From NCBI RefSeq assembly GCF_017301615.1, contig NZ_CP059066.1:1206001-1270000 (forward strand): a DNA stretch of 64,000 nucleotides. Reading direction: 5' to 3'. Source of the DNA: Koleobacter methoxysyntrophicus. GTDB lineage: Bacteria; Bacillota; Thermosediminibacteria; Koleobacterales; Koleobacteraceae. The stretch's first letter is position 1. Each line of letters opens with the position of its first letter. Positions 1-64,000 of this stretch are shown here, piece after piece. Under the pieces are notes generated by a model. It did not search any database. It saw nothing but the letters and a program-made list of their open reading frames with translations, and was not told the DNA's origin. The position numbers were made by a program, and so were the translations under genes.

Positions 1-1494
1 GATGACAGCTTTTTTGTCAGGTACAAAATTAACCTCTTCGTAAATAACAGGGATACGGAAGGGGCACCGGTGGTATGGGAAACAAACCCGACGTATTACA
101 ACCTCTTCGGCAAGATAGAAGGAAGGAGCCAGTTCGGTGCTGTTACCACCGACTTTACCATGATAAGGAGCGGTTCTATCCACAGGGCCAACGGCGGGTA
201 CCTGATCCTCCAGGCCGAGGACGTCCTGAAGGACCCCTTTGCCTGGGACGCCCTGAAAAGGACCCTTGAAAACCAGGAGGCGGTCGTAGAAAACATAGGG
301 GAGCAGTACAGGACCATGCCTACGGTGACGCTCAAGCCCCAGCCTATTCCCATAAACGTGAAGGTTATACTGATCGGGAGCCCCTGGGTCTATCAGCTGC
401 TTTACAACCTGGACAGGGATTTCAGGGAACTCTTCAAAATCAAGGCCCAGTTCGACACTACAATGGAAAGGAACGAAGAGAACATAAAGAAATATACGGC
501 CTTTATCAGCGCCGTATGCACCAGGGAGGGGCTCCTGCACTTCGAAGCAGGGGCGGTAAGCCGGGTTATTGAGCACAGCTGCCGTATGGCCGAAGAGAAG
601 GGGAAGCTGTCAACCCGTTTCAATGAAATCGTTGAGGTCCTGTATGAGGCCAGTGCATGGGCCCGGGCCGACGGAAGCAGATACGTAACGGCAGACCATG
701 TAGAGAAGGCAATTGTGGAAAAGGTTGCAAGGTCCAATCTTGTTGAAGAAAAGGTCCGCGAAATGATCGAAAGGGGGCATATCCTTGTTGACACCGAAGG
801 CTCTGTAGTGGGCCAGGTCAACGGCCTTTCGGTATACCACCTTGGGGATTACGCCTTCGGCCAGCCTTCCAGGATAACGGCCCGCACCTTCCTTGGAGAA
901 AAGGGTGTTATCAATATTGAGAGGGAGGTCGAGTTAAGCGGCAGCATCCACGATAAAGGGGTACTCATCCTTTCAGGCTTTTTAGGCGGGCAGTACGCTT
1001 CCGATAAGCCTCTAACCCTTTCTGCAAGCCTGTGCTTTGAACAGAATTACGGGGGTGTTGACGGAGACAGCGCTACATGTGCAGAACTCATTGCCCTTCT
1101 TTCCAGCATTTCCGGGATTCCCGTAAAACAAAACCTGGCAATCACCGGTTCCCTGAACCAGAGGGGAGAGGTTCAGCCCATCGGAGGGGTAAACCACAAG
1201 ATAGAAGGTTTCTTTAAGGTCTGCAGGGCAAAAGGGCTTACAGGAGACCAGGGCGTGGTGATACCCCATCAGAATGTGGAAAACCTGATGCTTTCAGGGG
1301 AGGTAATAGAAGCCGTCCGGGACGGCAAGTTCCACATATATACGGCGAAAACCATAGATGACTGCATTGAGCTCATGACAGGTGTCAGTGCGGAAGAATT
1401 CCACAAAAAGGTAAATGAAAGCCTGGAGGGATTTGCACGCATGGCAGAAGAATTTTCGTCTATCGGCAGAGGTGAAAAAGGAGACAAAAACTAA
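1..1494 (+). CDS. Lon-like ATP-dependent protease (AAA_32 / Lon_C family), C-terminal part
   Basis: The reading frame is open from base 1, so the gene starts upstream of the window; about 497 codons are visible. The first part resembles the AAA+ module of the LonB-like Firmicute proteases and the last ~200 residues are a Lon peptidase domain. The catalytic serine lies in DGDSATCAELIALLSS and the catalytic lysine in VNHKIEGFFKVCRAKG, the Ser-Lys dyad of Lon. It would degrade misfolded or regulatory cytosolic proteins with ATP. A hairpin at 1496-1523 follows the stop. The family assignment is firm; the substrates are unknown. Confidence 0.9.
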   Translation, partial: DDSFFVRYKINLFVNNRDTEGAPVVWETNPTYYNLFGKIEGRSQFGAVTTDFTMIRSGSIHRANGGYLILQAEDVLKDPFAWDALKRTLENQEAVVENIGEQYRTMPTVTLKPQPIPINVKVILIGSPWVYQLLYNLDRDFRELFKIKAQFDTTMERNEENIKKYTAFISAVCTREGLLHFEAGAVSRVIEHSCRMAEEKGKLSTRFNEIVEVLYEASAWARADGSRYVTADHVEKAIVEKVARSNLVEEKVREMIERGHILVDTEGSVVGQVNGLSVYHLGDYAFGQPSRITARTFLGEKGVINIEREVELSGSIHDKGVLILSGFLGGQYASDKPLTLSASLCFEQNYGGVDGDSATCAELIALLSSISGIPVKQNLAITGSLNQRGEVQPIGGVNHKIEGFFKVCRAKGLTGDQGVVIPHQNVENLMLSGEVIEAVRDGKFHIYTAKTIDDCIELMTGVSAEEFHKKVNESLEGFARMAEEFSSIGRGEKGDKN

Positions 1495-1495
1495 A

Positions 1496-1523
1496 GAAGG
1501 GGAATAGAATACTATTCCCCTTC
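1496..1523. terminator. Convergent hairpin terminator
   Basis: A perfect inverted repeat GAAGGGGAATAG / CTATTCCCCTTC with a 4-nt loop lies between the Lon-like gene (plus) and the SLH gene (minus). It overlaps the 3' end of the SLH gene. The convergent layout suggests it serves both. Confidence 0.6.
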
Positions 1524-2786
1524 ATCTTCATCCCCGGGTATAACCACGGGGTCAAGGATTTCAATTTCCCGGGCTTCAATTTCATCGTCTTCATTGACGG
1601 TTCCGACCGCTATTATTTCCATATTTTCATCAATCAGTGAAGGGTCAGCAATTCTGTCTCCTGCCAAAACTACCGTATCTCCGCCCAAATTTACCTTTAC
1701 GCTGTACTCTTCTTCCATAGGGTAGTGGGGCCTGAGCTTCAAATAGCCAAAACCGCCGCTGACAGACAGCACCTTCCCGGGAGCCCTCCTTATCAGAGGC
1801 TTCTGTTTACTGTCCCCGACCCTTATATACACAATTTCCCCTGATTTATCCGTTAAAAAACCGATGTCGTCGGCTTCTGCTATCTCTTCAAAGTCCATTC
1901 TGCCCTTTTCATTGAAAACCCTTACCTGCTTCTTAACCCTGAAGCTCTTCATTCTTCCGTTTGCCAGCATTACATGGAGGGCCTTCCTGTCCTGCGTTTT
2001 AACGGCCATTACCTTCCCAAAATACTCTCCGCTGTCTTTGTGGTTTAAAATCAATCTATCCAGCCGGCTGACAAGGGCGGCAAATTCACCCCTTGTTATA
2101 GATTTCATGGGCTTAAATGTGCCGTCGTTATAACCGTTTATCAGCTTTAATTCAACAGCCTTTTCCACGTAAGGGACAGCCCACATCGGGATTTCCGCCG
2201 TGTCGGAAAAGGGCAGCTCTATACTGCCTGCCGAAACGGCACTATCTTTTTCAGAGGCGGTCTCATTTCTTCTGATTTCACCTTCAAGCCCCAGAGCCCT
2301 TACCATTATAACGGCAGCCTCCAGCCTCTTGATAGGATTTGTCGGCCTGAAGGTTGATGACCCTTTATCTCCCTTCATAAGGCCGATTTTCAGCACCTCT
2401 GAAATAAATCTCTGCTGTTCGGAGGGCAGAGAGGCCGTATCCTCAAAGGGCAGGCTGACGGCGAGTTCCAGACGCTTTCGTGAAGAAGAATCCGCGTTTT
2501 CAAAGAGTTTTACCAGCATAGTCGCAGCATCCAGGCGCGTTATGGGGCTGTCGGGGTGAAATGTAGAATCGGAAAAGCCGAAAGCCGTTTCCTTTAGGGC
2601 AAGCCTTATAATGTCCCCTTCGGCCCAGTGGCCGTTTATATCGCCGAACTCTATATTTCCCGTCATTTCAGGGCTGCCGGAAAAAGCGGAATCGGCAAAA
2701 CCCCGGCATGAGATCACTAAAATCACAGATATTATTAAAAAAAACAGACCTGCCCCTGCCCTTTTCACAGAAAATACCCCCTTCAA
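1512..2786 (-). CDS. Secreted SLH-domain protein
   Basis: 424 aa. The N-terminus has a basic stretch followed by a hydrophobic segment (about residues 12-30), i.e. a signal peptide. Three SLH repeats follow (about residues 48-95, 110-160, 190-245), with the typical patterns GHWAEGDIIRLA, GFSDSTFHPDSPITR and NGYNDGTFKPMKSITRGEFA. SLH domains anchor proteins to pyruvylated secondary wall polymers. The ~180-residue C-terminal region looks like small beta-domains and ends in an acidic tail; I do not recognise an enzyme in it. A structural or anchoring surface protein is likely. It is transcribed opposite to both neighbours. Confidence 0.85.
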   Translation of the reverse strand: MKGVFSVKRAGAGLFFLIISVILVISCRGFADSAFSGSPEMTGNIEFGDINGHWAEGDIIRLALKETAFGFSDSTFHPDSPITRLDAATMLVKLFENADSSSRKRLELAVSLPFEDTASLPSEQQRFISEVLKIGLMKGDKGSSTFRPTNPIKRLEAAVIMVRALGLEGEIRRNETASEKDSAVSAGSIELPFSDTAEIPMWAVPYVEKAVELKLINGYNDGTFKPMKSITRGEFAALVSRLDRLILNHKDSGEYFGKVMAVKTQDRKALHVMLANGRMKSFRVKKQVRVFNEKGRMDFEEIAEADDIGFLTDKSGEIVYIRVGDSKQKPLIRRAPGKVLSVSGGFGYLKLRPHYPMEEEYSVKVNLGGDTVVLAGDRIADPSLIDENMEIIAVGTVNEDDEIEAREIEILDPVVIPGDEDEGE

Positions 2787-2973
2787 AAACTCCCTTATTT
2801 ATATATTCACCGGCAGTACTGATTTTCCTGCAATAAAATTGGGGCCATCTTCTGGAAAGTAGAGTTTGTTAATTGAAATTCGGCTGTCCGCAGATTATAA
2901 TAAGATTACAGAAAAATAAAAATCGGTTTTATTACTGAGGAATAAAAAAATTAATAGAGTGGGGGTTTTACAG

Positions 2974-3951
2974 ATGCAGATAAAATTTTATCAGCTTGAT
3001 GCCTTTACCGATACACCCTTCGGCGGGAACCCCGCGGGAGTCGTTCCGCTTATCCCTAAGCCCGGAAAAGATGAAATCCTTCCGAACCTCTCGGAAGAGC
3101 GGATGAGGAAGATTGCCGGTGAGATAAACTGCTCTGAAACGGCCTTCATACTAAAACCCCGGGACCCGAGGGCACACTTTTCGGTAAGATTCTTTACCCC
3201 GAAGGAAGAGGTTGACCTGTGCGGCCATGCGACGGTGGCAGCCTTCTGGCTTCTGGCAGAAGAAGGGTATATACCCCGAAAAGACCCTGTAAAGATAGTT
3301 ACACAGGAAACCAAAGCCGGGGTCCTTCCCGTAGCCGTATATTTTTGCGAAAAGGGCGAAACGGACAGGATAATGATGGTGCAGGCTCAGCCCGAGTTCA
3401 AACCCTGCCCCGTACCGCCGGAGGAGCTGTCGCATATCCTCGGCACAGCGGCAGAAAACCTTACCGTGCCCGAACGCCCCGATGCAGCACCCGTAATAGC
3501 CTCAACGGGCCTTCCCGACCTCCTCGTTCCCATCAAAAACAGAAAGGCCCTTGAGGAACTGAATCCCGACATGGCACGGCTTGCCCGAATCAGCAGAGAA
3601 CACGGTTTCATAAGTATCCATGCCTTTACATTTGACACAATAGACCCTGCCTGCACAGTGCACTGCCGCGACTTTGCCCCTGCCGTCGGCATAAACGAGG
3701 AATCGGCCACAGGCACCGCAAGCGGAGCCCTGGGGGCGTACCTGACGGCCTTCGGGATTATCGAGATAGCGGCCCCGACCACCCGGATAATATGTGAACA
3801 GGGCTATATCATGGGCCGACCCAGCAGGATTACAGTTGAAATAGATATCCTGGAGCGAAAATCAGAAGCCCCATGCGGCCGTTTTGCCCTGGGCAATATC
3901 AAGGTAGGCGGCCGTGCGGTCAGGATTATAGAAGGATTGCTCCATATCTAG
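2974..3951 (+). CDS. PhzF-family isomerase/epimerase-like protein
   Basis: About 325 aa. The start MQIKFYQLDAFTDTPFGGNPAGV is the classic PhzF N-terminus, with the catalytic glutamate in the INCSETAF segment and the second-domain signature GINEESATGTASGALGAYL. PhzF proteins share the diaminopimelate-epimerase fold; most family members have unknown substrates and only the phenazine enzymes are well defined. I chose ATG 2974 because GAGTGGGGG lies 7-8 nt upstream; an in-frame GTG at 2959 has no spaced ribosome binding site. There are no phenazine genes nearby, so a phenazine role is not supported. Confidence 0.88.
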   Translation: MQIKFYQLDAFTDTPFGGNPAGVVPLIPKPGKDEILPNLSEERMRKIAGEINCSETAFILKPRDPRAHFSVRFFTPKEEVDLCGHATVAAFWLLAEEGYIPRKDPVKIVTQETKAGVLPVAVYFCEKGETDRIMMVQAQPEFKPCPVPPEELSHILGTAAENLTVPERPDAAPVIASTGLPDLLVPIKNRKALEELNPDMARLARISREHGFISIHAFTFDTIDPACTVHCRDFAPAVGINEESATGTASGALGAYLTAFGIIEIAAPTTRIICEQGYIMGRPSRITVEIDILERKSEAPCGRFALGNIKVGGRAVRIIEGLLHI

Positions 3952-3963
3952 AATATGCGTATA

Positions 3964-4020
3964 CTTCACCTCCGGGCAGGGCAAATTAAATACAGCTTAA
4001 CAATCCTGCAGGAGGTGAAG
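3964..4020 (+). promoter_or_regulatory. Hairpin sequestering the ribosome binding site of a small ORF
   Basis: CTTCACCTCC (3964-3973) is the exact reverse complement of GGAGGTGAAG (4011-4020), which is the Shine-Dalgarno sequence 1 nt before ATG 4022. A second stem GCAGG/CCTGC (3976-3980 with 4005-4009) stacks on it, leaving a ~24-nt AT-rich loop. If transcribed, about 15 bp of stem would hide the ribosome binding site. This is the geometry of a translational switch; no known riboswitch family is recognised. Confidence 0.55.
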
Positions 4021-4021
4021 G

Positions 4022-4129
4022 ATGGTGAAGGGCCCTTTTATGAAGCGGAGAACCTTAATGGGCAGTGCAGTCGGACTTATAAGAGCAATGTTTAACAGGA
4101 TATTAAGAATGACCCTTCGAAGAAGATAG
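4022..4129 (+). CDS. Small basic peptide (35 aa), function unknown
   Basis: ATG 4022 to TAG 4129. The product begins MVKGPFMKRRTLMGSAVGLI and ends in TLRRR: a short hydrophobic/amphipathic core (about residues 12-30) flanked by arginines, net charge strongly positive. It has a near-perfect GGAGGTGAAG but only 1-nt spacing to the first ATG; GTG 4025 and ATG 4040 are further in-frame options. A terminator follows at once. No family is recognised. It might be a membrane-active peptide, a leader or a conserved small protein. Confidence 0.45.
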   Translation: MVKGPFMKRRTLMGSAVGLIRAMFNRILRMTLRRR

Positions 4130-4155
4130 GTGTGCTTTATGCACATCTTTTTTTA
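4124..4155 (+). terminator. Rho-independent terminator after the small ORF
   Basis: Stem GTGTGC / GCACAT (one G-U pair), loop TTTAT, then a run of seven T. It closes a compact ~200-nt unit with the hairpin and small ORF upstream. Confidence 0.6.
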
Positions 4156-4374
4156 ACGGGGCAGGAATTAATGATTTTCCCTTAGCTCAAAAGAATATTT
4201 TGTTAATAAAAGAAGGACTTTTTAGAAATATATAGAATTAGTATTATGGGTTTTGTTTTGGTTTATGCCAGAAGTTATTTCATAAAATCCAGGCAATCTG
4301 AATATAATTGCGATGACGCCAGATTTTCAGGGGTGTAATAATATTACATTTACTTTACAAAACCCCTATATCTA
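4156..4374. other. AT-rich intergenic stretch
   Basis: I see no coding sequence or clear structure here. It leads into the promoter of the S-layer gene. Confidence 0.5.
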
Positions 4375-4404
4375 TTGACGCACAAAAACCTACGGTGCTA
4401 TAAT
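4375..4404 (+). promoter_or_regulatory. Sigma-A type promoter of the S-layer gene
   Basis: TTGACG (4375-4380), an 18-bp spacer, TATAAT (4399-4404). This is the strongest promoter-like match in the region and would give a 5' leader of roughly 330 nt before ATG 4741, as is common for abundant S-layer mRNAs. Confidence 0.75.
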
Positions 4405-4433
4405 AGCTTTAGATGCTGAACATTGACAACCAA

Positions 4434-4710
4434 ATAATGAGTTCAAAGAAGATTCTCTTCATGAATACTCAAATCCGGTGAGCTGAACTCATTATTTTGA
4501 TAAAAAGTTTTTCAGGAGATGAAGCCCATTCTTTATTGAAGATACTGTAATTAACCATCTTGGAATTACTTCTTTGCCTGCTCCCGTGGATTCCTTCCTA
4601 CATAAAACCCGACGGGGATTCACGGCTGCATATATACTTTTAAAGGGGAAGGGGGGGTAAAGACTACCAACACGGTAAAGGAAGTTTTTTAAAAAGGCCT
4701 TTTTAAAAAA
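4434..4710 (+). promoter_or_regulatory. Structured long 5' leader of the S-layer gene
   Basis: Three structures can be seen. A 13-bp stem AATAATGAGTTCA/TGAACTCATTATT (about 4435-4447 with 4484-4496) encloses two small hairpins (GAAGA/TCTTC and CTCA/TGAG), making a three-way junction. A second stem pairs CCGTGGATTCC near 4584 with GGGGATTCACGG near 4615, with two wobble pairs. Just before the ribosome binding site lies a perfect 26-bp palindrome, T6A5GGCCT5A6 (4685-4710). These may stabilise the mRNA or control translation; no known riboswitch core is recognised. Confidence 0.5.
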
Positions 4711-4740
4711 TCACTACCAAATCAAAAGGAGGATTTGAGT

Positions 4741-7116
4741 ATGAAGAGAAAACTGTTAGCACTAGCCGTAGCTGTAATATTCATCCTCGGCACAGTAGCA
4801 ACAGGTTTTGCGGCAGATTTCAAGGATGTCGAAAATGCTGACTGCAAAAATGCCGTGACAAAACTTTCTGCATTGGGGATCATAAGCGGTTTCCCAGACG
4901 GGACATTCAGGCCCGCAGAACCGGTAACAAGGGCACAGATGGCAAAAATAATTGTCACAGCGGCGGGTGTTGGAAACGCTGCCCAATATGCTGCAGGGAT
5001 CACAAAATACAGTGATGTGCCCGCAAGCCATTGGGCATCCGGTTATATCAATGTAGCTTCCGATATGGGTATCATTCAGGGCTATGGTGACGGTAGATTC
5101 GGCCCTGAAGATCAGGTTACCTATGCACAGGCCATTACCATGATCGTAAGGGCTCTCGGCTATGAGCCAAAAGCTAAAGCTCTTGGCGGATATCCCGGTG
5201 GGTATCTGACAGTAGCTGCTGAGAAAGAGATCACCGATGGCGTCACTGTGGTAGGCAGCCTTGTGGCAAACCGCGGCGATATCGCATTGATGATAAGCAA
5301 TTCTCTTACCGTACCCATGATGGTGCAGAAGACCTGGGGACAGTTCCCCGAGTACGCAGAAGATGAAAACCAGACCCTTCTGAAGAAACTCGGCGTAACC
5401 GAACTTGAAGGGGTAAGGGTAGTTGCCAACAAGAGGGTCAATGACACCCTGAAGGACAACGAACTGAAGCTCAGCAACGGCAAAATCTACACGATCAAAT
5501 TTGACGGCAATGCAGAGTACCTGTTCGGACTGCAGGTAACTGCGTGGATTAAGAGCAGTGACCTTATAGGCGTTGAGATTGAGACCGACGTATTCTTCGA
5601 CGCAGTTAAGGAAGACGGCGGCGAGCTGAAGCTGGTCGGAGCAGGTAAGAAATACAGCTTTGCCGATGAAGTAGCCGTATATGTTAACGGAGAAGAAGAA
5701 GAAGAAAACTTCGACTTCGCCGGTTTTGTTGCCGACTACGCTAAGGTAGTCCTGGACGACGACGGAAAGGTAGCCTTCGTGGACGCCTATGAATGGACTG
5801 ACTTCATAGCGGTTGAAGAAGTGGAGGGCGATGTAGTATACGGTTACGGCGACGAGCTTGACCTGGAAGACTGGACAGTGGTCAAGGACGGCAAGTCCAT
5901 AGCCGTTAAAGACATCAAAGAGGGCGACATTCTGTTCTACAACGAATCTGCTGAGTATGCGGAAGTTTACAACAAGTCCTACAAGGGCAAGATTGAAAAG
6001 GTATATGACGACTCCTTCAAGATTGCCGGCAAAGAATTCGACTATGAATTCGATGCTCTCAGTGGTGGCGCATTGTATGCCGACGACAACGAACTGAAGA
6101 ATTTTGATGCCAATGTTGCCGACGACATGAAGGAAGAAGGCGGAGTCGTTGAAGTATTCGTAGACAGGCACGGCAATGCAATTCTTGTGTTCGGCGATAC
6201 CGGCGAGGCTGAAACCAGCACCTTCTATGCATACGTAATCGAAAATGCCAGCAAGTACGAGATCAGGAATAAAGAGTACTATAACCTCGACGTTGTAAAC
6301 GAAAAGGGTAAAGAAGTTAAATACGACATTGCTGCGGAGGATGCAGAGAAGTGGGGAATAGATGGGCTTGAGGCCAGAACTGTGGTTAAGATCGAAGTGG
6401 ACGAAGACGGGGATGTTGTTGGAGTTGAAATACTGGAGCCAAATGGTACAGATATTACTTTCAAAACAGATGACAGCTACGTAAATGGTAAGAAGCTTCT
6501 GTCCAGCGCGATTGTGTTCGATATCGAGGACTACACTGTAGATGTGGACGACATCGTTGTAAGCACCCTTGGCAAGGCCGATTTCGACGAAGTAAAGAAA
6601 GGTGATATCTACGTTGACGATGAGGACAGAGTGGTTGTAATAGTGGTCAAAGAATCCGATAAGGAAACCGATGAAACTGACTACACTGCAGTTGCAATAG
6701 CAGATCGCAAGAAGGTAACCGGTAAGGATATCTGGAGGCTTGATCTAAACATAGACGGCAAAGAAGTGACTTACTACACCAAAGACGGCAAGGTTTCTGT
6801 TGCTGCCGATGTATATGAAGGAATGTTCGTAAAAGTAACTGTAGACGGCAAAACTGATGAAATCACAGGATGCACAATTTTAGATACTGAGGAGTCAGCA
6901 AGAGTTGTAGAAGGCACAGTTAATTCAAGGAGCACCAGGGATCTGACCTTGGAAGTTGGCGACACAACCTACAGGCTGGACGATGCTACGATCCTCGATG
7001 CAACCGACGACTATGCAGTAATCAGAATCAGAGACCTGGCTGTCGGCGACAACGTAAAAATACTCCTTGTATCTGACGGTTCGAGATATGCTAAATACGT
7101 AGTAAAGACTGAATAA
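4741..7116 (+). CDS. SLH-domain S-layer protein
   Basis: 791 aa from ATG 4741. AAAGGAGG ends 8 nt upstream; the in-frame TTG 4735 is too close to it. A signal peptide (MKRKLLALAVAVIFILGTVA, cut probably after GFA) is followed by SLH repeats within about residues 25-190, with motifs ISGFPDGTFRPAEPVTRAQMA and IQGYGDGRFGPEDQVTYAQA. The remaining ~600 residues are very acidic beta-rich repeats. It has a strong promoter, a long structured leader and its own terminator, as expected for a major cell-surface lattice protein attached to wall polymer. It could instead be a less abundant SLH adhesin; no enzymatic domain is visible. Confidence 0.85.
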   Translation: MKRKLLALAVAVIFILGTVATGFAADFKDVENADCKNAVTKLSALGIISGFPDGTFRPAEPVTRAQMAKIIVTAAGVGNAAQYAAGITKYSDVPASHWASGYINVASDMGIIQGYGDGRFGPEDQVTYAQAITMIVRALGYEPKAKALGGYPGGYLTVAAEKEITDGVTVVGSLVANRGDIALMISNSLTVPMMVQKTWGQFPEYAEDENQTLLKKLGVTELEGVRVVANKRVNDTLKDNELKLSNGKIYTIKFDGNAEYLFGLQVTAWIKSSDLIGVEIETDVFFDAVKEDGGELKLVGAGKKYSFADEVAVYVNGEEEEENFDFAGFVADYAKVVLDDDGKVAFVDAYEWTDFIAVEEVEGDVVYGYGDELDLEDWTVVKDGKSIAVKDIKEGDILFYNESAEYAEVYNKSYKGKIEKVYDDSFKIAGKEFDYEFDALSGGALYADDNELKNFDANVADDMKEEGGVVEVFVDRHGNAILVFGDTGEAETSTFYAYVIENASKYEIRNKEYYNLDVVNEKGKEVKYDIAAEDAEKWGIDGLEARTVVKIEVDEDGDVVGVEILEPNGTDITFKTDDSYVNGKKLLSSAIVFDIEDYTVDVDDIVVSTLGKADFDEVKKGDIYVDDEDRVVVIVVKESDKETDETDYTAVAIADRKKVTGKDIWRLDLNIDGKEVTYYTKDGKVSVAADVYEGMFVKVTVDGKTDEITGCTILDTEESARVVEGTVNSRSTRDLTLEVGDTTYRLDDATILDATDDYAVIRIRDLAVGDNVKILLVSDGSRYAKYVVKTE

Positions 7117-7128
7117 CGGTAAATCGAT

Positions 7129-7157
7129 AAACTCCCGGCATTTGCCGGGAGTTTTTC
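7129..7157 (+). terminator. Terminator of the S-layer gene
   Basis: Perfect stem AACTCCCGGCA / TGCCGGGAGTT with a 2-nt loop followed by TTT and a T-rich tail. Confidence 0.85.
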
Positions 7158-7172
7158 TCATCGGCACGGCAC

Positions 7173-7203
7173 ACGGCACAAGGGGACGGTTCTTTTGTGC
7201 CGT
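7173..7203. repeat. Palindromic repeat 5' of the RAYT transposase
   Basis: Inverted arms ACGGCACAA / TTGTGCCGT around GGGGACGGTTCTT. A related palindrome lies just 3' of the transposase (8011-8037, 20 of 27 positions alike, same orientation), as expected of REP-like sequences recognised by the adjacent enzyme. Confidence 0.6.
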
Positions 7204-7245
7204 TTTTCTTTTCCCCATATTTTAAAAAAAAACAGGGGTGCAAGA

Positions 7246-8004
7246 ATGCCAAGAAAACCAAGGGAGAAAAGCGGAACAGGAATTTACCATGTTATTTTAA
7301 GAGGGATCAATAAACAAAGAATATTTGAAGATGATCAGGATTATGAAAAACTGCTGGAAACACTAAAAGACTGTAAAGAAAAAAGTGGTTATGAAATTTA
7401 TGCTTACTGCTTTATGAGTAACCATATACATTTATTGATCAAAGAAGGAGAAGAAGATTTAGGAACAGTGTTTCGAAGGGTTGGAGCAACTTATGTATAT
7501 TGGTATAACTGGAAGTATAATCGGCGAGGTCATTTATTTCAAGACCGATATAAAAGTGAAACAGTTGAGACTGAAAGATATTTTTTAACAGTCCTTCGTT
7601 ATATTCACCAAAACCCGTTAAAAGCAGGAATGGTAAAGAAAGCTGCAGAATACCCATGGAGCAGTTACGGAGAATACATAAAAAAGCCGAAGATTTGCGA
7701 TACAGAGTTTGCTCTCAGTTTATTTTCTAAAGATCGAGAAGAAGCCATAAAGCTATTTAAGAAATTTAATTTAGAGGAAAACAGGGATCAATGTTTAGAG
7801 TACGATCAAAATATGAGATGGAAAGATCCAGAGGCCGCAGAATTTATAAAAAGGATTTCCGGAGTTCAAAGTCCACTAGAGATCCAACACTTTGAAAAAG
7901 AAAAGAGGAATCAAATAATCAAAAAATTAAAGAATAATGGGATTTCAATAAGACAGCTGGAAAGATTAACAGGAGTTAGCTTTGGTGTAATAAGACGAAT
8001 ATAA
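7246..8004 (+). CDS. REP-associated tyrosine transposase (RAYT, Y1/HUH)
   Basis: 252 aa from ATG 7246 (MPRKPREKSGTGIYHVILRG), with GGGGTG upstream. The HUH motif is HIHLL within AYCFMSNHIHLLIKEG, and the nucleophile tyrosine is probably in YIHQNPLKAGM. This is the single-domain HUH fold of IS200-related, domesticated RAYT transposases, which process single-stranded REP hairpins. The C-terminus ends with a helix-turn-helix-like ISIRQLERLTGVSFGVIRR. Codon use is more AT-rich than its neighbours, suggesting transfer. It is flanked by two related palindromes. Confidence 0.85.
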   Translation: MPRKPREKSGTGIYHVILRGINKQRIFEDDQDYEKLLETLKDCKEKSGYEIYAYCFMSNHIHLLIKEGEEDLGTVFRRVGATYVYWYNWKYNRRGHLFQDRYKSETVETERYFLTVLRYIHQNPLKAGMVKKAAEYPWSSYGEYIKKPKICDTEFALSLFSKDREEAIKLFKKFNLEENRDQCLEYDQNMRWKDPEAAEFIKRISGVQSPLEIQHFEKEKRNQIIKKLKNNGISIRQLERLTGVSFGVIRRI

Positions 8005-8010
8005 CAAAGT

Positions 8011-8037
8011 AACACAAAGGGCCGGTTCCTTTGAGCA
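8011..8037. repeat. Palindromic repeat 3' of the RAYT transposase
   Basis: CAAAGG / CCTTTG around GCCGGTT, similar to the repeat at 7173-7203 and in the same orientation. It starts 7 nt after the transposase stop. Confidence 0.55.
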
Positions 8038-8139
8038 GGTACTGCTATGTAAAGCTAATCAACAGTCATTGAAATTTTAAGGATATCGGGTTTTAATTAC
8101 TCGTGTCGGTATTTTTAATTATGAAGGAGGCACCGTTAA

Positions 8140-8631
8140 ATGGCAGTGAGTAAGGACGGGAAGCATAAAGACAGAAAACTCAAACATAAAGCTTTAAATG
8201 TCAGGCTTGCAGGTTTTATAATGCTTATTCTGATTATAATGGCAGGGATATTCTACTATGTTAAATATATGCCCCAGGTATCGAACCGTGCCGCCGATGA
8301 GGCTCTGATAGAATATCACGGTGCATTACAGGGGCTTTATCCGGAACTTAATGAAAATTATGCCCGCCTAAAGCAGGATGGAGATGAAGAAAAGTGGGAT
8401 GAGTTTTCCAGGGAGTGGATGTCGAAATTCAGGGCTGCAAGGCCCGAAATCCTGGACAGGAGGCTGACCCGAAAAAGCGAGGACAGAAAGCAGACCCTTA
8501 TGACGGCTCAGCGCAGCCTCCTTATGCTCTGGCATGAGTATCACAGCAGCATTAAGGAAGGATTCATTAACGAGGAACATGTGGTGGAGCTTAAAAAGAC
8601 CATAGAGGAGTGCCTGGAAAACTTCAGATGA
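8140..8631 (+). CDS. Single-pass membrane protein, hypothetical
   Basis: 163 aa, with AAGGAGG 8 nt before ATG 8140. A lysine/histidine-rich cytoplasmic N-terminus (residues 1-22) precedes one transmembrane segment (about 24-44, LAGFIMLILIIMAGIFYYV). An extracytoplasmic helical domain rich in charged residues and tryptophan follows. I do not recognise a family. It stands alone between the RAYT element and the coiled-coil gene. Confidence 0.7.
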   Translation: MAVSKDGKHKDRKLKHKALNVRLAGFIMLILIIMAGIFYYVKYMPQVSNRAADEALIEYHGALQGLYPELNENYARLKQDGDEEKWDEFSREWMSKFRAARPEILDRRLTRKSEDRKQTLMTAQRSLLMLWHEYHSSIKEGFINEEHVVELKKTIEECLENFR

Positions 8632-8806
8632 AAAAAAGCACGGGAGGGTGCTTCCCACTATATAGCCCCCCAATAAATTTGGAGTAACTCCTTGTATATG
8701 CTGCAATAAAAAACAGGGGGCAGATAACATATGAAAAACAGACCCAAAACAAAAGATAACCGTTATAAAGCAATAGAAAAGCAGCTACTCTTTTGTTAAG
8801 AAAATA

Positions 8807-8848
8807 GATTCGACCCTGTTTAAACACCTGCAGGTGTGCTATAATTTA
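8807..8848 (+). promoter_or_regulatory. Extended -10 promoter shared with the antitoxin gene at 13.7 kb
   Basis: TATAAT at 8840-8845 preceded by TG (extended -10). The whole ~41-bp block is about 80% alike to 13643-13683 upstream of the antitoxin gene, including GTTTAAA and CTGCA. The conservation outside the -10 suggests a shared regulator or a shared origin. Confidence 0.5.
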
Positions 8849-8900
8849 TTTTAAGGGATATTATTTTTTTCACTCTTCTTGTCGAAAGGGGCTATCTGCT

Positions 8901-9683
8901 GTGGAGAAGATGTTTAAAGAATTCCTGAATGATTTTAAGGATTTTAAAAGCCAGCTCAATTCGAGGTTTGACAATCTTGAGGCTGAAGTAAATGGGATCA
9001 ATGCAAGGATAGACGGTTTAAACGGCGAAGTAAACAGGATTAATGGCAGGATAGACGGTATTAGCAGAGAACTAAATGCTGTTAACACAAGGATGGATAA
9101 TCTGGAGAAAACGATTGATGCGAGGATAGACGCTTTAAGCAGTGAAGTAAATGCTGTTAACACAAGGATAGACAATCTTGAGAAAACGGTTGACACAAGG
9201 ATAAACGGTTTGAGCAGTGAAGTAGATGCGATCAATGCAGGGATAGACGATCTAGAGAGTGCGGTTAACTCAAGGATAGACGGTCTGGGCAGAGAGGTAA
9301 ATGCCGTCAATACCAGGATAGACGGTTTGAGCAGAGAGGTAAACGGAATCAATACCAGGATAGACGGCCTGAGCAGTGAGGTAAATACCATCAATACCAG
9401 GATAGACGGTCTAAGCAGTGAAATGAATTCGGCAAATTCAAAACTTAATAATCTGGAAATTGAAGTAGGGGCAGTAAAGACCCGTCAGGAAGAAAATACG
9501 CAAATCTTGAGGGCATTGGAACACGGAGCAGAAGTCCATAAGGCAGAATTAGACAACGTTAATTTTAGGTTATCGAATATTGAGGGCTCTGTAAGAGAAA
9601 TAAAAGAGGCCCAAAAATCTGTTTACGAGATAGTCGGAGAACATGAAGTTTCAATCAGGACTTTAAGGCGCAAACCGGTATAG
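8901..9683 (+). CDS. Coiled-coil repeat protein
   Basis: 260 aa from GTG 8901 (GAAAGGGG 9-10 nt upstream). About residues 25-185 are tandem 11- and 14-residue units of the type INTRIDGLSSEVN, with isoleucine/valine and leucine in heptad positions: a long coiled coil, probably trimeric. The DNA repeats in step (AGGATAGACGGTTT blocks). The C-terminal ~70 residues are also helical. Such proteins occur as phage-tail or cell-surface stalk proteins and as undefined cytosolic oligomers. There is no signal peptide or membrane segment, so a cytosolic role is more likely. It lies at the edge of the TA island. Confidence 0.75.
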   Translation: MEKMFKEFLNDFKDFKSQLNSRFDNLEAEVNGINARIDGLNGEVNRINGRIDGISRELNAVNTRMDNLEKTIDARIDALSSEVNAVNTRIDNLEKTVDTRINGLSSEVDAINAGIDDLESAVNSRIDGLGREVNAVNTRIDGLSREVNGINTRIDGLSSEVNTINTRIDGLSSEMNSANSKLNNLEIEVGAVKTRQEENTQILRALEHGAEVHKAELDNVNFRLSNIEGSVREIKEAQKSVYEIVGEHEVSIRTLRRKPV

Positions 9684-9821
9684 TTACATGCACGCACAGG
9701 CATAGATTCTTAAGGATAGGAAGTTTTTTAGTAAACAGTATAGAAATCGATTTTGGAATCATTGATTTAGAAGGTAAAATCAACGGTTTATTGGGGCTTG
9801 ATGTGCTCATAATGATTTCTA

Positions 9822-9830
9822 TGTTATAAT
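9822..9830 (+). promoter_or_regulatory. Extended -10 element before the HEPN/MNT pair
   Basis: TGTTATAAT, 27 nt before ATG 9858. No good -35 at 16-18 bp; the TG extension could compensate. Confidence 0.4.
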
Positions 9831-9857
9831 AAAAATAAGTTCATTGGGGAAGTGTTT

Positions 9858-10253
9858 ATGAATAAAAAAGAACTGATATCTTATTGGGTAGAAACAGCTA
9901 AACGTGATTACCATACAATGTTAAACTTATATCGAAGTAAAGATTATCATTGGAGTCTCTTTATGGGGCATTTAGTAATAGAAAAACTTTTAAAAGCCCT
10001 ATATGTTCAAAATGTAAGTAATAATCCTCCAAGAACTCACGACTTGTTAAGATTGGCAGATGAATGTAAGATAAATACAACTGAAGAACAAAAAGATTTG
10101 TTAGATTTTATTACTACATTTAATATAAGTGCCAGATACCCTGATTATGAACAGAGTTTTTATAAAAAATGTACATGCGATTTTACCTTTAAGAATATTA
10201 AAAAAATAAAGGAGTTGAAAAAATGGTTGATGTCGCTGTTAGATCACAAATAG
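9858..10253 (+). CDS. HEPN-domain protein (toxin of a HEPN/MNT pair)
   Basis: 131 aa from ATG 9858. It matches the minimal HEPN family: the first helix AKRDYHTMLNLYRSKDY, the EKLLKALYVQ segment and the RTHDLLRLADE signature. HEPN proteins of this type are RNases or tRNA-acting toxins, controlled by the partner nucleotidyltransferase. The 3' end overlaps the MNT gene by 31 nt, so the two are co-translated. Codon use is AT-rich relative to the chromosome core. Whether it is an active RNase cannot be told from the sequence. Confidence 0.85.
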   Translation: MNKKELISYWVETAKRDYHTMLNLYRSKDYHWSLFMGHLVIEKLLKALYVQNVSNNPPRTHDLLRLADECKINTTEEQKDLLDFITTFNISARYPDYEQSFYKKCTCDFTFKNIKKIKELKKWLMSLLDHK

Positions 10254-10537
10254 AACATATAGCCAGAGAATATGCTAAGCTTATATCAAAGGAAATGAAA
10301 GTTGAAGGTGTATATTTATTTGGGTCATATGTAAAAGGTGATTACTCCGAAGACAGTGATATAGATATAGCTGTAATCTCAGATGAATTTGTGGGAGATA
10401 TAATAGAGGATACATTTAAACTTATGAAACTTAGGAGAAAGGTTGATAATAGGATAGAACCACATCCTATTAAAAAAAACGATTTAAATGAACCTTTTAT
10501 TAAAGAAATATTGGGGAAAAGCCTGAGGATAGACTAG
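10223..10537 (+). CDS. MNT nucleotidyltransferase (antitoxin of the HEPN/MNT pair)
   Basis: 104 aa. The polymerase-beta signature LFGSYVKGDYSEDSDIDIAV has the GS motif and two catalytic aspartates. In characterised HEPN/MNT modules the MNT protein AMPylates a tyrosine of the HEPN toxin and silences it. AAAGGAG lies 8 nt before ATG 10223, inside the HEPN gene. It is complete. Confidence 0.85.
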   Translation: MVDVAVRSQIEHIAREYAKLISKEMKVEGVYLFGSYVKGDYSEDSDIDIAVISDEFVGDIIEDTFKLMKLRRKVDNRIEPHPIKKNDLNEPFIKEILGKSLRID

Positions 10538-10800
10538 AGGCACAAAAGGACCTGGAGATACAGCAGCTCAAGGAAGAAATAGAAAGGTTGAAAGGCGAGA
10601 AGGATATAGCGAGGGAGGTCAGAAACTACCTCAGGGATGAATATTCAAGGTGGAACAGGATGGATTTCTACTACAGGGTTTCGGGAGACGAAGCGAGATC
10701 CAGCTGACCATCGAAATCGATCTGGACGAATACGGTTATCGGTGGGACCGCACAGATGAGGACGATATTGTGGAATGGCTTGAGGATATATACGAATATG
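10531..10800 (+). pseudogene. Degraded gene fragment with a frameshift
   Basis: One frame reads a charged coiled-coil segment (LEIQQLKEEIERLKGEKD) and then FYYRVSGDE, and stops at 10707. A second frame continues from about 10698 with IQLTIEIDLDEYGY and WLEDIYEYA. Reading across the two gives one plausible protein, so a frameshift is likely. No start is visible and the 3' end is cut off by the sirtuin-tail copy at 10801. The family is not recognised. Confidence 0.45.
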
Positions 10801-10884
10801 CCCAAGGGCTTCAAGCAGGCCCTCGAAGAACTCCCCCGCAGAACAGTGGGCCACCACTTCGGCACGGCTATCCCAGGGAGTGGG
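10801..10884 (-). repeat. Duplicate of the 3' end of the sirtuin gene
   Basis: 84 bp matching 12791-12874 with one mismatch. It encodes only the last residues of the sirtuin (minus strand). It is joined at about 10885-10890 directly to a copy of the antitoxin gene. Confidence 0.9.
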
Positions 10885-11113
10885 TTCTCAAAACGTACCA
10901 AAAGAATTAAATATAAAGGATGAGTATAATTTGAAAATACCTTCAGATTTAATGGAAGTGATTAAAAATATAATAGGCGATGATTATCTTTTGAACTATA
11001 ATGAAGATACCAATCAGTTTTTTATAATAAAGAGGCCGAAATCCATTACAGAAGCTCTATATGGATTAGGTGCTGAAATGTGGAAAAAAGCTGGCGGCAC
11101 TATTGAAACTTAA
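10880..11113 (+). pseudogene. Rearranged second copy of the antitoxin gene
   Basis: 10890-11101 matches 13737-13951 at about 99%, with one 3-nt deletion and one base change (Trp to Leu). Upstream it is fused to the sirtuin tail, so the native TTG start is lost; an in-frame GTG at 10880 gives a new N-terminus, with poor RBS spacing. Downstream the match stops just before the native C-terminus and the frame ends in GGTIET. If expressed it would be an orphan antitoxin lacking its toxin-proximal tail; more likely it is a relic. Confidence 0.7.
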
Positions 11114-11122
11114 ATGACTATA

Positions 11123-11181
11123 TGATATAATTGCACTAAATTACCCGCAACGCAAATCGAAGTGCGGATATTGAGGTGCAA
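11123..11181 (+). promoter_or_regulatory. Promoter and nested inverted repeat of the abiE operon
   Basis: Extended -10 TGATATAAT (11123-11131). Downstream are two nested inverted repeats: TTGCAC (11131-11136) with GTGCAA (11176-11181), and CCGCA (11145-11149) with TGCGG (11163-11167). AbiEi antitoxins are known to repress their own operon by binding inverted repeats, so this is a likely operator. In RNA the outer 3' arm would also cover the GAGGTG ribosome binding site. Confidence 0.5.
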
Positions 11182-11183
11182 CT

Positions 11184-11780
11184 ATGATTGAAAAAGATGT
11201 TCTTTATAATGAATTTAAAAAACATGGCGGGGTTCTAAGAGCGTCAGAACTTAATGCACTAGGGCTTTCAAGTCGACAAATAAAGAAGCTTTTAGAGAAT
11301 GGTATTATTACGAAGATTAAGCACGGCTACTATGAACTATCAGATAATATCTATCCTGAAGAAGTAGTTATAGCTAGACTATTTCCTGGGGCTGTAATTT
11401 TTCTTGAAAGTGCACTAGCGCATTATGGTTATACAGATAGAATACCGTCGGCATGGCAAATAGCGGTGGATAGACATAGTGAAAAAAGTCAGTACAAAAT
11501 CGATTATCCGCTGATAAAGCCTTTTTATCTTGAACCAAAACTGCTAAAAATCGGTATAGATACAATTAAAGTAGAAGGTATAAAGGTTAAAATATTTAAT
11601 CGTGATCGAACTATATGTGATGTTCTAAAGTATGAGAATAAACTGGAGAGAGAAGTATTCAGTAATGCAATTAGGCGGTATGTAAAAGACAATAAGAAAA
11701 ATGTGAGAAGACTATTTGAATACGCTGAAATATTTAGTATAAAGAAAAAAGTGCAGACCTATATAGGAGTATGGTTATAA
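11184..11780 (+). CDS. abiEi: AbiEi-type antitoxin / transcriptional regulator
   Basis: 198 aa, with GAGGTG 6 nt before ATG 11184. The N-terminal winged helix (LRASELNALGLSSRQIKKLLENGIITKIKHGYYEL) is the AbiEi_4 domain, followed by the C-terminal domain with VIARLFPGAVIFLESALAHYGY. In type IV TA/abortive infection systems AbiEi represses its operon and opposes the toxin AbiEii without a stable complex. Its stop overlaps the abiEii start (TAATG). Complete and AT-rich. Confidence 0.88.
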   Translation: MIEKDVLYNEFKKHGGVLRASELNALGLSSRQIKKLLENGIITKIKHGYYELSDNIYPEEVVIARLFPGAVIFLESALAHYGYTDRIPSAWQIAVDRHSEKSQYKIDYPLIKPFYLEPKLLKIGIDTIKVEGIKVKIFNRDRTICDVLKYENKLEREVFSNAIRRYVKDNKKNVRRLFEYAEIFSIKKKVQTYIGVWL

Positions 11781-12676
11781 TGGTTGATATGGCAGCATCA
11801 GTTTTAGCTAGGCTAAAAAACAGGTCAAGAAAACAAGGTATTCAACTACAACAGCTGCTAAATTTCTTTTGTCAAGAAGAGTTTATTCGAAGGCTTTCTC
11901 AATCAAGCTACAGAGACAACCTCATTCTAAAAGGAGGATTTCTATTATATTTAATTAGTGAATTTACCACGAGGCCGACAGTTGATGCAGATTACCTTTT
12001 AAAGAATTATTCAAATAATATAGATGCCATCGAAAAGCTTGTTAGGGAAATCATTTCTTTACCTAGCAAAAATGACTATATTAAGTTTGAAATTAGAGGT
12101 TTAGAGGTAATCAGAGAGATTAAGGAGTACCATGGTGTCAGAGTTAATCTTACAGGTTTTGTCGGAAATACAAAGACGCCTTTTAGTATCGATTTTGGGG
12201 TGGGGGATATTATTGTACCTTCAGCAGTTGAGAGAACACTGCCGGTACTGCTTCCAGAGTTTGAAAAACCCAAAGTCTTAACCTATTCTTTAGAGTCTAC
12301 AGTAGCAGAAAAATTAGATGCTATCATATCTCTAATGGAAGCCACGGGACGCATGAAGGATTTTTATGATATATATTACCTAGCCACAACATTTGACTTT
12401 GAGGGTAGAAAGCTTCAAGAAGCAATTTACGAGACCCTCTCTAATCGAGGCACATCATATGAAAAAGACTCTGTTGCTGTCATTTCTAGATTAGCAAAGG
12501 ATGCTGAAATTCAGAAGCGGTGGAGTAATTTCTGTAAGAAAGTATTGAAATATGAACTGAGCTTTAGTGATGTAGTTGAGGTGATCATTAATTTCATATT
12601 ACCACCTTATCAATCAATAATTCAAGAGGATGAATTCTTTAAGACCTGGAGATATAAAGATAGAAAGTATGTTTAA
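11780..12676 (+). CDS. abiEii: AbiEii-type nucleotidyltransferase toxin
   Basis: 298 aa from ATG 11780, 11 nt after AGGAG; the in-frame ATG 11771 is too close to it. The nucleotidyltransferase motifs are LKGGFLLYL and RPTVDADYL (two acidic residues), with KLDAIISLMEATGRMKDFYDIYYL as the third signature of the AbiEii/AbiGii family. Characterised members transfer nucleotides to RNA (e.g. tRNA acceptor stems) and stop growth during phage infection. The gene appears intact, so the system could be functional. Confidence 0.88.
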   Translation: MVDMAASVLARLKNRSRKQGIQLQQLLNFFCQEEFIRRLSQSSYRDNLILKGGFLLYLISEFTTRPTVDADYLLKNYSNNIDAIEKLVREIISLPSKNDYIKFEIRGLEVIREIKEYHGVRVNLTGFVGNTKTPFSIDFGVGDIIVPSAVERTLPVLLPEFEKPKVLTYSLESTVAEKLDAIISLMEATGRMKDFYDIYYLATTFDFEGRKLQEAIYETLSNRGTSYEKDSVAVISRLAKDAEIQKRWSNFCKKVLKYELSFSDVVEVIINFILPPYQSIIQEDEFFKTWRYKDRKYV

Positions 12677-12784
12677 TCAAAGCCTGCTTTTTTATATTAA
12701 ATCTGATAATGCCTTTAAAATTACTATTTACCGGAAATCAGGATATTGGTAACTATCGGCCTTCCCTTATGTCGAAAGGGCGGT

Positions 12785-13540
12785 TTACAGCCCGAGGGCT
12801 TCAAGCAGGCCCTCGAAGAACTCCCCCGCAGAACAGTGGGCCACCACTTCGGCACGGCTATCCCAGGGAGTGGGCTCTCTGTTCACTATCACCAGTTTTT
12901 GGGCATAGGAAGGCATATCCGCTACCGGGTATACCGCAAGGCTGCTGCCTACTACTATCAGGAGCCGGCAGCCCCTGAGGTCCTCCAGTGCCCTCAAGTA
13001 GTCCTTCCCCATAGGGTCCTCAAACAGGACGACATCGGGCCTTAAGACTCCGGAACATTTGGGACATACGGGCGGGTTAGTGCCCTTTTCAAACTGCCGG
13101 GTAAGCTCGGTGAAGGGATAGCTGCTGCTGCATTTCATACACCGGCAGGTCCGGAGGTGGCCGTGAACCTCCCATACCCTCATTGAGCCTGCCTTGATGT
13201 GCAGGCCGTCTATGTTCTGGGTTATCAGGGAGAAGAGGAGGCCTGCTTCCTCCAGCTTCGCAAGGGCCCTGTGGGCCGTATTGGGTTCCGCATCCCGGTA
13301 GGCGGTCCAGCGGGGCAGGTTGAAGCGGTAAAATTCTGCCGGGTCGGAAAGCAGGGCAGTTGCGCTGGCTTTAGCAATAGGGTCGAATTTTTCCCACAGA
13401 CCCGTCCCCTTGCTCCTGTAGTCCGGAATCCCGCTTTCGGTGCTAATGCCGGCCCCCGTCAGGGCAACGGTCTTTTCGGAATTCCTTATGAGATCTGCTG
13501 TTTTGCCGATCAAATCCTTCAGGTTTTTCAAGGCTTTCAC
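12785..13540 (-). CDS. Sir2-family NAD-dependent protein deacylase
   Basis: 251 aa. The motifs are complete: GAGISTESGIPDYR (NAD site), TQNIDGLH, the catalytic histidine in VHGHLRT, the zinc cysteines CRCMKC...CPKC, and GSSLAVYP. It removes acyl groups from lysine using NAD. Single-domain bacterial sirtuins of this length are usually housekeeping CobB/SrtN-like enzymes. Its position between AbiE and a vapBC-like pair, antisense to both, also allows a defence-linked role, but nothing in the protein shows this. Its 3' end is duplicated at 10801-10884. GC content is higher than that of the TA genes around it. Confidence 0.93.
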   Translation of the reverse strand: MKALKNLKDLIGKTADLIRNSEKTVALTGAGISTESGIPDYRSKGTGLWEKFDPIAKASATALLSDPAEFYRFNLPRWTAYRDAEPNTAHRALAKLEEAGLLFSLITQNIDGLHIKAGSMRVWEVHGHLRTCRCMKCSSSYPFTELTRQFEKGTNPPVCPKCSGVLRPDVVLFEDPMGKDYLRALEDLRGCRLLIVVGSSLAVYPVADMPSYAQKLVIVNREPTPWDSRAEVVAHCSAGEFFEGLLEALGL

Positions 13541-13642
13541 CCCTTCGGCATTTCCTTTTTGCCTCTCGTTCCCTCCATTGTCTTTGCAATCCCTAAATAA
13601 AGTATATAATCATTAGTCGAAATATTCAAGGGCAGGTTACAG

Positions 13643-13683
13643 GATTTGACCTGTTTAAATAACTGCAAATATGTTATAATTTA
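13643..13683 (+). promoter_or_regulatory. Promoter of the antitoxin/PIN pair
   Basis: Extended -10 TGTTATAAT with TATAAT at 13675-13680. The block resembles 8807-8848. Confidence 0.5.
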
Positions 13684-13732
13684 AACATATAAGGATTTCA
13701 AAAAAATTTTTATAAACTGGAGGCGAATTATT

Positions 13733-13990
13733 TTGGAAAACGTACCAAAAGAATTAAATATAAAGGATGAGTATATAAATTTGAAAATACCTTCAGATTT
13801 AATGGAAGTGATTAAAAATATAATAGGCGATGATTATCTTTGGAACTATAATGAAGATACCAATCAGTTTTTTATAATAAAGAGGCCGAAATCCATTACA
13901 GAAGCTCTATATGGATTAGGTGCTGAAATGTGGAAAAAAGCTGGCGGCACTGATTATATTAGACAGGAGAGAGAAGAATGGGACAGTTAG
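13733..13990 (+). CDS. VapB-like antitoxin
   Basis: 85 aa from TTG 13733; GGAGG (13719-13723) lies 9 nt upstream. The family is not certain, but it is small and its C-terminus (ALYGLGAEMWKKAGGTDYIR) is amphipathic. It overlaps by 13 nt a PIN-domain reading frame starting at ATG 13978, the standard antitoxin-toxin order. A near-identical but rearranged copy is at 10880-11113. It would bind and neutralise a PIN RNase and repress the promoter. The toxin is now truncated. Confidence 0.65.
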   Translation: MENVPKELNIKDEYINLKIPSDLMEVIKNIIGDDYLWNYNEDTNQFFIIKRPKSITEALYGLGAEMWKKAGGTDYIRQEREEWDS

Positions 13991-14118
13991 TAGACGAAGT
14001 GAAGAAATATAGCAGAATAGCCTTAGATACTAACATATTTATATATTTATTAGAAAGACATCCAAACTATGGTGAAGAAGTTAAGGAGGTCAACTACCGG
14101 CCTTTCCCTCCCAGATAA
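13978..14118 (+). pseudogene. Truncated PIN-domain (VapC-like) toxin
   Basis: ATG 13978 reads MGQLVDEVKKYSRIALDTNI and then FIYLLERHP, the first PIN motif with its catalytic aspartate (ALDTNIFIYLLE). Homology stops at about 14094; after ~39 codons the frame runs into unrelated sequence and stops at 14118. A normal PIN toxin has ~130 residues with three further acidic residues, so this one cannot be active. Confidence 0.75.
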
Positions 14119-14279
14119 ATATTCCTGCCCTCCTGGGTTCCCATAACTATATCTTACCTTTAATAGTTATTCTAAGCGAAAAAAAGAAAATGTTCAAGGC
14201 CCGGAACAAAAATGCAGGATTTTCATAATATGAACAGAGGGGCTTTTTTACGATAAATCTTCGGGAGGGAATATGCGAT

Positions 14280-15398
14280 ATGAAGAAGGGAATAATAAGG
14301 AACATATATCCTGGAGGCAATACCTCAAAGGGCTTTTATTCCTTTTACAGCTACGTGGCCCGGGAAGATGCTAATAAGATATTTTACGTAAAAGGCGGCC
14401 CCGGTGTGGGCAAATCCACCTTTATAAAGGGAATCGGTATGGACCTTGTTGATAGGGGGCTGGATGTGGAATTCCTCTACTGTTCATCGGACAATGATTC
14501 CCTTGACGGGGTATATGTTCCGGATATGGATGCAGGGGTAATAGACGGCACTGCCCCCCATATGATTGACCCCAAAAACCCGGGAGCGGTGGATGAAATT
14601 ATAAACCTAGGGGAATTCTGGGATGAGGGCCTGTTGAGGGAAAACCGGCAGGATATAATCAGGTTGAACAGGGAGATAGGAAGGCTGTTCAGGAGGGTAT
14701 ATTCCCATCTGAAAGGAGCTAAATTGTTTCTGGATGAATTGGAGAACTGCATCCTTGATGCCGGTGCTTTGGATATTAAGGGGTTGAACCGTAAGGCAGT
14801 AGAATTAATAGACAGGATCTTTGACAATGAAACGTTAAAAAACAAAGACGGCAGCGGAAGGTGCAAAATAAAAACTACAAGACACCTGTTCGCAACGGCC
14901 ATAACGCCGCAGGGCCCTTCCAGTTTTCTTAAAAACCTCTTCGAGCCCGTTAAGAAGCGTATAATAATTAAAGGGCATCCGGGAAGTGGCAAAAATACCA
15001 TACTGCAGAAAATAGCCGGTGCAGCCGTTTCCCTGGGTTTAAAAGCCGATATATTCCACTGTTCCCTTGACCCGGATAAAGTGGAACACATAATCATTCC
15101 GGAAATTGATACCGGGGTTATAACCAGTGCCCCACCCCATGAATATGCATCGGGTGAATGGGATATTGTAGTTAATACCGACGAATTTGTGGATTTTGAC
15201 CATCTTAAGCCTTATCAGTCAGAAATGGAAAAGGCACAAAAAAGGTACAGCGAAATATTCAGTGATGCTGTAGCTTTCCTTGCAAAGGCTAAAGAGCTCC
15301 ATGACGAGCTTGAGAAATACTATGTTTCAAGTATGGATTTTAAAAAGGTAGAGGTAAAAAGGGAGGAGGTTGTGGAGCGGATATTGAAACTGAAATAA
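14280..15398 (+). CDS. ATPase with two P-loop domains (PRK06851-like)
   Basis: 372 aa. Two similar halves each start with a Walker A motif: GGPGVGKSTFIKG (about residues 38-50) and KGHPGSGKNTILQK (about 237-250). Each is followed by a FLYCSSD or IFHCSLD strand and a conserved G.APH motif (DGTAPHMIDP, TSAPPHEYA). The second P-loop has Asn in the Ser/Thr-preceding position (GKNT). This fits the PRK06851 family of Clostridia, whose function is unknown. It is monocistronic with a terminator. A GGGAGGG lies 12 nt before ATG 14280. Confidence 0.75.
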   Translation: MKKGIIRNIYPGGNTSKGFYSFYSYVAREDANKIFYVKGGPGVGKSTFIKGIGMDLVDRGLDVEFLYCSSDNDSLDGVYVPDMDAGVIDGTAPHMIDPKNPGAVDEIINLGEFWDEGLLRENRQDIIRLNREIGRLFRRVYSHLKGAKLFLDELENCILDAGALDIKGLNRKAVELIDRIFDNETLKNKDGSGRCKIKTTRHLFATAITPQGPSSFLKNLFEPVKKRIIIKGHPGSGKNTILQKIAGAAVSLGLKADIFHCSLDPDKVEHIIIPEIDTGVITSAPPHEYASGEWDIVVNTDEFVDFDHLKPYQSEMEKAQKRYSEIFSDAVAFLAKAKELHDELEKYYVSSMDFKKVEVKREEVVERILKLK

Positions 15399-15410
15399 AG
15401 AGATAAACGA

Positions 15411-15450
15411 CAGCCCGGCGAACTGCAAAATAAAAACTCCGGGCTTTTTT
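15411..15450 (+). terminator. Terminator after the double P-loop ATPase
   Basis: AGCCCGG (15412-15418) pairs with CCGGGCT (15439-15445), 20-nt loop, then TTTTT. Confidence 0.7.
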
Positions 15451-15643
15451 AATTCAGAAAAATATAATTTTCTGTTATATTTTAACTATTGTCAAATAAA
15501 GCAAGTTCTACTTAAAGGTTTTTTTCTTTTAGAAAAATGGGGGAGCGCGAGGGGGTAGTAATCCCCCTCAATTTATTGAGGGGATACACGGACCCCCTCG
15601 CCCTAGTATTTACAACCGTTGCATGGTATGCTACCATAATGGT

Positions 15644-16072
15644 ATGAAGAAGGAAGCTTGGAAATCAGCTGGGACAGCAGTTTACAACATCAACTACCAC
15701 TTTGTATGGTCAACAAAGTACCGCCGTAAGGTATTGTTCCCACCAATAGACGAAACCCTGAAGGGAGCAATTACTGCTCTCTGTATGGAACATGGCTACG
15801 AGTTGCTGGCCTTGGAGGTCATGCCCGATCACGTACACGTTTTTCTTTCCGCCCCTCCCAAAATAGCTCCGGCAGTAATCGCCAAGGTACTGAAAGGTTC
15901 CACAGCCCGCACTCTTTTTGTGAAACATCCGGAACTCAAAAAGAAGCTCTGGGGCGGCCATCTATGGAACCCAAGCTACTACGTGGGCACAGCTGGACAG
16001 GTTTCTAGTGATACTATCAGGCGGTACATCGAAGCTCAAAAAACAGAGGAGGAGGTGATTGAGTGCCTCTAA
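15644..16072 (+). CDS. tnpA: IS200-type Y1 transposase TnpA
   Basis: 142 aa from ATG 15644 (MKKEAWKSAGTAVYNINYHF). The HUH motif is HVHVFL in VMPDHVHVFLSAPP and the catalytic tyrosine is in DTIRRYIEAQ. Full length for the family. It excises and inserts single-stranded DNA at the lagging-strand template. Overlaps tnpB by 10 nt. Confidence 0.92.
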   Translation: MKKEAWKSAGTAVYNINYHFVWSTKYRRKVLFPPIDETLKGAITALCMEHGYELLALEVMPDHVHVFLSAPPKIAPAVIAKVLKGSTARTLFVKHPELKKKLWGGHLWNPSYYVGTAGQVSSDTIRRYIEAQKTEEEVIECL

Positions 16073-17295
16073 TCACGCTCAAAGCCCAAATCTATGCGGA
16101 TCCGCAGATTGAAGCTGTTCTGAAGGATGCCATGTTCTGTGCCACCAAGGTCTACAACGGTCTTCTGTGGCATCTGCGGAAAGAGTACAAAGAAACCGGA
16201 AGGGTAAATATTTCTCGAAAGAACCTCAACCGCATTTTGAAAGAGTTGCCCAGGGCCAAAGGGTACTACTCAATGTCAGTCCAGCTCACCCGTGACGAAG
16301 TACGGGAAGCGTATAAGTCTTTCTTTGCTCTCAAGAAAAAGGGTCTTACGCAGCACGAAGCTCCCGGTTTCCGCCGGAAGAACTGTCTTTCTCCGCTCAA
16401 GTATGTCCAGAGCGGATTCAGGGTAGATGGAGACAGGGTCACACTGAGCCTGGGCACTGGCCGGGAAGACGGTGTAAAACAGGTCTCTTTCCGTATATCT
16501 CACCGTCCTGGTATCGAATACGAACGGGTGCGGGAACTCTCCATCGCCTACGACAAGGTTTCCGGGCAAATAGAAGCCCGTCTGGTGGTGGAAGTTAAGG
16601 CCCGCGAAAACAAGGGGACGGGGAAGGCTGCGGTGGACCTTGGCGAGACCATACTCATGGCCTGTGTCTTTGACGACGGCACGATAATGTTCTACTCTGG
16701 CAGGCTGGTCAAAGCTGTAAGGCGGTACTGGCAAAAGGTGCGGGCCAGTCTCAAGCAGAACTCCCGGAGGTGGAAGGAGACAGCGCACCGGGAAAAGAAG
16801 CAGGTGGAGCACCTGTTGCATGTAACCACATCCCACTTTATTGCTGAGTGCGTACGACGGGGCGTAAAGGAGATAGTCGTAGGGAATCTTAACGGCATTC
16901 GGGAAAGTGTGGACTATGGAGACCGGCTGAACCAGCGTCTGCACGTCTGGCCGTACCGTAAGGTAGTCAACATGCTTAAGTACAAGGGAGCGCTGGTGGA
17001 AATTCTGGTGCGGGACGACGTAGATGAGAAAAGTACATCTATTACTTGTCATGCCTGCGGGAAGGTCATGGCTTCCAACCGGAGACACCGGGGTTTGTAT
17101 GCGTGTTCCTGTGGTTGGAAGGCACAGGCAGACGTAAACGGTGCCCTGAACATCTACGAGAGGGCGTACCAGGTATCTCCCGTGAAGGGGAGTAGTGGCC
17201 GTGTGGCGCGGCCCGCGGCCGTGTCGTTCCTCTTGGGATGGCACGGCGTCGCCGAACCGAAGCGCGGGAATAAAGCCCCGCGTGCATCCGTTTAA
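16063..17295 (+). CDS. tnpB: TnpB (IS605 OrfB), RNA-guided RuvC nuclease family
   Basis: 410 aa from GTG 16063, with GGAGGTG 6 nt upstream inside tnpA. RuvC-I aspartate is D192 (AVDLGE), RuvC-III aspartate D357 (QADVNGALNIY). The zinc ribbon is C329-C332 and C348-C350. At RuvC-II, where active TnpBs usually have E in VVEDL, this protein has EIVVGNLNGIRE with glycine at 274; nearby E270 or E281 might substitute. TnpB cuts the empty donor site using a guide RNA from its own 3' end. Whether this one is active is open. Confidence 0.92.
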   Translation: MPLITLKAQIYADPQIEAVLKDAMFCATKVYNGLLWHLRKEYKETGRVNISRKNLNRILKELPRAKGYYSMSVQLTRDEVREAYKSFFALKKKGLTQHEAPGFRRKNCLSPLKYVQSGFRVDGDRVTLSLGTGREDGVKQVSFRISHRPGIEYERVRELSIAYDKVSGQIEARLVVEVKARENKGTGKAAVDLGETILMACVFDDGTIMFYSGRLVKAVRRYWQKVRASLKQNSRRWKETAHREKKQVEHLLHVTTSHFIAECVRRGVKEIVVGNLNGIRESVDYGDRLNQRLHVWPYRKVVNMLKYKGALVEILVRDDVDEKSTSITCHACGKVMASNRRHRGLYACSCGWKAQADVNGALNIYERAYQVSPVKGSSGRVARPAAVSFLLGWHGVAEPKRGNKAPRASV

Positions 17296-17346
17296 GGATG
17301 CCCCTCAATTTATTGAGGGGAGGACGTCACAAGGAAAATAAAAGGG
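17180..17346 (+). ncRNA. Probable TnpB guide RNA (omega-RNA) region
   Basis: In IS200/IS605 elements the guide RNA overlaps the tnpB 3' end and the right end, with the guide just outside the element. Here the scaffold would run from the tnpB tail through GCGGG/CCCGC-type stems and the 17301-17320 palindrome, to GGACGTCAC (to 17330); the guide would be the next ~16 nt. Boundaries are inferred. A diverged copy of the same tail is at 34120-34204. Confidence 0.45.
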
Positions 17347-17537
17347 AAATGACATGTTTCTACTCAAGTTTGGCGACAATATTTTCCAACCTTTATAAAT
17401 CAGGGATTAAGTTCCATAGAACAGTGATTTGTAGTAGAGAAAACGTGCGATACTTTCATTCAACTTTCGAGTTTACTTGATATTGAGCGCTTCCTGTGGT
17501 ATAATTGTAGTAGCCAATAATCTGCAGGAGGCCAGTG

Positions 17538-19280
17538 ATGTTCCTTAAAAAAGCCAGAAAAACTTATAAAGGTAAGGTTTATGAAACCTATGCTTTAACC
17601 GAATCTTATCGAGAAAACGGTAAAGTAAAACACCGTCATATCGCAAATCTGGGTTCCTTGACTAAAGAACAAGCCCAGCGTATTAAACTTGTGCTTAAGG
17701 CAAAACAAATTGAAGATGTCTTCGTTGGTCATTTGTCTGATGTAGTAGCCAAAGAGCATTATCGTTTTCTTGATGTCGCTGTGCTTGATGATATTTGGCG
17801 GCAGTTTGATTTAGATCAATACTTTGCCGAACTGCCTTATGCCGAAGCTATGGCTGTTAATCGTTGTTTGGATCCCAAAAGCAAAATTCAAATTCAAGAC
17901 TGGACACAGCAGACCATTTTACCCCGTTTATTGAGATACGACTTTAGTGCTGACAGTGAATACAGCATCTACCGTACTCTGGATAAAATCACTGACCAAG
18001 AAGTAGAGTTGCAGAAACATGTTTATCGAAAATGCAAGCAGTTAGGTCATACTGACGAAAAGGCTGTCTTTTACGATATTACCTCCAGCTATTTTGAGGG
18101 AACAAAATGTGTTTTGGCTTTTAAGGGTTATTCTCGCGATCATCGGCCTGACAGACTTCAAATTACTATCGCTCTGGTGGTCACACCGGATGGCTACCCT
18201 TTTTACTGGCGGGTGATGCCGGGTAATACCCAGGATGTTACCACGGTAGAAGATTTATTACTGATTCTTAAAGAACGCTTTGGGATTGAAGAATGTTTAT
18301 TAGTATTTGACCGTGGTATGGTTTCCCAAAATAACCTCGAAGCCATTGCGGAAAAGAAACTCACTTATATTTCTGCCCTTGATAAAGATGAGGTGTCCGG
18401 TCTTGGGCTTATGGAAGCCGAATTTCAAAGTCTGGTGGTAGATGAACGTTACTGGCGAGATAACCTTTTATCCCTCGGTTTTAATCTCTATGACGAAAAC
18501 CTTGTTTACCGTGAACACATTAAAGGTAAGGTGCGATATATCCTGGCCTTTAACCGTCAAGCATATCAGGACCAACAGCAAAACAGGCAGGAACGTTTGC
18601 AAAAAGCGAAATCATATTTAGCAGCTTGCAACAATGAACTCAAACATGCCCAAAAGAGCCGGAACAGAGAAGCAACAGCACGCAGGATAGAAAACAAGCT
18701 CAGAAAATGGAATATGCATAAAGTATTTGTTTGGGAACTGGAGCCTATTGCTATTACTAAAAAAGGCACCGGACAAAAGATTGACTCCTTTCGAGTAGTT
18801 TACACCATTAATGAAGACAAACTCAAACAACAGGCGAGCCTGGATGGAATTACGTGCTTTGTAACCAATGAGCCCACAGACAAACTTCCTGCCTGCCAGG
18901 TAATCCGATATTACCGGCGTAAAAGCAAAGTGGAAGATGCCTTTCGAGAACTCAAGGATCACCTCCATTTGAGGCCATTTTTCTTGAGCCGTGAAAAAAG
19001 AGTCAGGGCCCATGTCACCATCTGTGTGCTGGGATACCTTCTGCTAAATGCATTAGAAGAAAAACTACAGCAACAACACTATCAATGCAGTGCAGCAACT
19101 GCTCTGGAAATATTGGGCAAGTGCCTTTTGAATCGTATCGGGTTTAAAAACAGTGAATCGTATGCAGAAAGTATTACTGAAGTCACCACACAGCAACTGG
19201 AGATCCTGAAGGAGTTAGGTTTTGAATATCTCATTTCTAGGAAGTATTTAAATCAACTACTGGAACATTCTACCAAGTAG
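17538..19280 (+). CDS. IS1634-family DDE transposase
   Basis: 580 aa from ATG 17538, with AGGAGG 6 nt upstream. The DDE residues are visible: D in FYDITSSYFEG, D in LLVFDRGMVS and E in SKVEDAFRELKDHLHLRP, within the IS4-type YREK-like block. Length is normal, with no frameshift, and the terminal repeats are intact, so the element may be mobile. Confidence 0.92.
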   Translation: MFLKKARKTYKGKVYETYALTESYRENGKVKHRHIANLGSLTKEQAQRIKLVLKAKQIEDVFVGHLSDVVAKEHYRFLDVAVLDDIWRQFDLDQYFAELPYAEAMAVNRCLDPKSKIQIQDWTQQTILPRLLRYDFSADSEYSIYRTLDKITDQEVELQKHVYRKCKQLGHTDEKAVFYDITSSYFEGTKCVLAFKGYSRDHRPDRLQITIALVVTPDGYPFYWRVMPGNTQDVTTVEDLLLILKERFGIEECLLVFDRGMVSQNNLEAIAEKKLTYISALDKDEVSGLGLMEAEFQSLVVDERYWRDNLLSLGFNLYDENLVYREHIKGKVRYILAFNRQAYQDQQQNRQERLQKAKSYLAACNNELKHAQKSRNREATARRIENKLRKWNMHKVFVWELEPIAITKKGTGQKIDSFRVVYTINEDKLKQQASLDGITCFVTNEPTDKLPACQVIRYYRRKSKVEDAFRELKDHLHLRPFFLSREKRVRAHVTICVLGYLLLNALEEKLQQQHYQCSAATALEILGKCLLNRIGFKNSESYAESITEVTTQQLEILKELGFEYLISRKYLNQLLEHSTK

Positions 19281-19327
19281 TAGAGAAAAGTCGCTTTTTG
19301 TCCCTTTAAACCCTTGCTACTACTTGG
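19270..19327 (+). terminator. Hairpin at the end of the transposase gene
   Basis: CCAAGTAGTAG (from 19273, overlapping the stop codon) pairs perfectly with CTACTACTTGG (ending about 19326). It may terminate transposase transcription or block read-in; no long T run follows. Confidence 0.4.
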
Positions 19328-19440
19328 CTGGAAATTTTTTGCGCCAAACTTGGGTTTCTAGAGAAAAATATATAAGCTCGGTTGGCCTTGCGCCGATTTA
19401 AATATGCATTAACTGATAAAGATGAGAAAGGGGTAATCAT

Positions 19441-20679
19441 GTGATGAATCCTATTTTATTAAAAGTGCTTCTCTTGGCAGCGGGCCATTTTTTTATTGAT
19501 TTCTATATCGAAATCCTGCCGCCCGTTATGCCTGCCCTTGTTGAAAAGATAGGTATGTCCATGGGCATGACGGGCCTTCTGTTTACGTGCGTTTCGATTA
19601 CATCGGCCTGGTCCCAGCCCTTTTTCGGTTTTCTAGGAGATAGGTTTAAAAGCAAATACATACTGCCTTTAAGCCTCCTGTGGATTTCAGTGTTGATGGG
19701 AGCCGTAGGGCTTATTAATTCCTATGCAGTCCTTCTGATAGTAACCTGCCTTGCTGGGATAGGTTCAGCCGTTTACCACCCTTTAGGTTCTGTTGCAGCG
19801 GCGTCATGTTCTGATAGGTATAAGGGGTTGATAATGTCGATTTATGTCAATATCGGTACTGTCGGGATGATGCTGTCTCCCCTGCTTGCAGTATGGGTTA
19901 AGGACTTTGCGGGTCTGGAAGGGCTTTTGCTGCTTGCAATACCAGGTGTAGTCGTCGCCGCGTTAATCGCCTTTTTGATGGGTAGCGATAGTACAGGACA
20001 GACTGCAGGAACTTCCAATAATTATGATAAGAAAAATTATGATAAGGAAATGATGCAGGCCGATAAAGAGAGAAAAGAGTCTGACAGGGTTGGCAGAATT
20101 CAGGGCATTAAGTGGCTTTTGTGGCTGGTCATCGTAATGGGGTTCAGAATTTGGGCAGTCCGGTCCTTTACTGTTTTTATCCCGATATACTATACTCAAC
20201 TGGGTGAGAGTGAATTTTTTGCTGCAAAGGTGCTTTCCGTTTATCTCCTTTCTCAGGGGATAGGTGGGGTACTGGGAGGCATAAGTGCTGATAAAATCGG
20301 CAGGAATAAAACCATCATCTATTCCTGCGCGGCATCAATCGGAGCGCTTATAGGGTTTTTCTATACTTCGGGTTTTGTTTCTGTTATCTTCCTGTGGGCG
20401 GCAGCTGCCTGCATGAATTCGGCTTTTCCTGTTGCTGTAGTCCTGGCTCAGGAGGTGAATCCCGATAATCAAAATTTCGCTTCCGGAATGATGATGGGCT
20501 TTACCTTCGGTATAGGGGGGGTAGGAGCTTTGGTTACGGGAACGATTACCGATTTTCTAGGAGGCAATTTAGGGCTGGCATTGATGACCAATATAATAGC
20601 CCTTCTGCTGTCATTGGGGTTAAGTCTGTTTCTGCCGGGGGATGAAGCAAAAGTCAGGAGGGGATTAATCAATATTTAA
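19441..20679 (+). CDS. Major facilitator superfamily transporter
   Basis: 412 aa with about 12 transmembrane segments in two halves, separated by a hydrophilic loop at residues 180-220. The N-terminus (AAGHFFIDFYIEILPPVMPAL) and GFLGDRFKSKYILP (MFS loop 2-3 motif) resemble the fosmidomycin-resistance/FsmR-like MFS group. It is probably a drug or metabolite exporter. AAAGGGG lies 7 nt before GTG 19441 and 10 nt before ATG 19444, so either may be used. It follows the IS1634 element directly and seems single. Confidence 0.85.
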   Translation: MMNPILLKVLLLAAGHFFIDFYIEILPPVMPALVEKIGMSMGMTGLLFTCVSITSAWSQPFFGFLGDRFKSKYILPLSLLWISVLMGAVGLINSYAVLLIVTCLAGIGSAVYHPLGSVAAASCSDRYKGLIMSIYVNIGTVGMMLSPLLAVWVKDFAGLEGLLLLAIPGVVVAALIAFLMGSDSTGQTAGTSNNYDKKNYDKEMMQADKERKESDRVGRIQGIKWLLWLVIVMGFRIWAVRSFTVFIPIYYTQLGESEFFAAKVLSVYLLSQGIGGVLGGISADKIGRNKTIIYSCAASIGALIGFFYTSGFVSVIFLWAAAACMNSAFPVAVVLAQEVNPDNQNFASGMMMGFTFGIGGVGALVTGTITDFLGGNLGLALMTNIIALLLSLGLSLFLPGDEAKVRRGLINI

Positions 20680-20693
20680 GCAAATGGTTTAAA

Positions 20694-20724
20694 GTGAGCT
20701 GGTTAAATTTGGCCAGCTTTGTTT
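20694..20724 (+). terminator. Terminator after the MFS gene
   Basis: AGCTGG / CCAGCT stem with a 10-nt loop and a TTTGTTT tail. Confidence 0.5.
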
Positions 20725-20951
20725 ATAGAGGGTTTATTTTAAAACGATGACCGTAGGTTATACCGAAATAGTCGGTTTATATAATTAAAGTATATTTTAT
20801 CCACTATGTATATAAAATAGAAGATAAATATTCTTTCAAAATGTACATTTATATTTAATATTTATCATATATAATTTAAAATAGTTACAATTTAAGAGCA
20901 ATTAAGAAAACCACTGCTTTTAATGTAAAAGAGAGAGGAGAGATTAATAAC
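20725..20951. other. Very AT-rich intergenic stretch
   Basis: No gene or strong structure seen, only AT-rich sequence with scattered -10-like hexamers. It ends in a good ribosome binding site (GAGAGGAGAG) for the small frames that follow. Confidence 0.4.
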
Positions 20952-21174
20952 ATGTTTGCTGCAGGGAGAAGTGGTTTACAAGCTATGGCGTTCAGACCAG
21001 TTAGACAATTGGGCAAATGGAATGGCAGTCAATTTCCCGCCAAGCTTAAGCAGGTATTGGGAAGTAGGTTATAGGGATATAGATTATCAAAATATCGGGC
21101 TGGATTTCTGCAGTGATTCACATTGGGATGAAATGCTCTTAAAATATTATCAATACGAAAGTGAAGATTTTTAA
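20952..21174 (+). pseudogene. Two short overlapping frames, possibly a gene remnant
   Basis: A GAGAGGAGAG ribosome binding site precedes ATG 20952, which opens a 40-codon basic peptide (MFAAGRSGLQAMAFRPVRQL...). The overlapping frame from TTG 20956 gives 72 aa with aromatic and acidic residues (DIDYQNIGLDFCSDSHW), which look more protein-like. Neither is recognised. A decayed gene or a small unknown protein are both possible. Confidence 0.3.
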
Positions 21175-21214
21175 CAGTTAATATATAATTTACAAAAAAA
21201 CCTTATTAAAAATT

Positions 21215-21275
21215 ATGAAAATATATTGACGGTCAGGAATATATAATTGTTACCCTGGCCGGCTTTTGCTTTGTA
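21215..21275 (+). terminator. Terminator-like hairpin before the peptidase stub
   Basis: CGGTCAGG pairs with CCTGGCCG (one wobble) around an AT-rich 16-nt loop and is followed by CTTTTGCTTT. Confidence 0.4.
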
Positions 21276-21318
21276 TATCATGCCACTTTTTATGAAATAA
21301 GGTAAGGAGGGAGTAATA

Positions 21319-21541
21319 TTGATAGATTTATTAAATTGCCTGAAAGAAAAAGTATCTTCCCGGGAGATTTCTGACCTTGCAGGAAACTTGATTAAAATAC
21401 CCAGTTACACGGGGCTTGAAAACCAGGAAAAAGAGATTGCTGAATTTATCTGCTCCTTTTTTAGGTCAGAGGGAATAAATGCGGAGATGAAAGAGGTTTT
21501 GAAAGGAAGGCCTAATGTATATGCAACTCTAAAAGGCCAGG
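21319..21541 (+). pseudogene. 5' stub of an M20 family peptidase
   Basis: TTG 21319 with AGGAGGGAG upstream. The first ~74 residues (ISDLAGNLIKIPSYTGLENQEKEIAEFI ... RPNVYATLKGQG) are the N-terminus of an M20/ArgE-DapE type peptidase, ending just before the expected metal-binding HxD segment. From about 21541 the sequence switches to a YfcC carrier in another frame; the peptidase frame stops at 21621. The catalytic part is lost, apparently by deletion. Confidence 0.75.
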
Positions 21542-21544
21542 GTA

Positions 21545-22867
21545 ATGACCTATATAGTACCAGCAGGGGAATTCGACAGAATAGAAGACCCGAATACGGG
21601 AAGGACGATAGTGGTACCTGATTCATTTCACTCCGTAGAACAGTCACCCGTAGGAATTTTTCAAATGTTCATTGCCATCCAAAAAGGTATGATGGATGCT
21701 GCAGATATTATTTTCTTCGTCTTCTTTGCCTATGGGCTCGTTTACATGCTGGTTAAGACGGGGGCATTTAACGGTGCTGTAGGAGCCCTTCTAAGAAAAA
21801 TAGAAGGAAAGGAAAAATTTATGATACCCGTCTTTATGCTGTTTTTTGGGATTTGCGGGGCAACCTTTGGTATGTATGAAGAAACCTATGGATTTGTTCC
21901 CGTTTTTATGGGCATAGCTGTAGCTCTGGGATATGATGCACTGGTGGGCGCAGTAATCGTTTTTGTCGGCGTAGCTACGGGATTTGCATCTGCAATCACA
22001 AATCCCTTTACCATAGGTGTTGCCCAGGGTATTGCGGAACTGCCGATGTTTTCAGGGATTGGTCTCAGGATAGTTATATGGATAGCCTTTATGTCCCTTG
22101 TTATATGGTATGTAATGCGTTATGCCGCTAAAGTTAAAGCAAACCCTGCATGCAGCTTGGTAGGAGATGTAAAATTCCCTATGATAGCCAGCATGAAAAG
22201 AGAAGAACTTCTAGAAACGCCGTTTACAAGCCGCCACAAGCTGAGCATATTCCTGTTTGCTTTAACAATTTTCCTCGTTGTCTTTGGAACAATTAAATAC
22301 GGCTGGTACATAGAGGAATTATCAGGGCTGTTTATTCTAATGATGGTAGTTATAGGATTGGCAAGTGGGCTTAATTTCAGCCAAATCGCTGAAGCATTTG
22401 TGGAAGCCTGTTCAAACGTTGTTTTTGGTGCACTGGTAATAGGAATTTCCAGAACAGTTCTAATAGTTATGCAGGACGGCTGCATAATAGATACGGTGGT
22501 TTACTATCTTGCTTCCAGTGTAGCTAATCTGTCTGCAGGAATTGCTGCAGCCGGGATGGTTGTAGTTCAAAACCTTATAAATTTCTTTATCCCATCGGGG
22601 AGCGGCCAGGCGGCTACATCTATGCCGATAATGACACCTCTGGCTGACCTTATAGGTTTAAAAAGGCAGATTGCAGTGCTTGCATTTCAGTTTGGAGATG
22701 GATTTTCAAATTTATTCTGGCCTACGGCTGTTGCAACCGAATGCGGAATTGCCGGTATACCCATTGACCGATGGTATAAATTTATGGGGCCGTTATTCGT
22801 ACTTATGTTAATCCTTGAGTTTATTTTTATAGGTGTTGCTGTAGCCATCGGATATGGCCCATTCTGA
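21545..22867 (+). CDS. YfcC-family carrier, 5'-truncated
   Basis: 440 aa from ATG 21545. It starts at TYIVPAGEFDRIEDPNTGR, which in intact YfcC-family carriers comes after the first transmembrane helix (~30 residues in). About 11 membrane segments follow, with SGSGQAATSMPIMTPLADLIG near the end. The family is thought to move small carboxylates, amino acids or peptides. The missing N-terminus comes from the same deletion that cut off the peptidase. It may be translated from ATG 21545 by coupling, but function without helix 1 is doubtful. Confidence 0.8.
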   Translation: MTYIVPAGEFDRIEDPNTGRTIVVPDSFHSVEQSPVGIFQMFIAIQKGMMDAADIIFFVFFAYGLVYMLVKTGAFNGAVGALLRKIEGKEKFMIPVFMLFFGICGATFGMYEETYGFVPVFMGIAVALGYDALVGAVIVFVGVATGFASAITNPFTIGVAQGIAELPMFSGIGLRIVIWIAFMSLVIWYVMRYAAKVKANPACSLVGDVKFPMIASMKREELLETPFTSRHKLSIFLFALTIFLVVFGTIKYGWYIEELSGLFILMMVVIGLASGLNFSQIAEAFVEACSNVVFGALVIGISRTVLIVMQDGCIIDTVVYYLASSVANLSAGIAAAGMVVVQNLINFFIPSGSGQAATSMPIMTPLADLIGLKRQIAVLAFQFGDGFSNLFWPTAVATECGIAGIPIDRWYKFMGPLFVLMLILEFIFIGVAVAIGYGPF

Positions 22868-22880
22868 TAAAATTAATACG

Positions 22881-22912
22881 TTACGGGTTAAGTACCGGTA
22901 CTTAACCCGTAA
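22881..22912. terminator. Perfect 32-bp palindrome between yfcC and the M20 gene
   Basis: TTACGGGTTAAGTACC is followed directly by its exact complement, with no spacer. As RNA it would form a strong hairpin and could end yfcC transcription; as DNA it could be an operator. The short AATTATTT tail makes it a weak intrinsic terminator. Confidence 0.5.
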
Positions 22913-22958
22913 TTATTTGTATAAAAATTATAACAATAAAAAAACGGAGGCGGATGTT

Positions 22959-24143
22959 GTGAACGTACAAGATCTCAAAAATAAGGCGTTTGAAATAGAA
23001 GACAGACTTTCACAAGAAATCGAAAATATCAGCGATTTTATATTTAATCATCCAGAACTGGGTGGAGAAGAAGTTGAATCGTCGAGATACCTTGTAAGTA
23101 TTCTAGAAAAGTTTAATTTCAAGGTTACGTATCCATATCTCGATATACCAACGGCTTTCAGGGCGGAGATAGGTACGATGGAAAGACCGGCATTCGCGTT
23201 TCTCGCTGAGTACGATGCCCTGCCTGGTATGGGTCCAAATGATGAGCCCGGCCATGCCTGTGGTCACCATTGGATTGCTGCAACAGCTGTAGGAGCGGGT
23301 CTTGTTCTATCCAATTTAAAAGATTATATACCCGGTAAAATTGTAGTTTTTGGGACGCCGGGAGAAGAAACAATAGGATACAAGGTTGATATGGTTAGAA
23401 AAGGGGCATTTGATGATATTGATGCGGTTCTTCAACTACATTTAGAAAACACCAATTTGATGAATACATCTGCCCTTGCCATGGATGCCCTGGAGATTCA
23501 ATTTAAAGGTAAAGCAGCTCATGCTTCGGCATTTCCACACAAAGGTATAAATGCGTTAGATGCTGTAAACTTAACATTTGCAGGTATAAATGCTTTAAGA
23601 CAGCATGTTAAAACGGATGTAAGAATTCACGGGATAATTATAAGAGGAGGGGATGCCCCTAACATAATTCCGGATGACTGCGCTTGCAGATTCTATGTAA
23701 GGGCTAATCACAGAAGTTATTTAAATGAGGTAACCGAAAAGGTTTTAAACTGTGCAAGAGGTGCAGCCATGATGACGGGTGCTGAATTCGATTTCAGGTA
23801 TTTTGAAAATCCCCTGGATGATCTGATAATAAATCCGGTTCTGAGGGAAATTGCTGAAGAAAATTTAAAGAGTGTCGGTTTTGATAATTTTGGCGAAACA
23901 GATGAATTTCCCGGTTCTTCCGATATCGGCAATGTGAGCCATGTAGTTCCAACCGTTTACGGTTATATAGATATAGGCCCCAATGTCGGACTCCATGAAA
24001 GGGAATTTCTGAAATACGCGAATGGTCGGGAGGCAAAGGAAAAGCTGCACAAAGCTGTTAAAGGAATGGTAGGAACGGCCATTGACGTGTTATTACGGCC
24101 GGAGCTGATCGCTCGGATAAAGAGTTCTTTCAAAATAAAATAG
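22959..24143 (+). CDS. M20 family amidohydrolase (AbgB-like)
   Basis: 394 aa from GTG 22959, with GGAGG 8 nt upstream; longer upstream readings run through the palindrome. Metal-binding features: EYDALPGMG, HACGHHWIAATAVGAG, GTPGEE and the dimerisation-domain segment KAAHASAFPHKGINALDAV. This pattern is that of M20D amidases such as AbgB (p-aminobenzoyl-glutamate hydrolase) and related aminoacylases. With the peptide ABC importer downstream it probably hydrolyses an imported acyl- or dipeptide-like amide. The substrate is unknown. Confidence 0.88.
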   Translation: MNVQDLKNKAFEIEDRLSQEIENISDFIFNHPELGGEEVESSRYLVSILEKFNFKVTYPYLDIPTAFRAEIGTMERPAFAFLAEYDALPGMGPNDEPGHACGHHWIAATAVGAGLVLSNLKDYIPGKIVVFGTPGEETIGYKVDMVRKGAFDDIDAVLQLHLENTNLMNTSALAMDALEIQFKGKAAHASAFPHKGINALDAVNLTFAGINALRQHVKTDVRIHGIIIRGGDAPNIIPDDCACRFYVRANHRSYLNEVTEKVLNCARGAAMMTGAEFDFRYFENPLDDLIINPVLREIAEENLKSVGFDNFGETDEFPGSSDIGNVSHVVPTVYGYIDIGPNVGLHEREFLKYANGREAKEKLHKAVKGMVGTAIDVLLRPELIARIKSSFKIK

Positions 24144-24291
24144 TAATGCTTTTGCTTTTAAAAACTATGGGAACTATCCATAAAATTTGAATAATAAATT
24201 TGAAAGTATTAAAGGTAAAAAAATAAATTAATCGAAATATATTTATATATTTTCTTTTTTATTTACACCTTGTAATGAGGTGGTATTACTT

Positions 24292-25938
24292 ATGTTTATA
24301 ACTATCAAAGAGATACTGGCGCTACCGCTTTTTAGAGAATCGAAGGTTATTGCCGGTGAAAATTCTGTAAATAGAAGGGTTCAATGGGTAGTTTCCGTAT
24401 ATAACAGCCATTTTTTCAGTCAGGTGAAACAGGATTATTTAGCAGTCGTACCAAATTATATTTTAAATGATATCAATATTGAAAGATATTTGAAAGACGA
24501 AACAATAGCAGGGTCTTTTTCCGGTCTTTTGATTCACGGCAGGGCATCTCCCGAAAGGAAAAAGAAGTTAATTGATTTCACCCGGGAATACGGGTGCCCT
24601 GTCATAGAGATACCCGATACCATAAATTTTTCCCTTATTGCAAAAACCATATTAAATGAGATCACAGCCAGACAGGTATCCTTTCTGCAATATTCTGAGA
24701 CCCTTGATTATCAATTATCAAAAGCAATACTCCACAACCAGGGATTGAATAAAATTGCTAAGACCCTTGCCGATTCGATAGGAAGGAAGGTAAGGATTTT
24801 CGATAATGAATTTAATATTATTACCTCTGCAAGTCCTAAGGATACAGATGGTGCGGATTATTACCCAATATCTGCTATAGAATGTCAAAAGGAAGTTAGC
24901 GCATTAGTTGAAAGCAGGCTTATAGAAAAAGTAAGGGGATCTAAAATACCGTTGAAAATACTTACCATGGATAAGAAGGGAATCCCGAAGCAGCTGATAT
25001 GTAAAATCCATGCCGAAGATCAGGAGCTTGGTTATATTTCTGTACTGCAGGGAGAAAAGCAGTTTACTGAATTCGACCTCATTACTGTGAACCATACTGC
25101 AGCAATTATTGGATTAGAATTACTAAAAAATAAAACCCTTATGTATACCGTTACCGATACTACAAGCCGATTTATTTCGGAAATTTTAACGGCACCGAAA
25201 ACTGACACAAACGAATTAAAGGAAAAAGTCCATTATCTTGGTTTAAGTATGGTCCAGAAATACCTGCTTCTATCAATTGATTTCTATAACGGAAAAAGGG
25301 ACTTTATTATTGCAAAATTAAAACAGGACTTAGGCGATATGTTTTTTCCCATAATCGGATGTGTAGACGATATACTTGTAGTTCTTTTCCCTCTCAATGA
25401 GGATTATGAATTTAAAGCAATCAGTGAAAGACTTACAAAAAAGCATAAGAGTTTTATTGAAAAAGGCTTGAATATTTCAATAGGGGTAAGTGTCCAACCA
25501 AGGAAGTTATTAGATTTAAAGGAATCCTATAAAGAAGCGTGCAGTGCTCTTAAAATCGGCAGGGAAATATTCGGTGAGGGGTTTGTTGTTTTTTATGATG
25601 ATGTAAGGATTTATGACCTTCTGCTTAATGTTTCCAATAGGGAACTGCTTACGGAGTTAAAAAACAGATATATAAAAAAGCTTGTTGATTACGATGCCGC
25701 AAATTTATCAGATCTGGTCCATACCCTGGAGGTTTTTTTGCATAATCACTTGAACTATACGCGCACATCAAATGACCTATTTATACACCGACAGACCTTG
25801 AGATACCGTCTGCAAAGGATAAAAGAAATCCTCAATATTGATTTTAACAGATATACGGATGTCCTTGGCATGGAATTAGCTTTAATGGTAAATAATCTGG
25901 ACAAAAAAGGAGGGGTGGATCGGGATGGTAAAAGATAA
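24292..25938 (+). CDS. PucR-family transcriptional regulator
   Basis: 548 aa from ATG 24292, GAGGTGG 8 nt upstream. The N-terminal PucR domain starts ITIKEILALPLFRESKVIAG; a middle GAF-like region follows; the C-terminal helix-turn-helix (HTH_30) is in LNYTRTSNDLFIHRQTLRYRLQRIKEIL. Such proteins sense purine, amino-acid or peptide metabolites and activate neighbouring catabolic genes. The last 14 nt overlap the oppA-like gene, so it is probably co-transcribed with, and controls, the importer. Confidence 0.88.
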   Translation: MFITIKEILALPLFRESKVIAGENSVNRRVQWVVSVYNSHFFSQVKQDYLAVVPNYILNDINIERYLKDETIAGSFSGLLIHGRASPERKKKLIDFTREYGCPVIEIPDTINFSLIAKTILNEITARQVSFLQYSETLDYQLSKAILHNQGLNKIAKTLADSIGRKVRIFDNEFNIITSASPKDTDGADYYPISAIECQKEVSALVESRLIEKVRGSKIPLKILTMDKKGIPKQLICKIHAEDQELGYISVLQGEKQFTEFDLITVNHTAAIIGLELLKNKTLMYTVTDTTSRFISEILTAPKTDTNELKEKVHYLGLSMVQKYLLLSIDFYNGKRDFIIAKLKQDLGDMFFPIIGCVDDILVVLFPLNEDYEFKAISERLTKKHKSFIEKGLNISIGVSVQPRKLLDLKESYKEACSALKIGREIFGEGFVVFYDDVRIYDLLLNVSNRELLTELKNRYIKKLVDYDAANLSDLVHTLEVFLHNHLNYTRTSNDLFIHRQTLRYRLQRIKEILNIDFNRYTDVLGMELALMVNNLDKKGGVDRDGKR

Positions 25939-27544
25939 GCTGAAAACCTTAATCGGTGTTTTGATCATATTATCTACTGTTTTCCTTTTTAGTAGCTGTA
26001 ACGAGGCCAGACGAACAGAAAACACATTGATTGTTGGCTGGGCTACTCCTGTTCATTCATTGAATCCAATTTTAACACCTTCTATAACCTGGCCTGATGG
26101 ACTATGGTCTGCTATTGATATGATATATGATACCCTAATAATGTATGACACAGATCTTAACCCGATTCCCGGTTTGGCTAAAAGCTGGTATGTTGAGGAC
26201 GATGGTATCACATGGATCTTAAGATTGCAGGAAGGGGTTAAATGGCATGATGGGATGCCCTTCTCTGCGGAGGATGTTAAGTTTACCCTTGATTTTATAA
26301 AACAAGAGGGATTAAACACCTTTGACATGTACATAAAGTATATAGAGCAGGTAGAAATTATTGATGATTTTACAGTTAAGATAGTAACGGCCGTTCCCAT
26401 ATCCAATATGGAAAATAACCTGATGTGGATTCCGATTCTCCCCCAACATATCTGGAGAAATATAGACTTTAAAGAAATAAAGAACTTAAACATTCAAAAC
26501 CCTGTAGGGACGGGGGCTTTTAAATTAAAGGAAATGAAAAAGGGTGAATTTATAATCTTTGAAGCAAATAAAGAGTATTATAAGGGATCACCTAAAGTAG
26601 ATTTTGTAATATTTAAATTTTACAGCAATGATGACGCGGTTATTAGGGCCCTTAAAAGGAAGGAAATAGATTTCGCAACCAGGGTCCCTCCCGCCATGAT
26701 AAGCTATTTGAAGGAGGAAAAAGATATTGAGATAGATGTGGCAAAATCCTTTAATCTAATTTACGTTATGATTAATTCTTATAAAAATGGGAAGCAGCAC
26801 CCTGCCTTAATGGACATACGGGTGAGGAAGGCTATTGCTCATGGGATTGATAAGGATGGAATTATTGATATAATCTTAAATGGCTATGCTGATAAAGCGG
26901 ATAGTATAATCCCTCCTTTTTCGGAATGGCATAACAAAAACCTAAAAAAGTATGATTTTAATTTAGATAAAGCGGCTCGTATCCTTGATGAAGCCGGCTA
27001 CGTGGATAAAAACGGTGACGGCATCAGAGAAGGTGCCGACGGTCTACCTCTAGATTTTAGACTGTACGTTGCCAAAGATATCTGCCCCGGAATTACAAGG
27101 ATTTCAGAAATGATAAAAAAAGATCTGCGTAAAATAGGGATAAAAGTGGAACCTACCGCAATGACAAGTAATGCTATGTCGGGTGTGGTGCTGTCGGATT
27201 ATGATTTTGACCTGGCTATCTGGCACTGGTGGCAGGATCCGGATCCCTCATTTATTCTTAGTGTATTGACTTCTGAACAAATTCATATATGGAATGATTG
27301 CGGTTATATGAACCCGGATTATGACAGCCTTTTTTTAAAACAATACGTAGAGTTAGATAAAGAGTTGCGTAAGGAAACGGTTTTCAGGATGCAGGAAATA
27401 ATCAATGATGACCTGCCCTATATTGTTCTGTTCTATAGACGAATTGCCCGGGCATACAGAACGGATATGTTTGAGGGTTTTACACCTATGACTGAGGGTG
27501 TGATTAACTATACCTTAACTTTTAAAAATATGAGGAGGAAGTAG
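25925..27544 (+). CDS. Peptide ABC transporter, substrate-binding lipoprotein
   Basis: 539 aa. Signal peptide with lipobox FLFSSC (about residue 25). The OppA/DppA (SBP_bac_5) fold is shown by GLAKSWYVEDDGITWILRLQEGVKWHDGMPFSAEDVKF and the later DIRVRKAIAHGIDKDGII. GGAGGGG upstream of ATG 25925. It captures an oligopeptide, dipeptide or similar solute outside the membrane for the two permeases that follow. Confidence 0.92.
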   Translation: MVKDKLKTLIGVLIILSTVFLFSSCNEARRTENTLIVGWATPVHSLNPILTPSITWPDGLWSAIDMIYDTLIMYDTDLNPIPGLAKSWYVEDDGITWILRLQEGVKWHDGMPFSAEDVKFTLDFIKQEGLNTFDMYIKYIEQVEIIDDFTVKIVTAVPISNMENNLMWIPILPQHIWRNIDFKEIKNLNIQNPVGTGAFKLKEMKKGEFIIFEANKEYYKGSPKVDFVIFKFYSNDDAVIRALKRKEIDFATRVPPAMISYLKEEKDIEIDVAKSFNLIYVMINSYKNGKQHPALMDIRVRKAIAHGIDKDGIIDIILNGYADKADSIIPPFSEWHNKNLKKYDFNLDKAARILDEAGYVDKNGDGIREGADGLPLDFRLYVAKDICPGITRISEMIKKDLRKIGIKVEPTAMTSNAMSGVVLSDYDFDLAIWHWWQDPDPSFILSVLTSEQIHIWNDCGYMNPDYDSLFLKQYVELDKELRKETVFRMQEIINDDLPYIVLFYRRIARAYRTDMFEGFTPMTEGVINYTLTFKNMRRK

Positions 27545-27545
27545 G

Positions 27546-28508
27546 GTGAAAAGGTTTTTGAGAAAACCATCGGTTATTTTAAAGAGGTTATATGCGGCGC
27601 TGATTACGATTCTTGTTGTTATAATACTGACTTTCCTCCTTTTCAGGATTCTTCCCGCCCGGGGGTTTGAATTATTTGTAAATGATGTACGCCTGGGGCC
27701 GAAAGATGAACAAAACTTAAAGCTTCTGTTCGGGTTTAATAGATCGGTGGTAATTCAGATGGTCTTATATTTTAAAAATGTATTTTTGGGGAATTTTGGC
27801 ATATCTTACATTTATAAGGAACCTGTTTTTGAAATAATTATAGCTCGAATGAAATACTCCCTTCTCCTGCTTGCAGTTGCCCAGATTACGGCGATTTTAA
27901 TGGCTGCTGTTTTCAGCATACTTTCAGTTTGGAGGGTTGGAAGAACTGCCGATAATTTCCTTACTAAAACATCCTTATTGTTAATATCTATTCCTCCTTT
28001 TTGGCTGGGATTGGTATTTATCATAATTTTTCTTGATCTTCTTCCCACATCTAATGTGTGTGACATCGGTGTTGTTCAGAATAATGGGTCTGTATTTCTC
28101 AATATAGTTAAGCATTCTTTTCTTCCTGTATTATCGTTAACTATGATTTTATATGGAGAGTATATGCTGTTCAACAGAAGCTCAATACTTGAAACATTGA
28201 AGGAAGATTATATCCTGGCTGTAAGAGGAAGGGGTCTTGATTTGTTCAGGATTATAAAAAACCATGTGCTTAGAAATACCGTCATTTCTATGCTTACAGT
28301 GGTAACTATAAATACAGGCATTCTAATTGCAGCAATGATACAAATCGAAACGGTGTTTTCATGGCCTGGAATAGGTATGCTGATGTATGAAGCGATAAAC
28401 CAAAGGGATTATCCGCTTATTCAGGGTATTATACTAATTATAGGGTTTGGCGTAGCTGTTTTCAATATGCTGGTGCAGATTGTTAAAGACATCCTGGAAG
28501 GATGCTGA
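27546..28508 (+). CDS. Peptide ABC transporter permease (OppB/DppB-like)
   Basis: 320 aa from GTG 27546, with GAGGAGG upstream; 1 nt after the previous stop. About six transmembrane segments, the long periplasmic loop with PARGFELFVNDVRLGPKDEQ, and the EAA-type cytoplasmic loop DYILAVRGRGLDLFRIIKNHVLRNT that contacts the ATPases. The first permease of the importer. Confidence 0.92.
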   Translation: MKRFLRKPSVILKRLYAALITILVVIILTFLLFRILPARGFELFVNDVRLGPKDEQNLKLLFGFNRSVVIQMVLYFKNVFLGNFGISYIYKEPVFEIIIARMKYSLLLLAVAQITAILMAAVFSILSVWRVGRTADNFLTKTSLLLISIPPFWLGLVFIIIFLDLLPTSNVCDIGVVQNNGSVFLNIVKHSFLPVLSLTMILYGEYMLFNRSSILETLKEDYILAVRGRGLDLFRIIKNHVLRNTVISMLTVVTINTGILIAAMIQIETVFSWPGIGMLMYEAINQRDYPLIQGIILIIGFGVAVFNMLVQIVKDILEGC

Positions 28509-28528
28509 AACGAGAAAGGGGAAAGAAG

Positions 28529-29425
28529 ATGTTTTTGAACGGCAATCCGGTTTTTATTGAAAATTTGAGAGGAATATTGAAACAGATATATATAAATAAA
28601 AATGCCCTTACAGGCCTTATAATTCTTTCAGCAGTCCTTGCTGTAAGTGTTTTTGCCCCTTTTTTAACCGCACATGACCCGTGGGAATTCGGAGAAAGGG
28701 GAGAGGTCCTCAAACCCCCGGATAAGGCTAATTTTATGGGAACTGATGAGGTAGGAAGAGATATCTGGACCCAGTTTATTTATGGTGGACGGATAACACT
28801 GATTGTTGCTTTTATTGCATCTTTGATTTCATTGACAATAGGCACATTTGTTGGTATAGTTTTTGGTTATTTTAATAACTTTTTAACCGCTGTTTTATCT
28901 CGGATGACTGAAGTGTTTCTAGTTTTACCCCAGCTTCCCCTAATGATAGCTTTCTCTATTTTGTTTAAGCCGAGCATAACCAGTGTTATTCTTGTAATCG
29001 GCCTTATTAGCTGGAGTTCCACAGCAAAACTTGTGGGTTCCAGAGTAATGAAAGTTAAGGAATATAAATATATCAAAAGACTGAAAGGTATGGGGGCAGG
29101 AGACTTTTATATAATATGCAATTATATTATACCGGAAATTTTGCCAAGGATTTTCATAAGCTCTATTTTCATATTTTCTTTTGCAGTAATTTCAGAATCT
29201 ACCCTCAGCTTTTTAGGTTTGGGTGACCCCAATTATATAACATGGGGTATGATGCTCAGGTACGCTTTCAGTTCCGGAGCCGTTTCGATAAGGGCATATT
29301 GGTATATCATTCCTCCGGGTTTAGGGATTACCCTTGTATCTTTCGGCTTTAATCTTCTGGGTCACAGCTTGATCGGGATATTTAACAGCAGTTTAAGGCT
29401 GCACCACTTAAATTACAGGGAATAG
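28529..29425 (+). CDS. Peptide ABC transporter permease (OppC/DppC-like)
   Basis: 298 aa from ATG 28529 (GAAAGGGG 7 nt upstream). An earlier in-frame ATG 28502 would overlap oppB but has no spaced ribosome binding site. The OppC N-terminal extension, the LKPPDKANFMGTDEVGRDIWTQFIYGGR segment typical of DppC/OppC and six membrane helices are present. Second permease. Confidence 0.92.
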   Translation: MFLNGNPVFIENLRGILKQIYINKNALTGLIILSAVLAVSVFAPFLTAHDPWEFGERGEVLKPPDKANFMGTDEVGRDIWTQFIYGGRITLIVAFIASLISLTIGTFVGIVFGYFNNFLTAVLSRMTEVFLVLPQLPLMIAFSILFKPSITSVILVIGLISWSSTAKLVGSRVMKVKEYKYIKRLKGMGAGDFYIICNYIIPEILPRIFISSIFIFSFAVISESTLSFLGLGDPNYITWGMMLRYAFSSGAVSIRAYWYIIPPGLGITLVSFGFNLLGHSLIGIFNSSLRLHHLNYRE

Positions 29426-29437
29426 AAGGTGTTCTTT

Positions 29438-30421
29438 ATGTGTGTTCTGAAGGTCGAAAAGCTTTCCTTAAATTACAATCTTAATAAAAAAGAAATTGTA
29501 GCCGTTCGTGATGTCTCCTTTTCCCTTGAAAAGGGAAGAACTGTGGGGATTTTTGGGGAAACCGGTTCGGGGAAATCAAGCATAGGGCTGGCTATAATGG
29601 GGCTGCTCCCTTTAAACAGCAGTATAATTAGCGGCAAAATTATATATAAAGGGAAGAATCTCCTGAACTTAAAGGAAAAAGAGATTAATCAGATTAGGGG
29701 GAAGGGGATTTTCTTGATAATGCAGGGAGGTCGTGAATTATTTGACCCTACTTTAAGTATCAGACAGCACCTTGAAGAGGTTTTAAATGCACGGAGCCAG
29801 ATGACCGGAGAAGAGGTAGCGGTGAAAATCCTTGAGTTTTTTGAAATCCTTATGATAGAAAAAGATGTTTTAAATGCTATGCCTTCTGAACTCAGTGAAG
29901 GAACCCTTCAAAAGATACTGATATCCATGGCATTGATGAACAAACCCGAAATCCTAATAGCAGACGAACCCACGAGTAATTTAGATATGATTAACCAGTA
30001 CCGTGTTTTGAAAGAAATAAGAAGATTTCAAACCAGGCATGATATGGGTTTAATCTTTATTACCCATGATTTATCTATCATAGCAAATATAGCTGATGAT
30101 GTTCTGGTAATGTATGGTGGTGAAATTGTAGAAAAGGGAGATATATATAAGGTTTTTTTAAATCCCGGTCATCCCTATACAAAAAGATTATTGGCTGCCT
30201 TTCCAACACTGGATAATTATAAAAAGGACCTCGAATTTATTCCGGGGAATCTCCCGGCAGGGGATAATCTTCCTACGGGCTGTATATTTCATCCCCGTTG
30301 TGTTTACTGTCAGGAAAAATGCAGAAAAGAGAGGCCTTTCCTCAGCAAATTAGCAGATAATCATTATGTAATGTGCCATTTTGTAAACGAGATTCAACAG
30401 TGGAGTGATAACGTTGTTTGA
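29438..30421 (+). CDS. Peptide ABC transporter ATPase (OppD/DppD-like), altered signature motif
   Basis: 327 aa from ATG 29438, AGAAGGT 7 nt upstream. Walker A is GETGSGKSS, Walker B ILIADEPTSNLD with catalytic Glu, H-loop FITHD. The C-signature, normally LSGGQ, is LSEGT (PSELSEGTLQKILI). The C-terminal oligopeptide domain with GCIFHPRC.YC..KC is present. Its own catalytic residues are intact, but the site completed by its signature motif is weak. This complements the defects in OppF. Confidence 0.9.
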   Translation: MCVLKVEKLSLNYNLNKKEIVAVRDVSFSLEKGRTVGIFGETGSGKSSIGLAIMGLLPLNSSIISGKIIYKGKNLLNLKEKEINQIRGKGIFLIMQGGRELFDPTLSIRQHLEEVLNARSQMTGEEVAVKILEFFEILMIEKDVLNAMPSELSEGTLQKILISMALMNKPEILIADEPTSNLDMINQYRVLKEIRRFQTRHDMGLIFITHDLSIIANIADDVLVMYGGEIVEKGDIYKVFLNPGHPYTKRLLAAFPTLDNYKKDLEFIPGNLPAGDNLPTGCIFHPRCVYCQEKCRKERPFLSKLADNHYVMCHFVNEIQQWSDNVV

Positions 30422-31211
30422 TAAAGTATTACTAACCGTAAACAAAATTACCAAAATATATAAAGCACCCGATAATTCACCTGTTAGGGCAGTGGATGAT
30501 GTATGTTTTTTTGTGAAGGAGGGAGAAGTTCTAACCCTTGTCGGGGGGAGCGGATCCGGGAAAACGACTATAGCACTATGTATATTGGGTTTAATCAGAC
30601 CGGACAGCGGTGAAATCTATTATAGAAGCAAAGATATTTTTGCAATTCCCAAAAAGCAATTAGGCAGGGAAATATCCTTTATATTTCAAAACCCTTATGA
30701 GTATCTAAATCCTTATAGTACGGTCGTCAATGTTTTATCTGAAACTTTAAATGTAGTTGGTATTTCTTTAGATCCAGAAGAAAAAAGAAAAAGAATAAAT
30801 GAAACCATGAAAATGGTAGGTTTAAGACCAATGGAAAGTTACGCAGACCGGTATGTTTACCAATTAAGCGGTGGTCAAAAACAGAAACTAGCTGTAGCCA
30901 GTGCCCTTGTATTAAAACCAAAATTAGTTATTGCAGACAATCCGGTAAGCATGCTGGATATTTCTATCAGGAATGAAGTGCTGAACATAATAAAAGCTAT
31001 TAACCGGGACCAGGGAATAAGCTTTTTATTTATTACCAATGACCTTAGAATTGCTTCCCATATTTCTGATAGGATTGCGGTAATTGTCAATGGCAGAATG
31101 GTTGAAACAGGTACCCCTGAACAGATTATTAAGAATCCATCCCACCCTTTTACTAAGAGTCTGACATCTTCAATTTTGGGTATAGACCCCAATTCAAGGA
31201 TTTTATACTAA
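30414..31211 (+). CDS. Peptide ABC transporter ATPase (OppF/DppF-like), degenerate catalytic site
   Basis: 265 aa from TTG 30414 (GGAG 8 nt upstream); GTG 30405 is an alternative. Walker A GGSGSGKTT and signature YQLSGGQKQ are canonical, but Walker B is LVIADNPVSMLD (catalytic Glu replaced by Asn) and the H-loop is FITND (His replaced by Asn). It should bind ATP but hydrolyse it poorly. Together with OppD this makes one consensus and one degenerate site. Confidence 0.88.
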   Translation: MFDKVLLTVNKITKIYKAPDNSPVRAVDDVCFFVKEGEVLTLVGGSGSGKTTIALCILGLIRPDSGEIYYRSKDIFAIPKKQLGREISFIFQNPYEYLNPYSTVVNVLSETLNVVGISLDPEEKRKRINETMKMVGLRPMESYADRYVYQLSGGQKQKLAVASALVLKPKLVIADNPVSMLDISIRNEVLNIIKAINRDQGISFLFITNDLRIASHISDRIAVIVNGRMVETGTPEQIIKNPSHPFTKSLTSSILGIDPNSRILY

Positions 31212-31256
31212 TTATAAAGAAATAAGGCTTCGGAATACAGAAAAATTTAAAACGGC

Positions 31257-32993
31257 TCAGCCCCGGGCTACTATAACCCCTTCCATCTTCTGTCCGTCGA
31301 AATATGCCCCGAAGTTCCCTTTATAGATTCTCACTGCAGGGTGATCGGTCTTTTCAAAGGGGGTTTCCTTAAACCACTGTTCATTAATGAAATTGGTCTC
31401 TATGAAATCGAAAACAGGCATATATAATACACCATCTACATCGAGATCGGCAAAGAAATGGGTGCCGTAAGACAGTTCGGGCACGAAGTTCTGCTTTTTG
31501 ATCCCCAGTTCCACAAGGACACTGCAGTTTGAAATCTCGTTATAGTTCACAGGGACCCCGAGCAGCTTATTGCTGGAACCCCAGCGCCCCGGCCCTACCA
31601 GGATGTAGTTTTCACCTTCCAGACTGCTGTTTATCCTTCCGATTTCCCTGGCTACGAAATATTTATCGGCACTTGCATAATATTCATCATGGTCTACATA
31701 TACCAGGTACCTGACATTTTCTCTCTGGCCGTTTGTAAGCATTCTGTCCCCCTTTAAGAGAACAGCTTCACCTTCGGATAGTGGAGGGACTTTGACCCTT
31801 CTGTAATCCTCGTAACTGCTCAGGGGTCTTGCCTGGATGAGGCCGAATACCTTCTCCGACGTTTCATAGGTGAATTCAATGTCAACAGGGGTCCCCATTT
31901 CCCTTTCTAGAACCTTAAAAAGGGCCTCAATGATTTGGAAGAATTCGGGGTTCTTTTTGGGGAAGGTATTAAAGGTGAATATCAGCTTGTCGCCCTTTGG
32001 CAGGGTTGACGGCAGCAGTAAGACGTCCTTTATCCGGTTTTCTGCAGAATCGTACATCTGCACGAATTGACGGAAATTCTCGTGTTTTTTAAGTGTGTTA
32101 ATTCGCTCATTTATATTAAAGGAGATGACTTCTCCCGTCTTCATATCGATAGAGTCATAGGTCTCCTGGGAGTATTTGGCTATCTCCCAGGTATTGTTTC
32201 CCTCAGGGGAGAGGGCAAGATTTGTCAGGGAATAGGTTTTTGCATAACCCCTGCCGGTGCATTTTGTGCCCAGTCCGAAGACCATCCGGATAACTCCGTC
32301 TTCCTGTTTAATCCTTTCGGACCATCTCCTGTAATTACGGGAAAAAGCCACACCGGCTATTTCGGGGTAAAAAAAACCTTCCCTTTCTTTGCCCAGAAGT
32401 CTCTGGACAATTATGGCCATTTTTTCGCCTTTGAGGTTGTGCTTTTTTCTGTAGGCAGCGGCATTGGGGCCGTAGGTGCTGGCAAACACCTTTTTAATGG
32501 CCGTTTCAAGCTGGTTAAGCCTTTCGTCCATAGACCCTCTATTGGTTATATATGTTGTGAGATACTTGCCTGCAAATGCGTATTTCAGGCTGTCCTCCAG
32601 AAGAGAGGACGACCTTACTGCCAGGGGATAATCCATCTGGACCAGGATTTTTTGGAAATCGGTTTTTCGGGAATCCCTGAAGTCACCTTTAAGGAATGAG
32701 TTTTCAAGGTCTTCAAATGTTATTTCCCTTTTTTCCGATTTAGCGATTTCATTCCGGAGATTGTTGTCATCTATAAATTCATCAAATATTTCCGTTGTTA
32801 TAAAGAAACTGTCGGGAATAACCACATTGTTGAAAATGGGGTTATCTTCCGAAATCAGCACTTCCTTTGCAAAGAACAGACCCCTGGCTTTACCCCCTAT
32901 AGAACCGTTCCCGAGGGTTAGGCTTCTGTATCCTTCTAATTCCATCAGGTTAAATTTCATAAAATTTTCCAAATTCCTCTGGCTGATGATCAT
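31257..32993 (-). CDS. Orphan PEP/pyruvate-binding (PPDK_N) domain protein
   Basis: 578 aa, with GGAGG 6 nt before the start. The N-terminal two thirds are a PPDK/PEP-synthase ATP-grasp domain (GNGSIGGKARGLFFAKE, YPLAVRSSSLLEDS, VFGLGTKCTGRGYAKTYSL, TPVDIEFTYE). The C-terminal part carries ILVGPGRWGSSNKLLGVPVNY and GTHFFADLDVDG. The phosphohistidine swivel and PEP-utilising domains of PEP synthase are absent, so it cannot catalyse the full reaction. Related stand-alone proteins occur beside response regulators; none is seen here. Function unknown. Confidence 0.85.
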   Translation of the reverse strand: MIISQRNLENFMKFNLMELEGYRSLTLGNGSIGGKARGLFFAKEVLISEDNPIFNNVVIPDSFFITTEIFDEFIDDNNLRNEIAKSEKREITFEDLENSFLKGDFRDSRKTDFQKILVQMDYPLAVRSSSLLEDSLKYAFAGKYLTTYITNRGSMDERLNQLETAIKKVFASTYGPNAAAYRKKHNLKGEKMAIIVQRLLGKEREGFFYPEIAGVAFSRNYRRWSERIKQEDGVIRMVFGLGTKCTGRGYAKTYSLTNLALSPEGNNTWEIAKYSQETYDSIDMKTGEVISFNINERINTLKKHENFRQFVQMYDSAENRIKDVLLLPSTLPKGDKLIFTFNTFPKKNPEFFQIIEALFKVLEREMGTPVDIEFTYETSEKVFGLIQARPLSSYEDYRRVKVPPLSEGEAVLLKGDRMLTNGQRENVRYLVYVDHDEYYASADKYFVAREIGRINSSLEGENYILVGPGRWGSSNKLLGVPVNYNEISNCSVLVELGIKKQNFVPELSYGTHFFADLDVDGVLYMPVFDFIETNFINEQWFKETPFEKTDHPAVRIYKGNFGAYFDGQKMEGVIVARG

Positions 32994-33113
32994 AAACAGC
33001 CTCCTTTCACCCCGATTATATGCTTAAAAGTAAAGGGAAAGAACTTGTTGACACAGGATTACGTCAAAGTCCAATTTAACAATAGACAAATAAAGGGATA
33101 AAAATACTACTGT

Positions 33114-33150
33114 CTTTTTCTTTATGATCAGATAAAATATAAAGAAAAAG
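33114..33150. repeat. 12-bp inverted repeat at the HEPN truncation point
   Basis: CTTTTTCTTTAT (33114-33125) and ATAAAGAAAAAG (33139-33150) are perfect complements. The HEPN homology on the minus strand ends just before it. Confidence 0.6.
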
Positions 33151-33313
33151 GAACGGTTCGAGCGAAAAAAGGGCGGTACATGGAATAGTAAAGTCTATTT
33201 ACGGTTGCCGGATACTTTTCGCCCTTGAAACACCACAGTGCTTCCTCCCATGCTTCCCGCGCTTTTTCCATCTTTGCTCTGGCAAGGTCATGTTTTAATT
33301 GTATATCACTCAT
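33128..33313 (-). pseudogene. Truncated HEPN-domain gene
   Basis: The first ~47 residues (LARAKMEKAREAWEEALWCF, then PATVNRLYYSMY) are the start of a HEPN protein of the COG1895 type. After YYSMY the sequence becomes unrelated and stops at 33128. The second half with the RNase-type motif is missing, so the pair with the MNT gene is broken. The start overlaps the MNT stop (TGATG). Confidence 0.7.
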
Positions 33314-33654
33314 CAGATAACCACCCCGTCAGTTTGCACGTTTCTGTAAAAAGCATCTGCCTGAAATAAAGGAGAAGTAAATTCTTGAATGTCGCAGGGA
33401 AGCGCGATCAAATCTACATCTTCTTCCAAACTCACGTTATAAGCTTCGTCAATAATTGTTTCACGAATGTTTCTATCCAACTTTTCTACGACGACCAAAA
33501 GGTCAATGTCGGATTCTTCTCCTGCAGTACCCCTGGCCTGAGACCCAAAAAGAATGACAGTTTTGACAGGAATGGTTTTCTCCCTAAGCCGTTGAACGTA
33601 TTTTTTGGTAACTTTCGATATCTTAGGGTTTAGAATTTTATTATTCGAAGTCAT
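33313..33654 (-). CDS. MNT nucleotidyltransferase (COG1708-like)
   Basis: 113 aa from the second ATG (33654), which has AGGGG at a proper distance; the first ATG at 33660 is too close. Motif VILFGSQARGTAGEESDIDLLVVV with the GS and DxD residues. Order MNT then HEPN is the reverse of the pair at 9.9 kb, so this is a different subtype. With the HEPN partner truncated it is an orphan antitoxin-like enzyme. Confidence 0.8.
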   Translation of the reverse strand: MTSNNKILNPKISKVTKKYVQRLREKTIPVKTVILFGSQARGTAGEESDIDLLVVVEKLDRNIRETIIDEAYNVSLEEDVDLIALPCDIQEFTSPLFQADAFYRNVQTDGVVI

Positions 33655-33660
33655 ATCCAT

Positions 33661-33998
33661 ACCCCTACTTTCAAAATCTTACGAGTAAGCATGCCTCCAC
33701 TAAAACCATGGCATTACCAACCAATTTCTGGTACCATTATATCATAGATACGGAAGCTTGGAAAGGGCTGCTCCTTTAAGGTGTGATAGTTATTGTCAGA
33801 TATGGCTTTAATAGTGCCTGCCGGGTAAACTGGAAAAACGCTGGCACATACCGGAGATAGACATCCTGGCCGCCCTGACAATCCTGACCATCCTGGCCGA
33901 GATTGCCCTGGTCTGCTACTTTGCCCGAAGTTTGTAAGGTGAAAAATATGTAATTTTGAACCCTCATCTTTTTAAGGTGAAGGTTATTTGACGCTTAC
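33661..33998. other. Decayed intergenic stretch
   Basis: No complete gene. On the plus strand about 33823-33937 reads a 36-residue tail (LEKRWHIPEIDILAALTILT...) with a leucine-rich, membrane-like segment and then a stop, preceded by an in-frame stop: possibly the 3' remnant of an unknown gene. Confidence 0.3.
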
Positions 33999-34204
33999 GG
34001 ATACACGGCCCCCTCGCCCCCATTGCTCTAGCATTTACAATTATTTGATAATATGTTATCATAATGGCATGAAAAAGGAAGCTTGGAAATCAACTTGAAC
34101 AGCAGTTTGGAATGGCACGGCCTCGCTGAACCGAAGCCCAGTGATAAAACCCTGTGTGCATCCGCATGAGGGTGCCCCTCAATTTATTGAGGGGAGGACG
34201 TCAC
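33999..34204 (+). mobile_element. Internally deleted IS200/IS605 relic
   Basis: The left half resembles 15583-15690: GGATACACGG, the CCCCCTCGCCC block, the tnpA upstream region and the first ~15 tnpA codons (MKKEAWKST then TGA). It then jumps, near 34120, to the last ~60 nt of tnpB (GGCACGG, GAACCGAAGC). The right end is intact: 34173-34204 is identical to 17299-17330 over 32 bp, including the 20-bp palindrome. The left palindrome is missing, so it is probably not mobilisable, but the omega-RNA-like tail is kept. Confidence 0.8.
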
Positions 34205-34309
34205 TAGTATTTCTATAGATAAATGTAAATCTTAAGAAAAAATGTAAAGTGGTGCTAATTCAAGCAGATCATCCGATATTTGAAAAAAAACAAAAGGGGG
34301 CAGATTACT

Positions 34310-34984
34310 ATGAAAGACTTCAACGTGAAGGAATTAGCGGCCTTTATAGACCACACAAATCTAAAACCTGATGCAACGAAAGATGATATTAGGAAACTCT
34401 GCGATGAAGCGATAAAATACGGATTTGCATCAGTATGTGTGCACCCGTATTATATTGAATTGGCTTCCAGTATCTTGAAGGGAAGCGGGGTTAAAGCAGG
34501 AACGGTAGCGGGCTTTCCTACAGGCGCAAATACAAAGGAATCAAAAGCCTTTGAAGCCCGGGATGCTGTAAACAGAGGGGCGGAAGAACTGGATATGGTT
34601 CTTAATATAGGGGCCCTGAAGTCAGGGGATATACAGATGGTTATGGAAGATATAAAGGGGGTTGTGCAGGTAGCAGGGGAATACGGAGTCGTAGTTAAGG
34701 TAATTTTGGAGACGTGTTACCTTACAGATGAAGAGAAGGTCCTGGCCTGCAGAATAGCAAAGGAAGCGGGTGCTGATTTTGTGAAAACATCGACGGGTCT
34801 GGGCCCGGGAGGGGCTAGGGCGGAGGATGTAAGGCTGATGAGGGAAACGGTTGGCCCCGAATTCGGTGTGAAAGCGGCAGGGGGGATTCGTTCATATGAA
34901 GATGCGGTTAAAATGATCCGGGCAGGGGCCAACCGGCTGGGGACCAGTTCAGCCGTAAAGATTATGGAAGAGATAAAGGCATGA
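34310..34984 (+). CDS. deoC: Deoxyribose-phosphate aldolase
   Basis: 224 aa from ATG 34310, AAGGGGG 8 nt upstream. Catalytic features of DeoC: VKVILETCYL (the lysine that activates water), ADFVKTSTG (Schiff-base lysine) and AAGGIRSYEDA (phosphate binding). It cleaves 2-deoxyribose-5-phosphate to acetaldehyde and glyceraldehyde-3-phosphate in deoxynucleoside catabolism. It is alone, without the usual deoB, pdp or cdd neighbours. Confidence 0.95.
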   Translation: MKDFNVKELAAFIDHTNLKPDATKDDIRKLCDEAIKYGFASVCVHPYYIELASSILKGSGVKAGTVAGFPTGANTKESKAFEARDAVNRGAEELDMVLNIGALKSGDIQMVMEDIKGVVQVAGEYGVVVKVILETCYLTDEEKVLACRIAKEAGADFVKTSTGLGPGGARAEDVRLMRETVGPEFGVKAAGGIRSYEDAVKMIRAGANRLGTSSAVKIMEEIKA

Positions 34985-35035
34985 CCCTTTCTTTTTCAGC
35001 GTAGAAATATCATCATTCGCTAGCACAACAATTAT

Positions 35036-35090
35036 AAAGTATACTATACATTATTTTACGAAATAATGTATAGTATACTTTACATTTTTG
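35036..35090. terminator. Very long AT-rich hairpin after deoC
   Basis: A perfect 21-bp stem (35036-35056 with 35061-35081), loop TACG, followed by ACATTTTT. It separates deoC from the efflux operon. Confidence 0.65.
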
Positions 35091-35263
35091 ACAAAAATTC
35101 AACGAATAAAACAAGAAAATTTAACGTAAAATTTAATCACATACCTCATCACTCTCATCGGCGATTGATTGACATATCACCGATTACAGTTTATAATATA
35201 TACATGTGTATTAATGTATTAATACAGCAGAGGAGTAGACGGTGTGATTTTTTAATTTTTTTA

Positions 35264-35292
35264 TTGACTTAAATATGGTAAAGGGGTATAAT
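35264..35292 (+). promoter_or_regulatory. Promoter of the RND efflux operon
   Basis: TTGACT (35264-35269), 17-bp spacer, TATAAT (35287-35292): close to the sigma-A consensus. It lies inside the longest open frame, so the earlier ATG at 35275 cannot be the start. Confidence 0.75.
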
Positions 35293-35297
35293 AATAA

Positions 35298-35317
35298 CCG
35301 ACTGACCAGACGGTCGG
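35298..35317 (+). promoter_or_regulatory. TetR-type operator
   Basis: CCGACTGACCAGACGGTCGG is an imperfect palindrome of the CTGACC/GGTC type bound by many TetR/AcrR repressors. It sits 5 bp after the -10, over the start of transcription. The likely ligand is the TetR protein encoded last in the operon (40832). Confidence 0.6.
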
Positions 35318-35343
35318 AAGAAAATTGTGAAAGGATGGGGGAA

Positions 35344-36570
35344 ATGAGCAGGGGATACATAAAAAGAACAGCTATCGCTTTGTTATTTTTTCTGATCACT
35401 GTAAATTTAGCGGCCTGCGGGAAAAAAGACCGCCAGCCCGTCAAAACAGAAGAACACCGGATTCCCGTAAGGATTGCAGCTGCAGCCAGAGGTGATATAT
35501 ATGAGGTAGTAAAGGTGAGCGGTAAGATATCACCAGCAGTTGAGGTAAACGTTTTTTCAAAACTGGCAGGAAAAGTTGAATCTGTGAATTTCGATATCGG
35601 GGATAAAGTTAAAAAAGGGGATGTGCTTTTTGCCCTGGACAGAACGGATTTAATCAATCAGGTAAAACAGGCAGAAGCAGCGCTTTCAATGGCCGAGGCC
35701 AATTACAGCTCCCTTTCGGGGGGAACCCTTCCCAAACAGCTGGAACAGGCAGAGGCCAATTATTTGAACGCCAAGGACAACTATGAAAGGATGAAGGCCC
35801 TCTATGAAGAAGGGGCCGTATCTAAGCAGCAGTTTGAAAGTGTAAAACTTCAATATACGGTAGCAAAGACCCAGTATGAATCGATAAATTTGTCTGCGCC
35901 GGACAATCTGAAAGCAGCTGAAGCACAGATGAAACAGGCACAAGCTGCCCTGGAACTGGCCCGTTCCCAGCTTGAGAACGCTGTTGTTACTTCACCGGTT
36001 TCCGGCATCGTAGCCATGAGGAATATTAATCCGGGAGAAATGGCCTCTCCGGGAGTGCCGGTGTTTACTATAGTGAATTTAGACAGGGTTTTTGTCGAGG
36101 TGAATATATCGGAATCTATTATAAATAAAGTGGAAAAGGGGCAGGAGGTTGCGGTCAGGGTTGCCTCGGCAGGTAACGGCGAATTTAAAGGCATTGTAAC
36201 AAATATCAGCCCTGCAGCAGACCCCATGACCAGGGCCTTTCCGGCAAAGGTTGAACTTGATAATGCCGACCACACGCTAAAGGGAGGGATGTTTGCCGAA
36301 ATACTCCTGCCGACGGACAGGAGAGAGGATGTAATAATGGTTCCTCAGGAAGCTGTCCTGGATATGGGCAATGAGAAGATTGTTTTTGTCATTCAGGGAG
36401 ATACGGCATATAAGCGGAGTGTGGTTGTGGGGATAAAGGACGGAACAAATATTGAAATTATTAATGGGGTTAAAGAAGGAGAAAATGTGGTTGTATCCGG
36501 TCAGAACACACTTAGGGATAAGGCTAAAGTTTCGATTGTGAACGAAGGGAATAGGGGTGAAAGCAAATGA
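35344..36570 (+). CDS. RND efflux adaptor (membrane fusion lipoprotein)
   Basis: 408 aa from ATG 35344; promoter and operator lie upstream within the longer frame. Signal peptide with lipobox NLAAC (about residue 23). HlyD/AcrA architecture: barrel-sandwich half motif VFSKLAGKVESVNFDIGDKVKKGD, a long alpha-hairpin (about residues 105-210), the second half AVVTSPVSGIVAMRNINPGE, and the beta-barrel domain. It links the pump to an outer partner. The 3' end overlaps the pump gene (ATGA). Confidence 0.92.
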   Translation: MSRGYIKRTAIALLFFLITVNLAACGKKDRQPVKTEEHRIPVRIAAAARGDIYEVVKVSGKISPAVEVNVFSKLAGKVESVNFDIGDKVKKGDVLFALDRTDLINQVKQAEAALSMAEANYSSLSGGTLPKQLEQAEANYLNAKDNYERMKALYEEGAVSKQQFESVKLQYTVAKTQYESINLSAPDNLKAAEAQMKQAQAALELARSQLENAVVTSPVSGIVAMRNINPGEMASPGVPVFTIVNLDRVFVEVNISESIINKVEKGQEVAVRVASAGNGEFKGIVTNISPAADPMTRAFPAKVELDNADHTLKGGMFAEILLPTDRREDVIMVPQEAVLDMGNEKIVFVIQGDTAYKRSVVVGIKDGTNIEIINGVKEGENVVVSGQNTLRDKAKVSIVNEGNRGESK

Positions 36571-39500
36571 AGCTGCCGAGCTATGCCGTTGACAGACCGG
36601 TTACTACCTTTATGGTTGTATTAATGGTAATCATCCTGGGGGTCGTTTCATTAGGGCGGCTTACCATTGACCTGTTCCCGAATATAACCTTTCCTGCTGC
36701 TGTTGTTGTTACCACTTATGAAGGGGTAGGGCCTAAAGAGATAGAATCCCTGGTAACAAGGCCGATAGAAGAGGCCCTCGGCACTGTCCAGAACGTGAAA
36801 AATATTACTTCCTCCAGCCAGATGGGGGTTTCGATGGTTGTGGCAGAGTTCAACTGGGGTACGGATATAGACTTTGCAAGCCTGCAGATGCGGGAAAAGG
36901 TTGACCTTTATAAGAGGATGTTCCCGAGTGGTGTTGACAGCCCCATGATTTTCAAATTTGACCCGGCCATGATGCCCATCATGTATTTCGGTATATCCGG
37001 AGATATGGACCAGGCAGGCCTGAAGGCATTTGCCGAGGATGTTGTGAAAAATCGGCTTGAAAGGCTGGAGGGTGTGGCATCGGTTGAGCTTTCAGGGGGA
37101 CTGGTCAGAGAAATTCAGATTGTTGTAGACCACGAAAAATTAAAAGGGTATAACCTTTCCCTCAACCAGGTTATCCAGGCCCTGCAGGCGGAAAATTTGA
37201 ACCTGCCAGGCGGGAAGGTAGATGACGGTAAAAAGGAACTGGTTGTAAGGACGGTTGGGGAATTCACCGATATAGATGAAATTAAAGATATAGTGATTAA
37301 CACATCCCAGGGGATTTCGGTGCCGCTCAGGGATATTGCAGATGTAAGGGACACATTCAAGGATGTAGAAACATTTGCCAGAATGAACGGTAAACCCAGT
37401 GTGGGGATATCGGTTCAGAAACAAACGGACCATAATACCGTTCGGGTGGCAAACAGGATTAATGAGGAATTGAAAAGGATCCAGGCTGAACATCCTGAAG
37501 TTCAGGTTTATACAGTTTTTGACCAATCGGATTTTATTAAAAAGGTAATTAACAGCCTTGTCCAAAATGGCATAATGGGTGCGTTTTTAGCTGTATTGAT
37601 TTTGTTAATATTCTTAAGGAACTTCAGAACCACCCTGATCATCAGTACTGCAATACCGATATCCGTTATTGCCACATTTATCTTGATTCACTTTGCCGGT
37701 TTAACCCTAAACATAATGTCCCTCGGCGGCCTCGCCCTGGGAATTGGAATGCTGGTTGATAATTCCATCGTGGTCCTCGAGAATATATTCAGGTTCAGGC
37801 AGGAAGGCTATTCAAGGATTGATGCGGCTAAAGCAGCAGCTGAAGAGGTAGGAACTGCGGTTATTGCTTCGACCCTTACAACGGCCGCTGTGTTTCTGCC
37901 TATAGTTTATGTAGAAGGGCTGGCATCTGTCCTCTTTAAAGAGATGGCACTGACGGTTTCATTTTCGCTGTTTGCATCCCTGATTGTTTCCCTGACCCTG
38001 ATACCGGTTATGTCATCAAAGATACTGAAGGTATCCGGAGCAGATGAAATGGTGAAAAGGGGTATTATGAACAGGGTATTCATTCTCTGGCAGAATTTCT
38101 TTGACGACCTCACACAGAAATATGCACAGCTCCTCAGATGGTCTATCAGGCATAGAAAGCTGGTGCTTGCGGCTGCCGCGGGGGCCTTCGTTCTGAGTTT
38201 TGCATTTGTGCCGTTCATAGGCATGGAATTTATCCCTAAGATGGATGTGGGGACCTTTAACGTAGAGGTCGAGATGCCGACGGGAACAAGGCTTTTAGAA
38301 ACCGATGAAGTGTTTCGGGAAATTGAGGATTACCTGGCAGGTATCCCCGAGGTTGAAAGCATCTTTGTGTCGGGGGGTATGACCGGAGGGATGAATTTTT
38401 CTTCGGGTTCTGAAGTTGGCGTTGCAAGGGTAAAGCTCGTTCCGAGGGCTGAGAGGAAAAGATCAACCAATGAAATAATAGAACAGGTAAGACAGCGTTT
38501 AATAGAAATCCCTGATGCGGAAATCAAGGTTCAGGCCCAAGATTCTACGACATGGGGGTTTGGAGGCGGTGCGCCCATATCGATAGAAATAAAAGGGGAT
38601 GACCTGAACAGGCTGAAGGAAATAGCGGAAGAAGTGGCACATAAAGTCTCAAAAGTGGAAGGAACAAGGGAAGTAGAGAGCAGCACAAGAGAGGGCAAAC
38701 CCGAGGTGCAGGTGAAGGTGAATCGCCAGAAAGCTGCTTCTTTCGGCCTGAGCGCATATCAGGTTGCTTCTAGCGTTGAAGCGGCCGTTCAGGGTAAGGT
38801 TGCTACGCGGTACAAGATTTCCGGGGATGAGATAGATATTCGCGTCCGGCTTGACAGAGATTCGGCTTCGACATTATCGGATTTAGGACAGATTACGATA
38901 ACATCACCTGCAGGGTTTCAGGTGCCGCTTGAAGATGTAGCTGATCTTGTTATAGAGGAAGGGCCGAGGGTTATCAACAGGAAAAACCAAGTAAGGCTGG
39001 TCACCGTCACAAGCCAGATAGCTGGAAGAGACCTGGGCAGTATAACCAGGGATATTCAGGCAGGGTTAAGAAATCTCGTTGTTCCAGAAGGGTATCAAAT
39101 TGAGTTCGGTGGGGAAAATAAAGAGATGGTGGATGCCTTTATGAACCTTCTGCTGGCACTGGTTCTGGCTGTGCTCCTAGTTTATATGATCCTGGCTTCC
39201 CAGTTTGAGTCCCTGCTCCACCCCTTTACTATAATGTTTTCCGTTCCCCTCGCCTTTATAGGTGTATCTCTGGGGTTATTCATAACCAGGAGGACCCTTA
39301 ATGTAGTTTCTTTCATCGGTATTATTATGCTGTCAGGAATAGTAGTAAACAATGCCATAGTTCTGGTGGATTACATCAACACGCTACGGAGAAGGGGAAT
39401 GGATAGGGATGAAGCCATATTTAAGGCCGGACCCATCCGGTTAAGGCCGATTTTGATGACTACGTTGACTACCATCCTTGCCATGCTCCCCCTGGCAATA

Positions 39501-39692
39501 AATTTAGGGGAAGGTGCAGAAGTAAGGACACCTTTGGCTACCGTTGTTATAGGCGGGCTTACCTTTTCAACCCTGTTAACCCTGGTGATAGTTCCAGTAA
39601 TTTACACCGTTTTTGATGATATAGGAAAGAGGATTTTACCTTTTTTAAGAAGAAGAATTAGTAGAGAGGAACCTCGAAAGGAAGGTGTTTAA
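36567..39692 (+). CDS. RND-family efflux pump (AcrB/HAE1-like)
   Basis: 1041 aa, full length. Twelve transmembrane helices and two large porter loops. The helix 4 proton-relay segment is GIGMLVDNSIVVLENIFR (one aspartate followed by asparagine instead of AcrB's Asp-Asp). VRTPLATVVIGGLTFSTLLTLVIVPVIYTVFD is the typical end of helix 12. It exports drugs, lipids or other amphiphiles using the proton (or sodium) gradient. It lies between its adaptor and a TolC-like protein. Confidence 0.94.
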   Translation: MKLPSYAVDRPVTTFMVVLMVIILGVVSLGRLTIDLFPNITFPAAVVVTTYEGVGPKEIESLVTRPIEEALGTVQNVKNITSSSQMGVSMVVAEFNWGTDIDFASLQMREKVDLYKRMFPSGVDSPMIFKFDPAMMPIMYFGISGDMDQAGLKAFAEDVVKNRLERLEGVASVELSGGLVREIQIVVDHEKLKGYNLSLNQVIQALQAENLNLPGGKVDDGKKELVVRTVGEFTDIDEIKDIVINTSQGISVPLRDIADVRDTFKDVETFARMNGKPSVGISVQKQTDHNTVRVANRINEELKRIQAEHPEVQVYTVFDQSDFIKKVINSLVQNGIMGAFLAVLILLIFLRNFRTTLIISTAIPISVIATFILIHFAGLTLNIMSLGGLALGIGMLVDNSIVVLENIFRFRQEGYSRIDAAKAAAEEVGTAVIASTLTTAAVFLPIVYVEGLASVLFKEMALTVSFSLFASLIVSLTLIPVMSSKILKVSGADEMVKRGIMNRVFILWQNFFDDLTQKYAQLLRWSIRHRKLVLAAAAGAFVLSFAFVPFIGMEFIPKMDVGTFNVEVEMPTGTRLLETDEVFREIEDYLAGIPEVESIFVSGGMTGGMNFSSGSEVGVARVKLVPRAERKRSTNEIIEQVRQRLIEIPDAEIKVQAQDSTTWGFGGGAPISIEIKGDDLNRLKEIAEEVAHKVSKVEGTREVESSTREGKPEVQVKVNRQKAASFGLSAYQVASSVEAAVQGKVATRYKISGDEIDIRVRLDRDSASTLSDLGQITITSPAGFQVPLEDVADLVIEEGPRVINRKNQVRLVTVTSQIAGRDLGSITRDIQAGLRNLVVPEGYQIEFGGENKEMVDAFMNLLLALVLAVLLVYMILASQFESLLHPFTIMFSVPLAFIGVSLGLFITRRTLNVVSFIGIIMLSGIVVNNAIVLVDYINTLRRRGMDRDEAIFKAGPIRLRPILMTTLTTILAMLPLAINLGEGAEVRTPLATVVIGGLTFSTLLTLVIVPVIYTVFDDIGKRILPFLRRRISREEPRKEGV

Positions 39693-39693
39693 A

Positions 39694-40809
39694 ATGCTAA
39701 AACGGGCCCGCATAATACCTGTAGTTTTAGCCTTACTGCTGGCAGGGTCTTTAGGTGTGGCTGCGGTAAGCGGAGATGTAAAACCAACAGAACTTTCCCT
39801 TGAACAGTGCTTCAAACTGGCCGAAGAAAACAACAACCAGATTAAGCTCGCGAAATTAGGGATTGATAAAGCGAAGATCGCGAAGAGGCAGTTTAACAGG
39901 CAGTATGACTTATATGAGGAGGCGAAGGTCAGCTCCTATGAAATGAAATCCGCAATGGAAGTAGGAAAGGTATCTACAGAAATGGGGGTTGTTCTGGCGG
40001 AAAAGGCCTATGAAAGTGCGATACAGCAGGTGAAATTCGGGGTGGAAGCGGCATATTATGCCGCCCTCCAGGCCCGGGACAGTGTGGAGATAAATGAGGC
40101 AAGCCTAAAAAGGGCCGAAGAACAGCTTCAGCTTTCGAAGCTGGAATATAAGGTTGGAAGGGTAGCAAAAAGGGATGTCCTGGATGCAGAGGTCCAAGCC
40201 GCTAGGGCAAGGGCCGATTATAACCAGGCTTTAAGGGACAGGGATATCGCTTATATGAAACTCAAACAGGTTATAGGTATAGAGCTGGATACCCCTATAA
40301 AACTCATTTCAAACTTCTCGCTTGATACCGGTATGGAGATAAATCTGGAAGAAGCTATAAACTGGGCGCTGAACGAACGAATAGAAGTATTGCAGGCAGA
40401 ATATGGGTATGCAGTGGCGCAGAAAGACTTTGAAATAGCGGATGCCTTTTATTCACCCAATGTATATACCTATAAAGAAAAGGAACTTGCCCTGCAGGAA
40501 GCCAGAATTAAACTCGAGGATACGAAGGCTCTGATAGAAGCTGAGGTCAGGGAAGCCTATTTTAAGATGAAGGGCGCTGAGGAGAGTATAGAGGTCCTGG
40601 AGAAATCAGTGGAGTACGCCAGGGAAAGCCTGAGGCTGGCAAAACTCCAGTACCAGGCCGGTTTAATAAGGAGCATCGATGTTATGGCTGTTGAAAACGC
40701 CCTTAAGCAGGCCGAGGCCCAGAAGGCGGTGGTAATCTACGGTTACAACCTGGCTAAGGCCCAATTTTACAATGCGATTGGCGGAAACCCAAATAAAAAC
40801 CGGCATTAG
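39694..40809 (+). CDS. TolC-family outer-channel-like protein
   Basis: 371 aa from ATG 39694 (AAGGAAGG upstream). A signal peptide (about residues 1-27) precedes LSLEQCFKLAEENNNQIKLAKLGI, the OEP/TolC repeat start. Two long helical repeats follow, ending LQYQAGLIRSIDVMAVENALKQAEAQ. It is shorter than E. coli TolC and the strands for a membrane beta-barrel are not evident. In a single-membrane cell it may be an extracytoplasmic helical extension of the pump; in a two-membrane Firmicute it would be the channel. Confidence 0.85.
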   Translation: MLKRARIIPVVLALLLAGSLGVAAVSGDVKPTELSLEQCFKLAEENNNQIKLAKLGIDKAKIAKRQFNRQYDLYEEAKVSSYEMKSAMEVGKVSTEMGVVLAEKAYESAIQQVKFGVEAAYYAALQARDSVEINEASLKRAEEQLQLSKLEYKVGRVAKRDVLDAEVQAARARADYNQALRDRDIAYMKLKQVIGIELDTPIKLISNFSLDTGMEINLEEAINWALNERIEVLQAEYGYAVAQKDFEIADAFYSPNVYTYKEKELALQEARIKLEDTKALIEAEVREAYFKMKGAEESIEVLEKSVEYARESLRLAKLQYQAGLIRSIDVMAVENALKQAEAQKAVVIYGYNLAKAQFYNAIGGNPNKNRH

Positions 40810-40831
40810 GTTTCCGCGGGGAGGGGATTAA

Positions 40832-41416
40832 ATGGAAGAATTAACCAAACAGGATAAGAGGATTCAGATACTGCGGGCGGCCGCCAGGGTTTTTTCACGG
40901 CACGGATTTTATAAAGCAAAGGTTGAGGAAATAGCAAAACAGGCCGGAATAGGGAAGGGCACAGTATATGAGTATTTTCCCAGCAAAAAGGAACTGTTTC
41001 AGGAAATGATAAAAAAGAGCCTGGAGCAGTATACAGATTTGGCTGAGAAAGAAACGAAATCGATAGAGGGGTGTGCTGAAAAGCTTGCAAAGATTATAGA
41101 TATCCATACCCACTTTGTTACAGCCCATAAGGACCTGGCAAAAATCCTTTTGAATGACCCCGGTGGGGTAGGAGAAAGCCTGAAAAGGTGGATGATGACC
41201 ACAAGGGTCAGGATGATAGAGATTATAGAAGATATCGTCTCTTCAGGAATAAAACAGGGGGTATTCAGGGAGGTTGATCCCACTATGACGGCCCAGATGT
41301 TTCTGGGGGCCATCGGTTCTGTAGTCGGAAAACTCCTCTTCTTTGAGGAAACCATTAACCACAAAGACCTGAAGGAAAAATTAATGGATTTAATATTGAA
41401 TGGAATCAGTGCATGA
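40832..41416 (+). CDS. TetR-family repressor of the efflux operon
   Basis: 194 aa, GGGGAGGGG upstream. The N-terminal TetR helix-turn-helix is RIQILRAAARVFSRHGFYKAKVEEIAKQAGIGKGTVYEYFPSKKELF; the C-terminal ~140 residues are a ligand-binding helical domain. It is the last gene of the adaptor-pump-TolC operon and probably represses it at the palindrome 35298-35317, being released by a pump substrate. Confidence 0.9.
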   Translation: MEELTKQDKRIQILRAAARVFSRHGFYKAKVEEIAKQAGIGKGTVYEYFPSKKELFQEMIKKSLEQYTDLAEKETKSIEGCAEKLAKIIDIHTHFVTAHKDLAKILLNDPGGVGESLKRWMMTTRVRMIEIIEDIVSSGIKQGVFREVDPTMTAQMFLGAIGSVVGKLLFFEETINHKDLKEKLMDLILNGISA

Positions 41417-41427
41417 TCATAATTACG

Positions 41428-41475
41428 GATAAACTGCTGTTCCTTTTTTTAAGGACAGCAGTTTATATTTTTTTA
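41428..41475 (+). terminator. Terminator of the efflux operon
   Basis: AAACTGCTGTTCCTT pairs with AAGGACAGCAGTTT across a T-rich loop, followed by ATATTTTTTT. Confidence 0.8.
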
Positions 41476-41566
41476 AATGGCTATATACTTTACTCAGGAT
41501 ACGGCAAGTCCGGTTTGATAAATGGCAAACACATAAGCGACTGTTAATTTGGCTCCTAGCCTGCCC

Positions 41567-42691
41567 CTATTCCTTTTCAAGGATGGATTTGAAATGGGAC
41601 AGGTCCATCCAGTGCTGTATATTATTCCTTCTCAATGCCATTATATTGTCATTCTTTTTTATGTTTTCGCCTTTTGTTGTAAAGGCCATTTTGAACCCCG
41701 CTTCCATAGCATAGGTGATGATGGCGTCATTATATAACCCGTAAGGATAAGCCAGGGCATAAACGTCATTTTCCACCAGGGCCTCAATAAGCTGTTTAGA
41801 TATCCCCAGGTCCTTTATTATATCCTGCGGTCTTGCCTGGAGGATTTTATAGCCCTCTTCAAATCTGTAAAGGTTATGGGTTAGGCTTTGAACATCCAGG
41901 ATATCTGCATCATACATTTCCTTGAGCTGTGCCCAGGTTACACAGGATGAACTCCTGCCTATAGAGCCGGTTTCGACGAATGCAACACCCTTAAGGCGGT
42001 ATTTCTTTAATATAGGATATACATAGGTGTAATTGCTGATATGGCCTCCATCAAAGGTTATTAACACCGCTTTATCGTAGTAGTTTTTTCCTTTGATGAA
42101 GTTCTGTATATCCTTCAAGGACAGAGCTTTATACCCTTCTTCGGCGAGGAATTTCATCTGAGCCTCAAAATTTTCGGCACTGACAACCCCTGACCTGCCT
42201 ATATAATTTTGAAGCTCATTTTTAGGTACAATTATATTATAATTTATTACCGGAATGTGCTGTATAGGTGAATCAACCAGGACGCGGGAATATTCCCCAA
42301 TCCATCCTACCCGGTAATCTAAAAACTCCATGACTGCCCGAATGGGAATATAGTAACGGTCATTATATATCGGAATTTTTATCCGTATTTTCTTCTGCGT
42401 AGTAATGTTGTAGAGCGTGCTTTTATTTATATCGAACTTCAGATAGTTTCCGCGGTATATAACGGTGAATACACCTGTTGATGGGTCATAAAAAACACTT
42501 CCGCCGAGTTTTTGGAAAAAAGGCTGTAATGGTACATATACCCTCCCGTTCACATTAACAGGAGGCGGCGATACCTCTAAAGGCTTTCTGTCAAAATGGA
42601 TATTCAGGCTGTAGTCAGAAGATAGGGAGATTCCCTGGAGAAAAATTCCCGATATAATAACAATTAAGAAAATCTTCAACCACTTCTTCAC
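41567..42691 (-). CDS. Polysaccharide deacetylase-like protein (CE4 fold), probably inactive
   Basis: 374 aa. Signal peptide, then a copper-amine-oxidase-N type beta domain (about residues 45-140, VNVNGRVYVPLQPFFQKLGG), then a CE4/NodB domain from about 205. The family's TFDDG is TFDGG (212-216), losing the metal aspartate. The SHTxxLH metal histidines read QSLTHNLY (268-275), losing both canonical histidines. AYPYGLYND and AFTT are kept. It probably binds glycan rather than deacetylating it; a misplaced His272 leaves slight doubt. Confidence 0.85.
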   Translation of the reverse strand: MKKWLKIFLIVIISGIFLQGISLSSDYSLNIHFDRKPLEVSPPPVNVNGRVYVPLQPFFQKLGGSVFYDPSTGVFTVIYRGNYLKFDINKSTLYNITTQKKIRIKIPIYNDRYYIPIRAVMEFLDYRVGWIGEYSRVLVDSPIQHIPVINYNIIVPKNELQNYIGRSGVVSAENFEAQMKFLAEEGYKALSLKDIQNFIKGKNYYDKAVLITFDGGHISNYTYVYPILKKYRLKGVAFVETGSIGRSSSCVTWAQLKEMYDADILDVQSLTHNLYRFEEGYKILQARPQDIIKDLGISKQLIEALVENDVYALAYPYGLYNDAIITYAMEAGFKMAFTTKGENIKKNDNIMALRRNNIQHWMDLSHFKSILEKE

Positions 42692-42840
42692 AAGAAATTC
42701 ACCACCTGTAGCAAGCCGTGTCCGCTTTAAGCTGTTTCTTTTTCTATTTATATATATTATTCGATTAATAATTCAAATTACCTCTTTTTGACCTAATCCA
42801 ATTTTTTGATGGAAGAGCGTTCGCTTTACAAACCCAGAAC
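42692..42840. other. AT-rich intergenic stretch
   Basis: Upstream region of the minus-strand CE4-like gene. No further gene or structure seen before the promoter at 42841. Confidence 0.4.
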
Positions 42841-42869
42841 TTGCCCTCAGGATGAATAACTGATATAAT
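42841..42869 (+). promoter_or_regulatory. Promoter of the nfu gene
   Basis: TTGCCC (42841-42846), 17-bp spacer, TATAAT (42864-42869). The ~150-nt leader contains a CAGCAAA/TTTGCTG stem around 42961-42982. Confidence 0.6.
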
Positions 42870-43024
42870 ATAACCAACCAATCCGCTTTTCTTGCCGCAA
42901 CACCAAAATAACTGTGATGTTGGGCGCTAGGAAATGGATGCCTGCAGAATAAAGATTACCCAGCAAATTTGCGAGTTTGCTGCATAAAGGGCAAAATAAG
43001 CTAAAAAAAGGAGGAATACTACTT

Positions 43025-43249
43025 ATGAAGGAAAGGGTTCAAGAGGCTATCAATAAGGTTAGGCCATCCCTCCAGGCTGATGGCGGGGATGTGAAACTGA
43101 TCGATGTGGATGAAGAAAACGGTATTGTGAAGGTTAAATTAACCGGTGCATGTGGAGGCTGCCCGTTTGCGACCATGACATTGACCCAGGGTATTGAAAA
43201 AACTGTAAAGGCAGAGGTGCCGGAGGTTAAAAAGGTAATAGCTGTTTAA
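43025..43249 (+). CDS. nfu: NifU C-terminal-domain Fe-S protein (Nfu)
   Basis: 74 aa from ATG 43025, AAAGGAGG 8-9 nt upstream. RPSLQADGGDVKLIDVDEENGIVKVKLTGACGGCPFATMTL has the conserved CxxC that carries a labile [4Fe-4S] cluster. It scaffolds or delivers clusters to apo-proteins. Single gene. Confidence 0.93.
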   Translation: MKERVQEAINKVRPSLQADGGDVKLIDVDEENGIVKVKLTGACGGCPFATMTLTQGIEKTVKAEVPEVKKVIAV

Positions 43250-43296
43250 TTTATTCGATGAATAATCACGAAGCGCCACAGGATGAAGACTGAAAC

Positions 43297-43325
43297 GTAA
43301 TCCCCGCCCAAAAGGCGGGGATTAC
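43297..43325. terminator. Strong hairpin between nfu and the Usp gene
   Basis: Perfect 12-bp stem GTAATCCCCGCC / GGCGGGGATTAC with a CAAAA loop, followed by TTCTT. Convergent position, so it may serve both genes. Confidence 0.65.
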
Positions 43326-43361
43326 TTCTTAGCATTACTCAGTTCCCTGAGCATTTTATTT

Positions 43362-43769
43362 TTATATTATATCAACATAAATATTACTGTGTTCTACCTG
43401 TTTTATCAGCGGATTTATTACATCATCCCGGTTTCTTATCTCGAAAGCGGAACGCAGAGACCTGCCCACTATTATCTCATTTACCCCATTTTCTTTGGCA
43501 AAATCGGCAAGAGCGGTATAGACCTTTTTCCCCACCAGTATAGCTACCCTGCCTCCCAGACTCTGGGCATATTCAAACAGCTCCTGGAGTATTGTATGCT
43601 GCTGGAGGTCCTTTGCTATGTAGTCGGACTTATTTACATAAACTGCACAGAATTCCCCCTTTGTTTCTTCGGCCCTTTCGGCACCTCTGTCTATCAACCG
43701 TCTGCAGGACGGCTGCGGGGTTATACATACCATTATTCTGTAACCGGCCTTTGGGTTATAATGCATCAT
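43362..43769 (-). CDS. Universal stress protein (Usp domain, KdpD-like)
   Basis: 135 aa from ATG 43769 (AAAGGGG 9-10 nt upstream). RIMVCITPQPSCRRLIDRGAERAEETKGEFCAVYV and NEIIVGRSLRSAFEI match the Usp domain found in KdpD sensor kinases. No kinase part follows, so it is a stand-alone protein. Role unknown; a nucleotide- or signal-binding stress protein is likely. Confidence 0.8.
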   Translation of the reverse strand: MMHYNPKAGYRIMVCITPQPSCRRLIDRGAERAEETKGEFCAVYVNKSDYIAKDLQQHTILQELFEYAQSLGGRVAILVGKKVYTALADFAKENGVNEIIVGRSLRSAFEIRNRDDVINPLIKQVEHSNIYVDII

Positions 43770-44068
43770 AATTTTCAATCCCCTTTCATTGAAAAAGGCC
43801 TTACGTCTTCATATACGTACCTATCATATGTTAGTATGGGACATAATATGCCTTTTGTCAAGGGATATGCCAAATTTGGCTTAGTTCCAATTTGCATAGA
43901 ACGAAGCTGAAAACGGTGCGAGAGGATTGTTAAGGCTTTTTATTGAAGGTAAATAGATAAGGTTGGTAATAAAGGGATAAAGAGTTTATGAAAATAAGAG
44001 GATTTTCAGCCTTTATGTGGAATATATAAGATTGTGCGAGACTTTTATAGAGGATAGGAGGAATTTTT

Positions 44069-44809
44069 GTGTCTGAAACAGGGGTTGCTAAAAAAACAAA
44101 ACAGAAGTCCCCTATAATCGAGTACAACGGTCTGAAATATTTGCGGATACCTATAAAAACCCACCTTATTACCGATAAGGACGATATCGTGGAAGTAGTA
44201 GCTAATTATACGAAGGACCTGGCTCAAAAGGGCGATTTTGTTGTAGTCAGTGAAAGTGCAACTGCGATAACCCAGGGAAGGGCTATACCCGTTGATTCCA
44301 TTAAACCGTGCTGGCTGGCCAGATTTCTATCCAGATATGTTAAAAAAGTGAGCTACGGTATCGGCCTCGGCAGCCCTGAGACTATGGAAATGGCAATCAG
44401 GGAGGTGGGGGTTATTCGAATCCTCATTGCTGCGGTTATAGGCTTTATAGGTAAATTATTGGGTAGAAGCGGTGATTTCTACAGGGTTGCCGGGATGCAG
44501 GCAGCCCTTATAGATGGTGCTGCCGATTATGTCATTCCCCCGTATAACAGGTATGTCATCTTGGGCCCCCGGGAACCCTGGAATGTTGCCCGGAAGATAA
44601 AGGAGGCTACAGGTCTTGAGGCTGCAATTGTAGATGTAAACGATATCGGGGGTTCGTGGGCTATTGGGGTAACAGATGGCCTGGATAAGAGGCTTGTTGA
44701 ACAGGTTTTGAGGGACAACCCGTTAGGGCAGTCCCGTGAGCAGACACCTATCGGACTGGTAAGGCTGATTCGGGATGAGGAAATAGAAGCGGCTTCGGGG
44801 TCGATGTAG
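44069..44809 (+). CDS. CofE-like coenzyme F420-0:L-glutamate ligase domain protein
   Basis: 246 aa from GTG 44069, AGGAGG 8 nt upstream. The F420 ligase fold is shown by FVVVSESATAITQGRAIP, GPREPWNVARKIKEATGLEAAIVDVND and GSWAIGVTDGLD. True CofE adds glutamate to F420-0. Many anaerobes carry this domain without F420 synthesis, and no other cof gene is in the window, so the real substrate is uncertain. Confidence 0.82.
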   Translation: MSETGVAKKTKQKSPIIEYNGLKYLRIPIKTHLITDKDDIVEVVANYTKDLAQKGDFVVVSESATAITQGRAIPVDSIKPCWLARFLSRYVKKVSYGIGLGSPETMEMAIREVGVIRILIAAVIGFIGKLLGRSGDFYRVAGMQAALIDGAADYVIPPYNRYVILGPREPWNVARKIKEATGLEAAIVDVNDIGGSWAIGVTDGLDKRLVEQVLRDNPLGQSREQTPIGLVRLIRDEEIEAASGSM

Positions 44810-44898
44810 ATGCGGGACTTAAACGGCACAGGTTCTAGAAGGGCCAGTGCCTTGTTTTTTAAACCGGGAAAAGTAACGGGCCTGGTAAGGAACCCGTT

Positions 44899-45558
44899 TT
44901 ATGAACAGGGGGAATTGCCTTTTTTCGGTACATTTTCGAGGAAGGCTGGAACCCTTATGTGTTTTATGCCCCACTGGACGGAATGCCCTATACTCAGGGC
45001 AAAGATCAGGGTTCCTATCCCTACTTTTCCCCCGAGGAAAAACCCTATGGTAAGAACTGTAAGCTCAATAACGGTTTTTATGAAAGCGATGCTCCTGCCG
45101 GTAATCCTGGATAAACCCAGCATAAGGCCGTCTCTAGGGCCTGCTCCCAGACGTGCGTTTATATACATACCGGCCCCGATACCGTGCAGCCCGATGCCGA
45201 AAACCATATAAAGCCACGAAACCAGCAGCGAATCAGCAGGTGGGATGATGTTCCATTTTATTATGAAGTCAACAAACAGACCGATAAAATACATATTCAG
45301 AACCGTTCCGAGGCCCGGCTTAATTTTAAAAAAACAGCTGGCCGCAATCAGCAATACACCGACCAGCTGCATTACTTGGCCTACTGTAAAGGGTAAATGC
45401 AGTGCGAGGCCTGTGTGAAAAACATTCCATGAATCTACTCCCAGGTCTGCCTTGAGCACAAATACTATGCTGGCACCTAAAACAAAAAAACCCGAAAAGA
45501 GGTATATTAGGCGTATTACCAGGGCTTTATAGCCTTCCAAAATTATCAATCCTTTCAA
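44899..45558 (-). CDS. YczE/YitT-like membrane protein
   Basis: About 219 aa, five to six transmembrane segments, with DLGVDSWNVFHTGLALHLPFTVGQ and GAGPRDGLMLGLSRITG typical of the YczE family. Some members affect antibiotic production; biochemical function unknown. The start is unclear: TTG codons at 45558 and 45540 are both possible, with GAAAGG between. It is separated from the CPBP gene upstream by 8 nt, so the two may be co-transcribed. Confidence 0.75.
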   Translation of the reverse strand: MKGLIILEGYKALVIRLIYLFSGFFVLGASIVFVLKADLGVDSWNVFHTGLALHLPFTVGQVMQLVGVLLIAASCFFKIKPGLGTVLNMYFIGLFVDFIIKWNIIPPADSLLVSWLYMVFGIGLHGIGAGMYINARLGAGPRDGLMLGLSRITGRSIAFIKTVIELTVLTIGFFLGGKVGIGTLIFALSIGHSVQWGIKHIRVPAFLENVPKKGNSPCS

Positions 45559-45566
45559 TTTAGTGT

Positions 45567-46931
45567 TTAAAAAACTGCGATAGAGGGCAAAATCTCAAGA
45601 AGAGCCGCAAATATTACCGTTCCAAGCAGACTGCGGGTTTTCATGAAGATATACCCGGATACGGCGGCCGTACATGGAATGGTCAATAAGGAATTGAACA
45701 TTACAGCCGGTTCAAGGCCTAATGAAAACAGACCGGGGATGAGATAGGTTAATCCGGCTACCATGGATGTGATTAAGATAGCGGGCCAAGGCCCCGTAAA
45801 ATCCTCCAGTGTTGTTTGGATAAAACCCCTGTAAAATATTTCTTTGCTGAATGAAATTAAAATAGGTAGCACCAAAAGCTTCGGATTAGAAATATAGAAC
45901 CCTTTCGGTAGACCCAGAGAGCCCATGAAGAAGCCCAGCGCAGCCAGGATAATACCCAGCAAGAGGCTCCTTAAGGGATAATTAAGATTAAATCCCATCC
46001 CCCTTAACGGATAACCCTGCCTGACCCTTATGAAGACAGCCATAAAGGCTATAACAGGATAGAGGATATGATTTATGTTTTGAATTCCGTATAGTTCAAT
46101 CATTCCCGGCATAACGGAGCTAAAGGCAGTCAAAAGGAAAACGGGTATAAGCCCTTTGTAACTGCTAACGGCGAAAGAGGTAACAGCCTCCGACCTATTA
46201 TGTACATCAAGGGTAATGACAAAACAGGAGATGATCAGGATAGATGTCATCAAAAGGATACCGAGCCCCATTGTATTATATATCCACGGTGATGGATAAG
46301 AGACTGTACCCTGGCTGTTGAAAAAAGAAACCTGTTTTCCTTCTTTAGGCCTGAATATTACGCTTTTACCTTCAATATATTTTATCTTTCCATAATCCGA
46401 ACTGTAGATAACTCCCAGCAGGTTTTCGGAAGGCGGCGGAAACATCCTTAGCTGATTAAAAGGTTCCACAAAGAAGAAGGTTTTCCTGTTTTCGTGAAAG
46501 ATCTTATTAGCCATTTCGATTACCGAGGCATTATAAGTTGTGTCCAGAATAAGGTTTTCTCTTAAATACTGGTAATCTTTAGGCTGCAGCGGCAGGTATA
46601 GAGCTGAAAAGGAATTTTCAATAACCACGTCAGGGGTAGAGAGTTTGAATTCCCCTTCCCCTAATATGACCATACTATATACCAGGCCGCCCCTGTATCC
46701 CGGGACTAAGAAACCGCCTTTATCCATAGAGAAGCTTATATATTCCCCTTCTAATTCTATTCTTTCAAAGGAGTAAATTTCGTTTATGGTAAATCCGGGA
46801 TTTAAAACACCCAGGTGGGAAGGGCTATATGTAATCAAAAGGAGGATAACCAATCCGATAATAATAATTGATGCTATGGTAATAAGCAGGATGCCCAAAG
46901 GATTAAAGGCTTTAATCAGGGATATTTTCAC
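45567..46931 (-). CDS. CPBP-family membrane protein, degenerate
   Basis: 454 aa. One N-terminal membrane anchor, a ~190-residue outer domain, then about eight helices. The end has the CPBP/CAAX-protease-like block SKEIFYRGFIQTTLEDFTGP. The family's EExxxR motif reads KExxxR, the histidine of motif 2 is absent (SMVAGLTYL) and the final H..N motif is replaced (IFAALLEIL). Protease activity is therefore doubtful. Function unknown; perhaps a membrane chaperone or immunity-like protein. Confidence 0.7.
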   Translation of the reverse strand: MKISLIKAFNPLGILLITIASIIIIGLVILLLITYSPSHLGVLNPGFTINEIYSFERIELEGEYISFSMDKGGFLVPGYRGGLVYSMVILGEGEFKLSTPDVVIENSFSALYLPLQPKDYQYLRENLILDTTYNASVIEMANKIFHENRKTFFFVEPFNQLRMFPPPSENLLGVIYSSDYGKIKYIEGKSVIFRPKEGKQVSFFNSQGTVSYPSPWIYNTMGLGILLMTSILIISCFVITLDVHNRSEAVTSFAVSSYKGLIPVFLLTAFSSVMPGMIELYGIQNINHILYPVIAFMAVFIRVRQGYPLRGMGFNLNYPLRSLLLGIILAALGFFMGSLGLPKGFYISNPKLLVLPILISFSKEIFYRGFIQTTLEDFTGPWPAILITSMVAGLTYLIPGLFSLGLEPAVMFNSLLTIPCTAAVSGYIFMKTRSLLGTVIFAALLEILPSIAVF

Positions 46932-47230
46932 AACAACTGCTCCTTTCCTTTATAAAACTTGCGGTATCAACAATTCAAACGCTGTGACATATTCCACCAC
47001 CATTAGTGCTTTCGCACCTTCACGTTTAGAAGTGGGAGACTTCTTCGGCATAGCTCTAAAACATATAATTTATATATTCAATGCCATTGACAAAAATCCT
47101 TTTTTCTACAATTTTTTGCTTTAATTTATGGATAAAAATTTGTATAATGTACGTCAAAAGTTAAAAAAGTGGAGAAAATTGCGGTTAAGGAAAAGGAATA
47201 AGGAAAACAATATATTGAAGGGAGCCGGTA
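46932..47230. other. Intergenic stretch with a possible IS200/IS605-type end
   Basis: Divergent region between the CPBP gene and folE. A hairpin AGAAGT/ACTTCT with loop GGGAG (47028-47044) resembles structures at IS200/IS605 right ends, but no transposase remnant is seen. A TATAAT near 47140 may be the folE -10. Confidence 0.3.
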
Positions 47231-47800
47231 ATGATGATAGATGAGGAAAAGATACAAAGAGCTGTTAAAATGATTCTCGAGGCTGTTGGGGAAGATACCG
47301 AAAGGGAAGGATTGAGGGATACCCCGTTAAGGGTGGCAAAAATGTATTCTGAGCTTTTTTCAGGGCTTCACAGGGACCCAAAAGATGAACTGGAGGTATA
47401 TTTTAATGAAGACCATGAGGAAATGGTGCTGGTTAGGGATATACCCTTCTATTCCATGTGTGAACACCACCTGCTGCCCTTTATGGGCAAGGCGCATGTA
47501 GCGTACATCCCGCGAAAGGGGCGTCTTACAGGTTTGAGCAAACTGGCCCGGGTTGTTGAAACGGTTTCCAAAAGGCCCCAGCTTCAGGAGAGGATAACCT
47601 CTGAGATAGCCGATGCCATTATGGAGGTGCTGAATCCTCACGGTGTTGCTGTGGTTATTGAGGCAGAGCACATGTGCATGTCCATGAGGGGTGTCAGGAA
47701 GCCCGGTGCTATAACAGTAACTTCGGCAGTAAGGGGGATCTTTAGAACTAATGAAGCCTCGAGGTCAGAGGTGTTATCCTTAATTAAAAAAGGGTTATAG
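47231..47800 (+). CDS. folE: GTP cyclohydrolase I
   Basis: 189 aa, with GGGAG upstream. Complete FolE: zinc ligands in [19 protein letters not shown] (Cys, His) and [16 protein letters not shown] (Cys), and the [13 protein letters not shown] segment. It converts GTP to 7,8-dihydroneopterin triphosphate, the first step of folate synthesis. Start of a folE-folP-folK cluster; folP follows after 13 nt. Confidence 0.95.
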
Positions 47801-47813
47801 GGAGGGAAGTGCA

Positions 47814-48998
47814 ATGTCTTCTAATCCCAGGGTGGTTTATATTGAGAACCTTAGACAGGCCAAGGAAGAGATCAGAAAAATTGGATCTGATGTTCAATCT
47901 ATCGGAATGATGGCTCCGAAGGGCGTATTCAGGGCAATCAAGATACAGGGTATTTCATCCAAGGCTGCTAATATTATCAAACAGGAAATGCTGTCAAAGG
48001 GCGGAGAGGCAGCCGTGCCGTGGAGTGCAATAGACCTTGCACCCGGTGATTCCGAAGTTTTAATTATGGGGACGCTTAAGCAGTTTGAAGGGTTGATATA
48101 CAAATTAAGGATGCAGCCCTTTGGATTAAAAGAAGTTGCGAGTGAAATACAGGAGGTTTTAGAAAACCTCGAGGATGAAAAACATAAAGTTATCAGGGCG
48201 GGCAAGTATAAATTACCTGTAGGAGAAAGGACATATGTAATGGGTATTTTGAACATTACCCCCGATTCCTTTTCCGACGGCGGAAGATACAATGAAAGGG
48301 ATAGGGCCGTCAAGAGGGCCCTAGAAATGGCCGAAGAAGGAGCGGATATTATAGATATCGGCGGAGAATCTACAAGACCCGGTGCCGAACCGGTGTCTTT
48401 TGATGAAGAACTCAACAGAGTTATACCCGTACTGGAAGCTGTGGCAAAAGAGGTTGACCTGCCTATCTCTATTGATACCTACAAGGCTCGGGTTGCCGAA
48501 GAAGCCATTAAGGCAGGGGCCCATATAATTAACGATATATGGGGTTTAAAATTCGACCCTGAAATGGCAGAGGTCGCTGCTAAGTATGATGTACCGGTAA
48601 TAATAATGCACAACAAAAAGGACAGGGAATATAAAGACCTTATTTCCGAAATAATTTTGTCCCTCAGGGAAAGCATGAAAATCGGGGAAAAAGCCGGGGT
48701 TCAGAAGGAGAATATAATAATAGATCCGGGAATAGGTTTCGGAAAGACCACAGAACACAACCTGGAAGTTTTGAGGAGGCTTAAGGAATTCAAGTGCCTG
48801 GGAAGACCGATCTTGCTCGGCACATCCAGAAAATCGGTCATCGGGAACACCCTTAACCTCCCGGTAGGTGAAAGACTGGAGGGAACGGCGGCCACGGTGG
48901 CTTTAGGGATTGCATGCGGTGCAGACATTGTCAGGGTCCACGATGTAAAGGAAATGGTGAGAGTAGCGCGGATGACCGATGCCTTAGTCAGGATTTAA
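47814..48998 (+). CDS. folP: Dihydropteroate synthase with N-terminal extension
   Basis: 394 aa. The catalytic TIM barrel starts at about residue 135 with VMGILNITPDSFSDGGRY, then GADIIDIGGESTRPGA, IIIDPGIGFGKT and LGTSRKSVIG. It joins p-aminobenzoate to the pterin pyrophosphate. The first ~130 residues form an extra domain (MMAPKGVFRAIKIQGISSKAANIIKQEMLSKGG) found in several Clostridia FolPs; its role is unknown. GGGAGGG upstream. Confidence 0.94.
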   Translation: MSSNPRVVYIENLRQAKEEIRKIGSDVQSIGMMAPKGVFRAIKIQGISSKAANIIKQEMLSKGGEAAVPWSAIDLAPGDSEVLIMGTLKQFEGLIYKLRMQPFGLKEVASEIQEVLENLEDEKHKVIRAGKYKLPVGERTYVMGILNITPDSFSDGGRYNERDRAVKRALEMAEEGADIIDIGGESTRPGAEPVSFDEELNRVIPVLEAVAKEVDLPISIDTYKARVAEEAIKAGAHIINDIWGLKFDPEMAEVAAKYDVPVIIMHNKKDREYKDLISEIILSLRESMKIGEKAGVQKENIIIDPGIGFGKTTEHNLEVLRRLKEFKCLGRPILLGTSRKSVIGNTLNLPVGERLEGTAATVALGIACGADIVRVHDVKEMVRVARMTDALVRI

Positions 48999-49190
48999 AA
49001 ACTGCGCCGGAAAACCGTTTACTTTCCATCAATCGGAAGTATGGATAATGACAGTAAGGGTTTAGAATAATGTCGAAAACCGATTTCCCGGGAAATATTG
49101 TCGAAGGCATATAAACGGCAGTATCGAAGCTTGAGTTTATTGTCGAATCCGTGTGTCAATGTAATGTCGAATCGAAAGGGGTCAAGAAAA
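48999..49190. other. folP-folK spacer with repeated GTCGAA motifs
   Basis: 192 bp where many organisms have folB. It contains at least four TGTCGAA-type repeats (near 49072, 49099, 49141, 49165) and no frame resembling dihydroneopterin aldolase. Confidence 0.4.
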
Positions 49191-49679
49191 TTGCCAAAGG
49201 CTTATTTAGGTCTGGGTTCCAATCTGGGTGACAGATTGAATAACCTTAAGCAGGCTTTAAGGCTTCTTGAAAGCCATGAAGGCATAGCTGTAGATAAGGT
49301 ATCTTCAATATATGAAACAGAACCGGTAGGTTTTAAAGAACAGGATTGGTTTTTAAACATGACCGTCTGTATAACCACTTCTCTCTCACCCTGGGAGCTT
49401 TTAATGGCTATAAATCAAATTGAAAGGGAGCTGAAGAGGGAAAGAATCTTACGGTGGGGCCCAAGGACCATAGACATCGATATTTTGCTGTTTGATGACA
49501 TGATTTTGGATACACCGGGCCTGAAGATACCTCATCCTGAAATGCATAAAAGGGCTTTTGTGTTGGTGCCTTTAAAGGAGATTGCCCCAGAGGTGGTGCA
49601 TCCTATCTTGAACAAGAGGATTGCCGAACTGCTGGATGAGCTGAAAACAAATGAAGAGGTCAGGATATTTAAGAGTTAG
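49191..49679 (+). CDS. folK: 6-hydroxymethyl-7,8-dihydropterin pyrophosphokinase
   Basis: 162 aa from TTG 49191 (MPKAYLGLGSNLGDR), GAAAGGGG 9 nt upstream; longer upstream frames lack FolK homology. Motifs: SIYETEPVGFKEQDWFLNM, RWGPRTIDIDILLFDD (catalytic aspartates) and PHPEMHKRAFVLVPL. Makes the pterin pyrophosphate used by FolP. A terminator follows. Confidence 0.94.
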   Translation: MPKAYLGLGSNLGDRLNNLKQALRLLESHEGIAVDKVSSIYETEPVGFKEQDWFLNMTVCITTSLSPWELLMAINQIERELKRERILRWGPRTIDIDILLFDDMILDTPGLKIPHPEMHKRAFVLVPLKEIAPEVVHPILNKRIAELLDELKTNEEVRIFKS

Positions 49680-49689
49680 AATCAAAGAT

Positions 49690-49726
49690 GATAAACCCCG
49701 GAGGAATATTACTCCGGGGTTTCTTC
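49690..49726. terminator. Convergent terminator between folK and glnR
   Basis: AAACCCCGGAG / CTCCGGGGTTT, 8-nt loop, followed by CTTCC on the plus strand and flanked by A-rich sequence for the minus strand. Confidence 0.75.
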
Positions 49727-50107
49727 CTTTACCTTTTCGCTTAAAATCTCCGTCAGGGCTGCCCTGTTTGACACAGGGTAGAGGGAAGTAATTTTTCTGT
49801 TACCTACAATGGGATCATTGAGTTTGTTTAGTATTTCCTTTTCCACTATAATATCTTCAGGCTCTCTTGAAGTTTCTTGAGATTCCTCAGAGAGTTTGGC
49901 TTTAATACCCTGTATGTCAAAACCCTGTTTTAAGAGTTCTTTAATTCTTAAGAGCCTTTTTACGTCTTTTTCAGAATATCTCCTTTGATTGCCTTTGGTT
50001 CTAGCCGGTTTAAGCAGGCCCATTTGTTCGTAATACCTTATCTGTCTTTTGGAAAGCCCTGTTTTAGTTTCGACAATACCTATGGGGAACACGGATATAC
50101 CTTCCAT
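49709..50107 (-). CDS. glnR: MerR-family regulator, GlnR-like
   Basis: 132 aa. The MerR winged helix (PIGIVETKTGLSKRQIRYYEQMGLLKPARTKGNQRRYSEKDVKRLLRIKELLKQG) matches GlnR/TnrA-type proteins, and the tail is not a metal-binding MerR tail. GlnR represses glnA when glutamine synthetase is feedback-inhibited. It diverges from glnA, so the shared spacer (50108-50375) probably holds its operator. Confidence 0.82.
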   Translation of the reverse strand: MEGISVFPIGIVETKTGLSKRQIRYYEQMGLLKPARTKGNQRRYSEKDVKRLLRIKELLKQGFDIQGIKAKLSEESQETSREPEDIIVEKEILNKLNDPIVGNRKITSLYPVSNRAALTEILSEKVKEETPE

Positions 50108-50290
50108 AATTAAAGCCCCTTTCTGAAAGGTTTCGCTCCTCTACGTTAAATATAGCAAAGAAATTTAATAATGTCAATTTTACCGAGAATCAAACTCACT
50201 TACTTATAGCTCAGGTAGATTTATAATGGTATATCTATCCTTACCGTTAGCTCCGTTTCCAAAATTGGGAACAAAAAACCTAACATATAC

Positions 50291-50355
50291 TTGACATAAA
50301 TTTGCCCTTTATGGTATGCTATTGCTATAATACATAACATAACATGTTAAGTTTT
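50291..50355 (+). promoter_or_regulatory. glnA promoter region with likely GlnR site
   Basis: Two overlapping promoters: TTGACA (50291) with TATGCT (50315-50320), and TTGCCC (50302) with TATAAT (50326-50331), each with an 18-bp spacer. Downstream, ATAACATGTTAA (about 50337-50350) is palindromic and TAACA/TGACA half-sites resemble the GlnR TGTNA/TNACA box, although not with the classical spacing. Confidence 0.5.
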
Positions 50356-50375
50356 ATATGAAGGGAGAGGAAAAG

Positions 50376-51707
50376 ATGAGCAAGTTAACAAAAGAGGAAA
50401 TCCTGAGGAAGGCGGATGAGCTTGACGTAAGGTTTATAAGGCTTCAGTTTACAGATATTCTAGGAATTATAAAAAATGTAAGCATCCCCGTTGAAGAATT
50501 AGAAAAGGCCCTGGATGGAGAAATTATGTTTGACGGCTCTTCAATAGAGGGTTTTACAAGGATTCAGGAATCGGATATGTATTTGGTTCCCGATTACAAT
50601 ACCTTTTCTATCCTGCCCTGGAGGCCCAAAGAGGGTGCAGTAGCCAGACTGATTTGTGACATCTATACAGCAAATAAGGAACCCTTTTCGGGATGTCCCA
50701 GGTATATACTTAAAAAGGTAATAAAGGAAGCGGAAGAAATGGGATTTACAATGTATGCAGGCCCTGAACCCGAGTTTTTCCTTTTTGAAACCGATGAAAA
50801 GGGAAGACCTACTACCATTACTAATGATAAGGGCGGCTACTTTGACCTGACCCCTGTGGATTTAGGGGAAGATGCCAGAAGGGATATAGTGCTGGCGCTG
50901 CAGGAAATGGGGTTCGAGATAGAGACATCCCATCACGAAGTTGCACCGGGGCAGCACGAAATAGATTTTAAATATGCCGATGCCTTAACAACAGCGGATA
51001 ATATAGCTACATTTAAATTTGTTACCAAGGCCATCGCAAAGAAGCACGGCTTATATGCCACCTTTATGCCCAAACCGATCTTCGGTGAGAACGGTTCCGG
51101 TATGCACACCCACCAATCCCTGTTTAAAGATGGTGTAAATGCCTTCTATGATGAGAAGGGGGAACTGGGATTAAGCGATACGGCCAAATACTATATTGGC
51201 GGTCTTCTGAAGCATGCCAAGGCATTTACGGCTGTAACAAACCCGACGGTGAATTCGTATAAGCGCCTGGTTCCGGGTTATGAAGCTCCCGTTTATATAT
51301 CATGGTCCGGCCGGAACAGGAGTGCCCTGATAAGGGTGCCTGCCGCTAAGGGACAGGGGACGAGGATAGAATTAAGAAGCCCTGATCCTTCAGCGAATCC
51401 CTATTTCGCCCTTGCCGTTATGCTCAAATCGGGTTTGGATGGTATAAAGAATAAGATAGACCCCGGGCCTCAAACCTTCAACAACATATACGAAATGACG
51501 GAAAAGGAAAGGATAGAAGCCGGAATAGAAAGCCTCCCGGGAAGCCTTAAAGAAGCCCTAGAATACATGGCTAAAGACGACCTGATAAAGGAGACCCTGG
51601 GGGAACATGCCTACCAGCATTTTGTAAGGGCCAAGCTGATAGAATGGGATATTTACAGGATTCAGGTCCATCAATGGGAGTTAGACCAGTATCTCGAGAT
51701 ATTTTAA
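50376..51707 (+). CDS. glnA: Glutamine synthetase type I
   Basis: 443 aa from ATG 50376, GGGAGAGG upstream. Motifs: [18 protein letters not shown], metal-binding [19 protein letters not shown] and [21 protein letters not shown]. Length and lack of the adenylylation loop place it in the GSI-alpha group, controlled by feedback and GlnR. It makes glutamine from glutamate, ammonia and ATP. Confidence 0.96.
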
Positions 51708-51733
51708 GTGTTGAGCGGATGACCGATTTTGGT

Positions 51734-53248
51734 TTACAGGAAGGGGATATAAGTTGGTGATGGGGCTTTGATTCCTGCGTATTCCTTCAAGAATACCCTA
51801 ATGACGCGGGATAAAACCTCTACACCTTGAAGAATCTCACGGTTATTTACTGCTGCAAAGCTCAGCCTGAAATAAGGGCTGGGCTTTTGTGATGGGAAGA
51901 AAAAACTGCCCGGGACAAACAGGATATCCTTTTTCAGGCATTCAATATAGAGGTTATTGGATATATACCCTTCGGGAAGGCGGAGCCAGAAATTGAGGCC
52001 GCCCGATGGAGGGTTCATGGAAATATCTCCGGGGAGGAATTTCTTCAAAGAAGAAAGCATGGTGTCGTACCTCTGCTTATATATCCTCCTGGTGGTTTCT
52101 ATATGAGCGGGGAAAATTCCCTTCCTCAGGTAAAGGTCAAAGGCCCTTTGAAGGAGCCCTGATGTGGATATATCCGATGAATGCTTGGCCGTAAGTATAT
52201 CATTGAAGATCTGTACCGGAGAGATAAGAAAGGCAAGCCTCAGACCGGGCATAAAGATCTTTGAAAAACTCTTGATGTATACCACCCTGTGGTTCCTGTC
52301 TGACGATTTTAAGGGCAAAACCCTTTTATTCGAGAAATTCAGGTCACTTAAATGGTCATCCTCAATTATCAGGAAGTTGTATCTTTCGGCCAGGTCAAGG
52401 ATGCCTTTTCGGGTCGTTTCTGAATAGAGATACCCCGTAGGGTTCTGAAAACAGGGCATAAGGTAGATGAATTTCGGCCTTTGTTTATTAAGGGAATTTT
52501 CAAGGAAATCAAGGTCTATACCATCGGGCTTTATAGGGATTTCGACGAGCCTTGCCCCCCGGGAATTGAAAGCTGAAATCGCCCCGGTGTACGACGGGCT
52601 TTCAATAAAAATATAATCACCGGGGTTTATTAAAACCTTGGATATAATATCTATTCCCTGCTGGGCACCGGAAATTATCTGAATTTCCTCAGGGGTTGTA
52701 TTAATATTATACAATTCTACAAAATTTGCTATAGATTCCCTTAAAGGATAAAAACCCTGGCTTTCCTGATAACTGAAGGCAAAGCCTTTATCCCTTTCCA
52801 GGACTTCATTTAACACTTCCTTGAATTCATTTACGGGGAAAAGTTCGGGAGAAGGCGTGGCACTGGCAAAATTAATAGTTCCGGGTTTGATCTGAATCTG
52901 ACCCTGGTCCATCAGACTGAATTCACTATGATCTGTTTCTTCGAGAAGCGGTAGGCTGAATTTCTGAATATCTCCGGATTTTCCGTATCCGTAGTGGTTA
53001 ACGGCAAAAGTCCCGCTTCCGATACGGGAATACACATAACCTTCTTCTTCTAAGGTTTTGTAGGCATTTACCACGGTGATAGGGTTTACACCTAGGTTCC
53101 TCGCCAGCTTCCTGATAGGAGGGAGCTTTTCCCCGGGTTTTATATCGCCTTTTTTTATTAAAACCGAAAGCTGGCGGGCAATCTGCAGATAAAGAGGCAT
53201 TTGCCCGGAATTATCTATCTTGATGTTGATGGATATATTGTCTTTCAT
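51734..53248 (-). CDS. MocR-type regulator (GntR helix-turn-helix fused to aminotransferase)
   Basis: 504 aa from the ATG at 53248 (AGGAGAG upstream). The N-terminal GntR winged helix (LARNLGVNPITVVNAYKTLEEEGYVYSRIGSGTF) is followed by a type-I aminotransferase fold with YIKSFSKIFMPGLRLAFL, the PLP-lysine segment (Lys in SFSK). MocR proteins use PLP or amino-acid adducts as signals. It diverges from the D-aminoacylase-like gene, a likely target, along with its own promoter. Confidence 0.9.
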   Translation of the reverse strand: MKDNISINIKIDNSGQMPLYLQIARQLSVLIKKGDIKPGEKLPPIRKLARNLGVNPITVVNAYKTLEEEGYVYSRIGSGTFAVNHYGYGKSGDIQKFSLPLLEETDHSEFSLMDQGQIQIKPGTINFASATPSPELFPVNEFKEVLNEVLERDKGFAFSYQESQGFYPLRESIANFVELYNINTTPEEIQIISGAQQGIDIISKVLINPGDYIFIESPSYTGAISAFNSRGARLVEIPIKPDGIDLDFLENSLNKQRPKFIYLMPCFQNPTGYLYSETTRKGILDLAERYNFLIIEDDHLSDLNFSNKRVLPLKSSDRNHRVVYIKSFSKIFMPGLRLAFLISPVQIFNDILTAKHSSDISTSGLLQRAFDLYLRKGIFPAHIETTRRIYKQRYDTMLSSLKKFLPGDISMNPPSGGLNFWLRLPEGYISNNLYIECLKKDILFVPGSFFFPSQKPSPYFRLSFAAVNNREILQGVEVLSRVIRVFLKEYAGIKAPSPTYIPFL

Positions 53249-53263
53249 ATTGTTCTCTCCTGC

Positions 53264-53298
53264 TCGGTACAATACAATTTAAAACAAATCGGTACAAT
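53264..53298 (-). promoter_or_regulatory. Direct repeats upstream of the MocR gene
   Basis: TCGGTACAAT occurs at 53264-53273 and 53289-53298, same orientation, 25 bp apart. MocR regulators typically bind direct repeats in the divergent region, so this is a good operator candidate for both directions. Confidence 0.55.
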
Positions 53299-53430
53299 TA
53301 TTATATTAAACATATAAATCCCTGTCAAAATCTAATTTTTTTCATCTGTAAAGGATTTTTTCAAGACTTGACGAAGATATATTCATAGGGAAAATATTTA
53401 AAAAACAGTGATAAAGGAGGAGAAGAAAGA

Positions 53431-54789
53431 ATGATAATAATGGATGTGGTAATAAAAAACGGGTTAGTCTTTGATCCGCGATGGGAGAAGCCTCAAAGGC
53501 TCAATGTGGGTTTAAAAGGGGAAAAAATTGCGGTTATAACGGAAAAGGGCCTGACCGGGGAAACAGTTATTGATGCTGAAGGTAAAGTGGTCAGCCCCGG
53601 TTTTATTAATATTCACAGCCATAGTGATAAAAATTTTAAAGGGCAGGGTTACTATTTTGAAACGGCCGAATCCGAACTGAAAATGGGGGTTACTACCCTT
53701 GTGGGGGGTAACTGCGGCGTAAGCCCTATAGATTTTAAAGAGTATAGGGATTATATAAACGAAAACGGAGCACCGAACAATTATCTGGGTTTTATGGGCC
53801 ATACATCATTGAGGGCAGCGGCTGGGAAACAGGATAGGTACACTCCTGCAAATGCCGGAGAAATTGCAAAAATGAGGGATTTTTTAAAGAGGGGTATGGA
53901 GAGCGGTGCTATAGGTTTATCCTTTGGTTTAGAATACGCACCCGGCACTGATATGGAAGAAATATCAGGGGTGTGTGAAGCTCTTAAGGAATTCCCGGAT
54001 GCCCTTTTAAGTGCCCATTATCGTTATGATGCTGATAGGGCTTCTGAAGGTGTGGAGGAAATGATAGAAATTTCAAAAACTACAGGGATTCCCATGCAGA
54101 TCTCCCACTTAAACAGCGGGATATGTTTCGGCCGGGCAAAGGATAGTTTGGAGGTCTTCCACAGGGCAAGGGCAAATGGGATTGATGTAATGGCTGACTG
54201 CTATCCATACAATGCCTTCAGCACCTATATCGGTTCTGCCGTCTTTGACCCGGGCTGCCTTGAAAAATGGAACGCAGGTTATGAAGACCTGCAGGTGGCC
54301 GAGGGCGAGTTCGCAGGCCAGAGGTGTACCGAAGAGCTTTTTAACAGGCTCCGCTCAGAAAACCCCGATATATATCTGAATGCATTTGTAATGAAGGAAG
54401 AGGAAGTGGTAGAGGTGCTTAAGGACCCCTTTACCATGATAGCCAGCGATGGGCTGTTGAGGGGAGGTCAGGGACACCCGAGGGTATCGGGTACCTTCCC
54501 CAGGGTTTTGGGTAGATATTCCAGGGAATTAAAGGCCTTGACCCTTAAAGAAGCCCTATATAAGATGACGACAATGCCTGCAGAAAGGCTTAGGTTAAGG
54601 GGAAGAGGAGTCCTGGAAGAAGGAGCCTTCGGGGATATCGTTATCTTCGACTATTCTGTTATAATAGATAAAGCTGATTTTACGAGGCCCGCCCTTTCAC
54701 CTGAAGGGATTGAGTATGTCCTGGTTAATGGCAGGCCGGCAGTATTTGATGGAAAGGTAGTTAACAAGAAACTGGGAAGGGCGCTATAA
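53431..54789 (+). CDS. D-aminoacylase-like amidohydrolase
   Basis: 452 aa, AAAGGAGG upstream; ATG 53431 or 53440. Amidohydrolase fold: GFINIHSHSD (metal His), GGNCGVSP (the cysteine ligand of D-aminoacylases), ISHLNSG and TMIASDGLL (Asp), with RGRGVLEEGAFGDIVIFD at the end. This set fits N-acyl-D-amino-acid deacylases or close dihydroorotase-like relatives. The substrate is likely an N-acylated or cyclic amino-acid derivative. Divergent to the MocR regulator. Confidence 0.85.
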   Translation: MIIMDVVIKNGLVFDPRWEKPQRLNVGLKGEKIAVITEKGLTGETVIDAEGKVVSPGFINIHSHSDKNFKGQGYYFETAESELKMGVTTLVGGNCGVSPIDFKEYRDYINENGAPNNYLGFMGHTSLRAAAGKQDRYTPANAGEIAKMRDFLKRGMESGAIGLSFGLEYAPGTDMEEISGVCEALKEFPDALLSAHYRYDADRASEGVEEMIEISKTTGIPMQISHLNSGICFGRAKDSLEVFHRARANGIDVMADCYPYNAFSTYIGSAVFDPGCLEKWNAGYEDLQVAEGEFAGQRCTEELFNRLRSENPDIYLNAFVMKEEEVVEVLKDPFTMIASDGLLRGGQGHPRVSGTFPRVLGRYSRELKALTLKEALYKMTTMPAERLRLRGRGVLEEGAFGDIVIFDYSVIIDKADFTRPALSPEGIEYVLVNGRPAVFDGKVVNKKLGRAL

Positions 54790-54830
54790 GGGCTGGTTAA
54801 AATGATTTTCAGCAAAGAGGGTGAATGTTT

Positions 54831-55604
54831 ATGATTTTAGTAATGGATGTGGGTAATACGAATATAGTTTTAGGGGTGTATGAGGGTGAAGAGTTAAAGG
54901 TAAACTGGAGGGTATCGACCCATAGACAGACATCCGATGAATTCGGTATGCTGGTCAGAAATCTCTTTGAATACGAAGGGATAAACATGCAGAATATAAA
55001 GGCAGTTGTTATCTCATCCGTTGTTCCGCCGCTGATGCCGATTCTCGAAAAGATGTGTGAAAAATACTTCAAAATTAAACCGCTGGTAGTAGGCCCGGGC
55101 GTAAAAACGGGAATGAATATACGCTACGAAAACCCCAGAGAGGTAGGAGCCGATCGTATTGTAAATGCTGTTGCGGCGTACCACTTATACGGAGGGCCCG
55201 TAATAGTTGTTGATTTCGGGACGGCCACCACCTTCTGTGCAGTGAGCAAAGACGGCGACTATCTGGGCGGAGCCATAAGCCCGGGAATCGGAATCTCTAC
55301 AGAAGCGCTGTTCCAGAGGGCTGCCAAACTTCCGCGTATAGAACTGGCTAAGCCCGAAAGGGTTATCGGCCGGAATACCGTCTCCAGCATGCAGTCGGGT
55401 ATCGTTTACGGCTATATCGGCCTTGTAGAATACCTGGTAAAACGTTTTAAAGAGGAACTCGGAAACCCTGATACCTTTGTGGTGGCCACCGGTGGGCTGT
55501 CAAGATTAATAGGCAGCGAGTCCAGGTACATCGATGAAGTAAACCCCCTTTTGACCCTGGAAGGCCTGCGGTTGATTTATGAAAAAAATAAAGACCTGAT
55601 ATAA
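54831..55604 (+). CDS. coaX: Type III pantothenate kinase
   Basis: 257 aa from ATG 54831 (GAGGGTG 7 nt upstream; ATG 54825 is too close). CoaX/ASKHA motifs: [56 protein letters not shown] and [15 protein letters not shown]. First step of coenzyme A synthesis, feedback-insensitive type. Terminator downstream. Confidence 0.95.
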
Positions 55605-55628
55605 CCCCTTTTCATAAGGGGTTCATTT
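55602..55628 (+). terminator. Terminator of coaX
   Basis: AACCCCTT / AAGGGGTT with a 6-nt loop followed by CATTT. Confidence 0.6.
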
Positions 55629-55791
55629 AATACTGCCGGTGACAAAAAAATAGAACTAGTGATAATTTTAAGCATAATCACCATAATATGAATAGGAGGA
55701 ATTTTCATTTCTATGTTGAATATTATATTTAGGTATTTAAAATAACATTATATTAATATTTTTTGCAGAATCTGACTATGAAAGGAGGATA

Positions 55792-55869
55792 GTGGGGTAC
55801 TTCTATTATTATTTAGGGGGGAACTATAGATGGAACACTATGGTTTTTTATCTATTCTACCACCTATAA
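55792..55869 (+). CDS. Possible aromatic-rich leader peptide overlapping the nhaC start
   Basis: GTG 55792 with AAAGGAGGAT immediately upstream opens 25 codons beginning MGYFYYYLGGNYRW, with seven tyrosines, three phenylalanines and one tryptophan. It ends after the nhaC start in another frame. It could be an attenuation-type leader for an aromatic amino acid transporter, or chance. No terminator/antiterminator pair is evident. Confidence 0.25.
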   Translation: MGYFYYYLGGNYRWNTMVFYLFYHL

Positions 55870-57398
55870 TAGCTATTACCCTGGCTATTATAACAAAAGA
55901 GGTGTTCGTGTCACTGGTTATAGGCATTTTTACAGGTGCCCTAATTATCAGCAATTATAGTTTTTTTACGGCTTTTACAAAATCAGTTGAACTTGTAATT
56001 AATACGGTGGCTGACGCTGAGTGGAACATCAGGGTGCTCCTGTTTACCCTTCTTCTGGGGGCTATTGTTGGTCTTCTTGCTAAATCCGGAAGCACTATAG
56101 CCTTTGGAGAATGGGCAACAAAGAGGATCAAAACCAGAGGGACTTCCCTTCTGGCTTCATGGATTTTAGGGGTATTAATCTTTATGGATGACTACTTCAA
56201 TTGTTTAACCGTCGGAACGGTGATGAGGCCCATTACCGATAGGTTCAAGGTTTCCAGGGCAAAATTAGCATTTATTATCGATTCTACTGCTGCTCCCGTT
56301 TGTATCCTTGTGCCTATATCAACGTGGGTTGCCTATGTAATGTCATTGACAGCCCCGGAGTTTGAAAGGTTTTCAATTGAAATGAATCCTTTTCAGGCCT
56401 TTGTTGCCATGATACCCTTTAATCTCTACCCCTGGCTCATAGTCCTGATGGTTCTGGTTACTTCTTTTACCAGCCTGGAGTTCGGGCCCATGGCAAGGGC
56501 AGAACTGAGAGCCTTGAAAACGGGAGAACTCCTGGAGGATACATCAACACCCCCGCCCGGTGATGATTTTTCCGGCATGGAAGTCTCGAAGAAAGGTAAG
56601 CCCACTGACCTGATCGTGCCTATTCTGGTATTAATTTTCCTGACCCTGGCCGGAATGGCATATACCGGCGGGTATTTTGAAGGGGGTAAAAGCCTGATAA
56701 GGGCAATTATGGATTGCGATTCTGCCACGGCCCTGGTTTACGGTGCAGTGCTGACCATAATTATAACCGTTATTATGTACAGGATTGAGGGGGTACTGAA
56801 TGTATCTGAATCCATGGCTGCTATTCTGCAGGGATTTAAGTCAATGATGATTGCTGTAGCAATACTGTCCCTGGCCTGGTCTATAGGCAGTATAACGAGG
56901 GAACTGGGAGCCGGGGACTATGTGGCCAGCATTGTAAGCAAGGGGTTCCCCGATGCCCTGATACCCTTCCTGATTTTCGTGACATCGGCCTTTATGGCTT
57001 TTGCAATGGGGACCTCATGGGGGACCTATGCCATAATGATTCCCATAGCTGTTCCCCTGGCAATGGCTGTTGACAAGTACCTGCTGGTTTCCATAGCAGC
57101 CGTGCTGGCGGGAGGGACCTTCGGTGACCACTGTTCACCGATTTCCGATACTACAATAATGTCATCAACAGGTGCCAGCTGCCATCATATTGAACACGTA
57201 AATACCCAGCTTCCATATGCATTTACCGCTGCTGCCGTAGCAGCTGTAGGCTTTTTGGCGGCAGGGTTTATAGAAAATGCCTTCATAGTATGGGCAGGAA
57301 CCATAGTTCTATTCTTCATAGTTGTTAAGTTCCTTCACATGTTTTGGAGCCAGGACATTCCACCTAATGCAAAAAAAGCTTTGGATGTAAAAAAATAA
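55830..57398 (+). CDS. NhaC-family Na+/H+ antiporter
   Basis: 522 aa, about 12 membrane segments, GGGGGG 8 nt before ATG 55830. NhaC-family features: ILGVLIFMDDYFNCLTVGTVMRPITDRFKVSRAKLAFIIDSTAAPVCIL and GGTFGDHCSPISDTTIMSSTGASCHHIEHV. Members exchange sodium for protons or for organic substrates (e.g. malate/lactate or amino acids). A ~210-nt upstream region with two good ribosome binding sites precedes it. Confidence 0.92.
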   Translation: MEHYGFLSILPPIIAITLAIITKEVFVSLVIGIFTGALIISNYSFFTAFTKSVELVINTVADAEWNIRVLLFTLLLGAIVGLLAKSGSTIAFGEWATKRIKTRGTSLLASWILGVLIFMDDYFNCLTVGTVMRPITDRFKVSRAKLAFIIDSTAAPVCILVPISTWVAYVMSLTAPEFERFSIEMNPFQAFVAMIPFNLYPWLIVLMVLVTSFTSLEFGPMARAELRALKTGELLEDTSTPPPGDDFSGMEVSKKGKPTDLIVPILVLIFLTLAGMAYTGGYFEGGKSLIRAIMDCDSATALVYGAVLTIIITVIMYRIEGVLNVSESMAAILQGFKSMMIAVAILSLAWSIGSITRELGAGDYVASIVSKGFPDALIPFLIFVTSAFMAFAMGTSWGTYAIMIPIAVPLAMAVDKYLLVSIAAVLAGGTFGDHCSPISDTTIMSSTGASCHHIEHVNTQLPYAFTAAAVAAVGFLAAGFIENAFIVWAGTIVLFFIVVKFLHMFWSQDIPPNAKKALDVKK

Positions 57399-57423
57399 AG
57401 GGAAGCTCAGATGCTGAAATTGA

Positions 57424-57462
57424 GGCTGTTGACTGAATAACAGGTCAGCAGCCTTTTCTTAT
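57424..57462 (+). terminator. Terminator of the nhaC gene
   Basis: GGCTGTTGAC (57424-57433) pairs with GTCAGCAGCC (57444-57453), one wobble, followed by TTTTCTT. Confidence 0.7.
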
Positions 57463-57619
57463 AAGACTACGAAAATGGAAAAGGTATTTTTAAAAAAATA
57501 TAGAAGCTAATAAGAGAAACCACAATTATCTATATTCCTGTTAAGAAATGCAAGGTGGTGCAGCATGATTTGAATTTAGCCTAAATTTTATAGTTTTAAA
57601 AATAAAGAGGAGGGGTAAA

Positions 57620-58660
57620 ATGACCGTTGATGAGGTTAGGATTCGTGCACGAGAGCGTTTTAAAGGCATATGCAGGGTTTGTAAATTCTGTGATGGGGTT
57701 GCCTGTGCCGGAGAGGTCCCGGGGATGGGGGGTGTAGGCACAGGTACATCCTTTAAAAACAATATCAAGGCCCTTGAAAAATACAGGGTTAACCTGAGGG
57801 TAATCCATGATATTACTGAACCCGTTATACGGACGCAGATATTTGGTAAAGAGTTATCAATGCCCATATTGGGAGCAGCTGTAGCAGGAGGAAAAATCAA
57901 TTTCAGGGGATATTTTACCGAAGAGGAATTCGTATCATCTCAAATAGAAGGGGCCGTATCGGCAGGCACAATAGCCATGACCGGAGATGGAGGCGACCCT
58001 ACCCTTTTTACTACAGGCCTTGAATCTTTGAAAAATGCCGGTTGCAGCGGAATTCCTGTTATAAAACCCAGGAAAACCCGGGATATTATAAAAAGGATAA
58101 AAGATGCTGAAAAGTTCGATATCACCGCAATAGGGATAGATATAGATGCGGCAGGGCTCATTAATATGACAAGGATGGGCCAGTACGTGGGCCCGATGAC
58201 GGTTTCCGATTTAAAGGAAATAACTTCATCTACAAAACTGCCGGTCGTCCTGAAAGGTATTATGACTGTTGAAGATGCCCTTGCCGCAGTGGAGGCAGGG
58301 ATAGCCGGAATAGTTGTATCAAACCACGGAGGGAGGGCACTGGATTTTACCCCGGGAACGGCCGAGGTCCTTCCCGAAATAGCTGATGCGGTTAAGGGGA
58401 AGATTACTATTTTGGCAGATGGCGGAGTCCGCTATGGAATAGATGTCCTGAAAATGATTGCCTTAGGAGCCGATGCCGTTCTCATAGGAAGACCGGTGGC
58501 TATAGCAGCCGTTGGCGGAGGAGCCCGGGGTGTGGAGATGGTTTATAACAAGATGGCTGATGAACTGAGGTCAGCGATGATACTTACAGGGTGCAGGGAT
58601 GTCAATTCTATAGACAGGAAGATTTTGCGGTGCCACTTCGTAGCACTTTCAGATGAATGA
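57620..58660 (+). CDS. FMN-dependent alpha-hydroxy-acid oxidase family protein
   Basis: 346 aa, GAGGAGGGG upstream. The TIM-barrel signature is GIVVSNHGGRALDFTPG (active-site His and Arg), with LPVVLKGIMTVEDA (Lys) and ITILADGGVRYGIDVLKMIALGADAVLIGRP. The N-terminus has a cysteine cluster, CRVCKFCDGVACAG, not found in glycolate or lactate oxidases. In an anaerobe it is more likely a dehydrogenase passing electrons elsewhere; the cysteines might bind metal or an Fe-S centre. Substrate unknown. Confidence 0.87.
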   Translation: MTVDEVRIRARERFKGICRVCKFCDGVACAGEVPGMGGVGTGTSFKNNIKALEKYRVNLRVIHDITEPVIRTQIFGKELSMPILGAAVAGGKINFRGYFTEEEFVSSQIEGAVSAGTIAMTGDGGDPTLFTTGLESLKNAGCSGIPVIKPRKTRDIIKRIKDAEKFDITAIGIDIDAAGLINMTRMGQYVGPMTVSDLKEITSSTKLPVVLKGIMTVEDALAAVEAGIAGIVVSNHGGRALDFTPGTAEVLPEIADAVKGKITILADGGVRYGIDVLKMIALGADAVLIGRPVAIAAVGGGARGVEMVYNKMADELRSAMILTGCRDVNSIDRKILRCHFVALSDE

Positions 58661-58790
58661 AAACTATTTTTTAGGCAATCATGTCCATACGGCTGGAACA
58701 GCATCAAAGTGTGAAACAATCACTTAGTATGAATCAATCATTTTACGAATTATATCAAGGCTGATGTGATTATATAAAGGTGATTTCAAA

Positions 58791-59768
58791 ATGAGGATTG
58801 CAAATCTACTTTTAAGAAATAATATAATTCTTGCACCTATCGCTGGGGTAACTGACCTGCCTTTCCGCATCCTGGCCAGGAGGGAGGGCTGCGGTCTGGC
58901 TTTTACCGAAATGGTAAGCGCCAAAGGCCTGTATTATAACAACGAAAACACGGAGAGGCTTCTTGATACATGTGATGAAGACAGACCTCTGGGGGTTCAG
59001 ATCTTCGGCAGTGACCCTGAGATAATGGGTTGGGCAGCCCGGGAGCTTTCACGCAGGGAATTCGATTTAATAGACATTAATATGGGGTGCCCCACTCCGA
59101 AGATTGTAAAGAATGGGGACGGTTCCGCCCTTCTCTTAAAGCCGGATCTTGCCCGGCGGGTTATTGCTTCTGTGGTAGAGGCATCAAGACTGCCGGTTAC
59201 GGTAAAAATAAGGATAGGCTGGGACGAAAAGAACATTAACGGCATTGAAATAGCGGAAATTGCCTCGAAGGCGGGGGCATCGGCAGTAACCGTCCACGGG
59301 AGAACTCGAAACCAGTTCTACAGCGGGAAGGCCAGATGGGATATTATAAGAGAGATAAAACAGCGGGTTCCCATTCCCGTTATAGGAAACGGGGATGTAT
59401 TTACCCCTGAAGATGCTAAAAATATGCTGGAACAAACGGGTTGTGACGGGGTTATGATAGCCAGAGGAGCCCTCGGCAACCCGCGGATATTCAGGGAAGT
59501 GATCTATTATTTAAAGACAGGTCAGAAACTTTCTCCTATGGGGCCGAAGGAAAAATTAGAATTTGCCCTGAGGCATTTATATATGGTAATCGAATATAAA
59601 GGGGAGCGTACGGGAATTAAGGAGATGAGGAAACACTTTGCCTGGTACCTGAAAGGGATAAAAAATTCCAACAGGGTGAAGGAAAGTTTGTACAGGGCAG
59701 ATTCTGCTGCTGAAGTCGTAAAAATCATTGAGGAATTTGCAAACCGGCAGGAGGAGGGAGAAGGTTAA
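58791..59768 (+). CDS. dus: tRNA-dihydrouridine synthase
   Basis: 325 aa, DusB-like. Motifs: LAPIAGVTDLPFRILARREGCG, FTEMVSAKGL, IDINMGCPTPKIVKNGDGSALL (catalytic Cys), VTVHGRTRNQFYSGKA and IPVIGNGDVFTPEDA. An FMN enzyme reducing uridines in tRNA. It overlaps the next gene by TAATG. Confidence 0.94.
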   Translation: MRIANLLLRNNIILAPIAGVTDLPFRILARREGCGLAFTEMVSAKGLYYNNENTERLLDTCDEDRPLGVQIFGSDPEIMGWAARELSRREFDLIDINMGCPTPKIVKNGDGSALLLKPDLARRVIASVVEASRLPVTVKIRIGWDEKNINGIEIAEIASKAGASAVTVHGRTRNQFYSGKARWDIIREIKQRVPIPVIGNGDVFTPEDAKNMLEQTGCDGVMIARGALGNPRIFREVIYYLKTGQKLSPMGPKEKLEFALRHLYMVIEYKGERTGIKEMRKHFAWYLKGIKNSNRVKESLYRADSAAEVVKIIEEFANRQEEGEG

Positions 59769-60727
59769 TGGAATATATTACTATACCTGTATTAAACGGC
59801 ACCCTGCCGCGGTGGGACGGCGGGGTTATAAACGGTCTGTTCTTTGATTTGTTTTATATGCGGGTCCTTAAGAAAATAGGAGTCGGCGGGGAGATATTTC
59901 TGTGCCCATTTTCGTCGGATTCCCGTTCCTTTTATCCTGTTGGAGTCATCGGTAAGATTGAGGATATCCAGGTTAAAAGGTTCGAACGGTTAAATAATAT
60001 TCCCGGCATGCTTGTCAAAATTAGAGGCATGGATAGGGCAAAAGCTAAAGATTTTTTTATGTCTGGCATGGGAGTAGTTGCCCGAGGGGTGGAGAATTTT
60101 GATATAAAAAAGACGATAATTAACGGATATCCCCTTATCTGCGGTGCAGGATGGCGGCCGGCAGGAGGATATACCGAAATGAAGTCCCCCAAGGATATTG
60201 CTATAACCATTTACGGGTGGGACCTGGAGAACGGTAAAGAAGTAAAAATAAAAGGGGAATTGGGAAGTCTTGTAAGCCCCGAGAAGGCGCATACCGTGGA
60301 ACACGGAATTATCAGGTCACTTCAGCAGTATGCCATGTGCACCCCAAAGACCCTGTGGGAATCCCTGAAAATAGAGGCCGATGAGCTGAAGAGATCCGTA
60401 GAAATAGGCTTTAAATTCAGACTCCCTGAAGCCCTGGGAGTAACATCCAGCGGAATGTGCGGTAATCCCATGACGAATATGGCTCATTTTTATCTAAGTC
60501 AGGAATTTCTTAAAGGATTGAAGCAGGGGCACAATTTGGTCGATTCCCTGGATAGGGCAAGGGGGAAGACCATGTCCCGTTTGGTAAATGAGATGGATAT
60601 CTCAAGTCGTCAGGGTATAAGGGCCCTTCAGGGCTTAAAAAAAGGGATGGTTCATGATGATTCAAAGGGGCCTCTTTCAACCCTAAAAAAGATAATATAT
60701 CGATTTCCGTTAAATCCGTGGAGTTGA
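59768..60727 (+). CDS. Conserved hypothetical protein translated together with dus
   Basis: 319 aa, GGAGGGAG upstream, start overlapping the dus stop. I do not recognise the family. The protein has a mixed beta N-terminal half and a helical C-terminal half. The centre carries SPEKAHTVEHGIIRSLQQYAMCTPKT, with closely spaced His-Glu-His that could bind metal, and GVTSSGMCGNPMTNMAHFYL with another Cys/His. No signal peptide or membrane segments. The tight coupling hints at an RNA- or flavin-related job, but this is speculation. Confidence 0.7.
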   Translation: MEYITIPVLNGTLPRWDGGVINGLFFDLFYMRVLKKIGVGGEIFLCPFSSDSRSFYPVGVIGKIEDIQVKRFERLNNIPGMLVKIRGMDRAKAKDFFMSGMGVVARGVENFDIKKTIINGYPLICGAGWRPAGGYTEMKSPKDIAITIYGWDLENGKEVKIKGELGSLVSPEKAHTVEHGIIRSLQQYAMCTPKTLWESLKIEADELKRSVEIGFKFRLPEALGVTSSGMCGNPMTNMAHFYLSQEFLKGLKQGHNLVDSLDRARGKTMSRLVNEMDISSRQGIRALQGLKKGMVHDDSKGPLSTLKKIIYRFPLNPWS

Positions 60728-60729
60728 GA

Positions 60730-60762
60730 AAAATGTGCAGTTAAACCTGCACATTTTTCTTG
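60730..60762 (+). terminator. Terminator after the dus operon
   Basis: AAAAATGTGCAG / CTGCACATTTTT with a 6-nt loop. Confidence 0.8.
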
Positions 60763-60853
60763 CCTTTTTTGGGGAAAAATAATAGAATAGTATATGAGCA
60801 CAAAACTGTGCACAAATTTTGACATCAAAAAAAGAAAAAAGGGGGGAGGGGGG

Positions 60854-61381
60854 ATGGACTTTGTCAGGATAGGCGATAAAGTGCTGAGCATTTCCAGGAT
60901 TGAGAGGGCAATAAGGGGAATTATAGAACTCCGCTATAAAGGTTTATCACAGCAGGAGGTGGCGGAGAAATTCAAAATTGACAGGTCTTTTATCTCGAGA
61001 CTTGAATCCCTGGGAGAAATAAGAAAAGGCAGGAGGATAGCGGTAATCGGATTCCCCATTAAAAACATTGAGGAAATACGGCAGGTAATGAATGAAGAAG
61101 GTATTGATTTTTCCATACTGATGACAGACAGAGAACGGTGGGATTTTATTGAAAAGAGGAGCGGTATCCAGCTCTTTAATGAGGTTATGGATTTAATAGT
61201 AAAGGTCCGGTCTTATGATATTGTAATAGTGATAGGTTCAGACAGCAGGATTAAGCTAATTGAAGCCCTTCTTGACAATCAGGTCATTCCCATAAATATC
61301 GGGAAATCGCCTATCAGTGAGGATAAATACGTGGATCCGCAGTTTTTAAGGGAGGTCATACGGAGCGTCAAAGATATTTGA
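60854..61381 (+). CDS. Helix-turn-helix regulator of the dehydrogenase pair
   Basis: 175 aa from ATG 60854 (GGGAGGGG just upstream). Residues 15-60 form a helix-turn-helix (RGIIELRYKGLSQQEVAEKFKIDRSFISRLESLGEIRKG). The rest is an alpha/beta domain (IAVIGFPIKNIEEI, DIVIVIGSDSRIKLIEALLDNQ) that may sense a ligand. It heads a probable three-gene operon and may respond to a product of the next two enzymes. Confidence 0.75.
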   Translation: MDFVRIGDKVLSISRIERAIRGIIELRYKGLSQQEVAEKFKIDRSFISRLESLGEIRKGRRIAVIGFPIKNIEEIRQVMNEEGIDFSILMTDRERWDFIEKRSGIQLFNEVMDLIVKVRSYDIVIVIGSDSRIKLIEALLDNQVIPINIGKSPISEDKYVDPQFLREVIRSVKDI

Positions 61382-61452
61382 GAAAACAATAAAAACTTAT
61401 GGGTAAATACCAAATTGGAAATTACATTCTAAGTCGCCAGGGAGGGATAACT

Positions 61453-62376
61453 GTGAAGCATGTAATAAGCATAAGCCTTGGTTCATCGTCTAGAAACCAC
61501 AGTGTTGAAACGGAGATTTTGGGTCACAAATTCAGAATTGAGAGAATAGGCACTGATGGTGATATGAAAAAGGCGGTAGATTTGATTAAGGAACTGGACG
61601 GTAAGGTAGATGCCTTCGGGATGGGCGGTATAGACCTATATATAGCGATAGGCAGCAGGAGGTATATGCTCAGGGATGCAGCTAAAATAGCAAGGGCTGC
61701 GGAAAAGACACCTATAGTCGATGGCTCGGGTCTAAAAAACACCCTGGAGAGGAAGGTTATAGAGTATCTCAATAATGAATACGGGTTGAAGTTTAAAGAC
61801 AGAAAGGTCCTTTTAGTATGCGGCATGGACAGATTCGGAATGGCTGAAAGTCTCGCAAAGTTCGGAAGCGATCTGGTCCTGGGGGATTTTATCTTTGCCC
61901 TCGGCATTCCCATACCTTTGAGGTCATTGAGGGCTTTGGGGAACGCTGCTGCGGTGCTGGCACCCATAGTCAGCCAGCTTCCGTTCAAGTACCTTTACCC
62001 GACCGGGAGCAAGCAGGAGGAAGATAAAACAAACCCCAGGTTCAGCAGATTTTATGATAGGGCGGAGATTATTGCCGGAGATTATCATTTTATAAAGAAA
62101 TATATGCCTGCAAGGATGGACGGGAAGATAATTATCACAAATACCGTTACGGAAAGGGATATAGAGATGCTGAAGCAGAAAGGGGTAAAACTGCTTATAA
62201 CTACAACCCCAAACCTGAACGGCCGTTCCTTTGGCACCAATGTGATGGAAGCGGTTTTTGTGGTATTGAGCGAAAAAAGGCCCGGAGAAATAACCCCGGC
62301 GGATTACGAAGCCCTTATGGATAAGATCGGCTTTAAACCAAGGATTGAGGTGCTGAATGAAAAGGCGGTTTCATAA
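61453..62376 (+). CDS. Quinate-5-dehydrogenase-annotated family protein
   Basis: 307 aa from GTG 61453 (GGGAGGG 6-7 nt upstream); ATG 61399 is a longer option. The family is widespread in Clostridia and often labelled quinate 5-dehydrogenase, but it lacks a clear shikimate-dehydrogenase lysine/aspartate pair. The start HVISISLGSSSRNHSVETEILG and KVLLVCGMDRFGMAESLAKFG (a Rossmann-like turn) are visible. There are no aromatic or quinate genes nearby, so the label should be treated with care. Confidence 0.65.
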   Translation: MKHVISISLGSSSRNHSVETEILGHKFRIERIGTDGDMKKAVDLIKELDGKVDAFGMGGIDLYIAIGSRRYMLRDAAKIARAAEKTPIVDGSGLKNTLERKVIEYLNNEYGLKFKDRKVLLVCGMDRFGMAESLAKFGSDLVLGDFIFALGIPIPLRSLRALGNAAAVLAPIVSQLPFKYLYPTGSKQEEDKTNPRFSRFYDRAEIIAGDYHFIKKYMPARMDGKIIITNTVTERDIEMLKQKGVKLLITTTPNLNGRSFGTNVMEAVFVVLSEKRPGEITPADYEALMDKIGFKPRIEVLNEKAVS

Positions 62377-62431
62377 AACAGTAAATGATGACAATAAAGT
62401 TTATATAACCTTTTAATGGGAGGTCGTAACG

Positions 62432-63514
62432 TTGGATACCTTTGCGTTTATAATTCATCCCCTTGATATTGCTGATGTATACAGAAAGTTCCCCCTTTTG
62501 GAACGGTTCCCCAGGAAGATTACAGAAGGCATTTTGAATATCCTTCCACCCCTAAAGGTTTCCCATATAACGGGGGTTAAAAGCCCTTATAATGAAATAG
62601 AAGGCTGGTTTGTGGGGTGCCCTTTAACCAGCGAGCAGATGATTAAGCTCCCGGCCGATTACGCAGTAAGGAAGATAATAAAAACGGGGAAACTGGCGGA
62701 AAGGCTTGGGGCAAAGATTTTAGGTTTGGGGGCTTTTACTTCAGTAGTGGGAGATGCAGGAATTACCGTTGCGAAAAACCTGAATATTCCCGTTACCACC
62801 GGCAACAGTTATACCGTTGCAACTGCTATCGAGGGAACAAAAAAGGCGGCAGCCATTATGGGCATTGATTACAGAAATGCCGAAGTCCTCATAATCGGTG
62901 CGACGGGTTCCATCGGGAGGGTATGTGCCCAATCCCTGGCACGGGAGGCAAAATTCCTTACCCTGGCAGGCAGAGACGAAGGAAAACTGGAAGGTCTTGC
63001 AGAGAGAATATTAAAGGAAACGGGCCTTGCCGTAAGGTTAACTAAAAACGTGAAGCAGGCTGTTAGAAAGGCTGACATAATCATCACCGTTACCAGTTCG
63101 GTAGATAGCGTTATAGAGAGCGGAGACCTAAAACCTGGCTGTGTTGTATGTGATGTGGCAAGACCGCGGGATGTTTCGAAAAAGGTGGCAGAAGAGAGGA
63201 AAGACGTCTTGGTTATCGAGGGAGGGGTGGTGGATGTTCCAGGGGATGTGGAGTTTAACTTCAATTTCGGGTTCCCGCCTAAAAAATCCTATGCATGTAT
63301 GGCAGAAACTATGATCCTGGCCCTGGAGAAGCGGTATGAATCCTTTACCCTGGGCAGGGAACTAACATTAGAACAAGTTGATGAGATATCTCAGCTTGCC
63401 AAGAAGCACGGTTTTAAACTCTCAGGTTTCAGGAGTTTTGAGAGGGAGGTTACACCCGAACATATAATGGCAATAAAGGAAAATGCCAGAAGGGCCAGGG
63501 TAAGCGGATTGTGA
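62432..63514 (+). CDS. COG5322-type dehydrogenase (acyl-ACP reductase-like)
   Basis: 360 aa from TTG 62432, GGGAGG upstream. FIIHPLDIADVYRKFPLLERFP starts the protein. TTGNSYTVATAIEGTKKAA is followed by a Rossmann nucleotide site, VLIIGATGSIGRVCAQSLARE. This arrangement matches COG5322 and resembles cyanobacterial acyl-ACP reductase, which reduces fatty acyl thioesters to aldehydes; I see no clear conserved cysteine to prove that chemistry. Often annotated shikimate dehydrogenase or amino acid dehydrogenase. Confidence 0.7.
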   Translation: MDTFAFIIHPLDIADVYRKFPLLERFPRKITEGILNILPPLKVSHITGVKSPYNEIEGWFVGCPLTSEQMIKLPADYAVRKIIKTGKLAERLGAKILGLGAFTSVVGDAGITVAKNLNIPVTTGNSYTVATAIEGTKKAAAIMGIDYRNAEVLIIGATGSIGRVCAQSLAREAKFLTLAGRDEGKLEGLAERILKETGLAVRLTKNVKQAVRKADIIITVTSSVDSVIESGDLKPGCVVCDVARPRDVSKKVAEERKDVLVIEGGVVDVPGDVEFNFNFGFPPKKSYACMAETMILALEKRYESFTLGRELTLEQVDEISQLAKKHGFKLSGFRSFEREVTPEHIMAIKENARRARVSGL

Positions 63515-63526
63515 TAAAGTTAATTT

Positions 63527-63555
63527 TTGACTATATAGAAGGAATAAAGTAGAAT
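63527..63555 (+). promoter_or_regulatory. Promoter of the RpiR-type regulator
   Basis: TTGACT, 17-bp spacer, TAGAAT. Confidence 0.45.
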
Positions 63556-63606
63556 TATAATAAGAGATTATATATGTTGAAATATTTAAAAAGATGAGGG
63601 GTAATA

Positions 63607-64000
63607 ATGAGCAAAAACGATGTGCTTGAATACCTGAAGAAGAATTATGACAAGTTAACGGACAACCAAAAAATAATAGGGAAATATGTGATAGACAATT
63701 ACAGAGAAGTTGCATTTTTGTCTGCAGCAGAATTGGGAGAAAGGGTTGGGGTGAGCGATGCAACAGTAATAAGATTTGCGCGTTCAATTGGGTTTAGCGG
63801 TTTTACGGAGTTTAAAGATTCAATCAGGGAGAGCATAAAGAATGTGGATTCTCCCGATGTGAGGCTTTTAAAAAGCTGGGACAGTATCAAGAATAAAGAT
63901 GATTTAATCCTGAAAATAGGCAAAGCCGATTTAAGAAACCTTGAAGGTTTTTTATTAAATATTGAAGTCGATAAAATAAATCAATCTGTTGAGGAGATAT
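63607..64000 (+). CDS. MurR/RpiR-family transcriptional regulator, 5' part
   Basis: 131 codons from ATG 63607, running out of the window. The N-terminal RpiR helix-turn-helix is clear: YDKLTDNQKIIGKYVIDNYREVAFLSAAELGERVGVSDATVIRFARSIGFSGFTEFK. The C-terminal SIS sugar-phosphate domain would lie beyond base 64000. Such proteins control sugar or amino-sugar genes, expected downstream. Confidence 0.9.
   Translation, partial: MSKNDVLEYLKKNYDKLTDNQKIIGKYVIDNYREVAFLSAAELGERVGVSDATVIRFARSIGFSGFTEFKDSIRESIKNVDSPDVRLLKSWDSIKNKDDLILKIGKADLRNLEGFLLNIEVDKINQSVEEI

What the first reader, a model, noticed from the sequence alone, without database searches (positions are those of the whole stretch)
3964..4155. 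Self-contained small-ORF unit with a hairpin masking the ribosome binding site
A 10-bp perfect plus 5-bp additional stem covers the whole Shine-Dalgarno sequence of a 35-codon arginine-rich ORF, and a terminator follows at once. The layout resembles a translational switch (temperature, ligand or small RNA controlled) or a toxic-peptide locus. No known riboswitch is recognised.
Basis: partly seen in the sequence, partly recalled or inferred. Interest (0 to 1): 0.6.

Follow-up and report, generated by a model that had tools for sequence, protein, structure and literature searches.

The report
Hairpin-locked start of an orphan mini-gene
A tiny, previously undescribed gene for a 35-residue basic peptide has its ribosome-binding site folded shut by a strong RNA hairpin, most likely so that RNA running in from the neighbouring gene cannot be translated while RNA started at the gene's own promoter can; the trick is known elsewhere, but the peptide has no known relatives.

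Summary
An exact 10-bp stem (3964-3973/4011-4020) plus a 6-bp inner stem buries AGGAGGTGA, the ribosome-binding site of a 35-codon ORF (4022-4129) that ends in a terminator. It is the most occluded of 91 Shine-Dalgarno sites in the window and the only lock of its kind found in the 3.1-Mb genome. It is too stable for a thermometer, and no Rfam family matches. Cutting the RNA's 5' end back to about 3971 or beyond frees the site to the level of ordinary genes. A weak promoter (TTGCTC-17-TATACT) would start RNA at about 3972, inside the left arm. The best reading is therefore a start-site-dependent lock against read-through from phzF, the mechanism known for T4 I-TevI. A transposase gene in the same window (17535) shows the same layout with a near-consensus promoter. 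The peptide (+10 charge, predicted helix) is an orphan: no family, no paralogue, none in 399 sampled genomes of the phylum, not SpoVM. Codon statistics neither support nor exclude coding. The unit is absent downstream of phzF in the one same-order relative, so covariation could not be tested. A toxin remains possible but unsupported. This is a new member of a known kind; interest is modest.

The parts
3964..3973 (+). left arm of the SD-locking stem (CTTCACCTCC, resembles the 3' tail of 16S rRNA)
4011..4020 (+). right arm (GGAGGTGAAG), contains the SD core
3976..3981 (+). inner stem, left arm (GCAGGG)
4004..4009 (+). inner stem, right arm (TCCTGC)
4010..4018 (+). Shine-Dalgarno sequence AGGAGGTGA, complementary over 9 nt to the 16S tail
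   Evidence: complementarity from the known 16S 3' end
4022..4129 (+). 35-codon ORF, MVKGPFMKRRTLMGSAVGLIRAMFNRILRMTLRRR, predicted helix 7-34, net charge +10
   Evidence: coding status not proven
4128..4151 (+). intrinsic terminator, 8-bp stem and T run, overlapping the stop codon
3937..3965 (+). weak sigma-A-like promoter TTGCTC-17-TATACT; predicted start ~3972, inside the left arm
   Evidence: 8 of 12 matches; such TTG-type sites occur 0.39 per kb per strand
2959..3951 (+). phzF-family isomerase gene upstream, same strand, stop 12 nt before the left arm; source of read-through RNA

Best explanation
A monocistronic small-peptide gene whose ribosome-binding site is locked in any RNA that reads in from the upstream phzF gene, because such RNA contains the left arm. 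It is open in RNA started at the gene's own promoter, whose predicted start (about 3972-3974) lies at the end of the left arm, so that only the short inner stem, which leaves GGAGG free, can form. The lock therefore ties translation of the peptide to its own promoter and prevents accidental expression. Shown: the stem, the masking, the ORF and terminator, and, by calculation, release of the SD when the 5' end is at or beyond 3971. Inferred: promoter use, translation of the ORF, and that the peptide is costly or harmful when misexpressed.
For: SD unpaired 0.000 for 5' ends 3955-3966, but 0.33-0.40 for 5' ends 3970-3976, close to the gene median of 0.40. Promoter-like TTGCTC-17-TATACT at 3937/3960 puts the start at ~3972. 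phzF is co-directional, ends 12 nt upstream, and no terminator was found between them. The transposase gene at 17535 in the same window has the same layout with an 11-of-12 promoter (TTGATA-17-TATAAT) that starts RNA downstream of the left arm: SD 0.002 in read-through RNA, 0.33 from the own start. The mechanism is established for T4 I-TevI and described for I-TevII, I-TevIII, segB and others (PMC2988022).
Against: The promoter is weak (3 of 6 and 5 of 6) and was chosen after the fact; loose 8-of-12 sites occur 6.7 per kb per strand, so one with its start in the arm has roughly a 7% chance. Other loose sites predict a start at 3961, which would keep the lock. No RNA data. Coding statistics are neutral. 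No relative carries the unit, so neither arms nor peptide can be shown to be under selection.
Confidence: 0.4

Rival explanations
1. A true post-transcriptional switch: the primary transcript contains the whole hairpin and is silent until something opens it (RNase processing of the 5' end, a small RNA, an RNA-binding protein or a ligand).
For: Two loose promoter matches predict a start at 3961 with the hairpin complete. The lock is very stable. Silent primary transcripts activated by processing are a hallmark of type I toxin mRNAs (PMC6733600, PMC11228461).
Against: No Rfam family, no trans partner identified, no relative for covariation.
Confidence: 0.2
2. A type I toxin locus: the basic helical peptide is toxic and the lock is one of several layers that keep it off.
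For: Length below 60 aa, predicted helix, basic C terminus and SD sequestration are common among type I toxins (PMC8309996).
Against: No antisense promoter of at least 8 of 12 inside the unit; the nearest on the minus strand starts at ~4236. The peptide is more arginine-rich than an ordinary hydrophobic membrane segment; its helical moment is not above that of shuffles (p 0.68 for 7-35, 0.13 for 14-32). No family match. Single copy.
Confidence: 0.12
3. Translational coupling: ribosomes ending phzF restart at ATG 3955 (46-codon ORF, same frame as phzF, 3 nt after its stop), run through the stem and expose the SD of the 35-codon ORF.
For: ORF 3955-4095 crosses the whole hairpin. Its base composition by codon position (0.53/0.34/0.51) resembles genes more than that of the 35-codon ORF (0.33/0.47/0.47). 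Codon score is 2.5 against 0.2-0.9.
Against: No SD at normal distance for ATG 3955. No relatives of the 46-aa product. The ORF overlaps the 35-codon ORF out of frame.
Confidence: 0.08
4. Chance or relic: an inverted repeat that happens to face an SD-like sequence, and the ORF is not a gene; the RNA may be the 3' trailer of phzF ended by the terminator at 4128-4148.
For: Neutral coding score. No conservation of peptide or DNA. Unit absent next to phzF in the same-order relative.
Against: 9-nt SD at ideal spacing, stop codon abutting a terminator, hairpin z = -5.95, the only such lock found in the genome.
Confidence: 0.17
5. RNA thermometer.
For: The SD lies in a hairpin.
Against: The stem is perfect and G+C-rich; SD unpaired only 0.003 at 70 C in the model.
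Confidence: 0.02

Closest known systems
T4 I-TevI/I-TevII/I-TevIII, segB and T4 genes soc and e: ribosome-binding-site hairpin in early read-through RNA, late promoter starting past the arm (PMC2988022)
   Same: Consensus SD masked by a stable stem in RNA from upstream promoters; predicted own start removes the arm and frees the SD
   Different: Here a chromosomal small-peptide ORF in a firmicute; promoter weak and unmapped; no phage late regulator
Transposase read-through locks (IS10 type, from general knowledge; and the transposase at 17535 of this window)
   Same: Left arm upstream of the own start, SD locked only in impinging transcripts
   Different: The finding is single-copy and shows no sign of being a mobile element
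Type I toxin mRNAs (aapA, tisB, hok; PMC6733600, PMC8309996)
   Same: Short helical basic peptide, SD sequestration by an anti-SD
   Different: No antisense RNA found, no sequence relation, more arginine-rich
SpoVM, 26-residue sporulation peptide
   Same: Short, basic, helical; superficial likeness (GLIRAM / GIVRAM)
   Different: Fails the profile test; canonical spoVM is elsewhere in this genome

Membership tests
Start-site-dependent SD lock (T4 I-TevI type) | Stable stem masks the SD in upstream-initiated RNA | tested here: met
   SD unpaired 0.0003
Start-site-dependent SD lock (T4 I-TevI type) | RNA from the gene's own promoter lacks the arm and leaves the SD free | tested here: inconclusive
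   Computed release for 5' ends at or beyond 3970; promoter weak, start unmapped
Start-site-dependent SD lock (T4 I-TevI type) | Reporter shows lower translation from long than from short RNA | not testable with these tools
   needs experiment
Type I toxin-antitoxin | Antisense RNA antitoxin overlapping or near the toxin mRNA | tested here: inconclusive
   No promoter of at least 8 of 12 on the minus strand within the unit; nearest predicted start ~4236
Type I toxin-antitoxin | Peptide related to a known type I toxin family | tested here: not met
   No match in Pfam, NCBIfam or PHROGs
Type I toxin-antitoxin | Toxic on expression | not testable with these tools
   needs experiment
SpoVM (PF08183) | Profile match and the [KR]-[LM]-P-[KR] core found in all 17 SpoVM of the class examined | tested here: not met
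   PSSM score -19.9, shuffles -18.6 +/- 5.7; own SpoVM +54; core absent
SpoVM (PF08183) | Location in the rpe-spoVM-rpmB-asp23 cluster | tested here: not met
   That place holds the canonical gene, locus L005; neighbours named from their translations
RNA thermometer | SD helix melts in the physiological range | tested here: not met
   SD unpaired 0.003 at 70 C in the model
Known riboswitch or Rfam element | Covariance-model match | tested here: not met

The most novel reading that the evidence does not exclude
A new lineage-specific peptide gene, possibly a toxin or a membrane-active sporulation or stress peptide, held silent by a start-site-dependent or factor-dependent SD lock and unrelated to any known family.
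Probability: 0.25. Interest if true: 0.45.

Novelty: new member of a known kind. Interest (0 to 1): 0.28.

Why it matters
Very short genes are routinely missed by annotation. A locked ribosome-binding site marks them as genes whose accidental expression may be selected against, so the layout (left arm astride the promoter, perfect SD, short ORF, terminator) could be used to find other small or toxic genes. Finding it both at a transposase and at this ORF in one window suggests that the device is used more than once in this lineage.

Tried and rejected
SpoVM paralogue: rejected by profile and synteny. Attempts to build a SpoVM HMM failed for technical reasons; a position-specific matrix was used instead. 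Left arm as the SD of a divergent gene: no start codon at a proper distance on the minus strand. Repeated or mobile element: no second copy in the genome. Weak peptide hits in other genomes: antisense or interrupted frames of long genes. Phage and plasmid records: nothing convincing. HicB-like likeness of the 46-codon ORF seen by eye: no profile match. RNA thermometer. Searching 399 genomes for the exact lock found only this one, but the pattern is so specific that none is expected by chance, so this shows lack of relatives, not significance.

Full report
Setting. The window is G000:C1:1206001-1270000 of a 3.10-Mb single-contig genome. The neighbour with the closest phzF, 52% identical over its best segment, is a MAG titled Thermosediminibacterales bacterium (L006). 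Its contig coordinates match the same-order genome G003. Only one genome of the genus and one other of the family are held, so close comparison is not possible.

Observation. The region holds, on one strand, phzF (2959-3951; Pfam PhzC-PhzF), the hairpin 3964-4020, the 35-codon ORF 4022-4129 and a terminator 4128-4148, followed by a long leader and an S-layer-homology protein gene (4735-7116). The outer stem has 10 perfect pairs and the inner one 6, one of them G-U. The hairpin has z = -5.95. The SD is the most hidden of 91 SD-plus-start sites in the window. Shuffling only the upstream 59 nt never reproduces this in 1000 trials. In the whole genome CACCTCC followed within 4-60 nt by GGAGGTG occurs only here.

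Is the ORF a gene? For: AGGAGGTGA is a 9-nt SD placed 6 nt from ATG, and the stop codon abuts a terminator with a T run. Neutral: codon likelihood is 0.2 to 0.9, between real 35-codon stretches (4.9 +/- 3.9) and off-frame ones (-3.6 +/- 4.6); G+C by codon position is atypical, as expected of an AGA/AGG-rich ORF but also of a non-gene. Against: no relative in Pfam, NCBIfam, PHROGs, PDB, phages, plasmids, 60 relatives or 399 genomes of the phylum. The best weak genome hits lie in antisense or interrupted frames. I put the chance that it is translated at about two in three (judgement).

What the lock does. Folding RNAs with successive 5' ends shows a sharp transition: the SD is closed (0.000) for 5' ends up to 3966, partly open at 3968-3969 (0.14-0.24) and open to the ordinary level (0.33-0.40) from 3970 on. 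The median of long genes is 0.40. The promoter-like TTGCTC-17-TATACT predicts a start at about 3972, so own transcripts would be open and phzF read-through RNA closed. The promoter is weak and was found after the fact: TTG-type sites as good occur 0.39 times per kb per strand, any 8-of-12 site 6.7 times, so the coincidence probability for an 11-nt target is between about 0.004 and 0.07.

Internal precedent. The second most hidden SD in the window belongs to the transposase gene at 17535. It has TTGATA-17-TATAAT with the left arm between the two hexamers. The SD is unpaired 0.002 in read-through RNA and 0.33 in RNA from its own predicted start. The left end occurs in four copies in the genome. 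The architecture is the one described for T4 homing endonucleases, where the structure only forms on transcripts from upstream promoters and the late promoter is placed so that late RNA cannot form it (PMC2988022).

Rivals. A thermometer is disfavoured because the stem does not melt by 70 C in the model. A type I toxin shares the short basic helix (AlphaFold helix 7-34, mean pLDDT 71.6, no alignment) and the SD sequestration (PMC6733600, PMC8309996), but no antisense RNA promoter lies in the unit, no family matches, and the helix is not unusually amphipathic. SpoVM was considered because of GLIRAM/GIVRAM and is rejected: the genome has a canonical spoVM in an rpe-rpmB-asp23-like cluster, and the peptide scores no better than its shuffles on a SpoVM profile of the class. 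Translational coupling through ORF 3955-4095, in frame with phzF, cannot be excluded. A relic or chance reading keeps about 0.17.

Conservation. The same-order relative has phzF followed closely by an inverted repeat and a converging gene, without the unit. Since the downstream gene differs too and the relative is of another family, this neither refutes nor supports function. Covariation is untestable at present.

Wider look. Scanning viral contigs for a near-identical lock led to a phage small-protein family (weak phrog_3280) in which 30 of 71 distinct leaders hide the SD (unpaired below 0.05) and 61 have a stem of at least 7 bp, G-U allowed, over it. In a hand-picked subset the SD stem shows two pairs with changes on both sides; a broader, heterogeneous alignment gave no consensus fold, and no Rfam family matches. 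It is unrelated by sequence to the finding but shows that two-stem SD locks before short ORFs recur and can be conserved.

Verdict. A real and strong SD lock on a probable orphan small gene; mechanism most likely start-site-dependent protection from read-through translation (0.4). Known kind of device, unknown peptide.

Noticed in passing
17477-17537: Transposase gene (ORF from 17535) with near-consensus promoter TTGATA-17-TATAAT whose spacer contains an arm that masks the SD only in read-through RNA (0.002 against 0.33); four copies of this end in the genome at 98-100% identity.
   Followed up: yes
L130-L209, L095, L096, L101, L111, L113: Phage small-protein family (62-70 aa, weak phrog_3280) preceded by a two-stem SD-locking leader in many homologues; some compensatory changes, no Rfam match. 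Candidate new cis-regulatory RNA.
   Followed up: partly
4375-4735: Strong promoter (TTGACG-18-TATAAT, 4375-4404) and a leader of about 325 nt before the S-layer-homology gene, with a perfect 14-bp inverted repeat 4432-4445/4484-4497 around a 38-nt loop; only weak sub-threshold Rfam matches.
   Followed up: no
3955-4095: 46-codon ORF in frame with phzF, starting 3 nt after its TAG stop and spanning the hairpin; gene-like codon-position composition but no relatives.
   Followed up: partly
L005 (G000:C1:2273607-2273675): Canonical spoVM scores below the Pfam cut-off (14.7 against 20.6 bits), as do most SpoVM of the class: PF08183 misses true members at its curated threshold.
   Followed up: partly
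10880-11113 and 13733-13990: Two nearly identical ORFs (KELNIKDEY..NLKIPSDLMEVIKNIIGDDYL..) about 2.9 kb apart, flanking a Sir2-like gene and what looks like an AbiEi/AbiEii-type pair (11184-12676); a HEPN/MNT-like pair lies at 9852-10537. Names from sequence appearance only.
   Followed up: no
7195-8004: Y1-type (REP-associated-like) transposase ORF next to the S-layer-homology gene; name from sequence appearance only.
   Followed up: no
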